Program-made: the position numbers and the translations under genes
Virus record (IMG/VR): IMGVR_UViG_3300046007_003821
Location: 1 to 37,451 of that record
Origin: a virus
Strand: one strand, 5' to 3'
DNA: 37,451 nucleotides
The notes under the pieces: model-generated
The model's database searches: none
What the model was told of the DNA's origin: nothing
Seen by the model: the letters and a program-made list of their open reading frames with translations, nothing else
In this document: one piece after another, positions 1-37,451 of the stretch
Layout: each line of letters begins with the position of its first letter
How positions within the stretch are numbered: position 1 is the stretch's first letter

Positions 1-2
1 GG

Positions 3-104
3 AGTACATCGCAGGGCGAGTGTATGGATGGACGCTCGTTGCGAGAGTTCCACAGGCGTCTAATGGCGATGGGTGGCGTACCGGGCCGCATCTGGGAAGA
101 GTGA
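3..104 (+). CDS. C-terminal end of a truncated gene
   Basis: An open frame enters from the left edge and stops with TGA at 102-104. The visible end contains LREFHRRLMAMGGVPGRIWEE, which reads like a real amphipathic C-terminus rather than noise. The start lies outside the window, although an in-frame ATG at 24 exists. The ending faintly resembles tails of DUF885-type peptidases, but too little is present to assign a function. Confidence 0.4.
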   Translation, partial: STSQGECMDGRSLREFHRRLMAMGGVPGRIWEE

Positions 105-163
105 GAACCATCTAATTATCCCCACCTGAGCCGGGCCTAATGCCGCTATTCGCAGGATTATCC

Positions 164-295
164 ATGGCTGGAAACATGATCGAAGAACTCCCTGACTCAA
201 AGCTCCCCTGGTGGGACAACCACTACGAGGGCACGTCCTCCGACGATCCCGAGGATGGGTATCCATATGACATTGGAACGAAGGTTCAGGAATGA
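164..295 (+). CDS. Small acidic protein, 43 aa
   Basis: ATG at 164 follows an AGGA at 154-157 and the frame ends in TGA that overlaps the next ATG (ATGA at 292-295). The product is rich in Asp, Glu, Trp and Tyr (LPWWDNHYEG, DDPEDGYPYD) and has no cysteine pairs or membrane segment. The overlap with the following gene indicates translational coupling. A second in-frame ATG four codons later is an alternative start. Function unknown. Confidence 0.55.
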   Translation: MAGNMIEELPDSKLPWWDNHYEGTSSDDPEDGYPYDIGTKVQE

Positions 296-936
296 ACGCT
301 GACATTCCCTACCTCCCGGTCTGGGTGCGGCGCAAGTTCGTCGCCAAGGGCGGGGGCATGGAGAAGGGCTACGCTTTTGCCATCTCGTCATTCACCGGGC
401 GGGCCCTGGCGTTCCATGTAATGCTTCAGTCAGGAGCGCATTACCGTCACGTTCCACTTCACGCTTTGTCCACGCGGCCAATCTCCAAGGACCGCCCCAT
501 CACAGACCTCCAGCTGTGGGACTGCTTCACCTACCGGCCCGTAGTGACCACGTTCGCCTACCTCCTTGACCATCCGTGCGTATGTTACCTCCCCAAGGAA
601 GAGGTTCCCGGGAAGTACCTGTTCACCGTTGACTGGTTGCCCGATCCCCATCCTGGCTGGGTGTTACAGCCCGACCAGAACAAGTGCGCCCACGTCCTGG
701 CCCTGGCTGACGGGAACATCGCCGCCCTGCCGACGAACAGAATCGTCTGGAGGGACGGATTTTTTGTGGGTTTGAGTGGATCCGCGAGGCGGGGTGGGTA
801 TATAACGCAGTCTCAGACCTACCACGCCGAGGGCGGGTGGGATTTCAGTCAGGATGACTCTTACTTTTACAGGCCACAGGAGGGCCGTACAGGGGCGATG
901 GCAGCTGGGGCTACCCCAGCACGTTCCGAGGGCTGA
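292..936 (+). CDS. Conserved phage protein of unknown function, 214 aa
   Basis: The start overlaps the stop of the preceding small gene, with GAAGG 7-8 bases upstream. The protein has the look of a family I recall from environmental phages: GRALAFHVMLQSGAHYRHVP near residues 33-52, LQLWDCFTY near 73-81, then NKCAHVLALADGNIAALPTNRIVW near 129-152 and an acidic aromatic end (DFSQDDSYFY). No catalytic motif or membrane segment is visible. Residues after about 193 are Gly/Ala-rich and may be a non-conserved tail. Function unknown. Confidence 0.75.
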   Translation: MNADIPYLPVWVRRKFVAKGGGMEKGYAFAISSFTGRALAFHVMLQSGAHYRHVPLHALSTRPISKDRPITDLQLWDCFTYRPVVTTFAYLLDHPCVCYLPKEEVPGKYLFTVDWLPDPHPGWVLQPDQNKCAHVLALADGNIAALPTNRIVWRDGFFVGLSGSARRGGYITQSQTYHAEGGWDFSQDDSYFYRPQEGRTGAMAAGATPARSEG

Positions 937-1110
937 AAAGCCGGCAGAACGAAAGCCAGGGCCCCGAGACAGTAACTGATAGACAGCGTGCGTCATTTTC
1001 TGGTTGTCCCGCACGGAAATCTCAGCACCAGCATAAAGAAACGCCTGCCTACGCAGGAGCGGCCAGTCCGCACAAGTCAGCTAGTCACCGCGCGAAACCC
1101 CGGGCAACGG

Positions 1111-1225
1111 GCTGGTAGTTGATCCAGCGAAACCCCCACGTCCCGGTCCATTTGCCGAGAGCCTAACGATAAGGCGTTGACTGGCAGCCCCAAGGGCTTA
1201 CCGACAGGCGTTCCTGCCTCTCGGC
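1111..1225 (+). ncRNA. Candidate structured RNA with cloverleaf-like fold
   Basis: A hairpin GCTGG/CCAGC (1111-1128) is followed by an 8-bp closing stem GCCGAGAG (1154-1161) / CTCTCGGC (1218-1225). Inside are CCT/AGG (1162-1174), AGCCC/GGGCT with loop CAA (1186-1198) and AGGC/GCCT (1206-1219, partly competing with the closing stem). The closed part is 72 bases, tRNA-sized, but the T-loop reads GTTCCT and there is no proper 5-bp T-stem, so it is not a normal tRNA. Strand is assumed from the neighbouring genes. Confidence 0.3.
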
Positions 1226-1276
1226 ATGGGAGGGGGTCTGTTCTGGATTCGCGAATTTGGAAAGCGACAACGCATT

Positions 1277-1305
1277 TTGACCCTAAAGGTGGACTGCCGT
1301 ACACT
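1277..1305 (+). promoter_or_regulatory. Sigma-70-like promoter before endonuclease gene
   Basis: TTGACC at 1277-1282 (5 of 6 to the -35 consensus) and TACACT at 1300-1305 (4 of 6 to the -10 consensus) are separated by exactly 17 bases. Transcription would begin near 1312, about 29 bases before the GTG at 1341. Confidence 0.45.
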
Positions 1306-1340
1306 CCCTGCACCCTACGGAGCGGGAAGCGTGAAGGAGC

Positions 1341-1730
1341 GTGATAGTTGAAGCAAGGAAGACATGCAGAAAGTGCCTGCGTTATCTGCCACTGTGCGAT
1401 TATCCCGGCAGCCCCGGCGGTCGCGATGGCCGCAGGACGAATTGCAAAGAATGTGAAAGCAATTATCGACGCCAATGGAGCTACGGCCTGACGACTGAAG
1501 AGGTCGCAACCTTTCTTCAAATACCAGTATGCCAGTCTTGCGGCGCTGGATTGAAAAGCTCGTACGCTCAAAAGTTCGACCACTGCCATTGCCGCGGTCA
1601 CTTCCGTGGAGTGGTCTGCCACGCTTGCAATAGCTCCTGCCAAGGCCGTGCCGAGGAAGCCATCATCCGGCTCCAGAAGTGCATCGACTACCTTCGCCGT
1701 GACCTGGAGCGGATCAGTGAACAAGTCTGA
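1341..1730 (+). CDS. Endonuclease VII-like zinc endonuclease
   Basis: The 129-residue product carries an N-terminal zinc motif (C9-x2-C12 and C35-x2-C38) followed by a recombination endonuclease VII-type HNH/His-Me finger: C64-x2-C67, D80-H81-C82-H83, RG, then C93-x2-C96-N97. Family members cut branched or nicked DNA, or act as free-standing homing-type nucleases in phages. The start is GTG at 1341; AAGGAG is only one base upstream, an awkward spacing, but an in-frame stop at 1332 leaves no earlier start. It overlaps the next HNH gene by 14 bases. A very similar N-terminal zinc motif occurs in the gene at 30003. Confidence 0.8.
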   Translation: MIVEARKTCRKCLRYLPLCDYPGSPGGRDGRRTNCKECESNYRRQWSYGLTTEEVATFLQIPVCQSCGAGLKSSYAQKFDHCHCRGHFRGVVCHACNSSCQGRAEEAIIRLQKCIDYLRRDLERISEQV

Positions 1731-2115
1731 ACGCTCCGCCCTGCTGGAATGGGTGGCCGAGCATCGCTGCTGTGCCGTTTGTTGGTGGCCTGAGTCCGAT
1801 GGCCGCCGCCGGCTGGAGGTTCACCACCTCGTTGGCGGCGCTGGAAGGAAGCATGACATCCGAAATTACCTTCGGCTCTGCGCCAACTGTCATACAGTTC
1901 TTCATTCCGGCAGCAGAGTTACTGGACTGGTAGACCTGAACGCTCGTATACTGTTGGGCGTTAAACAGGATTGCGATCCCGACAACTACGACCCGGCCTT
2001 CTTGGCCAGCCTGAAACACAAGAAGCATCTGGGGTACGACCCAGAACCGCTGCCTGAGTACTACGACGAACAACGACACAGGAATGTCAGGGGATGGAAC
2101 ACGCGGACCCCATAG
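1717..2115 (+). CDS. HNH endonuclease-like protein, 132 aa
   Basis: GTG at 1717 has GGAG 7 bases upstream and overlaps the end of the preceding nuclease gene. The protein shows an HNH arrangement: C19-x2-C22, EVHH near 34-37, HDIRN near 46-50, then C55-x2-C58-H59 and a further His. This fits the zinc-stabilised beta-beta-alpha metal fold of phage HNH nucleases. Residues after about 70 are not part of the nuclease core. A longer reading from ATG 1606 would run through the previous gene in another frame and is rejected. The 3' end overlaps the next gene by 22 bases. Confidence 0.75.
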   Translation: MNKSERSALLEWVAEHRCCAVCWWPESDGRRRLEVHHLVGGAGRKHDIRNYLRLCANCHTVLHSGSRVTGLVDLNARILLGVKQDCDPDNYDPAFLASLKHKKHLGYDPEPLPEYYDEQRHRNVRGWNTRTP

Positions 2116-2471
2116 TCACCGTCACCCGCCTCTTGCGGCATGACACCTACGACCTCCGGATGTACTGCCCCGCGCTCAGGGCTCGGGCTACGGTGTACAT
2201 GACCCCCATGGGAGTCTGGTGCGACGACGAAGCACGCCAGCACGCCTTGGACTGGATCGAACTTCACGCCGAGAACGACAGGCTCCGCCTGATCACGGCC
2301 GACTGGCTAAGGGATGAGTACGGCCGGCTGCTCGGGGATCTCCAAGACCTGAGATCCGGGGAAACCCTGACCGGCTACTTGATGTCCGTGAACGCGGCCA
2401 AGCGTCGGCCGCACCACGTTATGGATGTGATGTACACGCTGGCTTCGGCACCGGAGGTGGACGAATGCTGA
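2094..2471 (+). CDS. Unknown protein, 125 aa
   Basis: Start ATG at 2094 lies inside the end of the HNH gene and the stop overlaps the next start (ATGCTGA). The product is soluble-looking, with charged helical segments (DWIELHAENDRLRLITADWLRDEYGRLL near 53-80) that may form a short coiled coil. No recognisable domain. The overlaps on both sides mark it as part of the same translationally coupled operon. Confidence 0.65.
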   Translation: MEHADPIVTVTRLLRHDTYDLRMYCPALRARATVYMTPMGVWCDDEARQHALDWIELHAENDRLRLITADWLRDEYGRLLGDLQDLRSGETLTGYLMSVNAAKRRPHHVMDVMYTLASAPEVDEC

Positions 2472-2704
2472 TCGGTGACCGGACAAAGACGACGAACTAC
2501 ACCATCGACTACTGGTGGGAGCCCAGCGGTACTCAGGACACCAAGCTCGGGAATGCCGTTGGTTCCTGGATTGGGCAGAACGCCCGCGTCCTGGACAAGA
2601 AACGCGCCGACGAAACCATCAAGCTGATCACCGAGCAGTTCCCCTACCTGAGTCAGGTGGAGGCGAGGCACGCCCAGCTGCACTCCGCGAGGTGGGCCCG
2701 ATGA
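2465..2704 (+). CDS. Unknown small protein, 79 aa
   Basis: A strong GGAGGTG at 2454-2460 precedes the ATG at 2465. The C-terminal half (KKRADETIKLITEQFPYLSQVEARHAQL) is helical and amphipathic. The stop is in an ATGA overlap with the resolvase-like gene, suggesting coupled expression and a possible link to DNA processing. No family recognised. Confidence 0.6.
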   Translation: MLIGDRTKTTNYTIDYWWEPSGTQDTKLGNAVGSWIGQNARVLDKKRADETIKLITEQFPYLSQVEARHAQLHSARWAR

Positions 2705-3099
2705 GATCACGGGACAAGGGCGCTCGGGGGGAAAGGGACGCTGCCGCTGCCTGGGTGGCGGCGGTGGGCGGTTGCGCCAGACGGGGCCAGCAGTTTGCCG
2801 GCGGGACCGAATCGCCGGATGTCGTTTGCTCGCAGGAAAACATCCACCTGGAGGTCAAGAGGACCGAGCGGGGCAATCCCTATGTGTGGATGGAGCAAGC
2901 CGTCCGCGATGCCGGTTCCAAGATCCCCGTGGTCCTGCATCGTCGGAACGGCAAAGAGTGGCTGCTGATCGCGAGGCTCACGGATGCCAGCCGACTTTCA
3001 GAGGAAATTGCTGCGACGGTTAAAGAGGTGGGCGGAGGAGCGGTTTCCCCTGCCCTACCCGGTGAGAGTGTACCTGCGGCCGAGCAGCAAGATGCGTGA
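2701..3099 (+). CDS. PD-(D/E)XK endonuclease, Holliday junction resolvase-like
   Basis: The 132-residue protein has the compact resolvase pattern: GARGERD near 7-13 (first acidic residue E11), SPD at 38-40 and EVK at 51-53, giving the E...D...ExK metal site of the archaeal Hjc/phage resolvase-like branch. Such enzymes cut four-way or branched DNA before packaging. The ATG at 2701 overlaps the upstream stop and follows GAGGTGGG; a longer in-frame reading from 2515 is translated shadow of the upstream gene. The 3' 116 bases overlap the next gene in another frame, so the last ~38 residues (Gly/Ala/Pro-rich) may be dispensable. Confidence 0.75.
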   Translation: MRSRDKGARGERDAAAAWVAAVGGCARRGQQFAGGTESPDVVCSQENIHLEVKRTERGNPYVWMEQAVRDAGSKIPVVLHRRNGKEWLLIARLTDASRLSEEIAATVKEVGGGAVSPALPGESVPAAEQQDA

Positions 3100-3328
3100 T
3101 CACTTGGGCTACTTTGAGTTCGATTACGAAGTGGACCGGGGCGTGATCTGCATCAGCGATTCGCAGGGACGAGAGGGATTGATCGACACTTTTATGGAGG
3201 AATACGCCCATGCCCGCTGCTCGCACCTCATCGACACGGAAGACAACGACGCGGACCCGCACCACCACCCCAGTTTCTGGGCGGAGTACGGAAGGCTGGT
3301 CAAGGCAGCCCGAGAAATCGCATGGTGA
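2984..3328 (+). CDS. Zinc metallopeptidase-like phage protein
   Basis: The 114-residue product has a basic N-terminal helix (RRLKRWAEERFPLPYPVRVY), a beta-rich middle, then TFMEEYAHARC near 69-79 and DPHHHPSFWAEYGR near 91-104. The layout matches SprT/WLM-type minimal metallopeptidases in which HExxH is followed by a distal His, but here the first His is Glu (E72-E-Y-A-H76). The start at 2984 overlaps the resolvase gene extensively; I keep it because the N-terminal segment fits a conserved phage family I recall. ATG 3092 is the alternative. Activity is uncertain because of the replaced ligand. Confidence 0.6.
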   Translation: MPADFQRKLLRRLKRWAEERFPLPYPVRVYLRPSSKMRDHLGYFEFDYEVDRGVICISDSQGREGLIDTFMEEYAHARCSHLIDTEDNDADPHHHPSFWAEYGRLVKAAREIAW

Positions 3329-3599
3329 TCCCTACTTGGAAATCTGCGAGCAGCTGCACAGCCTGCTGACCAGGAAGCGAGGGTACTACGGGTGCAAGGA
3401 CGCCCCGCTTTCCAACGCCCTCGGGGTGCTGGAGGACGGGATCGACCCCTGGAAATACCAGATCGCCCGGGTTGGGGAGAAGTGCCGCAGGCTCCGGGGT
3501 GAACTCCGGACAATTGATATTAGGGACACCCTTTTGGATATCGCCGGCCACGCCGTTGTGGCCATAGCCTGCTTGGACGTGATGGAGACTGACGAATGA
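3210..3599 (+). CDS. Unknown conserved phage protein, up to 129 aa
   Basis: The well-formed part begins near 3321 and reads DPYLEICEQLHSLLTRKRGYYG, then ALGVLEDGIDPWKYQIARVGEKCRRLRGEL and DIAGHAVVAIACLDVMETDE, an all-helical protein. The only in-frame ATG is 3210, which has a good GGAGG about 9 bases upstream but adds 38 Ser/Thr/Arg-rich residues read in a second frame across the metallopeptidase-like gene. TTG at 3336 is the other possible start. The stop overlaps the next ATG (ATGA). Function unknown. Confidence 0.55.
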   Translation: MPAARTSSTRKTTTRTRTTTPVSGRSTEGWSRQPEKSHGDPYLEICEQLHSLLTRKRGYYGCKDAPLSNALGVLEDGIDPWKYQIARVGEKCRRLRGELRTIDIRDTLLDIAGHAVVAIACLDVMETDE

Positions 3600-3928
3600 A
3601 CCTCAAGATTCTCCGATGGCTCTTGTCCCACCGCGAGGTGCTGACGCAGATCATCGACGCCGTGAAGAGCTTCGACCGCACCGCCGGCCCGATGAAGAAC
3701 TGGGAACTGGTGGACAAGATCGCCCGGCTGGTCATCCCCGTCCTGAGCGAGGAGGACATTAAGATCCTCGCCACCAAGCCGGATGACTGGACCGAGGACT
3801 ATGACACGGTCAGCAGCTTCGCCCTCGGTGCGGAGTGCGCGGCCCAAGGGTTCGACTGGGCGCTCATCGCCAAGGTGTTGATCCCGATCCTGGAACTCAT
3901 CATCAGGGCCCTGGCCACCGATGAGTGA
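3596..3928 (+). CDS. Small protein with hydrophobic C-terminal helix, 110 aa
   Basis: ATG follows GGAG (ATGGAGACTGACGAATG). The N-terminus is a basic amphipathic helix and the C-terminus (ALIAKVLIPILELIIRAL, about residues 89-106) is hydrophobic enough for a membrane or membrane-surface helix. The gene sits just upstream of the protease genes and overlaps the next start, so a holin-like or membrane-linked role is conceivable, but nothing in the sequence demands it. Confidence 0.55.
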   Translation: MNLKILRWLLSHREVLTQIIDAVKSFDRTAGPMKNWELVDKIARLVIPVLSEEDIKILATKPDDWTEDYDTVSSFALGAECAAQGFDWALIAKVLIPILELIIRALATDE

Positions 3929-4865
3929 CATCGTCCACCTTCCTCCGTACACCGTTGACTTCCTCCATGTGCCGCATTCGGTGCAGGAGGGGGTTGACTG
4001 GGGTGTGAGCAGCTACGGGATCCCCGAACTGTGGCGGCGCACCCGGGGGGAAGGCGTGACGGTGGCGGTGGTGGACTCAGGGATCGCCCGTCATCCATCG
4101 CTCACTGATGTGGTTGTCGATCACCGGAACTTCACGGCGGATACCGACCCTTTCGATTCGCTCGGGCACGGGACGCATGTCGCAGGAGTGATCGCCTCCA
4201 ACAAGGGTCTGGCCAAGGGCATTGCGCCTGGGGCCAAGCTCATATCGATGAAAGTCCTCGGCCACTCTGGCATGGGGAGGACCGAGTCGGTTGCAACCGC
4301 CGTCAGGCATGCGGCCGAAGCCAACGTGGACATCATCTGCATGTCGCTGGGATCATCCCACCCCGACAGCCGGCTGCATGATGCTATCCGCTATGCTCAC
4401 GGGAAGGGGGTGATCATTGTCTGCGCGGCAGGGAATGATGGTGGAGCGGTCAACTACCCTGCTGCGTTCGCTGAGACGATTGCCGTTGGCGCTGTGGACA
4501 ACAAGGGCGAGGCGTGCGAGTTCTCCTGCCGCGGCAAGGAGGTCGCCGTCGCTGCTCCTGGTCAGGACATCACCAGTACGTGGCTGGCCAACGGCTACGC
4601 GACCATCTCGGGGACGAGCATGGCCGCGCCGTTCGTCGCTGGCGTACTGGCCCTGTACGTGTCCGAGAAGAAGTCCAACGGCCAGAAGGTCACGCACCAA
4701 GATGTGATCAAGGCGTTGGGCCAGACGTGCCGTGACGTTGGCGCCGTGGGGCGTGACGATGTCTACGGGTGGGGGCTCTTGGATCCGCACAAGCTCCTGC
4801 ACTACGCGCCGCAGGCGGTCCCAGGCGGCGTGACGATCTACATTCCGGGGGGCAAGGTTGTATGA
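3921..4865 (+). CDS. Subtilisin-like serine protease (S8)
   Basis: All catalytic blocks are present in order: D52 in VAVVDSGI, H83 in GHGTHVAG, oxyanion N172 in AAGNDGG and S233 in GTSMAAP. At 314 residues it is about the size of an intracellular subtilisin, and the short N-terminus with a PPY motif resembles the inhibitory leader of intracellular subtilisins. No signal peptide is seen, so the enzyme would act in the cytoplasm or after lysis. It overlaps its neighbours by a few bases on both sides and is coupled to two small exported proteins and a papain-like protease, suggesting a shared task such as lysis, host-protein turnover or virion maturation. Confidence 0.9.
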   Translation: MSDIVHLPPYTVDFLHVPHSVQEGVDWGVSSYGIPELWRRTRGEGVTVAVVDSGIARHPSLTDVVVDHRNFTADTDPFDSLGHGTHVAGVIASNKGLAKGIAPGAKLISMKVLGHSGMGRTESVATAVRHAAEANVDIICMSLGSSHPDSRLHDAIRYAHGKGVIIVCAAGNDGGAVNYPAAFAETIAVGAVDNKGEACEFSCRGKEVAVAAPGQDITSTWLANGYATISGTSMAAPFVAGVLALYVSEKKSNGQKVTHQDVIKALGQTCRDVGAVGRDDVYGWGLLDPHKLLHYAPQAVPGGVTIYIPGGKVV

Positions 4866-5080
4866 CGCGCATTCAGATCATCAGTCTCATCGCCATCGCA
4901 GGAGCCGCCGCGTGGTCATACTTCCCCCGCTCCATGCTTCGCATCCCTACTGTGAAGCCAAAGGGCCCCGATGTTTTGGGGCACATGCGTTCGGTCATGG
5001 AGATCCGCAACACCTACACGTCCTCGGAGGTGCAGACGGCGGCGACGGCGCTGCTCCAGGCTCTGCTCAACGCCAAATGA
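4862..5080 (+). CDS. Small membrane-anchored or secreted protein, 72 aa
   Basis: ATG overlaps the protease stop (ATGA), with AAGG nearby. Residues 4-20 (IQIISLIAIAGAAAWSYF) form one hydrophobic helix, a signal anchor or signal peptide; the rest is a short soluble tail with a helical end. Its stop overlaps the next ATG. Position between two proteases and another exported protein suggests a cell-envelope role. No family recognised. Confidence 0.65.
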   Translation: MTRIQIISLIAIAGAAAWSYFPRSMLRIPTVKPKGPDVLGHMRSVMEIRNTYTSSEVQTAATALLQALLNAK

Positions 5081-5484
5081 AACACCTCCCGCTCGCCCTG
5101 TCGGTCCTTGTGTTCGCTTTGACTCTCGTCCCCCAACGGCCAGCCGTCACCGGCCCCGTCGCAGACGCGCTGCGATCCGCCTCCTCCACGGATCGCGCAC
5201 GGGTGGCCAGCGTTTACCGCGCGCTGGCCGATGTGACGGTGCGTGATGCCGGCAAGCAGATTGCCACGCTTGCCACTTGGCGCAGCATACATGCTAGCTC
5301 GCTGCGGCTGGCTGTTGGGGGGACTGAGTTGGTCGGGAAGTACAAGGGTCTGGATGTCGCCGTGGACACCGTCCTACGGGACGCACTAGGCGCAGCCGAG
5401 AAGGTGGACAACGTCGCCCTGACACCGGACGTGGTGGAGAAGCTGGCGGCCGGCTGCAAGGAAGTGGTGCGACAGAGTGAGTGA
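5077..5484 (+). CDS. Secreted helical protein, 135 aa
   Basis: The N-terminus (MKHLPLALSVLVFALTLVPQRPAVT) is a textbook signal peptide with basic n-region and hydrophobic core. The mature part is Ala/Val/Thr-rich and predominantly helical, without cysteines until a single Cys near the end. The ATG overlaps the previous stop and the 3' end overlaps the GTG of the papain-like protease gene. It could be a partner, inhibitor or pro-domain-like factor for a protease; that is inference. Confidence 0.7.
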   Translation: MKHLPLALSVLVFALTLVPQRPAVTGPVADALRSASSTDRARVASVYRALADVTVRDAGKQIATLATWRSIHASSLRLAVGGTELVGKYKGLDVAVDTVLRDALGAAEKVDNVALTPDVVEKLAAGCKEVVRQSE

Positions 5485-6433
5485 CGAACTGGACACACCG
5501 TACTCGCTGCTGCGGGCGTACGAAGACGGGCTGACGGGGTATCTCAACGACCCTCGGGCCAAGTACGAATTCCTGGATTCGCAGAAGTACCAGTTCTTCA
5601 AAGAGCCCAACATCCAGAACTCTGGCAAGGGCAAGCGGGCCCTGCTCTGGCAGTACGCCAAGAAGTTGGACTCCAATTGTTTTACCGAGAGGCAAACGAC
5701 TGGAGATTGCGTAAGCCACGGAAGCCGAAACGCACGGGACATTACCCGCGCCGTGGAAATCTTGGTGAAGCGGGAGCCCGAGGAGTGGTTCCGCATGGGG
5801 GCGACCGAGCCCACGTACGGTGCCCGAGGTCACGGTGGTGAGGGCATGGCCCCCGGCCGTGCGTCTCAGTTTGAGCGGGACGTTGGCTTCCTGGCTCGGG
5901 ACAACTTCCCGGGTGTGGTGGACCTGACGAAATACAACAGCACCATCGGCTCTCGGTGGGGCTCGTCGGGCGTGCCAGAGAAGGTGAAGGAGTTGTGCCG
6001 ACGCAACAAGGTCGGCGTGATCTCCAACGTCTTGTCGCAGGCCGACCTGATGGACGCACTGTTCAACGGGTACGCCGCACACTCAGGTCAGTCGGCGGCA
6101 TGGTCGCCATCTCCGAACTCCAAGAACATTCACCCCAGGTCATCGCCACCGTGGGGACATGACATGGTGATCGCCGGCTATGACGACACGCAGGAGTACT
6201 GGCCGTTCCGCGTGTGGTTCATCATCAACAGCTGGGGACCGTGGAACCAGCCCGTGAAGAGTTGGCCCAAGGACTACCCCGAGCAAGTCCCCGGCATGAT
6301 CGTCACCTCCGCAGACGACTTCGATGTCTGCGTCTCCGCCGGGGACTGCTGGGTGTATGGGTCAATCGATGGCTACCCCCCTCAGTCGCTGCCCGACCTC
6401 GGCTCCATCGGACTCCTGAACCATGGTGAATGA
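5477..6433 (+). CDS. Papain-like cysteine protease (C1 family)
   Basis: The 318-residue protein has the papain active-site order: Q73 and C78 in QTTGDCVSH, H228 in WGHDMVIAGYDD and N251 in INSWG. The start is GTG at 5477 inside the preceding gene. No signal peptide is seen; the first ~65 residues could be a short pro-region. Papain-like enzymes cleave peptide bonds by a Cys-His pair. A second protease of another clan three genes upstream in the same coupled run is unusual for a phage and suggests a proteolytic module. Confidence 0.85.
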   Translation: MSDELDTPYSLLRAYEDGLTGYLNDPRAKYEFLDSQKYQFFKEPNIQNSGKGKRALLWQYAKKLDSNCFTERQTTGDCVSHGSRNARDITRAVEILVKREPEEWFRMGATEPTYGARGHGGEGMAPGRASQFERDVGFLARDNFPGVVDLTKYNSTIGSRWGSSGVPEKVKELCRRNKVGVISNVLSQADLMDALFNGYAAHSGQSAAWSPSPNSKNIHPRSSPPWGHDMVIAGYDDTQEYWPFRVWFIINSWGPWNQPVKSWPKDYPEQVPGMIVTSADDFDVCVSAGDCWVYGSIDGYPPQSLPDLGSIGLLNHGE

Positions 6434-6698
6434 ACTCATCCTGCTCCTCGGCATATCGCAGCCCGACATGACCGGGCCCGTCGCAGTGGAGGCGGCGTAC
6501 CTTCTGCAAACCACATCCCCCGTGGAGAGCAAGAAGTGCTGCGGCCTGTGCAAGAACGGCAAGGTGACGCATGGGGATGGGCATGTCACGGACTGTGCCT
6601 GCCCTCCCGATTGCAAGTGCAAGACCAAGGGCGCAGTCCTCCACCCGACATCCATCCTGAAGCCGTCATGTCAGAGTTGCGTAACGCCGACGAGGTAG
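6423..6698 (+). CDS. Cys-rich small exported or zinc-binding protein, 91 aa
   Basis: A moderately hydrophobic N-terminus is followed by two cysteine clusters, KKCCGLCKNGKVTHGDGH and CACPPDCKCKTKG, then a final C-x2-C near the end. The spacing (C-x2-C-x-N/G-G-K-V, a DnaJ-like CxxC knuckle) fits a treble-clef or zinc knuckle, or disulphides if exported. Similar THGDGH...CPPDC proteins occur in related phages as far as I recall, without a function. Overlaps the protease gene by 11 bases. Confidence 0.65.
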   Translation: MVNELILLLGISQPDMTGPVAVEAAYLLQTTSPVESKKCCGLCKNGKVTHGDGHVTDCACPPDCKCKTKGAVLHPTSILKPSCQSCVTPTR

Positions 6699-6994
6699 TG
6701 GCGGCCTGCCTGAAAGAGACGGGCGCCGGGAGATACAGCAAGCATGCAGTACAGGTGGCGAATCTGGCGATCATGCTGCTCCCAGATGGCGCGATCTCTC
6801 TCCGCTCGTATCGCCAGCGGATCCGGCAGGAATACCTGCGGGGGAGGGAAGTCGGCTCCTTCTTCTCGCTGCTCGTCCTGCCGATCCTCATCTCGCTCAT
6901 CAGCCAATGGATAGCGGCATGGATTCTGAGGCACCGTGGCACTCCGATTCGGACGATCCGAGCCCAGGCTTTCGACTCCTATACCAAAGGCTGA
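6668..6994 (+). CDS. Single-pass membrane protein, 108 aa
   Basis: The ATG at 6668 lies within the end of the Cys-rich gene in another frame; a longer reading from 6536 is shadow. Residues about 66-89 (VGSFFSLLVLPILISLISQWIAAWIL) form one strong transmembrane helix flanked by basic residues, giving a soluble N-terminal domain and a short basic tail. It sits in a block of small membrane proteins that could hold a holin or spanin, but no such family is recognised. Confidence 0.65.
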   Translation: MSELRNADEVVAACLKETGAGRYSKHAVQVANLAIMLLPDGAISLRSYRQRIRQEYLRGREVGSFFSLLVLPILISLISQWIAAWILRHRGTPIRTIRAQAFDSYTKG

Positions 6995-7143
6995 CGGCGA
7001 AGTACGACGGTCACACGCACATCTACATGTTCCCCGAGACGGAAGCAACGAACGCACTGGAGATGATCCGGATGCATGTCCATGAGGGGCAGCTGCACCC
7101 GAAGGTTGGCGCGATTCTGGCAGACATGATAGTGGGGGAATGA
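6907..7143 (+). CDS. Unknown small protein, 78 aa
   Basis: Overlaps the membrane-protein gene by 88 bases and ends in a stop overlapping the next ATG. The product has an Asp/Ser/Pro-rich start, then LLYQRLTAKYDGHTHIYMFPE and a helical end (ATNALEMIRMHVHEGQLHPKVGAILADMI). A second ATG at 6919 could be the true start. No function assigned. Confidence 0.5.
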   Translation: MDSGMDSEAPWHSDSDDPSPGFRLLYQRLTAKYDGHTHIYMFPETEATNALEMIRMHVHEGQLHPKVGAILADMIVGE

Positions 7144-7370
7144 TGCACACCGATCTGGAATTCTGGTCTTTGGTTGTTACCTGTGCCGCAGCCGTGGTGC
7201 CGTGGGCTTTCAGCCTGCACAGCAAAGTTGCGGTCATTGCCTCCGCCGTGGAGTCACTGCCCGAGATGGTTGCCGAACTGCGAGACATGCTTGAAGAGCA
7301 TGAGACGCGCCTGGACATGCATGAAAACGAGATCAAGACTCTCAAAGAAACGGCAAGAACTGGTCACTGA
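7140..7370 (+). CDS. Membrane-anchored coiled-coil protein, 76 aa
   Basis: GGGGGA directly precedes two consecutive ATG codons (7140 and 7143). One N-terminal transmembrane helix (FWSLVVTCAAAVVPWAFSL) is followed by a heptad-rich helix (ELRDMLEEHETRLDMHENEIKTLKE). This TM-plus-coiled-coil plan resembles XhlA/haemolysin-like lysis accessory proteins and inner-membrane spanins, but could serve any membrane tether. The sequence supports the topology, not the role. Confidence 0.65.
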   Translation: MMHTDLEFWSLVVTCAAAVVPWAFSLHSKVAVIASAVESLPEMVAELRDMLEEHETRLDMHENEIKTLKETARTGH

Positions 7371-7935
7371 GTATCTTCAGCTGGTGAAGATCCTCGCCCG
7401 GTACTTTGTGGCGCAGCGTGCGCAGTGGCAGCGTTCGGTGTACGTGGAAGACCTGGAGGGTGAGGGGTATCTCGCCCTGGTCAAGGCTGCCCGCACGTAC
7501 GATCCTGCCCGCCTGCCCTATCCCAAGGCGTACTTCGCTCGGGCGATCCTCAACGCCATGCTGAAGTACATCCGCAAGGCAACCCGAACGCCGGGCCAAG
7601 AGAAGATCAGTCTCTCCGAGGCGGCAGAACTCTCGCCCCTGTACGACGCACCGGACTATCTGGCATTGGCGATTGCCGATCTGCCAGACGGGGAGAGAGA
7701 GATCGCGGTGGATCGATTCCAGAACTGCCAGACGCTGCGATCTATAGCTGATAACCATCAGCTCTCGCTGCGCGGAGCCTCTGTTCGCTCTCGCGCCTTA
7801 GCCAGAAACCTTGCGGAGTCCTTGGATATCCGCTTGCAGCCGCGCGCGACAGACCGATCATGTCGGGGACGTGATAGTAGCCGCTTCCCTTCCGCGACGA
7901 AGCCGGCTTCCGGACGCCGTCGTAAAGGAGCTTGA
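7321..7935 (+). CDS. Sigma-70-like transcription factor
   Basis: From ATG 7321 the 204-residue product has a region-2-like core, VEDLEGEGYLALVKAARTYDPARLPYPKAYFARAILNAML followed by a basic KYIRKATR, matching the DL-x-EG-x-x-G-L-x-x-A-x-x-x-F/Y-D-P pattern. A region-4-like helix-turn-helix (TLRSIADNHQLSLRGASVRSRALARNL) follows after a short linker. Such proteins redirect RNA polymerase to phage promoters. The start is uncertain: it overlaps the previous gene by 50 bases and has no clear SD. The last ~65 codons run antisense to the recombinase gene, so the tail after the HTH may be non-conserved. Confidence 0.65.
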   Translation: MKTRSRLSKKRQELVTEYLQLVKILARYFVAQRAQWQRSVYVEDLEGEGYLALVKAARTYDPARLPYPKAYFARAILNAMLKYIRKATRTPGQEKISLSEAAELSPLYDAPDYLALAIADLPDGEREIAVDRFQNCQTLRSIADNHQLSLRGASVRSRALARNLAESLDIRLQPRATDRSCRGRDSSRFPSATKPASGRRRKGA

Positions 7936-8512
7936 GCGCGATCTTGGCGTAGCTCATGCCGGCCGACCGCATCTCGCAGATGCGCTGGCCCAGCGCACGC
8001 TCCTCGGGATTCTCCACATAGGAGTTGCCCTTGCGTCTCCAGCCCCACGGTCTTGTGGTTCCGTAGGGTTGGCCCGTCTTCTTGAGGTGGCGGATCACCT
8101 CCCTGGTTCTCTGCCCCAATCGCTCGCGTTCAAACTGGGAGAACGCTGCGAACTGGTGGAACATGAGCCGGCCTTCCGGCGTGTTCAGATCCAAGGGAAG
8201 GTCCAGGATCACCATGCCCACGCCCAAGGCACTGAGCGTCTGAAGGGTGTGGGCCGCATCGGCCATGGACCTGAAGCCACGGTCCAACTTGACGAAGACG
8301 ATCACATCCCCACGGGTCACCAGATCCCAGAGCTTCTGCCCCTTGGGCCTGCGTTTCAGTGGCATGGAGCCGGTGACATCCTCGTCAACGAACAGGTGTT
8401 CGTCCGGAAGATCCAGCCCAGCCCGGTCGGCGTACTCCTTGAGCCGTGCCTGCTGGGCATCGGCAGAATTGTCCTGCTTGTCAGTCGATACTCTGGCGTA
8501 CCCGTACAGCAT
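7742..8512 (-). CDS. Serine recombinase (resolvase/invertase family)
   Basis: The 256-residue protein begins LYGYARVSTDKQDNS, the resolvase signature with the nucleophilic Ser. It continues with FVDEDVTGS, VIVFVKLDRGFRSMADA and SQFERERLGQRTREV (helix E region), and ends in a basic DNA-binding segment with an HTH (AGMSYAKIALKLL). It makes staggered double-strand breaks and rejoins DNA through a phosphoserine link. The size fits a resolvase, invertase or small transposon-type enzyme rather than a large serine integrase. GAGGTG lies just upstream of the ATG. No att or res site was recognised. It overlaps the sigma-like gene tail to tail by 194 bases. Confidence 0.9.
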   Translation of the reverse strand: MLYGYARVSTDKQDNSADAQQARLKEYADRAGLDLPDEHLFVDEDVTGSMPLKRRPKGQKLWDLVTRGDVIVFVKLDRGFRSMADAAHTLQTLSALGVGMVILDLPLDLNTPEGRLMFHQFAAFSQFERERLGQRTREVIRHLKKTGQPYGTTRPWGWRRKGNSYVENPEERALGQRICEMRSAGMSYAKIALKLLYDGVRKPASSRKGSGYYHVPDMIGLSRAAASGYPRTPQGFWLRRESEQRLRAARADGYQL

Positions 8513-8515
8513 GTG

Positions 8516-8590
8516 TCACCTCAACGAAGACCAGTACAGAAACAGCACAACGACGGCGGAACCGAGCAGGAAATCAGCGACAGGACTCAT
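8516..8590 (-). CDS. 24-residue membrane micropeptide
   Basis: A perfect GGAGG stands 6 bases before the ATG at 8590, and the frame stops at 8516-8518, four bases before the recombinase start. The product (MSPVADFLLGSAVVVLFLYW plus SSLR) is almost entirely one transmembrane helix with a basic end. Its final codons provide the SD of the recombinase gene, so it may also act as a leader controlling recombinase translation. Confidence 0.55.
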   Translation of the reverse strand: MSPVADFLLGSAVVVLFLYWSSLR

Positions 8591-8699
8591 GGGTAACCTC
8601 CGTAAGTATACGACAACAGATGTCCTTCAGCTGCCCAGCGAGCAGCATCAGGATGGCCGTTGCCAGGATGTGAATCAGACGCAGTGCATCCTTGCACAT
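8574..8699 (-). CDS. 41-residue membrane peptide
   Basis: GGAGG sits 4 bases before the ATG at 8699. The peptide has a hydrophobic helix (LIHILATAILMLLAGQL, about residues 8-24) and a basic, Cys-containing tail. It overlaps the next micropeptide gene by 17 bases in another frame. Two overlapping membrane peptides directly upstream of a recombinase resemble small toxin or leader peptides; function is unknown. Confidence 0.5.
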   Translation of the reverse strand: MCKDALRLIHILATAILMLLAGQLKDICCRILTEVTHESCR

Positions 8700-8707
8700 A
8701 GAACCTC

Positions 8708-9070
8708 CTATTCGATTGTGAACTTGACCGGCATTCCCCACTGCTTGGTCGTCTCGGCCAGCACCCGCTTGCCTTCCGGGTCAACGTACAGCGTCACCTT
8801 GCCGGGGCTCGGCGGCGTGGGCTTCCCTGAGTGATTGACCTCGGGGAAGGCGTCGTCGGCCTCCAGCAGGGTGTTCATCACGGTCGGGCCGAGCGCCCCA
8901 TCGATCTGCTCATACGCCTCCAGCACGGCCCTCGCTGGCCGCTTGGCCTTCAACACGGCATCCAAAGCCTGCTTGGCTTCGATGAACCGCCGGACACTCA
9001 CAGGCCAGTTGAAACCCTTGGTCACCGGCTCCAAGTCAAAGAACCACTGGATCACATCAATGTCAGTCAT
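8708..9070 (-). CDS. Unknown protein, 120 aa
   Basis: GGAGG precedes the ATG and the start overlaps the stop of the upstream gene (ATGA). The N-terminal ~80 residues are helical (FIEAKQALDAVLKAKRPARAVLEAYEQIDGAL), followed by a Pro-rich hinge and a short beta segment (KVTLYVDPEGKRVLAET). No recognised domain. It is the last of the coupled leftward genes before the recombinase unit. Confidence 0.65.
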   Translation of the reverse strand: MTDIDVIQWFFDLEPVTKGFNWPVSVRRFIEAKQALDAVLKAKRPARAVLEAYEQIDGALGPTVMNTLLEADDAFPEVNHSGKPTPPSPGKVTLYVDPEGKRVLAETTKQWGMPVKFTIE

Positions 9071-9456
9071 CGAACCTCCTCTGGTTTGTTGACAACGATC
9101 TTCACATCATCCTTCAGGTAATCAATCAGGGCCTCGCCCACCTCGTCGGTGAACCGATCCCCCACGTTCATGCCACCCACCTCACGCCAGGCCACGCACA
9201 CATACGGGTACTTGTGGTCAGGCTGATAGTCGAACTCAATCATCCGATGCTTTTCCTCGGCCCCGAGGTCGAACACATCGTTGATCACAGTGGCTGCCAC
9301 GCGCAGTCGCTGCTTGTCCAGGTCATCCATCGACTCGTTGTGCTTGAGTGAGTAGGCAATCGCCAGCATCATCTGCACGGCCACCTCCTTCTGCACGTAC
9401 AGCGACCCGCACTCAACGTCCGGGTCGTAGTCCGGGTGGTGCTTCTTCTTAGCCAT
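9067..9456 (-). CDS. Unknown acidic protein, 129 aa
   Basis: GGAGGA lies 4 bases before the ATG at 9456, and the start overlaps the previous stop in TGATG. The product begins MAKKKHHPDYDPD and is acidic with a helical middle (VAVQMMLAIAYSLKHNESMDDLDKQRL). One copy each of scattered Cys gives no zinc motif. Function unknown. Confidence 0.65.
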   Translation of the reverse strand: MAKKKHHPDYDPDVECGSLYVQKEVAVQMMLAIAYSLKHNESMDDLDKQRLRVAATVINDVFDLGAEEKHRMIEFDYQPDHKYPYVCVAWREVGGMNVGDRFTDEVGEALIDYLKDDVKIVVNKPEEVR

Positions 9457-9698
9457 CACTTCCTCCTCGCTGCCCTGGGTGTTGGTCGAACGTAATCAAT
9501 CCCGAGTATCTCCGTGGCGATGTGCAGGGCCACTGCCCGGGACTGCGGAGACACAATCGGCAGGATGTCCTCGGGCTTGACATCCCAGTATGCCTTGGCC
9601 TTGCGCTTGGCCCACATGGCTTCGATGTAGTGGCACAACTCCGCATATCGCTCGGCAAACTCACCGGCCGTCATCGCCACGCGGTACGGTTTAGCCAT
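9456..9698 (-). CDS. Unknown small protein, 80 aa
   Basis: AAGGAGGACAGTGATG gives a clear start at 9698; a longer frame to 9740 ignores it. The protein starts MAKPYRVAMTAGEFAERYAEL, is basic and helical, and ends in a basic tail. The upstream 5' sequence, including SD and first codons, is a near copy of that before 10747, part of a local duplication. Confidence 0.65.
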   Translation of the reverse strand: MAKPYRVAMTAGEFAERYAELCHYIEAMWAKRKAKAYWDVKPEDILPIVSPQSRAVALHIATEILGIDYVRPTPRAARRK

Positions 9699-9903
9699 CA
9701 CTGTCCTCCTTAATCTTCTTTGCCCAGCCTTCGATCTCACTAACCCTCCCTCGGATCACCCACCGCAGATGATCGGGCCACGGGGACCAGTCCCCAAGGA
9801 TGATCTCTTCGTACGGTCGCAGCTGGGGCGACCGCTCCACCCTACGCCGGGCAGCGTCGTACAGACCGGCCCATTCGTTCTGTAGCACTTGGCATTCACG
9901 CAT
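9691..9903 (-). CDS. Small protein, paralogue A, 70 aa
   Basis: AAGGAGAAAGTGTGATG sets the start at 9903. The C-terminus IRGRVSEIEGWAKKIKEDSDG is nearly identical to that of the gene at 10740-11009, and both share an ARRRV-x-x-S-P-x-L-R-x-Y-E core, so the two are duplicates. The protein is basic in the middle with a charged helical end. No enzymatic motif. Confidence 0.65.
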   Translation of the reverse strand: MRECQVLQNEWAGLYDAARRRVERSPQLRPYEEIILGDWSPWPDHLRWVIRGRVSEIEGWAKKIKEDSDG

Positions 9904-10214
9904 CACACTTTCTCCTTTACGACGCGCTCCCACGCTGGGCCATCTGTAAGCCTCAGTCCCTTGACGATCCAGTCGCCAAGGTCGGAGTCCACCGGGCACA
10001 GCACAAGCTCCACCACGCCAACCCAGATGGGCCGGAACATGGTCTTTCGTTCGTACCACTCGCTGTCTTCGCTATCCAAGTCGCGGCCCCACGTAATGTA
10101 GAACCGCTCGCCACTGTCGGTGATCGCCTCGCCAATATCGCAATGCTGGAACGCAATGCAGAACGGCAGGCCGCCGAGCCGGCGTACACGTTCCGCTTGC
10201 AGCATGTCACTCAT
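9903..10214 (-). CDS. Unknown protein, 103 aa
   Basis: ATG at 10214 has GGAGGACGAG upstream and overlaps the previous stop as TGATG. The product looks beta-rich (FYITWGRDLD, FRPIWVGVVELVLCPVD) with aromatic residues and no membrane segment. Function unknown. Confidence 0.6.
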   Translation of the reverse strand: MSDMLQAERVRRLGGLPFCIAFQHCDIGEAITDSGERFYITWGRDLDSEDSEWYERKTMFRPIWVGVVELVLCPVDSDLGDWIVKGLRLTDGPAWERVVKEKV

Positions 10215-10477
10215 CACTCGTCCTCCTTCAGGGATTGATAAACCAACTCCGCCACCTGAGTCTCATCCACGTAATGCCAGTCGGGCATTGCATGCTCAAT
10301 GGCTATCCGCCCGGTCGCCCGCTGGACCTTGTCGTACAGCAAGGCGACATCGCTGACCGTCTTGCCCTCGTCAAACAATCGTTTAATCACCAAGATGTGG
10401 ACCCAATTCACCACCCGCATCAGGGCATCGCGGCCCCTGCGTTCCTCTTTGGTGATCTTCCTGCGTGCATTAGCCAT
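10214..10477 (-). CDS. Unknown protein, 87 aa
   Basis: Start ATG at 10477 with GAGGTG 4-5 bases upstream; the stop overlaps the next start. It begins with a basic stretch (MANARRKITKEERRGRD), then a helical segment (VVNWVHILVIKRLFDEGKTVSDVALLYDKVQ) and an acidic end. It might bind nucleic acid through the basic N-terminus, but this is only a composition argument. Confidence 0.6.
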   Translation of the reverse strand: MANARRKITKEERRGRDALMRVVNWVHILVIKRLFDEGKTVSDVALLYDKVQRATGRIAIEHAMPDWHYVDETQVAELVYQSLKEDE

Positions 10478-10480
10478 CAC

Positions 10481-10747
10481 TCACCTCACGTTTCTAGAGT
10501 TGCGAGTCAAATCATCCGGCGATGCCAGCGTGTGATTGCCGAGCGCATCCACCACATCGAACACTGGCCCGTTGTCAGGCTGCCACTCAGTAATCCAGTG
10601 AGGGGCATGGCTGTGGCACAGCCACACAATGTCGCCCGGCCGACCGGGAATGCCGTCGATATCAGGACCATCTTGCAAGCGGTCTGCCGCAAATCCCGGG
10701 CCGCTCATGTGAATCATGCGGTACTTGGCCGCCTTCTTCTTAGCCAT
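10481..10747 (-). CDS. Unknown protein, 88 aa
   Basis: AAGGAGGACAGTGATG precedes MAKKKAAKYR. The product carries a Gly/Pro-rich centre (IDGIPGRPGDIVWLCHSHAPHWITEW) with Cys-His-His residues that could bind metal but do not form a known motif. The SD and start are a near copy of those of the gene at 9698. Confidence 0.6.
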   Translation of the reverse strand: MAKKKAAKYRMIHMSGPGFAADRLQDGPDIDGIPGRPGDIVWLCHSHAPHWITEWQPDNGPVFDVVDALGNHTLASPDDLTRNSRNVR

Positions 10748-11009
10748 CACTGTCCTCCTTAATCTTCTTTGCCCAGCTTTCGATCTCGCTGATCCTTCCT
10801 CGGATCACCCACCGCAGGTGATCGTCGCCCTCCGGCCAGTCGGCCAGGAGTATGGACTCATATCTCCTGAGACGAGGCGACTTCTGAACGCGCCGCCTCG
10901 CCCGGGCATACAGATCACTCCGTGTGGGCAGGGCTATCAGCGCCACCTTGGCGTCGTTGGCCTGCTCCGCGGCCGTCTTGTATCCACGCACCAGCCATGC
11001 ATCAACCAT
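10740..11009 (-). CDS. Small protein, paralogue B, 89 aa
   Basis: AAGGAGGAAGTGTGATG gives the start at 11009. The C-terminal 21 residues differ from the paralogue at 9691-9903 by only two substitutions, while the N-terminal ~20 residues are unrelated. The duplicated segment includes the 3' end of this gene, the spacer and the start of the downstream gene. Function unknown. Confidence 0.65.
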   Translation of the reverse strand: MVDAWLVRGYKTAAEQANDAKVALIALPTRSDLYARARRRVQKSPRLRRYESILLADWPEGDDHLRWVIRGRISEIESWAKKIKEDSDG

Positions 11010-11164
11010 CACACTTCCTCCTTCAGGAATCGATTGATCTGCTCCCACACTCTAGCACACTCCCCCTCGTCCGAACTATGGGGTGCCAGCAACCGCTCCG
11101 CACAGACCAGCAGGCGGATGGCGGTTTCCACAGTCTCGTCAGTCCAATAGTCCAAGGCAGACAT
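11009..11164 (-). CDS. Unknown small protein, 51 aa
   Basis: TAGGAGG stands 5 bases before the ATG at 11164, and the TGA overlaps the next ATG (TGATG). The peptide (MSALDYWTDETVETAIRLLV...) is acidic and helical with two cysteines and ends FLKEEV. The strong SD and overlap support it although it is short. No function assigned. Confidence 0.6.
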   Translation of the reverse strand: MSALDYWTDETVETAIRLLVCAERLLAPHSSDEGECARVWEQINRFLKEEV

Positions 11165-11173
11165 CCTTGCCTC

Positions 11174-11371
11174 CTAATGCGTGATGACTTGCTCCTGCTC
11201 AACGCGAGACAAGAGCCGGGCCACCTCCCTGTTCCTCCGTAGTTCGTCCGCATGCTCTGCGACCTGATCGTCTATGTCCCACGGTGCCATCTCGTCCAGT
11301 GTCTCGCGGTCACGCTGGATAGCTGACTGGATGTAGAAGAACTGGCGGGCCGTCAGTTGAAGCTGGATCAT
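11174..11371 (-). CDS. Unknown helical protein, 65 aa
   Basis: GGGAG precedes the ATG at 11371, which overlaps the previous gene's stop. The product is entirely helical and charged (LTARQFFYIQSAIQRDRETLDEM, EHADELRRNREVARLLSRVEQE). It could dimerise as a helical bundle. No family recognised. Confidence 0.6.
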   Translation of the reverse strand: MIQLQLTARQFFYIQSAIQRDRETLDEMAPWDIDDQVAEHADELRRNREVARLLSRVEQEQVITH

Positions 11372-11697
11372 GTGTCACTCCCTTCTGCCTTGGCGATAGC
11401 ATCGTCAATGGCATCGCACAGCTTGCCGTAGGACTCCGCATCTTCGCCGTCCCAGTGGTCGATGAAGCGGGCCTTAGTGTCTTGGGCATAATCAAAGGCC
11501 AGCTTGGCGACAGCCAGCAAATCCGGGGCACTGGCGATGAGGCGGGCATTGGCGGCCATCTCGTCCGGCGGCAGGCGCCTGCCGTTGTCGTCATTGCCAA
11601 GTACCTTGGCGATCCATCCCGTCGAATGCCCGGGCGTGATGGAGAAAATCTCCAGGGTGTCATCGTCTACATCCCATGGTCCCTCAGTATGTGCCAT
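11368..11697 (-). CDS. Ea22-like phage protein, 109 aa
   Basis: The protein has the widespread phage accessory signature: a short N-terminal beta part (GPWDVDDDTLEIFSIT, WIAKVLGND), then AANARLIASAPDLLAVAKLA near residues 48-67 and a helical end. The ANARLIAxAPDLL motif defines small proteins found in accessory regions of many temperate and lytic phages; their biochemical role is not established. The start overlaps the upstream TGA (TGATG). Confidence 0.75.
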   Translation of the reverse strand: MAHTEGPWDVDDDTLEIFSITPGHSTGWIAKVLGNDDNGRRLPPDEMAANARLIASAPDLLAVAKLAFDYAQDTKARFIDHWDGEDAESYGKLCDAIDDAIAKAEGSDT

Positions 11698-11804
11698 CAC
11701 TCATCCTCCTCATGGTCCCACTCGTAATCCCCAGGCTCCTCACCTGTGTCATTGATCCACGGAAACAGGAGATCCTCCTGCTGTAGCTGCTCGTAGTCGA
11801 TCAT
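11697..11804 (-). CDS. Very acidic peptide, 35 aa
   Basis: ATG at 11804 and TGA at 11697-11699 fit exactly between two coupled genes, overlapping each by TGATG. AGGAG is present upstream at a slightly long distance. The product (MIDYEQLQQEDLLFPWIND...) is strongly acidic, ending EEDE. Such DNA-mimic-like charge occurs in anti-host proteins, but size alone prevents a call. Confidence 0.55.
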   Translation of the reverse strand: MIDYEQLQQEDLLFPWINDTGEEPGDYEWDHEEDE

Positions 11805-12034
11805 CACGCACGCTCCTTTCTCAGGTCGTTGTAGAACCCCATCGGATGAAGCCCCACGCGGCACCGCTCCACCCAGATGTCATCCTCATGGGCAGCGTCA
11901 TCGCCATCCCGCAAGTGGGCACTCATGGCCTGCTCCACTGCCCCGGCTGCGTTGTAGGCCAGCACAACGTAGTCGTATGGCTTCTCGCCGTCCTCACGCT
12001 CCGACCCGGACAGCGTCACTGTGTAGGTCTTCAT
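11804..12034 (-). CDS. Unknown protein, 76 aa
   Basis: Start ATG at 12034 with AAGGAG 9 bases upstream; the stop overlaps the next start. MKTYTVTLSGSEREDGEKPYDYVVLAYNAAGAVEQAM suggests a ferredoxin-like beta-alpha-beta fold with a Gly-Ala helix start. The end is charged. No enzymatic residues stand out. Confidence 0.6.
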   Translation of the reverse strand: MKTYTVTLSGSEREDGEKPYDYVVLAYNAAGAVEQAMSAHLRDGDDAAHEDDIWVERCRVGLHPMGFYNDLRKERA

Positions 12035-12258
12035 TGTGACCACTCCTTTTCCTCGCCAGTCTCCGCCTCAAAGTGCATCGTCGCTGTCCGCAGAACCGAC
12101 TCGGCGCACAGCCCCTCCTGATCGGCCAGATGCAGGAGGTTGGCAATCAGATCCCCGATGATGGTCGGCAGATCGTTTGCCATATCCATCCGCACGGATT
12201 CAGCGAACGTCTCGCAGGCCTCGCGGCCCCAGTCGGCCCGCTCCTCATTGGTTGGCAT
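12031..12258 (-). CDS. Unknown helical protein, 75 aa
   Basis: GGAG precedes the ATG at 12258. The product is acidic and helical (ACETFAESVRMDMANDLPTIIGDLIANLLHLADQEG). Its stop is within ATGA of the following gene. No family recognised. Confidence 0.6.
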   Translation of the reverse strand: MPTNEERADWGREACETFAESVRMDMANDLPTIIGDLIANLLHLADQEGLCAESVLRTATMHFEAETGEEKEWSQ

Positions 12259-12432
12259 TCACGCAATCTCCAGTAGGTGGAGGATGTCGGACAGGACGGA
12301 CGCACGGTGCTGGTCTTCGATGTCATCGGGGTGGGTCGATCCCTCCGCCATGTGCCGCAGGTGATCGATCTCCCGTTGCAGAACATCCTTCAACTCATCG
12401 GCCTGCTCGTCGGTCAGTTCAATGCTTGGCAT
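12259..12432 (-). CDS. Unknown helical protein, 57 aa
   Basis: AGAGGAGACTACCAATG sets the start at 12432; upstream in-frame codons belong to the neighbour's antisense. Sequence MPSIELTDEQADELKDVLQR and a His/Asp-rich helix suggest a small two-helix protein. The start overlaps the preceding gene by 14 bases. Similar LTDEQADELxxxL peptides are common in actinophage-type small ORFs; function unknown. Confidence 0.6.
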   Translation of the reverse strand: MPSIELTDEQADELKDVLQREIDHLRHMAEGSTHPDDIEDQHRASVLSDILHLLEIA

Positions 12433-12670
12433 TGGTAGTCTCCTCTTGGAACGCTTGGGCGGCATCGATCAGATGCTGCGGGTCAGACGACACGTTGTTG
12501 CGATAGACACGCAGGGGGCCAAGGGCAGGGCGGGTGAAAACACGGCCATCCGCACGGTCGCACATGTGCGCCAGGTTGATGGCATGCCACGCTCGCCGCA
12601 TCCCGGCGTCGTCATCGGCTACGGCCCGGCGCACCAGCCTGTACAGATTGTTGAAGTAATCTTCGTTCAT
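12419..12670 (-). CDS. Unknown protein, 83 aa
   Basis: A strong AAGGAGGTGGTCAATG precedes MNEDYFNNLYRLVRRAV. The protein is basic and helical, with HMCDRADGR in the centre. The same GGAGGTGGTCAATG initiation block occurs at 13215. Function unknown. Confidence 0.6.
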   Translation of the reverse strand: MNEDYFNNLYRLVRRAVADDDAGMRRAWHAINLAHMCDRADGRVFTRPALGPLRVYRNNVSSDPQHLIDAAQAFQEETTNAKH

Positions 12671-12959
12671 TGACCACCTCCTTCTCATACACCGCCGAGT
12701 ACCACCCGGTGCAATCCTCCACCCAGAACCCAGCAGCCGACAACGCATCGGCTAGCTGTTCGATCTTGTCATACTGCCCGCCGTCGTAGTTCACATACGG
12801 GTAGAGCGGGTCACAACTCTCATGCTGAAGGATGAGCAGGGCACCCTTGCCGTACTCGCCATCCCACTCCTTGCGGGTGTGGCACTCAAAGTCCTGGCCG
12901 ACCACAGACCGAATGACGGCTGCGGCCTGGGCCATCTTGGCTAGGTCACCGGATGTCAT
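12612..12959 (-). CDS. Unknown protein, 115 aa
   Basis: GGAGGTAACGGCATG sets the start at 12959. The product has helical (GDLAKMAQAAAVIRSVVG) and mixed segments (LLILQHESCDPLYPYVNYDGGQYDKIEQLADALSAAGFWVEDCTGWYSAVY) reminiscent of small alpha/beta sensor-like folds. The last 59 bases overlap the downstream gene, so the basic C-terminus may be incidental. Confidence 0.6.
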   Translation of the reverse strand: MTSGDLAKMAQAAAVIRSVVGQDFECHTRKEWDGEYGKGALLILQHESCDPLYPYVNYDGGQYDKIEQLADALSAAGFWVEDCTGWYSAVYEKEVVNERRLLQQSVQAGAPGRSR

Positions 12960-12963
12960 GCCG

Positions 12964-13215
12964 TTACCTCCGAAACCATTTGAACTCACGGACAATGTCG
13001 TCCACTATCGACCAGTCTTTCTTTCCATGCGACTTTCGGAACGCTGCCGCCAATGCAAGGTACTCCTGTGACTTGGGGGCCGTGTCGAACTCCTCCAGTA
13101 CCATGCGGGCGATAACGGCTAGGCTTGCCTCGCTCTTGGCCTCTTCGCAAAACGTCGCCGCCTTGCCGGCAGCAGCCTTGGCGAAGTGGCTCTGACTGAC
13201 ATTGGTGTTAGGCAT
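12964..13215 (-). CDS. Unknown helical protein, 83 aa
   Basis: TTGGAGGTGGTCAATG gives the start at 13215, overlapping the previous gene's end. The product is Ala/Lys-rich and helical (FAKAAAGKAATFCEEAKSEASLAVIARMVLEEFD) and ends in a basic aromatic tail. No domain recognised. Confidence 0.6.
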   Translation of the reverse strand: MPNTNVSQSHFAKAAAGKAATFCEEAKSEASLAVIARMVLEEFDTAPKSQEYLALAAAFRKSHGKKDWSIVDDIVREFKWFRR

Positions 13216-13420
13216 TGACCACCTCCAAATGCACATTGCCACGGGTCGAATCCCACTCACAGTTTACCGGATCACCGGACTCATCTGCCCGGTGATCCAC
13301 ACACAGGGTCCACCGTCCGTACAGATCACGGGCGGAAGACTCAGCCTCTTCACGGGTGGCAAAGCGTACGCCGTTGCCAGCCCACTCATTGCCCACTCGC
13401 ACCATCGGTCGATAGCTCAT
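13208..13420 (-). CDS. Unknown protein, 70 aa
   Basis: AAGGAGGCATGGGCATG: the ATG at 13420 is 7 bases from the SD and preferred over the ATG at 13426. The product starts MSYRPMVRVGNEW and looks beta-rich (RFATREEAESSARDLYGRW, NVHLEVVNA). The first six residues repeat those of the gene immediately upstream, with the same codons apart from third-base changes. Confidence 0.6.
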   Translation of the reverse strand: MSYRPMVRVGNEWAGNGVRFATREEAESSARDLYGRWTLCVDHRADESGDPVNCEWDSTRGNVHLEVVNA

Positions 13421-13860
13421 GCCCATGCCTCCTTCAGCTTGCTGACCAGCACCTCGGCCAGCTTGTCGTAGTCCAGTTCGCTGGCAATCGAAGACGCATC
13501 GATCTCCTCGCACACCTTCTCCGTGATGGTGTCCGTATCCACATCCACATAGGAGGCGACATCCTCCGCATCCATGTGACGGGCAACATCCTCCGCATCG
13601 ATATCGACAGACCGGCTGGCCGCGATCTTTTCTGCCAGATCGTCCAAGTCGATCTCCTCGGCAAGCCCCTCCTTTGCGAACTGGGCCACGTTCTTGCGGA
13701 AATCTGGCGTGTCCAAGTGCCACGCCAAATCCTTGCGGTCGATGCCGCGAATGGTGTGGATCACCAACTCCTCACGGTCAGGCAGCTGGCGGGCCACGGC
13801 CGCATCGACCAAGCCCTGGAGCCAATCGCTGAACCTCTTCCTCATTGGTCGGTAACTCAT
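13417..13860 (-). CDS. Acidic repeat protein, 147 aa
   Basis: Starts MSYRPMRKRFSDWL and contains a run of degenerate 8-10 residue units built on (I/V)D-x-(D/E)D-(V/L)A, for example EEIDLDDLAEKI, VDIDAEDVARHM, DAEDVASYVD and EIDASSIASELDYDKLAEVL. These would form a ladder of short acidic helices, possibly a DNA-mimic or partner-binding surface. SD GGAG before 13860. Function unknown. Confidence 0.65.
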   Translation of the reverse strand: MSYRPMRKRFSDWLQGLVDAAVARQLPDREELVIHTIRGIDRKDLAWHLDTPDFRKNVAQFAKEGLAEEIDLDDLAEKIAASRSVDIDAEDVARHMDAEDVASYVDVDTDTITEKVCEEIDASSIASELDYDKLAEVLVSKLKEAWA

Positions 13861-13861
13861 C

Positions 13862-13990
13862 TCAGTTCTCCGTTCGCACTAGGTACACCCTGTGTCCATG
13901 GAGCGAACGCCAAGTCCGCATCCATTCCTCCGCCTCCCAGCGGTCGTCAAAGACCGCAATCACCTTCGTCTGTGTCTTCACAGCCCACAT
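13862..13990 (-). CDS. Small basic protein, 42 aa
   Basis: AAGGAGGTGTGCTATG is an optimal start signal at 13990; the TGA lies two bases before the next ATG. The peptide (MWAVKTQTKVIAVFDDRWEA...) has a beta-alpha-beta feel with several Trp and Arg. No family recognised. Confidence 0.6.
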   Translation of the reverse strand: MWAVKTQTKVIAVFDDRWEAEEWMRTWRSLHGHRVYLVRTEN

Positions 13991-14008
13991 AGCACACCTC
14001 CTTGTGGC

Positions 14009-14257
14009 CTAGTAGAAAACCGTCTCCCTGCCCATGCTGTCGGTACGGAGCCGGCGTAAGGCATCGATGTACTCGTCGCGCTTGGGGCCAGCGTCCGCAA
14101 GATCGACGGCAACGTAGGCCGCAGCCACCAGGAACTCTTGCATAGTCCCGGTCAGGCCATACGTTTGCTCGCCGTACATGCCCCTGCCGCTGTAGTCGGC
14201 CTCTAATTCCAAGCCGATGCCAGCGTCACGGAGCTTGGTGGCAATCCACGGTTTCAT
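14009..14257 (-). CDS. Unknown protein, 82 aa
   Basis: CCGGAGGAATGCGATG marks the start at 14257, inside the end of the preceding zinc-ribbon gene. The product has KPWIATKLRDAGIGLELEADYSG, then FLVAAAYVAVDLADAG and a basic end. It is soluble and helical; function unknown. Confidence 0.6.
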   Translation of the reverse strand: MKPWIATKLRDAGIGLELEADYSGRGMYGEQTYGLTGTMQEFLVAAAYVAVDLADAGPKRDEYIDALRRLRTDSMGRETVFY

Positions 14258-14375
14258 CGCATTCCTCCGGTGTAAACGTGTACACTATACCGCAATCCCG
14301 GCATCTCGCATGACCTACGTCACCGAGAACACCGGCAAACGACACCTCGCAACAATCACAGACGGGGCATTGCAT
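14226..14375 (-). CDS. Zinc-ribbon microprotein, 49 aa
   Basis: ATG at 14375 overlaps the previous stop (TAATG) and has GAGGG about 8 bases upstream. The product shows CPVCDCCE at residues 3-10 and CRDCG at 25-29, a paired-knuckle zinc ribbon. Such ribbons bind nucleic acid or proteins. The last 32 bases overlap the next gene in another frame. Confidence 0.6.
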   Translation of the reverse strand: MQCPVCDCCEVSFAGVLGDVGHARCRDCGIVYTFTPEECDETVDCHQAP

Positions 14376-14617
14376 TAGTCATCCCTCGCAGTAAGCGTCT
14401 TCCAGCACTTCTGACAGGTGTAGCCCTCGCCCGCATACTGCGGATGTTCGTCGTCGATCTTGTCCACCGCATCGCGGGGCAGGCCGTAAGCGTCGGCAAT
14501 CTCTTGCTCGTCCGCCTCGGCGTAGCACTGGCGGCAGTAGTCCAAGTAATCGTTTTCCCCGGAGAACTGGGGCTTATCGATGTCTGCGATGTTCAAACAC
14601 ACTGCAATTCGCGGCAT
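14375..14617 (-). CDS. Putative zinc-binding protein, 80 aa
   Basis: GGAGGACGAGTGATG precedes the start at 14617. Cysteines pair as YCRQCYAEA (28-36 region) and YTCQKCW near the C-terminus, forming a C-x2-C ... C-x2-C set. The centre is acidic and helical (EQEIADAYGLPRDAVDKID). It neighbours another zinc-ribbon gene. Role unknown. Confidence 0.6.
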   Translation of the reverse strand: MPRIAVCLNIADIDKPQFSGENDYLDYCRQCYAEADEQEIADAYGLPRDAVDKIDDEHPQYAGEGYTCQKCWKTLTARDD

Positions 14618-14805
14618 CACTCGTCCTCCATTCGTTCGGCGTACTGCTCGTCGGACTCATCGCTACACTGCTGCTGCCATGCCTCATCCGAACACCGGCC
14701 ATACGGCTGGTCGGAACACCGAAGATGTCCGTGCTTGCATGGGTGGCAGCCCAATTCCTCGTCGGAACACCGCTCCATGAACGCTTCCAGGTCAGCTAGA
14801 CGCAT
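14617..14805 (-). CDS. CSD-repeat microprotein, 62 aa
   Basis: GGAGGAGGAGAGCAATG sets the start at 14805. After a short helix the protein repeats C-S-D-(E/Q) four times (ERCSDEELG, LRCSDQPYG, GRCSDEAWQ, QQCSDESDE) together with CHPCKHGH. The DNA of the units is also repetitive. It may bind metal through Cys/His or form a disulphide scaffold. No family recognised. Confidence 0.6.
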   Translation of the reverse strand: MRLADLEAFMERCSDEELGCHPCKHGHLRCSDQPYGRCSDEAWQQQCSDESDEQYAERMEDE

Positions 14806-15127
14806 TGCTCTCCTCCTCCAGTATGGAATCGATGTAGTGCCGGGCGATCTCATCCCAGTTAACGGCACTGAGCGCACCGGAAATCAGGTCGTAGTACAGA
14901 CCGCAGGTGGGCATCTCTGGCCGATGCTCCTCATGGAAGTCTTCCAGATAGTCGGCAAACCGCTGGCGGGCTACCTCCTCCCGAGTCAGGTGAGGCTTGG
15001 CCGCAGCTTCGTCGTAGATTTCTTTGGCCTGCTCACTGAAAAACTCCTGGGAGCCCGGCTCGTTATCCATCCACAGGTTGACCAACCACGTTTCGTAGTT
15101 GGTCCAGCCGTTGTAGCGTTCGCTCAT
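14792..15127 (-). CDS. NGWTNYETW-type phage protein, 111 aa
   Basis: The N-terminus RYNGWTNYETWLVNLWMDNE is the hallmark of a very common small phage protein family (DUF7249-like) found beside antirestriction and replication genes. The rest is helical (FFSEQAKEIYDEAAA, RQRFADYLEDFHEEH) and acidic. The role is not established; some relatives sit next to ArdA-type antirestriction genes. Start 15127 with AAGG upstream. Confidence 0.8.
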   Translation of the reverse strand: MSERYNGWTNYETWLVNLWMDNEPGSQEFFSEQAKEIYDEAAAKPHLTREEVARQRFADYLEDFHEEHRPEMPTCGLYYDLISGALSAVNWDEIARHYIDSILEEESNASS

Positions 15128-15128
15128 G

Positions 15129-15356
15129 TCACACCTTTGCCATGGGGGGAATGTAAAACCTGCCATCATCACGTTTCCGGGCAATGACAGCAGCCAGCCC
15201 GCCGACCCGCTGAAACACCTGATCCAGCAGCCAGTAAGACTCAGCAGATAGGCCCGCGTCGTCTTCCAGCAGCCGAATTGCCAAGTTGTGCAGATCGATC
15301 CGCAGTTCCCGCAGATCGTCGGCCGCCCGCACTAGCCTGCCCGTTAGACTCGTCAT
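15129..15356 (-). CDS. Unknown helical protein, 75 aa
   Basis: The ATG at 15356 follows AGGTGGTGTGAC. The product is helical and basic (LVRAADDLRELRIDLHNLAIRLL, LLDQVFQRVGGLAAVIARKR). A longer frame reaching 15569 is shadow of the neighbour. Function unknown. Confidence 0.6.
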   Translation of the reverse strand: MTSLTGRLVRAADDLRELRIDLHNLAIRLLEDDAGLSAESYWLLDQVFQRVGGLAAVIARKRDDGRFYIPPMAKV

Positions 15357-15357
15357 G

Positions 15358-15585
15358 TCACACCACCTTTCGCATTGGGGATTTCTGAGAGCAGAAATGA
15401 CCAGAGGCAACACGCCGCTGCACCTCGGCCAACGCCTGCTCTCGGGTGAAGTTGCCGAACCAGCCTGAGCCGTTCCGGAACTCGTAGCCGTAGCCGACGC
15501 AACTCGGGCTGAGTGTCTGCTCGTACACCTCCACCCAGTCCTTGCCCCGCCGGGATTCCCAGCGGGCAATTACACTCCTCGGCAT
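15358..15585 (-). CDS. Unknown protein, 75 aa
   Basis: Start ATG at 15585 with GAGGTGTGAC upstream. MPRSVIARWESRRGKDWVEVYEQ and GYGYEFRNGSGWFGNFTREQALAEVQRR suggest a beta-strand pair followed by a helix. Two cysteines do not form a motif. No recognised family. Confidence 0.6.
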   Translation of the reverse strand: MPRSVIARWESRRGKDWVEVYEQTLSPSCVGYGYEFRNGSGWFGNFTREQALAEVQRRVASGHFCSQKSPMRKVV

Positions 15586-15593
15586 GTCACACC

Positions 15594-16478
15594 TCACGCG
15601 GCATTCGCCGGATGAATGTTCCCGAACACACCCCGCAACGCACGGGGCAGCCTGACCGCAAAACCAGACCAGCGGGCGAACCAGCGTTCCCACTTGCGGC
15701 CCTTCAGCCGCAGGCCGACGCAGACTTGGGCGGGATCCAGAAAGCGAAGGTCGGACCTGTCGCCATCCACAACCCGCCACCGATACCCGTTGGGGTCGGT
15801 GTACCACGTAGGCATGCGGCCGAAGCGGTGGTACTCCCGCTTGCCGCTTGGCTGCCACGCAGAGTCAAACACCACGGAGATTGAACTCCCCGTGTCGTAG
15901 ACCCGTTGCCAGTCTTCCGCCGTCGTAGCCTCACTGACCGAATAGGTCAGGTGATAGTTCGGCGGAACCTTGCCCAGCCGCTTGGAAACCTTGGTGTAGT
16001 CCCAGTAGCGGATCGGCAGATCGAACATCTCCGGAATCGTCCGCTCCCATGGAGCATCGGAATCCAGATTGGGCCGGCAAGCGACAACCGCATCCCCTGC
16101 CCGTCGCACATAGCCCCGCAACTCGTCCAAGAGATGGCTACGAAACTCCTCCCGATTCTCCACATACCAGCGGGTGAGATTGGCCCGAATCTCGGGCACA
16201 TCACCAATGGCACCCTGCCCAGATTGGGAGGTGACACAGGGCACAGAGCAGAGCGCTAGGTCTTTGCTCTGGGCATCCTCGCGGATCGCTTCCAGCGTCC
16301 AACCCGTAGCACGCAGTTCACGGAACCGCGTGATGGGGTATGCCTTGGGGCACATGTTGTACCCCGAAGCATCGGACGCCAGCAGCGACACGGTGCAGAC
16401 CTTATAGTCCTGCATCCCGTGGCGAATCTTGGCGTTTCCTTCGCCATCTTGGACGATGCGGGCCGCATGGTAACCCAT
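15594..16478 (-). CDS. Conserved phage protein (gp with NYHLTYSxSE motif), 294 aa
   Basis: The ATG at 16478 has GAGGTGCTAC upstream; the further ATG at 16490 lacks an SD. Blocks SGYNMCPKA near 31-39, RWYVENREEFRSHLLDEL, ACRPNLDSDAPWE, IRYWDYTKV, NYHLTYSVSEAT, GSSISVVFD and VVDGDRSDLRFLDP match a large, widely spread phage family usually annotated hypothetical, with a (beta/alpha) barrel-like pattern and a GDxSDLRF segment. Relatives often have more Cys in the NMCP region and may be radical or metal enzymes; that is unproven here. Confidence 0.8.
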   Translation of the reverse strand: MGYHAARIVQDGEGNAKIRHGMQDYKVCTVSLLASDASGYNMCPKAYPITRFRELRATGWTLEAIREDAQSKDLALCSVPCVTSQSGQGAIGDVPEIRANLTRWYVENREEFRSHLLDELRGYVRRAGDAVVACRPNLDSDAPWERTIPEMFDLPIRYWDYTKVSKRLGKVPPNYHLTYSVSEATTAEDWQRVYDTGSSISVVFDSAWQPSGKREYHRFGRMPTWYTDPNGYRWRVVDGDRSDLRFLDPAQVCVGLRLKGRKWERWFARWSGFAVRLPRALRGVFGNIHPANAA

Positions 16479-16505
16479 GTAGCACCTCATCGTTAAAGAA
16501 ACCGA

Positions 16506-16662
16506 CTACCAAACGGTAGCCGAATAGCACCCTCTGGCATATTTGGGGCGTATGCCTTCCGCCGCTGCTAGGCGGTTGGCCCCACCGACCCAATCTTTCG
16601 ATATTCGGTGGCGTTGATATGGCAGCCCAGAGGGGGCTATTCGGACACCGTAGAAACGGCGC
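16506..16662 (-). ncRNA. Candidate structured RNA with long closing stem
   Basis: An 18-base arm CCGAATAGCACCCTCTGG (16520-16537) pairs with CCAGAGGGGGCTATTCGG (16627-16644) at 17 of 18 positions. Inside, CATAT (16538-16542) pairs with ATATG (16617-16621) across a 5-base bulge. The interior offers TGGGGC/GCCCCA (16544-16549/16579-16584), CCGCC/GGCGG (16559-16563/16571-16575) and CCACCGA/TCGGTGG (16582-16588/16605-16611), which partly excludes the first. Small hairpins CTACC/GGTAG and CCGT/ACGG flank it. No coding frame fits. Strand is assumed from flanking minus-strand genes. Confidence 0.5.
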
Positions 16663-16872
16663 CTAATCGCAATACGGGCCGTCTTCGTTGTGATAGACGG
16701 GCCCGATGGCATCATCGGAGTGGAAATCCTCTCTCCAGTGTGCCGGAGGATCGGAAACCACTTCCTCCTGATCGTCTTCAGGAGAGTCCAGGCGGCGTTC
16801 AGCCTCCGCGTCGGCGCGTTCGCCAGCACGGTCTGGATCGACCCACCAGTCGTATTCTGACATGTAGTCCAT
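16663..16872 (-). CDS. Acidic protein, 69 aa
   Basis: TTGGAG stands about 8 bases before the ATG at 16872. The product (MDYMSEYDWWVDPDRAGERA...) is strongly acidic with a Trp-rich start and an aromatic acidic end. It lies between two structured elements, so its mRNA would carry a hairpin on each side. Acidic phage peptides sometimes mimic DNA; function unknown. Confidence 0.6.
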   Translation of the reverse strand: MDYMSEYDWWVDPDRAGERADAEAERRLDSPEDDQEEVVSDPPAHWREDFHSDDAIGPVYHNEDGPYCD

Positions 16873-16903
16873 GGGAGACTCCAAAGTATACAGAACGGCA
16901 CCT

Positions 16904-16978
16904 GATCCCGGGCAGGCAAGCATTCAGGGATTTTAAAGCGGACGCGATGCCGCAACCCCTGCCCACCTGCCCGGGATC
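16904..16978 (-). ncRNA. Long perfect hairpin element
   Basis: GATCCCGGGCAGG at 16904-16916 and CCTGCCCGGGATC at 16966-16978 are perfectly complementary over 13 bases, with inner CAGGG/CCCTG-type and GCGG/CCGC pairings. It fills the 114-base gap between two minus-strand genes. It could be a terminator without a U-tract, an RNase III-type processing site, an sRNA or a protein-binding palindrome. Confidence 0.5.
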
Positions 16979-16986
16979 GGTCGTCG

Positions 16987-17481
16987 TCAATAAATCAAAT
17001 CGGTCGGGCATGCCAGCAGATTGGCCGCCGCATGCCAGTCACCTGCGACAGCTGCCCGCAGTTCACGGAAACCCTCCGTGCAACGGTTGCGCCGCAGGTA
17101 CTTCACACGCTCGCGGTCGGTGTAGCAGTCCGACCAGACACGCTCACATTCCTCGTCTTCCCGTCTGGACCAATCGTCCTCATCCAAGACAGGGTAAGAA
17201 TCCAGCCGCATCCGCAGCCCATCGGCTACCTTCAGCGACCATGTGTCGGACTCATGGATAGCAATCCACTCCACCCAGCCGACAGCCCAGTGGTTCTCAC
17301 GGACAACCTGAACGGTTTCCGATTCACCACCGAGGGCCGCCAGCATGGAATGGAAGTTGGACTCTTCCAAGCAGTCCGAATCCCTGGAGCGCCCGACACC
17401 CGCGGAGTAATACTCGGGCCATTCGGCACCGAAGTAATCCCGTGGCATCTTCCAGCGCTCCAGCCGTTCGGGCTGGTACAT
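16987..17481 (-). CDS. Conserved phage protein, 164 aa
   Basis: This is the promoter-proximal gene of the leftward cluster. The protein has RDSDCLEESNFHSMLAALGG, then VQVVRENHWAVGWVEWIAIHE and LDSYPVLDEDDWSRREDEE, a pattern I recognise from many phages and conjugative elements where it is hypothetical. The acidic, Trp-rich composition suggests protein binding. Start at 17481 with GAGGTG about 10 bases upstream. Role unknown. Confidence 0.75.
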   Translation of the reverse strand: MYQPERLERWKMPRDYFGAEWPEYYSAGVGRSRDSDCLEESNFHSMLAALGGESETVQVVRENHWAVGWVEWIAIHESDTWSLKVADGLRMRLDSYPVLDEDDWSRREDEECERVWSDCYTDRERVKYLRRNRCTEGFRELRAAVAGDWHAAANLLACPTDLIY

Positions 17482-17528
17482 GGGGTTACACCTCACTTTC
17501 GCTGCCCGCATACGCGGAGAGTAGTACG

Positions 17529-17556
17529 TTTATCCTCACAACTCACACTGTCACAA
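17529..17556 (-). promoter_or_regulatory. Weak leftward promoter candidate
   Basis: Read on the minus strand, TTGTGA (17556-17551) and GATAAA (17534-17529) are 16 bases apart, each 4 of 6 to the sigma-70 boxes. It would start transcription about 40 bases before the first leftward gene. Confidence 0.3.
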
Positions 17557-17609
17557 CCTCCACAACTAACAGCACACCTCACAGGAAAAATTCCGAAGAA
17601 TTTTTTGGC
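17552..17609. repeat. Control-region direct repeat, copy 1
   Basis: Shares CCTCCACA, TAACAGCACACCTC, GGAAAAA and TTTTTTGGC in the same order with 17721-17768. It contains the perfect inverted repeat AAAAATTC (17586-17593) / GAATTTTT (17598-17605) with loop CGAA. Confidence 0.6.
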
Positions 17610-17659
17610 AAGGCAGCTGCCCGCAGAGCTTGTGTCCGTGTTTTGTATCCTGGCCGCAA

Positions 17660-17673
17660 GTCACAACTGTGAC
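17660..17673. promoter_or_regulatory. Palindromic operator candidate GTCACA-AC-TGTGAC
   Basis: Two perfect 6-base arms GTCACA and TGTGAC are separated by two bases. TCACA also recurs at 17536 and 17551. This is a typical size for a dimeric repressor site. Confidence 0.45.
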
Positions 17674-17698
17674 TGTGCGTCATTCAACATGGCGTCCA

Positions 17699-17720
17699 CA
17701 GTGTGACATATGCCACACTG
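17699..17720. promoter_or_regulatory. Palindromic operator candidate CAGTGTG-N8-CACACTG
   Basis: Perfect 7-base arms CAGTGTG and CACACTG flank eight bases. It lies immediately before the second direct repeat and about 65 bases upstream of the rightward -35 box. Confidence 0.45.
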
Positions 17721-17768
17721 CAAACCCTCCACATATAACAGCACACCTCCCGGAAAAAATCTTTTGGC
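17721..17768. repeat. Control-region direct repeat, copy 2
   Basis: Second copy of the 17552 repeat, about 169 bases away, lacking the middle of the A/T palindrome (GGAAAAAATCTTTTGGC instead of the longer form). It directly precedes the rightward promoter. Confidence 0.55.
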
Positions 17769-17785
17769 CCGGTGCGATTTTTTTC

Positions 17786-17815
17786 TTGACACTCCCCCGG
17801 CCAGCCGATAGTAAT
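17786..17815 (+). promoter_or_regulatory. Rightward sigma-70-like promoter
   Basis: A perfect TTGACA at 17786-17791 is followed after 18 bases by AGTAAT (17810-17815), or after 17 by TAGTAA. The upstream side has an A/T-rich run (GATTTTTTTC) like an UP element. It would drive the gene at 17868. Confidence 0.5.
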
Positions 17816-17867
17816 AGTGTCATGCGGGCCGCGTGGCCCGGGATAGTAACGCAACGGAGAGACAGCC

Positions 17868-18377
17868 ATGTTTATGTTCAATCAGCCGGGAGCCTATTGC
17901 CACTTCCCCCGCCAGACGTACCAGCCGGGGGACTTGTCCGGGGAGGAGGCTATGGCCTTGCGGGCTCGGCTGGAGAGGGACGCCCGATTGGACGGACTCG
18001 GGGAGGAGGAGGCGGAGGAGGCAGCTAGTGCGATGCTGGCGCACTGGTACGGCCGCAACTACGCCCGGTGCAACATCGGCCGGGGGGACCATGCACGGGC
18101 CTTCTATGCCATCCGGCGGTATGCCCGCCTCTCCAACTGGAAGGGTTTCACGGGGCAGCGGAGGGCGCGCAAGGCCAAAATCACGGAGGCGCAGCTAGCG
18201 GCCCGCTACAGGCTGGCGGAGAGGCACAATCCGACACCGGAGAGCGTGGCCGTAGCCTGCGAGAGGATGGCCCGGACGCCCATGCACGCGGGCAAAGCCT
18301 ACAGGCTGGCGAAGTCTCTCGGGCTGCCGGGGGTGCGTGAGCTAGTGCGTGAGGCTTGCGGTTTCGCGGCGGAGTAG
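17868..18377 (+). CDS. Unknown basic protein, 169 aa
   Basis: GGAGAGACAGCCATG gives the start. The product is helical and Arg/Ala-rich, with SGEEAMALRARLERDARLDGLGEEEAEEA, then basic stretches (GFTGQRRARKAKITEAQLAARYRLAERH) and KAYRLAKSLGLPGVRELVREA. The C-terminal part could be a helix-turn-helix, so a DNA-binding role is possible, and its position next to operator-like sites makes a regulator plausible. It is followed by a strong terminator-like hairpin. Confidence 0.65.
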   Translation: MFMFNQPGAYCHFPRQTYQPGDLSGEEAMALRARLERDARLDGLGEEEAEEAASAMLAHWYGRNYARCNIGRGDHARAFYAIRRYARLSNWKGFTGQRRARKAKITEAQLAARYRLAERHNPTPESVAVACERMARTPMHAGKAYRLAKSLGLPGVRELVREACGFAAE

Positions 18378-18393
18378 CGCAGGCCAGCAGACC

Positions 18394-18425
18394 GGCCCGG
18401 CCCGGGAAACAGCCCGGGCCGGGCC
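18394..18425 (+). terminator. Strong GC hairpin, likely terminator
   Basis: GGCCCGGCCCGGG (18394-18406) pairs perfectly with CCCGGGCCGGGCC (18413-18425) around the loop AAACAG. It begins 17 bases after the stop of the preceding gene. Only a short T-poor tail (TGTTCTTG) follows. Confidence 0.65.
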
Positions 18426-18488
18426 TGTTCTTGCGCCCGCGAGGATACTATACACCCGTACACTATTCTCGTTTCCAAAGTGTCCGGC

Positions 18489-18513
18489 GGGGAACGGGAA
18501 CGGGAACGGGGGG
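18489..18513 (+). repeat. GGGAAC repeat, G-quadruplex candidate
   Basis: Four G-runs (18489-18492, 18496-18498, 18502-18504, 18508-18513) are each separated by AAC, a perfect intramolecular quadruplex pattern on the plus strand. Confidence 0.6.
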
Positions 18514-18851
18514 CGATGCACCGGGCATGATCCGGCCCGGGAAACCGTACCTTACGAAACCGAAAGGATAGGGGGAGGGATCGTACCCTTCCCGAGACTA
18601 TCACCTAAGTCTATTGGCCGCAAACACTTGCGACCGATGGGCAGGGGGTCGAAACCACGGCCAAACCCGACCCCCCATCCCCCCCCGGCGCGTCAACGGT
18701 TTCATGTCAATCCCCTCCCTGGATTTTTTCACCCCCTTGGCCCCCATGTGGTTTTCAGCGGGATTTTCCCACTTTCCCACCCGCGCATGCCGGCGTGTCG
18801 GCGGCCCGCTCAAAGCTGATTTCAGGACACTTGCTTACTGAAAGGCCCCCC

Positions 18852-21242
18852 ATGACGTGTATCTGCTGCTGCCGTACGTGCCAGGGTGGGGAATGCTGCG
18901 GCGGCGAGTGGCCCAAGCTGGTCGGCGTGTGCTGTGAGGGCGAGTGGCGTACGGGCGCCGGGGTGTGCTGTGCCGGGGTCTGGTATCCGGCCGGCTCTTC
19001 TGGCGTGTGCTGCGGGAATGTCTGGCGCACGGGCTCTGGCGAGTGCTGTGGTGGGGTCTGGCGCACGGACGCTGGCGAGTGCTGTGGTGGGACGTGGTAT
19101 CCGGATAGTAACCCCTGCCCGACAGGTCTGGTGTTCCTGCGCTGGGGGCCGGATGAGGAATGCTGCGGCTGCGTCCCCGAGACGATTTACGACAGCCGCG
19201 TTGGCGACGATGTCAGCACGGCCAGCGTGGTGGACGACCTGTGCTGCGGGTGTGAAACGTCGCTTACCCTGAACATTGACGGCTGCCTGGGTAGATGCTG
19301 CGTAGACGGCGTATGCACGGAGACATTGCAGGGCGACTGCACCGGCGACTGGTTGGGCGGCTGCTGTAGTGTCGGGTGTCCGGTCCCCTGCTGCTCGGAG
19401 GACTCAGACGGCATTGTGCAGTGCGACACCAAGAACTCGTCCGAATGCAGCGTCATTGCGAACCCGGATTGTGTGTCCGGATGCTTGGGCGAGTGCTGCA
19501 TTGACGGCGTGTCGCAGGGCCCGACAACTCAGGGGGATTGCGATTCCCTCGGCGGTCAATGGGCTGGGGTCGGCAGCACCACCTGTCAGGGCGACGGGGA
19601 CTGCCGCCAGACTTTCTCGGAAAGCTGCTGCGAGGACAAGGAAAGCTCTGCGGCCGGGCTGACGTTTACGCAGCCGAGACGCAAGCGGACGCCGCCATTC
19701 GATGGAACGCTGCGGGTCACGGTCACGGGAACGACCGACTCACCGATCCTGATCCACGGCACTCCGTTTGGGGTTGTGGGGAAGCGCTGCCGCATCAACC
19801 ACACGTTCCTGATCTGCTGGGACGAATTCCACGTGGAGCCTGTTCCGTGCGGAACGAATTTCAACAATGTCGATCTCACGGTGTGCTGGAGCCAAGAGAC
19901 AACTCCCACAGAGTCTCTGAACTTCTCTGGTTGTAACGGCCTGACGATTCGTCTCGGCGATTACGCCCGCGACTGCGTAACCACCCTTCTGTACGCGGGG
20001 AGCGGGCACACCAGCAACTCCAGCCTTGTGCTGCGGAACGACGCCACCATCTCGGCCAACGGCACCGGGGCCCTGGTGCTGACGACGCCGTTTTCCGTCA
20101 CAGCGCCCGCCGACATTACGCTGACGCTGACCGGAACAAGCCTCCACAACAACAGCGTGGCGGCGATCTCCAACCCATCCGGCAAAACCACCAGCGTTCT
20201 CAAAACGGGGTCGGGCCGCTGGGTGCTATCGGGCGTAAGCAGCTACACGGGCTCAACAACGGTCGAACAGGGCGAACTGGTCCTCGGGACGAACGCCTCT
20301 GCCAGCGGTCAGGGCGCGCTTGGCAACAACCCCCTCGCGGCCCTCACGGTCGGCAGTAACGTCGGCACGGCGGCGCTGCTCCTGAAGGCAGGCTTTGAGA
20401 TCGACGGCCGCACGCTCACCATCCCCGCCGGCTCGCAGACCGTGATCCTCGGCGGCGAGGACGCCTCCATCTTCTCAAGCAACGCCACGGTGAGTCTCGG
20501 CAGCGACGTTACGTTGCAAGCCGCGACGGGCGGCACGGTCGATTTCAACAATGCGTGGTCGAATGGCACGGGTCGGAACGTGACAGTCGGCACTGCCGGG
20601 AACACTGGCACGGTGCGGTTTGACGGCGTCAACGGATTCCTGACAACGACGGGCACGCTGTATGTCAGCTTCGGAACCTTGTCAGCCGGTGCCGGCGCGC
20701 TTCCAGGCCCAGCGGCCATCGTCGTCTCCAGCATCATGGACGCGGTGGATTTCAGCGGATCCGCAACCCTCACGCCAACTGGCCGAGCGACGATCACGGG
20801 CGCGGGTGTGTCTTTTGGCGACATCACAAACAACAACACCACCAACGCCGACGCGCTGGACTTCACTGACAGCGGAAACACCTTGGACAGCCTGTCGGGC
20901 AATGGAAACACCCGGTTCCGCGGCAATGTGACCGTCAAAGAACTGAACGGCGGAACCATCGCCCTGTCCAGCGGCGTGGTGATGACGGTTGAGCAAGGCT
21001 CGTCATCCGGCGTCATCAGCGGAGCGGGGAGTCTCGTCAAGACCACCAGCGGAACCCTCACGCTCTCTGGCGCAAACACATTCAGCGGCGGAACGACCAT
21101 CAACGGCGGAGCGATGACTGCTGGAAACGCCGATGCGTTTGGCACCGGGGCGATTACTGTCAATGCCGGGGGCACACTGAACAAGAACGGCTTTACTCTT
21201 CCCAATACCATCACCAACAACGGCGGAACCGTGAACCCCTAA
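18852..21242 (+). CDS. Cys-repeat and autotransporter-type beta-repeat protein
   Basis: The 796-residue protein has three zones. Residues ~13-90 hold six units of G-x-C-C-x3-W (GECCGGEW, GVCCEGEW, GVCCAGVW, GVCCGNVW, GECCGGVW, GECCGGTW). Residues ~145-260 carry CC-x-D-G ... GDC ... GG-W-x-G units known from Planctomycetota proteins. Residues ~390-796 form Ser/Thr/Gly/Asn-rich beta repeats, including two clear autotransporter-associated repeats (TGSGRWVLSGVSSYTGSTTV at 452 and SGTLTLSGANTFSGGTTING near 735). No signal peptide is present. A virion fibre or adhesin with a beta-helix is the best reading. ATG 18852 follows GAAAGG; an upstream ATG at 18795 lacks an SD. Confidence 0.75.
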   Translation: MTCICCCRTCQGGECCGGEWPKLVGVCCEGEWRTGAGVCCAGVWYPAGSSGVCCGNVWRTGSGECCGGVWRTDAGECCGGTWYPDSNPCPTGLVFLRWGPDEECCGCVPETIYDSRVGDDVSTASVVDDLCCGCETSLTLNIDGCLGRCCVDGVCTETLQGDCTGDWLGGCCSVGCPVPCCSEDSDGIVQCDTKNSSECSVIANPDCVSGCLGECCIDGVSQGPTTQGDCDSLGGQWAGVGSTTCQGDGDCRQTFSESCCEDKESSAAGLTFTQPRRKRTPPFDGTLRVTVTGTTDSPILIHGTPFGVVGKRCRINHTFLICWDEFHVEPVPCGTNFNNVDLTVCWSQETTPTESLNFSGCNGLTIRLGDYARDCVTTLLYAGSGHTSNSSLVLRNDATISANGTGALVLTTPFSVTAPADITLTLTGTSLHNNSVAAISNPSGKTTSVLKTGSGRWVLSGVSSYTGSTTVEQGELVLGTNASASGQGALGNNPLAALTVGSNVGTAALLLKAGFEIDGRTLTIPAGSQTVILGGEDASIFSSNATVSLGSDVTLQAATGGTVDFNNAWSNGTGRNVTVGTAGNTGTVRFDGVNGFLTTTGTLYVSFGTLSAGAGALPGPAAIVVSSIMDAVDFSGSATLTPTGRATITGAGVSFGDITNNNTTNADALDFTDSGNTLDSLSGNGNTRFRGNVTVKELNGGTIALSSGVVMTVEQGSSSGVISGAGSLVKTTSGTLTLSGANTFSGGTTINGGAMTAGNADAFGTGAITVNAGGTLNKNGFTLPNTITNNGGTVNP

Positions 21243-21586
21243 TGGGATGCCGCGAGCGATTCATTGAAGACGGGCAGCTGGTGGAGCGTGACTGCTACAG
21301 CGGTTCGCCCCCCACGCCGCCAGCGGGCCCAGGCACGGAACTCAAGGCGCTTCTGGCGAAGTTCGGCATTCACGCCACGCCGACCTGCAAGTGCAACGCC
21401 ACGGCCAAGCAGATGGACTCCATGGAGCCCCTGGAGCCGGGTTGGTGCTTGTCTCATATCGAAGAAATCGTTGATGTGATGCAGAGTACGGCCAAGGCCC
21501 GAGGTCTTCCCTTTCTCCGTGCCGCCGGAAAGCTGTTGGTCAGGAGGGCGGTCAAGAACTGGCAGAAGAAGGCCAATAGCAAGTAG
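21242..21586 (+). CDS. Conserved small phage protein, 114 aa
   Basis: Start overlaps the previous stop (TAATG). GPGTELKALLAKFGI, then CKCNATAKQMDSMEP, WCLSHIEEIVDVM and RGLPFLRAAGKLLVRRAVKNW form a pattern I recall from phages with Cys-rich tail-type proteins; C49, C51, C73 and a His could bind metal. The N-terminal 30 residues include an RDCYSGSPPTPP linker. It is always beside a structural gene in this context; function unknown. Confidence 0.6.
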   Translation: MGCRERFIEDGQLVERDCYSGSPPTPPAGPGTELKALLAKFGIHATPTCKCNATAKQMDSMEPLEPGWCLSHIEEIVDVMQSTAKARGLPFLRAAGKLLVRRAVKNWQKKANSK

Positions 21587-21596
21587 GGGGCCTTTT

Positions 21597-22190
21597 ATGC
21601 CGTTTGTCCAGCACGCTCGCACCATCGCCCAGAACAATCCCGGGATGCCGCGAAACATGCGGCGCCGTCTGGCTGGGCTGGGTGATTTCGCTCAAGCCGA
21701 GGGCGTGGATGCGTCCATGTACGAAACCCCCGAGCAGATGGCCGAGGATCTGGAGGAGCGCCAGCGGCAACTCTTCCTACAGCAGGTCGATGACAACGCC
21801 GCCCAAGCTCGCCAACGGGCGGAGGCCCGCCGGCCGCCCCGCCAAGCCCAGCCCATGTACCAGGAGCCTTCGATGTTTAGCCCGGAAATGCAGTTCAGGT
21901 CTTTGTCGGGCATGAACAACAACATCATGCAGGCGTTCTCGGACGAGAACGACTCGCGGGTCGCCCAGTCCAGGGAGATCCGCCGGATGCAGCATGAGCA
22001 GGCCCTGGCCGCCATGCGGGCTCAGGTCGAACGGGAGCGTAATGCTCTCCAGCAGTATCAGATCGACCAAGACGCCGCTTCCCAGATCCGCCAGCTGAAG
22101 CTCCAGAACTACATGGCCAAGCGGAAGATGGGCATGCCGACCAGCAGGACCATGGTTGACGGTCGCTGGTACGAGGACTGGGAACTGTGA
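21597..22190 (+). CDS. Coiled-coil Gln/Arg-rich protein, 197 aa
   Basis: ATG at 21597 is the real start; earlier in-frame codons overlap the previous gene. Long charged helices (QMAEDLEERQRQLFLQQVDDNAAQARQRAEARR, REIRRMQHEQALAAMRAQVERERNALQQYQ) predict coiled coils, with a Met-rich middle. Such proteins in a structural region are often internal virion or scaffold-like proteins, but no family is recognised. Confidence 0.6.
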   Translation: MPFVQHARTIAQNNPGMPRNMRRRLAGLGDFAQAEGVDASMYETPEQMAEDLEERQRQLFLQQVDDNAAQARQRAEARRPPRQAQPMYQEPSMFSPEMQFRSLSGMNNNIMQAFSDENDSRVAQSREIRRMQHEQALAAMRAQVERERNALQQYQIDQDAASQIRQLKLQNYMAKRKMGMPTSRTMVDGRWYEDWEL

Positions 22191-22237
22191 GCCCCTTCTG
22201 GCTCGCGGAGTATCTCTTTGACGAGGACGACGAGTGA
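22187..22237 (+). CDS. Possible 16-residue coupling peptide
   Basis: GTG at 22187 overlaps the previous stop and the frame (VSPFWLAEYLFDEDDE) ends in TGA overlapping the GTG of the next gene. Both junctions are GTGA overlaps, which suggests a re-initiation leader, but it is very short and has no separate SD. Confidence 0.25.
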   Translation: MSPFWLAEYLFDEDDE

Positions 22238-22533
22238 GGCTCCTGTCGCTCTTCTCGTTCCTCCGTGCCGGCTGCTGGCCCCGCGTCCGGAGATTGCATC
22301 TGGAGAAGTACCCCGAGTGCGCCGCCTGCGGCCGTACGGAATTGGTGGATGTTCATCACGTCATCCCCGTCAGCAAAGACAAAACAAAGGAATGCGATCC
22401 TGAAAACCTTCTGACCCTGTGCCATGACCCGTGTCACTTGGTCCACGGTCATTTGATGGATTGGCGGAGATCCAATCCCGACGTTCGGGAGGATTGCAAG
22501 CGGTATCGGGAGAAGCTGGAGGCGAGTCGCTAA
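22234..22533 (+). CDS. HNH endonuclease, packaging-associated type, 99 aa
   Basis: GTG start at 22234. C27-A-A-C30, then VDVHHVIPVSKDKTKE, PENLLTLCHDPCHLVHGH give a full HNH site with C-x2-C and C-x3-CH zinc ligands. Small HNH nucleases of this size lie beside terminase or structural genes in many phages and help the large terminase cleave DNA; here it precedes the structural block. The basic N-terminus and C-terminus fit DNA binding. Confidence 0.8.
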   Translation: MRLLSLFSFLRAGCWPRVRRLHLEKYPECAACGRTELVDVHHVIPVSKDKTKECDPENLLTLCHDPCHLVHGHLMDWRRSNPDVREDCKRYREKLEASR

Positions 22534-23255
22534 TGGCCGACAACTGGAACGAATGGCTGACGGGTACTCCTGAGCAACAGGCCGCCGACTGGGATCGGTC
22601 ATCTAGGGAATATCGCAAGATTCGGTCGTCTCCGGAGTATCAGGCCCTCCGGTACATGCAGGACAAGGGCATCGACTCTCCCGACCGCAGCCGGGATCCC
22701 CGGGAGATGCGGATGGCCATGATGGCTGACACGCTCTACCCGAGCAGGACATCCGATGCCGGCGAGTTGGTGAAGGACACCGCGGACTACGCTCTCGCCA
22801 TGGGCCAACGTCTGCGGGATACCGCCCTTCGCGCGGAGCAGGAGTTGCAGCACGGCAATTACCTGAACGCCGCTAGCCTGACTGCCAGAACCCCGCTGGC
22901 TGCCGTCTACCCGCCAGCTGCGGCCGGAACTCCAGGATCTCCGGACGACTGGCGTCCTGTCGCCCGCAAGAACGGAGTGCCCGATTCGCACATCCTCGCA
23001 TTCGACCTGCTGACCGACCCGGAGACTTACATCTCTGCTCCCGTCCGTGGCCCGGCGGCGATGATCGCCCCCGCGCTGCCGATGCTTGCCGGCCGGGCTG
23101 CGCTCTCCCGAGCGGACGATGTCCTTAGAGTCATCGACCACGCCCGCAGAGGAAGGGGTGCCGCCACGTATCTGGTAGACCAGTCGGGCGACGTGATCCG
23201 CCGCCTGCGCAATAGCCCCCGCACATCTCCAATGGCGCTGGAGTACACCCGTTGA
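22533..23255 (+). CDS. Unknown protein, 240 aa
   Basis: ATG at 22533 overlaps the HNH stop (TAATGG). Helical N-terminal half with DRSSREYRKIRSSPEYQALRYMQDKG, an Ala/Pro-rich middle with a hydrophobic stretch (AAMIAPALPMLAGRAAL), and a basic end. Its stop overlaps the TTG start of the next, polyvalent-like gene, so the pair may form one injected or internal virion component. Confidence 0.6.
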   Translation: MADNWNEWLTGTPEQQAADWDRSSREYRKIRSSPEYQALRYMQDKGIDSPDRSRDPREMRMAMMADTLYPSRTSDAGELVKDTADYALAMGQRLRDTALRAEQELQHGNYLNAASLTARTPLAAVYPPAAAGTPGSPDDWRPVARKNGVPDSHILAFDLLTDPETYISAPVRGPAAMIAPALPMLAGRAALSRADDVLRVIDHARRGRGAATYLVDQSGDVIRRLRNSPRTSPMALEYTR

Positions 23256-24613
23256 ATCCGCTTCAGTACGCCGACGAAGCAGGAAACGCCGTGCGCCAGC
23301 TGGCGGGGTATTTGACCTACAATCCCGGCCCGGGAATCTACTCTCGCCTAGAGCGGGCCATCCAGCAGATGCCGGAGAACGTCCGCGTCCAAGAACTCCC
23401 CGGTCTACTGAAGCGATACAAGGACGGCGTTCCTGGCTGGGAGCTGAAAGAGACTGATCTGGATTCCATCATTGCCGGCCGGGATGTAGTGCCGAGAGAA
23501 GAACTCTTGGCGAGGGTCAAAGAACGCAGCCCGGTGTATACGCACGGCGAGATCGTTTTGGGCGGCAATGCGCCGACCGAGCGGGTGCCAAACCCGCTGA
23601 GGCCCGGCGAAGATTGGGTTATGCCGTCGTATCAGGACGAAGCCTCGCCAATCGGCCGGGGAGTTGTACATGGCGACCCAAAGTACGGTGACTATGGGCA
23701 AGGCGGAGCGGACTACACCGAGCTTCTGATCACGCAGCCTAGCGCCGGGAAGAACGAATACGGCAACCACTGGACTCGCGCCGCCACTGACAGCGAGGTT
23801 GGCGCTGGTGACGCCGTCGCCCACGCCCGCTTCGATACTCACGGCGATGCCCTGCGGATCAATGAACTCCAGTCGGACTTGGGGATTCACAACCGAAAGG
23901 CACGGGAGATTCCAGAATCGTATGAGCCTCCCGGCGCTTTTGATCGCGTGGCTCGCGGACGAGAACTTCCATTCCCCCTAGAAGACTCCTGGTCCGACCT
24001 CCTCATCAAACGCCTCGCCCTGGAAGCAGCACGCAAGGGCCATCGGGCCATCGAAGTCGCATCTCCCAGAGCAATCGCTGACAAGGTCGGCGGCAACATT
24101 GACAACTACGAACACTTCTACGGCAAGGTTGTCCCTGGTGCGCTGGAGCGGCTCGGCAGGAAGATGGGCGGGCTGATTGATGAAACTCCCGCAGCGCCCG
24201 GCCCGTCCAGCTACCGCAACCAAGTCCGCGATGAAGTCGCGGAGATATCCGCAGAGGCCAGGATGCGCCTGCCGCCAGATGTGCATCCGCACTACCGACA
24301 GCTTGCGCGGGCGATCTCTGACAACCTGTTCCCTGAAACGATTATGGCTGAGGCAGAGCAACTTGCCCGCTCTCTGGATGAGTCCGGAAGACCTTCTGCC
24401 AACCTGATGCCCAGCCTCATGCGGCTCGCAGAACGGGATGCCACGGCAATGAATGCGTGGGAGAATGTGCGCGAGCTGGAGCATATTGACACCGCGCAAT
24501 CCGCAGCTCCCGGTCGCCGCTACCTCATGTCCGACGAAATGCGCCGCCGTCTCATTGAATCTGGCGTGGGCGTTTCCGTTCTGGCCCCGCTTCTCATGCA
24601 GGAAGGTGAGTGA
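23252..24613 (+). CDS. Polyvalent-protein-like internal virion protein, 453 aa
   Basis: Start is TTG at 23252 overlapping the previous TGA. The N-terminal part (YSRLERAIQQMPENVRVQELPGLL, KETDLDSIIAG, REELLARV) and YTELLITQP, HARFDTHGDALRINELQSD, SDLLIKRLALEAARKGHRAIEVASPRAIADKVGG, HFYGKVVPGALERLGRKMGG match the large polyvalent-protein-associated domain set found at the core of giant injected phage and conjugative proteins. Here it stands alone at 453 residues. Relatives are thought to act in the recipient cell at infection; no catalytic site can be named. Confidence 0.6.
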   Translation: MNPLQYADEAGNAVRQLAGYLTYNPGPGIYSRLERAIQQMPENVRVQELPGLLKRYKDGVPGWELKETDLDSIIAGRDVVPREELLARVKERSPVYTHGEIVLGGNAPTERVPNPLRPGEDWVMPSYQDEASPIGRGVVHGDPKYGDYGQGGADYTELLITQPSAGKNEYGNHWTRAATDSEVGAGDAVAHARFDTHGDALRINELQSDLGIHNRKAREIPESYEPPGAFDRVARGRELPFPLEDSWSDLLIKRLALEAARKGHRAIEVASPRAIADKVGGNIDNYEHFYGKVVPGALERLGRKMGGLIDETPAAPGPSSYRNQVRDEVAEISAEARMRLPPDVHPHYRQLARAISDNLFPETIMAEAEQLARSLDESGRPSANLMPSLMRLAERDATAMNAWENVRELEHIDTAQSAAPGRRYLMSDEMRRRLIESGVGVSVLAPLLMQEGE

Positions 24614-24888
24614 TGGACACCGAAGGCGACAAGATCCGACAGCTAATCCCCAACCGCCCCGTGCGGACACCCAATCACCCTGAGAAGTCGCACATGGTGC
24701 TGGCCAAGGTGGGTGACAAGGAGAAGCTCATTCGCTTCGGCCAGCAGGGTGTACAGGGATCGCCCGAGAAGGAAGGCGAATCCGAGTCTTATCGCAACAG
24801 GCGAGAGTCGTTCAAGGCCCGGCATGCAGAGAACATCGCCAAGGGCCGGATGTCTGCGGCCTATTGGGCCGACAAAGTGAAGTGGTAG
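24613..24888 (+). CDS. Small basic conserved phage protein, 91 aa
   Basis: ATG at 24613 follows GGTGAGTG. The core HMVLAKVGDKEKLIRFGQQGVQGSPEKEGESESY, then RNRRESFKARHAENIAKG and SAAYWADKVKW, is the pattern of a small phage protein recurrent in environmental podoviruses and pelagiphages. Basic, with an aromatic end; likely nucleic-acid or capsid associated. Followed by a long hairpin. Confidence 0.7.
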   Translation: MDTEGDKIRQLIPNRPVRTPNHPEKSHMVLAKVGDKEKLIRFGQQGVQGSPEKEGESESYRNRRESFKARHAENIAKGRMSAAYWADKVKW

Positions 24889-24891
24889 CTA

Positions 24892-24937
24892 GTTACGAAA
24901 CCTCGGCACTTGCGCACAACTTCCGAGGTTTTGTAAC
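24892..24937 (+). terminator. 15-bp hairpin after small basic gene
   Basis: GTTACGAAACCTCGG (24892-24906) pairs with CCGAGGTTTTGTAAC (24923-24937), with one G-U pair, around a 16-base loop. It lies between the gene ending at 24888 and the scaffold gene. The T-run is inside the stem, so it may be a processing or regulatory hairpin instead of a classical terminator. Confidence 0.5.
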
Positions 24938-24975
24938 ACCCCCTGGAACAAAATCGCACTGTTCCGGCCATTGGC

Positions 24976-25008
24976 TTGCTAGAGCCCTTCCCCCCGAGGC
25001 ACTAGCAA
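24976..25008 (+). promoter_or_regulatory. Inverted repeat ahead of scaffold gene
   Basis: TTGCTAG (24976-24982) and CTAGCAA (25002-25008) are perfect 7-base arms that end four bases before the ATG at 25012. In mRNA the hairpin would contain the CGAGG SD region, so it may modulate scaffold translation. Confidence 0.45.
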
Positions 25009-25011
25009 ACC

Positions 25012-26028
25012 ATGGCAGAAGAAGTCCTTAACGACGCCCCAGTATCCGAAGCTCCGGTTTCGGAAGCCCCCGTTGCGGATTCCGCTCCGCATACCCAGTC
25101 GGCCCCAGAGGGCTTCGACTCCCCGTTTTCGGCCTTCAAGGCGCTTCCCGAATTCCAGGGTCAGGACGATCTGACCATCGCCCAGAACCTGTACCGGGCG
25201 TTCAACGGCTACCAGACCGCCAGCCAGCAGCTTCAGCAGTACCAGTCGGTCATCCCCGCTGCGTCTGATTACCTTCGCAACCAGAAGGAATACGAAGCCT
25301 GGAAGCGGGCCCAGGCCGAGGCTTCGCAGCCGAAGCCGGCCGAGAAGCCCAAGTGGTGGAACCCGCCCGCGATCAAGGACACGTACAAGTCGTACATCAT
25401 CCGCGATCCGAACACGGGCAAGGAAATCATCTCGCCCGACGCTCCGTACGACGCCCAGCAGGCTCTTCGGGAGTATCAGGCGTACACGGCCGACTTCGCT
25501 CGCAAGTTCGTCACGGACCCCGAGAACACGCTGAAGCCGTTCATCGAAGACGTGGCGATGCAGAAGGCGCAGGAGCTTGTCCAGCAGCAGCTGGGCCAGT
25601 ACCAGACGCAGAATTACATCTCCTCCCTTGAGCAGCAGAACGCCGACTGGCTCTATGAGCGTGACGGCTCCATCTCCCGCGAGGGGCAGGCGATCCAGGC
25701 GTATATCCAGCAGGCTTCCGAGATCGGGATTACCAGCCCCGAGGCCCGCTGGAAGTACGCCACCGGCATGCTCCAGCGTGACCTGCTGAACATGCGGTAT
25801 CAGCAGATGCAGCAGCCCCAAATGGCCCCTGCCCCCCAAGCCTACGCGCCCCAGCCGGCACCCCAGCCGGTGGACCCGGTGGCGCAGAAAAACATGCAGT
25901 TCCTTCGGGAGCGCGCCGTGCGTACCCCGAATCGAAGTGCCGGATCTACAGAGCCGCGGGCACCGCGCCAGCGGATGAGTTTTGAAGAGCGGCTGAAGAG
26001 CCAACTCGCAACTGATGGAGTTATCTGA
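25012..26028 (+). CDS. Capsid scaffolding protein, 338 aa
   Basis: Located directly upstream of the major capsid gene, the usual scaffold position. The product is acidic at the start (duplicated PVSEAPV units), then long Gln-rich helices (QTASQQLQQYQSVI, FIEDVAMQKAQELVQQQLGQYQTQNYISSLEQQNADWLYERDG), a Pro/Gln-rich linker and a basic C-terminus (MSFEERLKSQL), the capsid-binding end in many scaffolds. It guides procapsid assembly and is removed on maturation. No protease domain is fused. Confidence 0.75.
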   Translation: MAEEVLNDAPVSEAPVSEAPVADSAPHTQSAPEGFDSPFSAFKALPEFQGQDDLTIAQNLYRAFNGYQTASQQLQQYQSVIPAASDYLRNQKEYEAWKRAQAEASQPKPAEKPKWWNPPAIKDTYKSYIIRDPNTGKEIISPDAPYDAQQALREYQAYTADFARKFVTDPENTLKPFIEDVAMQKAQELVQQQLGQYQTQNYISSLEQQNADWLYERDGSISREGQAIQAYIQQASEIGITSPEARWKYATGMLQRDLLNMRYQQMQQPQMAPAPQAYAPQPAPQPVDPVAQKNMQFLRERAVRTPNRSAGSTEPRAPRQRMSFEERLKSQLATDGVI

Positions 26029-27143
26029 TGGCTAGTTCGACCGATTGGGCAAGGTCAATTGCAACGACGATTGTCAATCATCTCCGCGAGGAGGAGATTG
26101 CATCGTTTCGTAAGTTCAAGGTTTTCGCCGCGCTTGAGGCTTCCGGTAACGTCCGGATGAACATGAGCGGCAGGGGTTTCGACTGGGAGGTTCGTTACCG
26201 GAACCATACCCCGTCTGGTAACAACGGCGAAACGCCGCGTACCTTCGCCCGTCAGAACCTGTGGAAGCGTGCCGAGCTTGAATATCGGGGCGCGCAGGTG
26301 ACCGACGCGATTTACAAGAAGGAGATGCTTGAGAACCGTTCGGCTCAGGCTCTTGTCAACGTCGCGGGTAAGATGTCCAGCCGGCTCTTGGAGTCGATGG
26401 AGCAGTACCTCGGGGTCGAATGGGTGAAGGACGGTTACGCTGCTGGTAACGAGCTTTCGTTCCACGGCCTGGAGTCGTTCTTCGGCAACAACGGCACGCT
26501 CAACGTGTCCACGGGTGCCACCCGGGCGGCGAACGCTGCGGATCCCTTTGGCTCGCCCAGTGACACCTACGCCGGTCTTTCGACGGCGCTCGGTGCGTAC
26601 GGTGGCAGCCAGATCACTGGCGTGTGGCCGTCCGGCCGAGCCGATCCTGAGTTCGACTTCTACTCTCCGATCATTGTCAACACAACTTCGACCTACTTCG
26701 GTGGTTCGACGTGGGCTGCCAACGCTCGGAAGGCGATCCGCGAGGGCCTGCATCAGGCTCGTCGCAACGACACCAAGGAAGACCAGATCGACATGGTCCT
26801 GCTTGATCGTCGGCTGTACATCGACTTCCTGAACTCGCTTGAGTCGGCCGAGCGGATCATCGTCACGCCGGGTCGTCCCAACGGGCTTCGCAGCTTCGGC
26901 TTCAGCGATGTCACGGAGTTCGACGGCGTGGAGGTCAGCTCGGACGTTTCGGTTCCGGCGAACACGGGCTACGGGCTCGCCATCGGGAACATGGAACTCC
27001 TGTCGATGGAAGGTCAGCTGCTTAACAGCGAGGGACCGTTTTACGACGAAATCACGCAGCAATATCGCTACGTGGTGTCCATGCTCGGCAACCTGAAGTT
27101 CAAGTCGCCGCGTAACTTCTTCAAGCTCCAAGCTCTCGCCTGA
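26028..27143 (+). CDS. Major capsid protein, HK97-type fold
   Basis: A 371-residue protein following scaffold, with the composition of an HK97-type coat: N-terminal helix (WARSIATTIVNHLREEEIASFRKF), an E-loop-like WEVRYRNHTPSG, YKKEMLENRSAQALVNVAGKMSSRLLESMEQYLG spine helix, and P/A-domain elements (DMVLLDRRLYIDFLNSLESAERIIV, GYGLAIGNMELLSM, FFKLQALA). GGAG before the ATG. It forms the icosahedral shell. The family is assigned from context and pattern, not from a database match. Confidence 0.8.
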   Translation: MASSTDWARSIATTIVNHLREEEIASFRKFKVFAALEASGNVRMNMSGRGFDWEVRYRNHTPSGNNGETPRTFARQNLWKRAELEYRGAQVTDAIYKKEMLENRSAQALVNVAGKMSSRLLESMEQYLGVEWVKDGYAAGNELSFHGLESFFGNNGTLNVSTGATRAANAADPFGSPSDTYAGLSTALGAYGGSQITGVWPSGRADPEFDFYSPIIVNTTSTYFGGSTWAANARKAIREGLHQARRNDTKEDQIDMVLLDRRLYIDFLNSLESAERIIVTPGRPNGLRSFGFSDVTEFDGVEVSSDVSVPANTGYGLAIGNMELLSMEGQLLNSEGPFYDEITQQYRYVVSMLGNLKFKSPRNFFKLQALA

Positions 27144-27160
27144 GAAAGGAATAATCACAG

Positions 27161-27805
27161 ATGGGACTCCAGGTTGATCCGCCGTTCGGTCTTGGTCAGG
27201 TGTTCGGGCCCACTACGCCCAACGACAGCCTCACCGGCCCGGCAAGTGGTTCGTATGGTGATAACTGGGTTGGCTCCGTGAAGGAATTCACGGATGTCAA
27301 TCCGACGACTGGTGTGGTGCGCACCAACCGTCGCAAGGTCTGCGTGGCCGTCCGCAACGCTTCGGGCGTGGCGCTCCAGGCCAAGCGTCTGGTGGCGTTC
27401 AGCACGTCGGCTGGCAAGCTGTTCTCGGAAGTCGCTGGCTATGCCCGGCTGGAGAACGAAGAGCGGGTCGGCGTGGTGGACGAGTACCTGCCGGCGACGG
27501 GCGTGGCCAACGGCGAGGTGTTCTGGGTGACGGTGGAGGGTCCGACCGAGGTGGCGTGCGCCATCACGGGCACCAACATCGCTTCCGGTGACCGTCTCGC
27601 TGCCATCACGGCTGCGGCCAGCACGGGCTCCATCACCAATGCGTCCACGGACGCTGCTGGTCGGGTGACGCCTTCGCCTCTGTCGAACGCCACCACTGCC
27701 GCTGGCAACAACGGCATCGGCGTCATTGGGTACGCGACCTCGGCCGGTACGACCACCGGCACGGGTGCGGTCTTGGCGCTTCTTAGCACGCGGTTTCGCG
27801 GGTAG
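27161..27805 (+). CDS. Capsid decoration or stabilisation protein, 214 aa
   Basis: Immediately after the capsid gene, with AAAGGAA upstream. The protein is Gly/Thr/Ala-rich and beta-strand dominated (KVCVAVRNASGVALQAKRLVAFS, VGVVDEYLPATGVANGEVFWVTVEGPTEVACAI), ending in a low-complexity Ala/Thr/Gly tail. Position and fold type match head decoration proteins that cement the shell. Confidence 0.65.
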   Translation: MGLQVDPPFGLGQVFGPTTPNDSLTGPASGSYGDNWVGSVKEFTDVNPTTGVVRTNRRKVCVAVRNASGVALQAKRLVAFSTSAGKLFSEVAGYARLENEERVGVVDEYLPATGVANGEVFWVTVEGPTEVACAITGTNIASGDRLAAITAAASTGSITNASTDAAGRVTPSPLSNATTAAGNNGIGVIGYATSAGTTTGTGAVLALLSTRFRG

Positions 27806-27829
27806 TCGCCCCTAACGGGGCTTCGGGGG

Positions 27830-27864
27830 GACGGGGCTCGGCCGGGAAACCGCCGGGCCCCGTC
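27830..27864 (+). terminator. GC hairpin with GAAA-type loop
   Basis: GACGGGGCTCGGC (27830-27842) pairs with GCCGGGCCCCGTC (27852-27864) with one T-G pair; the tip can close as GG-GAAA-CC. A smaller GCCCC/GGGGC hairpin lies at 27808-27821. Both follow the decoration gene. Confidence 0.6.
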
Positions 27865-27882
27865 ATCCATCCGGGGTGAACT

Positions 27883-28038
27883 ATGGAACAAGCCGCCATC
27901 CAGAATCTGGACTTCCTGCGTCAGTTGATCGCAGAGACTCGCGGCGACATCCCCTTCATGGACATGCTGCGTCTGCGCATGCTCCAAGGCTCTGGCTTGG
28001 GGACTGATGCTTTGTCGATTCAACAGGAGGATCGGTGA
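27883..28038 (+). CDS. Unknown small protein, 51 aa
   Basis: GGGGTG precedes the ATG at 27883 and the TGA overlaps the next ATG. MEQAAIQNLDFLRQLIAETR and MDMLRLRMLQG form two helices joined by a Pro. Short, but the spacing and strong SD of the following gene inside its end support coupled translation. Function unknown. Confidence 0.55.
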   Translation: MEQAAIQNLDFLRQLIAETRGDIPFMDMLRLRMLQGSGLGTDALSIQQEDR

Positions 28039-29072
28039 TGCTGCGTGCGCACAACGACCCAACGAACCCGAGCGCTCCTCCTCCCGCCCCCACGGGCGAC
28101 CAGTACGTTGACCGTCTCACCGTCCCGGCCCACATTCCGCGCCAGCAGCTTTTGGCGTGGCTCAAGACTCCCGCCGGCCAGCAGTGGCTGGAGCAGTCGA
28201 AGGGCGTGAACGTCACCACTACGCAGGGCTGGGGGCCACAAGGCGCTCAGGCGCAGCCTCTGGCAGCGCCGGCCGAGGAGATCCAGGAATGGGTCAAGGA
28301 GTCTGGCTGGAACCCATTGGACGAGCCCGATCCGCCTCTGATGGCCGACATGGCTCCCGACTACTACCAGCAGTGGAACTCACTCTGGAAAGCGTACCGC
28401 CAGCAGTACCCGACGTGGACCCGCGAGCAGCTGCGAACTGCCGTCCACCAGACGATCATGCAGAAACTTGGCCAAGGGCAGAAGGAGTTTGAGTCTCGCT
28501 TCGGGCCTCCCAAGCCTCCACCGCCGCCGATGTCCGAGGGCGAGCAGCTGCGTCAGTTGATCGGTGAAGGTCGCAAGCAGATGGAGTCTGAGCTTCAGAG
28601 GCAACGGGCCATGGACCAACTGAAGCATGAGTTCGGCCAGCGCCGCGCAAGCGACAAGCAGGACCAAGAAGTCCTGAACAGCGGTCGCCAGTGGCGGTGG
28701 AACGGCAACAACTACGTGTACGACGACACGGACGAAGCCCAGGCCCTGCGTGACGCCTCTAGGCAAAAGGCTCTGGATGATCAGGTGGCCAAGAATCAGG
28801 CGCAAGCCCAGAGGCAGCAGCAGATGTTCCAGAAGCCCCAGGCGGGCGCCAGCGCTTCAGTGCCCAAGCCCGGTCAGGCCCAGCCCATTCAGCCCCAGCC
28901 TCAAGGAACTCCCTACGGCTTTGTGGACCAAGACGGCGACGGCATCAGCGACTACGACCAGCTTGGCCCGTCCTACGCGCCCATTGCCGTGCCCCCAGGC
29001 TTCCGGCCCAACACCGGCGCTAAGGGGAACATGGCCCCCATCGGGCCTCAAGGCCAGCGTTGGGCGTTTTGA
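28038..29072 (+). CDS. Pro/Gln-rich virion protein with Ca-binding-like loop, 344 aa
   Basis: AGGAGG precedes the ATG at 28038. The protein alternates Pro-rich linkers with charged Gln-rich helices (EGEQLRQLIGEGRKQMESELQRQRAMDQLKHEFGQRR) and ends with DQDGDGISDYDQLG near 296-309, a dockerin/thrombospondin-type calcium loop. The position between capsid and glycosyltransferase genes fits an internal or connector virion protein. No homologous family recognised. Confidence 0.6.
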   Translation: MLRAHNDPTNPSAPPPAPTGDQYVDRLTVPAHIPRQQLLAWLKTPAGQQWLEQSKGVNVTTTQGWGPQGAQAQPLAAPAEEIQEWVKESGWNPLDEPDPPLMADMAPDYYQQWNSLWKAYRQQYPTWTREQLRTAVHQTIMQKLGQGQKEFESRFGPPKPPPPPMSEGEQLRQLIGEGRKQMESELQRQRAMDQLKHEFGQRRASDKQDQEVLNSGRQWRWNGNNYVYDDTDEAQALRDASRQKALDDQVAKNQAQAQRQQQMFQKPQAGASASVPKPGQAQPIQPQPQGTPYGFVDQDGDGISDYDQLGPSYAPIAVPPGFRPNTGAKGNMAPIGPQGQRWAF

Positions 29073-29097
29073 CGCCAACAGGCTAATACTGTAAAAT
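29069..29097 (+). promoter_or_regulatory. Near-consensus sigma-70 promoter
   Basis: TTGACG (29069-29074, 5 of 6) and TAAAAT (29092-29097, 5 of 6) are exactly 17 bases apart. The -35 box overlaps the stop codon of the preceding gene. Initiation near 29104 would give an ~19-base leader to the glycosyltransferase gene and transcribe the terminase-portal block. Confidence 0.6.
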
Positions 29098-29122
29098 TGT
29101 ACACCTACCCCCAAGGTGCTGC

Positions 29123-30016
29123 ATGGAACACAAGTTCAACATCGGATTCTGTACGTTCTCCTACGGTGGGAACGGCGGCATTGCCTCAGAGGTGCCGCAG
29201 ATCCGCGAGTGGATGGTCCCGCTCGTTGCCGGCCTGACGCAGGACAAGCGTATCGCCAGCGTCCGCTACTGGAACATCGCGGACACCCCGGTGACGATGT
29301 CCAGGAACAAGGCCGTTCTGGACGCCCGCGCGGCCAACGTCGATGTGCTGGTGTTTGTCGATTCCGACATGACGCCTGACCTGTACTCAGGCTACGACCC
29401 GCAGGCCAAGCCGTTCTTCCAGTCGTCGTTCGACTTCCTTGTGAATCACTACCACAAGGGGCCATGCGTCATCGGGGCGCCGTACTGCGGGCCGCCGCCG
29501 AATGAGTGCGTGTACGTGTTTGAGTGGCGCAACCTCCGCACCGACAACCCGAACCCCGACTTCCAGCTGAAGATGTACGAACGCCAGCAGGCTGCGTCCA
29601 TGGCGGGTGTTCAGCCGTGCGCTGCCCTGCCCACTGGCTTGATCATGTTCGACATGCGGGCCTTTGAGGTCACCGAGCCCAAGAAGGACGGCGACAAGCC
29701 GTGGTTCTACTACGAATTCACGGACAAGTACGAATCGCAAAAGGCGTCCACGGAGGACGTGACCATGACCAGGGATCTCTCCTTGGTAGGCGTTGAGAAG
29801 CTGGGCTACAGCCCCGTGTACTGCAACTGGGACGCTTGGGCCGGGCATCACAAGCCGCTGGTGGTTGGCAAGCCGCTCTTCATTGAGCCCAAGGACATCT
29901 CGGCCAAGCTCAAGCAGTGCTGGGAGGCCGGCGTGGATCCGAGCGTCAAGACACTTGAGGTCCAGCCCAAGGGCTCACTGAAGAACTTCATCGACAGCAA
30001 ACTTGGCCGAGCATAA
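29123..30016 (+). CDS. GT-A-type glycosyltransferase, 297 aa
   Basis: The protein has an N-terminal Rossmann-like start, DVLVFVDSDMTPD near 74-86 with the D80-S-D82 metal site, a likely acid region STEDVTMTRDL and a late GHHK that can complete metal binding, the order of GT2/GT-A inverting enzymes. It would transfer a sugar from a nucleotide sugar to phage DNA, a virion protein or a host glycan. No signal peptide or membrane helix. It follows its own promoter and its end overlaps the next gene by 14 bases. Confidence 0.75.
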   Translation: MEHKFNIGFCTFSYGGNGGIASEVPQIREWMVPLVAGLTQDKRIASVRYWNIADTPVTMSRNKAVLDARAANVDVLVFVDSDMTPDLYSGYDPQAKPFFQSSFDFLVNHYHKGPCVIGAPYCGPPPNECVYVFEWRNLRTDNPNPDFQLKMYERQQAASMAGVQPCAALPTGLIMFDMRAFEVTEPKKDGDKPWFYYEFTDKYESQKASTEDVTMTRDLSLVGVEKLGYSPVYCNWDAWAGHHKPLVVGKPLFIEPKDISAKLKQCWEAGVDPSVKTLEVQPKGSLKNFIDSKLGRA

Positions 30017-30665
30017 GACCTGCATAGCGTGCGGGCGTTCTCTGCCTGCAACCCCCGCGAACTTCCACAAGTCCAAGGATGGATTCCACGCCCGCTGTCG
30101 GCGGTGTCGGAACAAGAAGGAACGCGGGGCCCGGCAGCGGAAGCGCAACAAGAAGCTGGAGGAGATTGAGAAGGGCGCGGTGGACTTGTTCATCGCCTCG
30201 GCTCGCATCGGCGGGGCCAACATCCCGCACTCCTCCGAGTTGCTTGAAGTGATGATGACCTACTTCGGGGGCGTGTCGGGGTTTGCGAACGCATACCTCA
30301 AACAATTTTACGACGCCCCCAGTGGGGGAGCCTTCCGCACCAAGATGCTGGATGGCGTGATGCGGCTCATCGTCAACAACACGGCGATGGGCGGGGCGAA
30401 GAAGCCCTTGGAGTTGATGACCGAGGAAGAACTGGAGGCCGAGGCTCGTCGCCAGATCATGGAGGCGGCCATGGCCATGCGCGTGAATGGTGAACCCGTA
30501 AAGCTGGAGAACAAAAGTGGAGACGTGCGAGACGTGCAAGTGGTGGAGGAGGCGGATCAGTCCGGAGTACGGGAAGTGCATGAGATACCCGCCGACAGTG
30601 ATCCCCTATCAGCTGACGGCGGAGTACCCGACGACGGGCCTGGAATGGGCCTGCGGGGAACATGA
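30003..30665 (+). CDS. Zinc-motif protein, possible small terminase, 220 aa
   Basis: Start is TTG at 30003, inside the end of the glycosyltransferase gene. The N-terminus has C8-x2-C11 ... C30-x2-C33 with RSLP and F-x-K-x-x-D-G between, like the N-terminus of the endonuclease VII-like protein at 1341, then a strongly basic stretch. The C-terminal half is helical (SSELLEVMMTYFGGVSGFANAYLKQFYDAP, KMLDGVMRLIVNNTA) and ends acidic. Position just before the large terminase and a DNA-binding start suggest the small terminase; this is inference. Confidence 0.55.
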   Translation: MAEHKTCIACGRSLPATPANFHKSKDGFHARCRRCRNKKERGARQRKRNKKLEEIEKGAVDLFIASARIGGANIPHSSELLEVMMTYFGGVSGFANAYLKQFYDAPSGGAFRTKMLDGVMRLIVNNTAMGGAKKPLELMTEEELEAEARRQIMEAAMAMRVNGEPVKLENKSGDVRDVQVVEEADQSGVREVHEIPADSDPLSADGGVPDDGPGMGLRGT

Positions 30666-30705
30666 GAAAAAAGCACCCGAAGATCCCGCCGCCGGTCAGC
30701 CCTGA
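30517..30705 (+). CDS. Small Cys-containing protein, 62 aa
   Basis: A frame overlapping both neighbours reads METCETCKWWRR, GKCMRYPPTV and WACGEHEKK. The C-x2-C-x-W-W ... C-x-R-Y-P-P ... ACGEHE pattern is a recurrent small zinc-binding phage/prophage protein, so it is likely real despite lying across two genes. GTGGAG precedes the start. Role unknown. Confidence 0.6.
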   Translation: METCETCKWWRRRISPEYGKCMRYPPTVIPYQLTAEYPTTGLEWACGEHEKKAPEDPAAGQP

Positions 30706-32347
30706 CGGCATCGAAAACCTGGGCGTGACGCAGCACGCCTTCCAGCAGATTCGCGAGGTGCAGGCCGAACTGGCCGAGCGCCGCCTAGAGGCCCTTCGTC
30801 TGTATCGCCCCATGCCGCACCAGGAAGAGTTCCACAAGTGCGTGGCGAGCGAGCGGATAGTGCTGGGCGGTAACCGTGGCGGAAAGAGTTTGGCAGTCGC
30901 TGTTGAAGCCGCGCGCGCTGTCACTGGCCAAGACCCATACGGCAAGTACCCGGAGAAGGACGGCAACCTCGCAATAGTCGGAAGAAACTGGCCCCACATC
31001 GGGCTCGTCATTTATCCGATTCTGTTCAAGGCCGGCGCGTTCCGGATCATCAAGGACGAGCATACGGGCCAGTGGCGGTCCATCCAGAAGGGCGACGACA
31101 AGTCCAAGAGCAAGCCGGCTCCCCCGCTCATTCCGCCGCGAATGATCAAGGACATGTCCTGGGTGTTGAAGAACGCCGGCTACCTGAACAAGGTGGAGTT
31201 GACCAACGGCTGGACGATCTGGTGCTTCTCGTCTGAAGGCGAACCGCCCCAAGGCTATCAGGCCGACATGATTTGGCTGGACGAAGACTTGAACAATGAG
31301 CGGTGGGTCGGTGAGTGCCAAGCGCGGCTCGCGGATCGCAAGGGCCGATTTGTGTGGAGCGCGATGCCGCACTCAAAGAACGATGCGCTCATTGGTTTGT
31401 GTGAACGCGCCGACAAGGCGGTTGAGGACAACGTCCCAGATCCGATCATCAAGAAGTTCACCTTCCGCTTCTTGGACAACGACTTCATCGACACCGAAGA
31501 GAAGAAGAAGAACATCGAACGCTGGGCGGCTCTCGGGCAGGAAGAGCTTCGGATGCGGGCCGAGGGTGAGTTCACCACCGAATCCACGCTCATGTACCCG
31601 TCGTTCAATCCGGCGGTCCACATCCTCCAGAGAACGGAACTGCCCGATGGAAAGGTGCCGGCCGACTGGACGCGGTACGTTGGCATCGACCCCGGGCATG
31701 CGGTGATGGCGACCCTATTCGCCGCAGTCCCGCCGGATGAGAAATACCTGCTGATCTACGACGAACTGTACATCCGGAACTGCAACGCCCTGATCTGGGG
31801 CGAGCAGTTTGCGGAGAAGGCCAAGGACCAAGCCTTCCGCGTGTTCATCATGGACATGCACGGCGGCGCTCTCCGTGACCTTGGTTCGGGTCGCCTCCCC
31901 CATGAGTTGTACACCGAGGAACTCAAGAAGCGTGGGATCAAGTCGCAGGCTTCGGGAGTCTCCTTCATCCCGGGGTCGGACGACATTGCGGCGCGGACAG
32001 CGCTCGTTCGCCAAATGCTGCACGTCCGGGGCGACGGGACGACCAAGCTCAAGATCCTGGACGGCGCCTGCCCCAATCTCATGCGCGAGATCAAGCGGTA
32101 CAGAAAGAAGACCACATCGGTCAACGGGCAGATGTTCGTCACCGATGTCCCGTACACGCGAGGCGATGTCCACGCCTGTCAGGTACTGGAGTACCTCTGC
32201 GCCTACGAACCCAAATACTACCCACCCCCCAAGGTCTTTGGCCCCGAGCCTTGGTGGGTGAAGTACCTAGCCGACAAACGTCGTCGGCAGGGACAGAGCG
32301 AAGATAGCTACGTGATCCTTGGGCCGACAGGGAGTCTGCGACGATGA
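30662..32347 (+). CDS. terL: Terminase large subunit
   Basis: The 561-residue protein carries an ATPase with Walker A GGNRGGKS (69-76) and Walker B DMIWLDED (202-209), then a nuclease domain beginning YVGIDPGH with D343 and later DMHGG and GDVHACQ segments. It powers DNA translocation into the procapsid and cuts the concatemer. GGGGAA before the ATG; the start overlaps the small Cys protein gene. Length is normal for the family. Confidence 0.92.
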   Translation: MRKKHPKIPPPVSPDGIENLGVTQHAFQQIREVQAELAERRLEALRLYRPMPHQEEFHKCVASERIVLGGNRGGKSLAVAVEAARAVTGQDPYGKYPEKDGNLAIVGRNWPHIGLVIYPILFKAGAFRIIKDEHTGQWRSIQKGDDKSKSKPAPPLIPPRMIKDMSWVLKNAGYLNKVELTNGWTIWCFSSEGEPPQGYQADMIWLDEDLNNERWVGECQARLADRKGRFVWSAMPHSKNDALIGLCERADKAVEDNVPDPIIKKFTFRFLDNDFIDTEEKKKNIERWAALGQEELRMRAEGEFTTESTLMYPSFNPAVHILQRTELPDGKVPADWTRYVGIDPGHAVMATLFAAVPPDEKYLLIYDELYIRNCNALIWGEQFAEKAKDQAFRVFIMDMHGGALRDLGSGRLPHELYTEELKKRGIKSQASGVSFIPGSDDIAARTALVRQMLHVRGDGTTKLKILDGACPNLMREIKRYRKKTTSVNGQMFVTDVPYTRGDVHACQVLEYLCAYEPKYYPPPKVFGPEPWWVKYLADKRRRQGQSEDSYVILGPTGSLRR

Positions 32348-32667
32348 GTGAGTACGTGATGCCGGAAGTGCGCCTGGGCGAGTGGGTCTACTTCTATGCC
32401 CATGAGGGCGCCGATCCCTCCGTGGGCGTGGTGACGAAGGCTTCCAAGGAGACGGTGGTCCTGTGGGTCATCACCCCCGGCTACGGTGGAACCGAGAAGC
32501 CCAGCGTCCACCACACCAGCGACCCCCGGCTGGCGGATTACCCGGACTGGAAGCCGTACGGCCTGTGGGAACACCAGCCGCGCGACCCGAAAGTCTCCAT
32601 TTTGTCCGAGAAACTCGCGTTCTTGGAGAAGAAGCTGGCTGACCTGGAGGGGCGTAAGGCGAAGTAA
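32344..32667 (+). CDS. Small beta/coiled-coil protein, 107 aa
   Basis: Overlaps the terminase stop (ATGA). The first 60 residues are SH3-like beta (VRLGEWVYFYAHEGADPSVGVVTKASKETVVLWVI) with a VHHTSDPRL turn, followed by a C-terminal coiled coil (ILSEKLAFLEKKLADLEGRK). Such proteins sit between terminase and portal in several environmental phages, probably as packaging or connector accessories. Function not established. Confidence 0.6.
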   Translation: MSEYVMPEVRLGEWVYFYAHEGADPSVGVVTKASKETVVLWVITPGYGGTEKPSVHHTSDPRLADYPDWKPYGLWEHQPRDPKVSILSEKLAFLEKKLADLEGRKAK

Positions 32668-32694
32668 ACGGACATTGATCAGTAGGGAGACTGT

Positions 32695-34698
32695 ATGTCC
32701 GAAGAGAATCCGCTGCGGCCACTTGTCCAGGCTTGGCTGAAAAAGATCGACTTGGCGAAGAAGCACAAAGAGCCCTTCACCAAGGACGGTCAGGAGGCCA
32801 TGGACTTCTTCTGCGGCGATCCGGACTTCATGTGGCGTGATGCGTACGCCCGGGGAGAGAAGGGCTACAACCGTGGCCTTTCTCCCCCGGAATTCCGGAT
32901 GCAGATCAACCGTGTTTACGAGGCCGTAAAAATCTTCGGCGCCGTCATCTGCCACCGGAATCCCCAGCGAACTGTCACCCCTCGGCAGTTCCCGATCATC
33001 GGCCCGGCCATGCTTGGGATTCAGCCCCAGCCCCCTGTTCCGCAGATGGGGCCCGATGGTCCGGTGATGGGTCCGGACGGCCAGCCGGTGATGATGCCCG
33101 ACCCCGGCATGCAGATGTATCAGCAGATGATCCAGCAGCAGGGGATGAGTTGGGAACGCCGGAAGCTGATCTCCAAGCTCTTGGAAGACTACCTCAACTA
33201 CACCCCCAACGAACTGGACCTCAAGACCCACTCACTGAAGGTGGTGGAAGAGGCGTTCATCAAGGGCGCCGGCGTCTGGTGGCATGAGCTTTACCAGCCT
33301 CCGGGTGGGTCGGCGGCAATCGCGGGATCGTTCTTCGACTCCATCGACAACCTCGTCTGGGATCCCGACGCGGACGAGATGGAGGACATCCGCTGGGCTG
33401 CGAGGAAAAGAGTTCAGCCCATCAACGAGGTGGCGGCCAAGTTCAACCTGAGCCCCGACCAGCTGAAGGGTCATTTGGAGAGCTACTCCGCCAAGGCCGA
33501 AGAAGAACGCCGGGGATATGAGTACCGCCGCAAGAACGGCAAGACCAACGACCTCGTCTGCTACTGGGAGATTTACTCCAAGACGGGCTTTGGGGATCGG
33601 CTCAAGGATGCGGACGAGAACCTCAAGGGCAAGTTCGACGCTCTCGGAGCGAACTGCTACATCGTCGTTGCGGAGGGGATTGAGTTCCCGCTGAACATCC
33701 CGCCCGCGGTCTTGCAGGAGGACGTGGATGAGACGGGCATCCCCCAGCAGCTGTTCCTCAACGCCCAGTGGCCCATTCCCTTTTGGGTCGAACCGAACGG
33801 CTGGCCATTCACCGTCCTGTACTGGAACACCAAGCCGGGATACTCATGGCCGTTCTCGCTGGTGCGCCCAGCTATCGGGGAATTGAGATTCATCAATTGG
33901 GCGATGAGCTTCCTCGCCACGCGGATTGCGACCAGTTCGCAGACCGTCATCGGCGTGTCCAAGTCTGCGGATCCGGACATCAAGGCCAAGCTCTTGGAGA
34001 AGGCCGAGGGTGGTTTCAAGATTGTTGAAATCTCGGAAGCCATCGGCCGGAATGTGAATGATGTGATCTCGGTCTTCCAGATGCCTGGGGTCACCCAGGA
34101 CATGTACCAGATCATCGCGGAAGTCACGGCACTGTTCGACCGGAGAGTGGGCCTGACCGAGCTGATTTACGGCATGACCAGAAATCAGTTCAGGTCAGCC
34201 GCAGAGGCCAGCGTGAAGGCCGAACAGATTTCGGTTCGCCCCGACGCCTATGCGAACGCTCTGGAGGACGCCATGACCATGGTGTCCCGCAAGGAGGCTC
34301 TCCTCGCGCGGTGGATGGTGAAGCCAGAGGACGTGGCTCCGCTTCTGGGGGGCATGGCGGCGCAGGCGTGGGCCATGCACGTCCAGTCCGAGGATCCGGA
34401 GTCGATGATCCGCGAGTACTCCTACCGGGTCGAAGCAGGGAGTATCAGGAAACCAAACGTCGCGACGAAGACCGAGAACCTGAACAACTTCATGCAGATT
34501 GTGATGCCCGTGGCGCAGGGTCTGATGCAGGCCGGCAATCCGCAGCTGTTCAACTCCATCCTGTCCATGTGGGGCTCGGTCAACCAGATGGACGTGCAGG
34601 AGTTCTTGGTGCCGCCGCCACCACCTCCTGGGCCGCCGCCGGGCGGGCCGACTCCTGATGCCCCGCAGGGCCCTCCCCCTGAGCCGCAAGGACAGTGA
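32695..34698 (+). CDS. Portal protein, 667 aa
   Basis: GGGAG precedes the ATG. The order after large terminase, size, and pattern (RDAYARGEKGYNRGLSPPEFRMQINRVYEAVKIFGAVICHRNPQR, then WDPDADEMEDIRWAARKR, AEVTALFDRRVGLTELIYGMTRNQFRSAAEASVKAEQ) match large podovirus-like portals. A Met/Pro/Gln-rich insert lies near 107-150 and a poly-Pro tail closes the protein. It forms the dodecameric DNA gate at one vertex. Confidence 0.85.
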   Translation: MSEENPLRPLVQAWLKKIDLAKKHKEPFTKDGQEAMDFFCGDPDFMWRDAYARGEKGYNRGLSPPEFRMQINRVYEAVKIFGAVICHRNPQRTVTPRQFPIIGPAMLGIQPQPPVPQMGPDGPVMGPDGQPVMMPDPGMQMYQQMIQQQGMSWERRKLISKLLEDYLNYTPNELDLKTHSLKVVEEAFIKGAGVWWHELYQPPGGSAAIAGSFFDSIDNLVWDPDADEMEDIRWAARKRVQPINEVAAKFNLSPDQLKGHLESYSAKAEEERRGYEYRRKNGKTNDLVCYWEIYSKTGFGDRLKDADENLKGKFDALGANCYIVVAEGIEFPLNIPPAVLQEDVDETGIPQQLFLNAQWPIPFWVEPNGWPFTVLYWNTKPGYSWPFSLVRPAIGELRFINWAMSFLATRIATSSQTVIGVSKSADPDIKAKLLEKAEGGFKIVEISEAIGRNVNDVISVFQMPGVTQDMYQIIAEVTALFDRRVGLTELIYGMTRNQFRSAAEASVKAEQISVRPDAYANALEDAMTMVSRKEALLARWMVKPEDVAPLLGGMAAQAWAMHVQSEDPESMIREYSYRVEAGSIRKPNVATKTENLNNFMQIVMPVAQGLMQAGNPQLFNSILSMWGSVNQMDVQEFLVPPPPPPGPPPGGPTPDAPQGPPPEPQGQ

Positions 34699-35246
34699 CT
34701 CATATGGACCTCCCCTACGACATCGCCAACGCCCACTCGTCGGTCAGGGCCCACTATCTGAAGATGGTGAACGAAGGCCAGTCGCCTCGCTTCGCTGAGA
34801 TGTGCGCCCTCCAGATCGCTCCAGGAAGTCTGGGGTCAGACCGCGCGTTCATGGAGGGCCGATACAACAACCAGCAGCTGGACGACCTCCCGAAGTATCA
34901 GGCCCAGTGGCTAGCCAGAGAGGCTCGGCAGTCGGGCATCAACATCTCGGGCAAGTACTACGCCGCCGGCCTTGCGGACAAGCGCGGCTGGAAGGATCCC
35001 GAGGCGTGGGTGTCCGGAACCGATGACATCCTGCGGGTGGCGAAGAAGCGCGGCAAGACCGTGGCTGGTGCCGTGAACTACGACGCCGGCCCTCCTCCGC
35101 CGCCCAAGCGGGTTCCCCTGAGCGAGCGGATCATCAAGGAGGAGATCGCCCGCGAGAAGCAGATGAACCCCGGCCTGAAAGTCACTCCCGAGCTTCGGGA
35201 GAAGATCATTGAGAAGCACGCACACCCAAAGCTGAGAGGCAAGTAA
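34695..35246 (+). CDS. Conserved phage protein after portal, 183 aa
   Basis: GTG at 34695 overlaps the portal stop; ATG at 34704 is an alternative. HSSVRAHYLKMVNEGQSPRFAEMCALQ, GSDRAFMEGRYNNQQLDDLPKYQAQWLAREA and YYAAGLADKRGWKDPEAWVSGTDDIL are blocks I recall from phage proteins next to portals. The C-terminus is Pro-rich then basic and helical. Possible head or packaging accessory; function unknown. Confidence 0.65.
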   Translation: MTHMDLPYDIANAHSSVRAHYLKMVNEGQSPRFAEMCALQIAPGSLGSDRAFMEGRYNNQQLDDLPKYQAQWLAREARQSGINISGKYYAAGLADKRGWKDPEAWVSGTDDILRVAKKRGKTVAGAVNYDAGPPPPPKRVPLSERIIKEEIAREKQMNPGLKVTPELREKIIEKHAHPKLRGK

Positions 35247-35581
35247 TGGCGATCATTGAGCGACTCTTTACCCCTGGCACGTCCATCGCTGCGGTGAGTG
35301 CGGCGACGACCACCAGCCCGCGTTTCCCGTTTGGCCGGTTTGCCGGCGGCGGCGTAATCATCGGCAACACCGGAGGCGCCACCCAGATCAACTGGCACGC
35401 CGCCACGGGCCATGAATCCACGCCGGTGCAAATTTTTGCTGACGGCTCGGCGGTCACGTCTGCCGTAACCGTTGGTGCGATTCCGATTCCGGACGCCTGC
35501 TTTGGCTTCCCGTGGATCGCTCCCATCGTCTCGTCCGGTGGTACGACGACCGTGAGCATGAACGTCTGCGTGAAGGGCTAA
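35246..35581 (+). CDS. Small beta-rich structural protein, 111 aa
   Basis: GAGAGG stands 5 bases before the ATG, which overlaps the previous stop. The product is Gly/Ala/Thr-rich with alternating hydrophobic strands (FAGGGVIIGNTGGATQINWHAATG, TTTVSMNVCVKG). It fits a head-tail, decoration or baseplate-type small beta protein. No family recognised. Confidence 0.55.
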   Translation: MAIIERLFTPGTSIAAVSAATTTSPRFPFGRFAGGGVIIGNTGGATQINWHAATGHESTPVQIFADGSAVTSAVTVGAIPIPDACFGFPWIAPIVSSGGTTTVSMNVCVKG

Positions 35582-35584
35582 TCT

Positions 35585-37129
35585 ATGCCGATGTCACCGA
35601 GACTGCTGCGGCCCGGAAAGCAGGCGGTGCCGCTTTGGATCGCAGCCGGATACGGCGTCACAAGCAACCAAGACCCATACTGGCGCGAGAATGGGCTTGT
35701 GTTCGTCTCCACGGACGGCGCGTCGTTCTGGAACATCGGTGACGAGCGCGGCGTCAACATTCCAAGCGAGGGCATCAACGACCCAACGGTTCTCCAGTGG
35801 CGTGGCGCGTATTACATGTGCTACGGCGGAGGCGGTGGAGAGGCCGGGAAGGTCGGCACGCGATTCATAGCGGTAGACAAGTCCATCAACTTGATCGACT
35901 GGGAGCGAGTGGTTTCGTTTGGAGGAGACGACACTTCCGGCGGCATTGCTGTTCCAACGTGGGTCGTTGACGCGCAGGGGCCGGCGATTATTGGCATCAA
36001 CGATCCGCCCCACAGCGTGGTTTGCCTGCGCCCACCTTCTGAAGACCCTGCAACGTGGGGTGGCACTTGGTCGTCCACGCTTCTCAAGGACGCCACAGAC
36101 ACCAACCTCAACCAAGGCAATACGTTTGTCGTCTACAAGGACGGGACGTATTACATGGCCTACAACGATGTTGGCTGGGACGGCTACAAGAAGCGAACCA
36201 GCACATCACTGACAACAGGATGGAGCGCATCGTCTGCACTTGGCATTAGTGACGAAGCGGACAACGGCGACTCGCTGACCCTCGTTCTAAAAGAAGACGG
36301 CGGTTTTCGCTTTCATGCCAGCAATGGCAACTCTCTCACTGGCGATATGTGGTACTGGGACTCGGCCGACTTCTCCACATGGGGTGAGGCTACGCCGATG
36401 ACGTTCGTCGGTGCGGACGAGGAGTTTCTAATCAACTGGGTACACATCAGCCGGGTGAAGGTTTCGGCCTCTCTATACGCCCGCCTGCTGTCTTACGCTC
36501 CGCCTCCGCCGCCCCCTCCGCCGCCACCGGCAGTGTCGCTGCTTCTCAACTTTGACACATCATTCGATGACGCAAGCGAGAACGACTACACGGTGACAGA
36601 CAGTGGGGCGACCATTTCGACATCTACCAAAAAGTACGGAGCGGGCGCTGGGTACTTCGACGGCGACTCCAGCCTAAGTATACCCAGTGGCGCGAACGTA
36701 TCGGGCGATGGGGATTGGACAATTGAATTTTGGATATACATCTCTACCGCACAGGATGCGGGCGTTCTCGTATCCGATTCTTCTGGTGGAGTGAATATCT
36801 CATGCGGCTACGGTGGCTTGCGTCCATTTGTGGGTGTGACTGGAGTGTCGATTTACTGCCTTGTTGATGAGCAAGATGCGATTTCAGAGGGGCAGTGGCA
36901 TCACATCGCGGCAACGCAATCGTCAGACACAACGCGGATATTCATTGACGGCGTGCTAAAGCAGACGGCATCGCACTCTTCAGGGTTTGCGACTTCTTCA
37001 GCCACAATCGGCAGAAACGCGGGCGAAACGCTCAACGGATACGTCGATGACTTTAGGATCGTAAAGGGTGCGGCCGTCTACACCGGCAACTTTACGCCGC
37101 CGACCGGGCCACTGAGCGCGACGTTGTGA
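35585..37129 (+). CDS. Beta-propeller plus LamG fibre-like protein, 514 aa
   Basis: AAGGG precedes the ATG. The N-terminal ~300 residues repeat sugar-enzyme propeller phrases (NQDPYWRENGLVFVSTDGASFW, INDPTVLQWRGAYYMCYGGGGG, GNTFVVYKDGTYYMAYNDVG) typical of five-bladed GH43/GH32-like folds. A run of ten Pro links to a C-terminal concanavalin/LamG domain (SLLLNFDTSFDDAS, GAGAGYFDGDSSLSIPSG, WTIEFWIYISTAQ, WHHIAATQSSDTTRIFIDGVLKQ, YVDDFRIVKGAAVYTGNFTPP). This pairing suits a tail fibre or depolymerase that binds or trims surface glycan. Confidence 0.75.
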   Translation: MPMSPRLLRPGKQAVPLWIAAGYGVTSNQDPYWRENGLVFVSTDGASFWNIGDERGVNIPSEGINDPTVLQWRGAYYMCYGGGGGEAGKVGTRFIAVDKSINLIDWERVVSFGGDDTSGGIAVPTWVVDAQGPAIIGINDPPHSVVCLRPPSEDPATWGGTWSSTLLKDATDTNLNQGNTFVVYKDGTYYMAYNDVGWDGYKKRTSTSLTTGWSASSALGISDEADNGDSLTLVLKEDGGFRFHASNGNSLTGDMWYWDSADFSTWGEATPMTFVGADEEFLINWVHISRVKVSASLYARLLSYAPPPPPPPPPPAVSLLLNFDTSFDDASENDYTVTDSGATISTSTKKYGAGAGYFDGDSSLSIPSGANVSGDGDWTIEFWIYISTAQDAGVLVSDSSGGVNISCGYGGLRPFVGVTGVSIYCLVDEQDAISEGQWHHIAATQSSDTTRIFIDGVLKQTASHSSGFATSSATIGRNAGETLNGYVDDFRIVKGAAVYTGNFTPPTGPLSATL

Positions 37130-37155
37130 CGCTCTTCACCTTAGAGAGAGACGGC

Positions 37156-37323
37156 ATGGTTGCGGCAGCGATTCTTGCAGTGTCGCTCTGGGCGTCGGAG
37201 CCGGGCGGGCTGCTGTACGCGATGTGGCAGGCTGCGGACCAGGCCGTGCTAGGGCAGGCGGTCGAAGTGCTGCCGTGGGCCGCAGCCGTCGCCCTGCTGC
37301 CACCCGAGCCACTGCAAGCCTAG
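37156..37323 (+). CDS. Small hydrophobic protein, 55 aa
   Basis: GAGAGAGAC precedes ATG at 37156; a GTG at 37126 overlapping the previous stop lacks an SD. Two hydrophobic segments (VAAAILAVSLWA and VLPWAAAVALLPP) separated by a polar Gln/Asp stretch suggest a signal peptide or a small two-helix membrane protein, possibly holin-like. It is the last gene before two hairpins. Confidence 0.5.
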   Translation: MVAAAILAVSLWASEPGGLLYAMWQAADQAVLGQAVEVLPWAAAVALLPPEPLQA

Positions 37324-37324
37324 A

Positions 37325-37354
37325 CCGCGGAAACAGCCGCGGGGCGGATCCGCC
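37325..37354 (+). terminator. Twin hairpin after last gene
   Basis: CCGCGG-AAACAG-CCGCGG (37325-37342) is followed by the palindrome GGCGGATCCGCC (37343-37354). The loop AAACAG is the same as in the hairpin at 18394. No long T-run follows. Confidence 0.55.
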
Positions 37355-37362
37355 AAATGGCC

Positions 37363-37393
37363 CGGGAGGACATTGGCTAGTAGGCACCTCCCG
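37363..37393 (+). other. Further inverted repeat near contig end
   Basis: CGGGAGG (37363-37369) and CCTCCCG (37387-37393) form a 7-bp stem with a 17-base loop. No gene follows in the remaining real sequence. Confidence 0.4.
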
Positions 37394-37435
37394 AGGTATG
37401 CATGGGCTATCTGACCTATTTTGACTGTTCTTCTC

Positions 37436-37451
37436 AGATCGGAAGAGCACA
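37436..37451 (+). other. Sequencing-adapter sequence at contig end
   Basis: AGATCGGAAGAGCACA is the start of the Illumina TruSeq adapter. These bases are not phage DNA; the true sequence ends at or before 37435. Confidence 0.92.

Follow-up and report, generated by a model that had tools for sequence, protein, structure and literature searches.

Structured leaders are known in phages: the stem of the lambda N leader lies upstream of that gene's Shine-Dalgarno sequence, and the RNase III sites of the T7 early region are stems between genes, several of them similar. Modulation of the lambda N leader by RNase III is noted in the passage of PMC5725501 that cites Wilson et al. 2002. The ESAS of cluster K mycobacteriophages are ~17-bp imperfect inverted repeats with a variable spacer, mostly of 4–13 bp, that lie just upstream of translation starts in many copies per genome and are retained across unrelated genes; their authors found little support for mRNA hairpins (PMC3203893). 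Phages also encode non-coding Racr RNA anti-CRISPRs, solitary repeats that mimic CRISPR repeats (PMC10651486).

Here we describe a locus in the window, the whole 37,451-base stretch analysed, which comes from a virus record and carries terminase, portal and capsid genes. Comparison of related sequences indicates that it holds a folded RNA, previously uncatalogued, that lies before one gene slot in ~30 related environmental phages. Elsewhere in the window, positions 7174–7935 encode an RNA polymerase sigma-factor-like protein (phrog_351), adjoining a serine recombinase (7742–8512), and positions 18795–21242 encode an 815-aa protein with a cysteine-rich N-terminus, autotransporter-like repeats and a weak tail fibre likeness.

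The inverted repeat and its interior

The features of the locus are listed in Table 1. Stem P1, whose arms are complementary at 17 of 18 positions as a sequence-only reading of the window had claimed, is the core of an extended pair of 25-nt arms (16513–16537 and 16627–16651) that are 88% complementary. It is also unique of its class: the window contains no further inverted repeat whose arms reach 18 bp or more with a single mismatch or none and a spacing below 250 nt, and none of this quality arose in eight dinucleotide shuffles of the window. Two inner helices, 16544–16549/16579–16584 and 16582–16588/16605–16611, had been read as mutually exclusive, as in a switch. Their complementarity is present and they do overlap, but real alternation is not borne out, since pair probabilities computed for the transcribed strand are 0.90–0.93 for the second and ≤0.01 for the first. 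The interior in which they lie (class C) is common only to the window and L010, which differ at three positions and so provide no test of a switch.

Folding of both strands, also proposed in that reading, gave z-scores of −4.6 (minus strand) and −4.2 (plus strand) for the element. Values of −3 to −8 are often seen in these phages for coding windows that lie downstream of a leader, so the folding z-score is weak evidence for the element, and we rejected it as proof of structure; the evidence that counts for a structured RNA is comparative, not folding energy.

Table 1. Features of the array locus, in the order of transcription
Feature	Position	Strand	Remarks
Upstream gene, phrog_4313-like	16987..17511	(-)	slot occupant differs between phages
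Sister module X (CGATCCCGGGCAGG...CCTGCCCGGGATCAGG)	16895..16987	(-)	directly after stop codon of 16987-17511 gene
Small gene, ~69 aa, start MDYMSEYDWW	16663..16872	(-)	between X and I1
5' linker hairpin GCGCCGTTTCTACGGTGT	16645..16662	(-)	absent: L006, L013, L016, L023
Module I1, closed by P1, interior class C	16513..16651	(-)	interior shared with L010 only
P1 5' arm CCGAATAGCCCCCTCTGG	16627..16644	(-)	pairs with 3' arm at 17 of 18
Inner hairpin CCACCGA...UCGGUGG	16582..16611	(-)	pair probability ~0.93
P1 3' arm CCAGAGGGTGCTATTCGG, one C/U mismatch with 5' arm	16520..16537	(-)	
Terminal hairpin CTACC-gttt-GGTAG	16506..16519	(-)	~27 nt before ATG
Start hairpin (predicted), in which GATGAGGTGC and the ATG pair with GP88 codons	~16454..16492	(-)	-21.3 kcal/mol, 50-nt start region
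GP88-family gene (PF17338, phrog_1617)	15594..16478	(-)	slot behind array

Relatives of the element

IMG/VR was scanned with protein and DNA queries, which recovered the element in ~25 additional phage contigs and the sister module alone in ~11 more; the sequences are related among themselves, and p-values given below are inflated. A distant blastn search of a cultured-phage collection found no match to the element. Among one genome each of 84,980 prokaryote species the arm pattern had 0 matches and the linker pattern three, all chance on inspection. The Rfam 15 covariance models had 0 matches in the window at the gathering score, which is consistent with an uncatalogued RNA, and six related loci compared with Rfam at E up to 0.5 gave a single chance match, which was below threshold and lay outside the array. 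A pattern made from the interior only matched only phages already recovered by the arm pattern, so the conservation of the arms is not a product of the arm pattern.

Base-pair covariation and the transcribed strand

For the comparison of stems, pairing registers were fixed by the conserved ends, and the inner pairs had been left unused when the sequences were collected. In the I1 arms 97.1% of cells are paired and 11 of 21 pairs are changed on both sides, while none of 500 shuffles was as high and slid registers were 36–54% paired. The X arms are 96.0% paired. When the 20 distinct arms of all module types are taken together, several of their stem variants having come from the X-module scan, 95.3% of cells are paired (slid registers, 30–49%) and 13 of 16 pairs (90 cells) are changed on both sides. 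The compensatory change in the long stem for which the sequence-only reading had asked is thus present beyond the controls, and on this comparative evidence the element is a bona fide structured RNA.

RNAalifold applied to 13 type A sequences gave 44 pairs, with a three-way junction; the inner hairpin shows compensatory change among these 13 sequences, and type A interiors retain conserved unpaired stretches in 13 phages. In six phages (L008, L011, L015, L018, L019 and L022) the inner loop contains UCAGC, the complement of a GCUGA past the 5' arm; this is a possible conserved pseudoknot.

Three observations favour RNA over DNA: the sense strand folds better in 22 of 26 I1 modules and in all 23 X modules, variable stem pairs drift via G-U on the sense strand, and every array is co-oriented with the gene downstream of it and reaches as far as the ribosome-binding site of that gene. 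The lengths of the modules are not multiples of three, so they are non-coding, as had been proposed.

Modules and arrays

All modules obey the rule 5'-ACGG-NNN-YCGA-[stem]-interior-[stem']-TTCGG-YT-GCCGT-3', apart from the ending in one phage subgroup, where modules end in TTCAG or ATCAG with GTGCCG. At least six unrelated stem sequences conform to it; the I1 stem has at least four versions (CCCCCTCTGG, CCCGCCATG, CCGCAGTC and GCGGTCGGGCG), the X stem is CCCGGGCAG and the Z stem is AAGCGTTCACGG. The boundary TTCGGYTGCCGTT is repeated after most modules. The interiors are ~40 to >200 nt long and largely unrelated to one another, falling into at least eight classes under a common end stem, of which A, B and D have a hairpin position in common.

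Arrays contain one to four modules in tandem: X alone, X-I1, V-X-I1, X-Z-I1, X-Y-I1, X-W-I1, V-Z-Y-I1 (L021, from fixed-motif matches only, where an additional X is possible) and V-X-I1-I1, the two I1 modules being those of L025. In several relatives X is followed directly by I1, with no small gene between them as in the window. Each of 22 contigs has one array locus, and in a whole-contig pattern search the boundary was found at the array locus only, besides single one-mismatch matches. In X-only phages the boundary runs straight into the terminal hairpin and ribosome-binding site, which indicates that modules are gained or lost at the boundary, and the difference between X-only L032 and phages with X and I1 is clean at that point. 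L036 (59,201 bases) and L037 (117,778 bases) have the same X array; L037 is almost double in length and is perhaps an assembly dimer.

The sequence-only reading had placed a structured leader here, and the element does lie downstream of a stop codon and upstream of the ribosome-binding site that serves the GP88-family gene; what it overlooked is the tandem, modular build with its sister module and the hairpin at the start codon.

The gene slot and its start

The slot behind the array is occupied by GP88a, GP88b or phrog_2554, which are unrelated and occur one per phage; the GP88 profile had no match to the phrog_2554 profile. The single exception is L040, where an X module precedes a DUF7249 gene and no start hairpin is present. 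No association exists between interior class and slot gene (permutation p 0.74), and phages whose GP88 proteins are 95–97% identical carry three different interiors (C in the window, A in L002 and L004, B in L003). The interior is therefore not an operator for the slot product, and an autoregulatory operator was rejected since identical interiors stand before three gene families; the same two observations suggest that modules move by recombination.

In the structure model of GP88 (mean pLDDT 61.6) strands and helices alternate; the best matches in a fold search include UVDE and the radical SAM protein spore photoproduct lyase, and none was significant. The phrog_2554 model was unusable (pLDDT 35). 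More distant GP88 phages (47–51% identity; L065–L080) have a different leader, with long hairpins before the start and one to five tandem copies of TGCGG[AG]CAGC directly before it, ~25–110 nt upstream (start at 3000); in the window, a copy of this motif (~17501–17510) also precedes a gene with its start near 17478. Upstream of GP88 in L063 (~2660–2790) are two successive near-perfect long hairpins with similar loops and different stems, a further sign of stem replacement with pairing retained.

The 5-bp terminal hairpin lies 18–27 nt before the ATG among the phages, and its closing pair is C-G, U-A or G-C with pairing kept, although in two or three rows of this comparison the script took a different nearby hairpin. 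Next to it, the Shine-Dalgarno sequence and ATG are predicted to pair with the first codons in all three slot-gene groups, despite their different coding sequences. At slot starts this folding is at or below −18.5 kcal/mol in 29 of 30 distinct cases (median −21.0), compared with a median of −12.4 kcal/mol for 170 control starts from the same contigs and mostly −5 to −11 kcal/mol for GP88 homologues with other leaders (L059, −15.7). Synonymous recoding weakened the mean hairpin for all ten slot starts tested, and recoded starts matched the observed stability in 0–13% of trials, the test being weak where this is 10–13%. L027 and L047 pair GGTGCGT/ACGTGCC and GGTACGT/ACGTACC, respectively. Comparison among phages thus shows the start to be locked, the array to be modular and its pairing to be that of the sense strand.

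The predicted start hairpin is the same with or without the array, which neither forms nor opens it; that the array itself locks the start was rejected, the partner being the coding sequence. Nor is pairing between array interiors and their own start regions enriched (p 0.41). Any direct link between array and start is accordingly putative.

Other candidates were considered for the locus as a whole. A riboswitch was rejected (the interior is not conserved across phages, and the probability of the competing helix is given above), as was an integron attC site (GTTRRRY core at 0 of 13 boundaries). The window contains a single two-mismatch match to the 13-bp GGGATAGGAGCCC motif of ESAS/SAS, no more than chance would give, and it does not lie at a start. 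A search for an intrinsic terminator at the 3' hairpin gave one match in the window, at chance level and with a T-run that is not conserved, and a promoter consensus search found none.

Function of the array

Because the start signal is hidden in a hairpin, the element most likely controls translation of the slot gene, and we think it rather probable that the array is a cis-acting leader of exchangeable RNA modules through which translation at this one gene slot is controlled. In the sense of the operon, one to four stem-closed modules, each ending in TTCGGYTGCCGTT, come after the upstream stop codon, then the 5-bp hairpin and the Shine-Dalgarno sequence, and array and start hairpin are retained whichever of the three genes occupies the slot. 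The start hairpin would keep default translation low, and the array would shield the start from ribosomes finishing the upstream gene. The long double-stranded stems may bind a host or phage factor, such as RNase III, a ribosome-standby factor or an RNA-binding protein, and binding or cleavage would determine how often the start opens; the identity of this factor, the sign of the regulation and its timing during infection are conjectural parts of the proposal. If stem and boundary carry the basic function, the interior would be swappable.

Tandem, swappable interiors nonetheless exceed the needs of simple insulation, and for this reason the main rival is that the modules are RNA cargo, excised from the array as from a platform and acting in trans as decoys or small RNAs, e.g. 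to counter host defences. Stems and linkers would then be processing sites, and interiors would diversify as in an arms race. We consider this possible but rather unlikely. It would account for the eight or more interior classes under one end stem, for tandem arrays that can hold two I1 modules, for interiors that are unlinked to the downstream gene even among near-identical GP88 phages, and for the conserved unpaired stretches of type A; yet the array is always joined to one gene slot and a locked start, and Rfam small RNAs have no sequence similarity to it. A bolder form of the idea, in which phages store RNA modules with a common end stem and boundary sequence at one locus, gain, lose and swap them like gene cassettes and release them as small RNAs (e.g., anti-defence), the locked start tying one protein to the same transcript, also seems to us unlikely.

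Two further readings are less likely. The stems could be only sites of mRNA processing or stability, at which RNase III separates upstream from downstream messages, as it does in T7 early mRNA, without translational control: their length (at least 17–18 bp) makes them candidate RNase III sites, their pairing is conserved but not their sequence, and the array sits exactly between two genes. Such sites would be expected at many gene boundaries rather than at one locus per genome, and would need neither a conserved interior structure nor a locked start, so that we regard this reading as improbable. We find it still harder to credit that the array is a DNA boundary or recombination element, whose boundaries, repeated and inverted, would foster the exchange of modules and genes, the RNA fold being incidental. 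The boundary after most modules, the clean gain and loss of modules there and the swapping of both flanking genes fit such an element. Against it, the array keeps one orientation with respect to transcription, its G-U pairs occur on just one strand, the sense strand folds better, the start codon has its hairpin and the boundaries are missing the GTTRRRY core.

Comparison with known systems

The array adds an RNA family backed by covariation in uncultured phages, gives a handle on the GP88 family, and provides a clear test case for the idea that RNA parts, like genes, are swapped among phages. We found no record of a leader of interchangeable modules in which stems are replaced while pairing and ends are kept, with a locked start on three genes. 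By position, ESAS are the closest known system, being likewise inverted repeats before the starts of unrelated phage genes; in contrast to them, the array has a structured interior, one locus per phage, strongly supported pairing and no SAS motif. The T7 early RNase III sites are likewise stem structures between phage genes, whereas here a single array is present, whose stems are unrelated in sequence and whose interiors are structured and multi-branched. Racr RNAs, as phage non-coding RNAs, are a likeness only if the modules are cargo. In its possible working the array is closest to the lambda N leader (PMC5725501), being likewise a structured leader upstream of a gene's Shine-Dalgarno sequence, with proposed control of translation and possible cutting by RNase III; it differs in having several exchangeable modules, no single conserved interior and no identified boxA/boxB, and in a start hairpin that is formed with the coding sequence.
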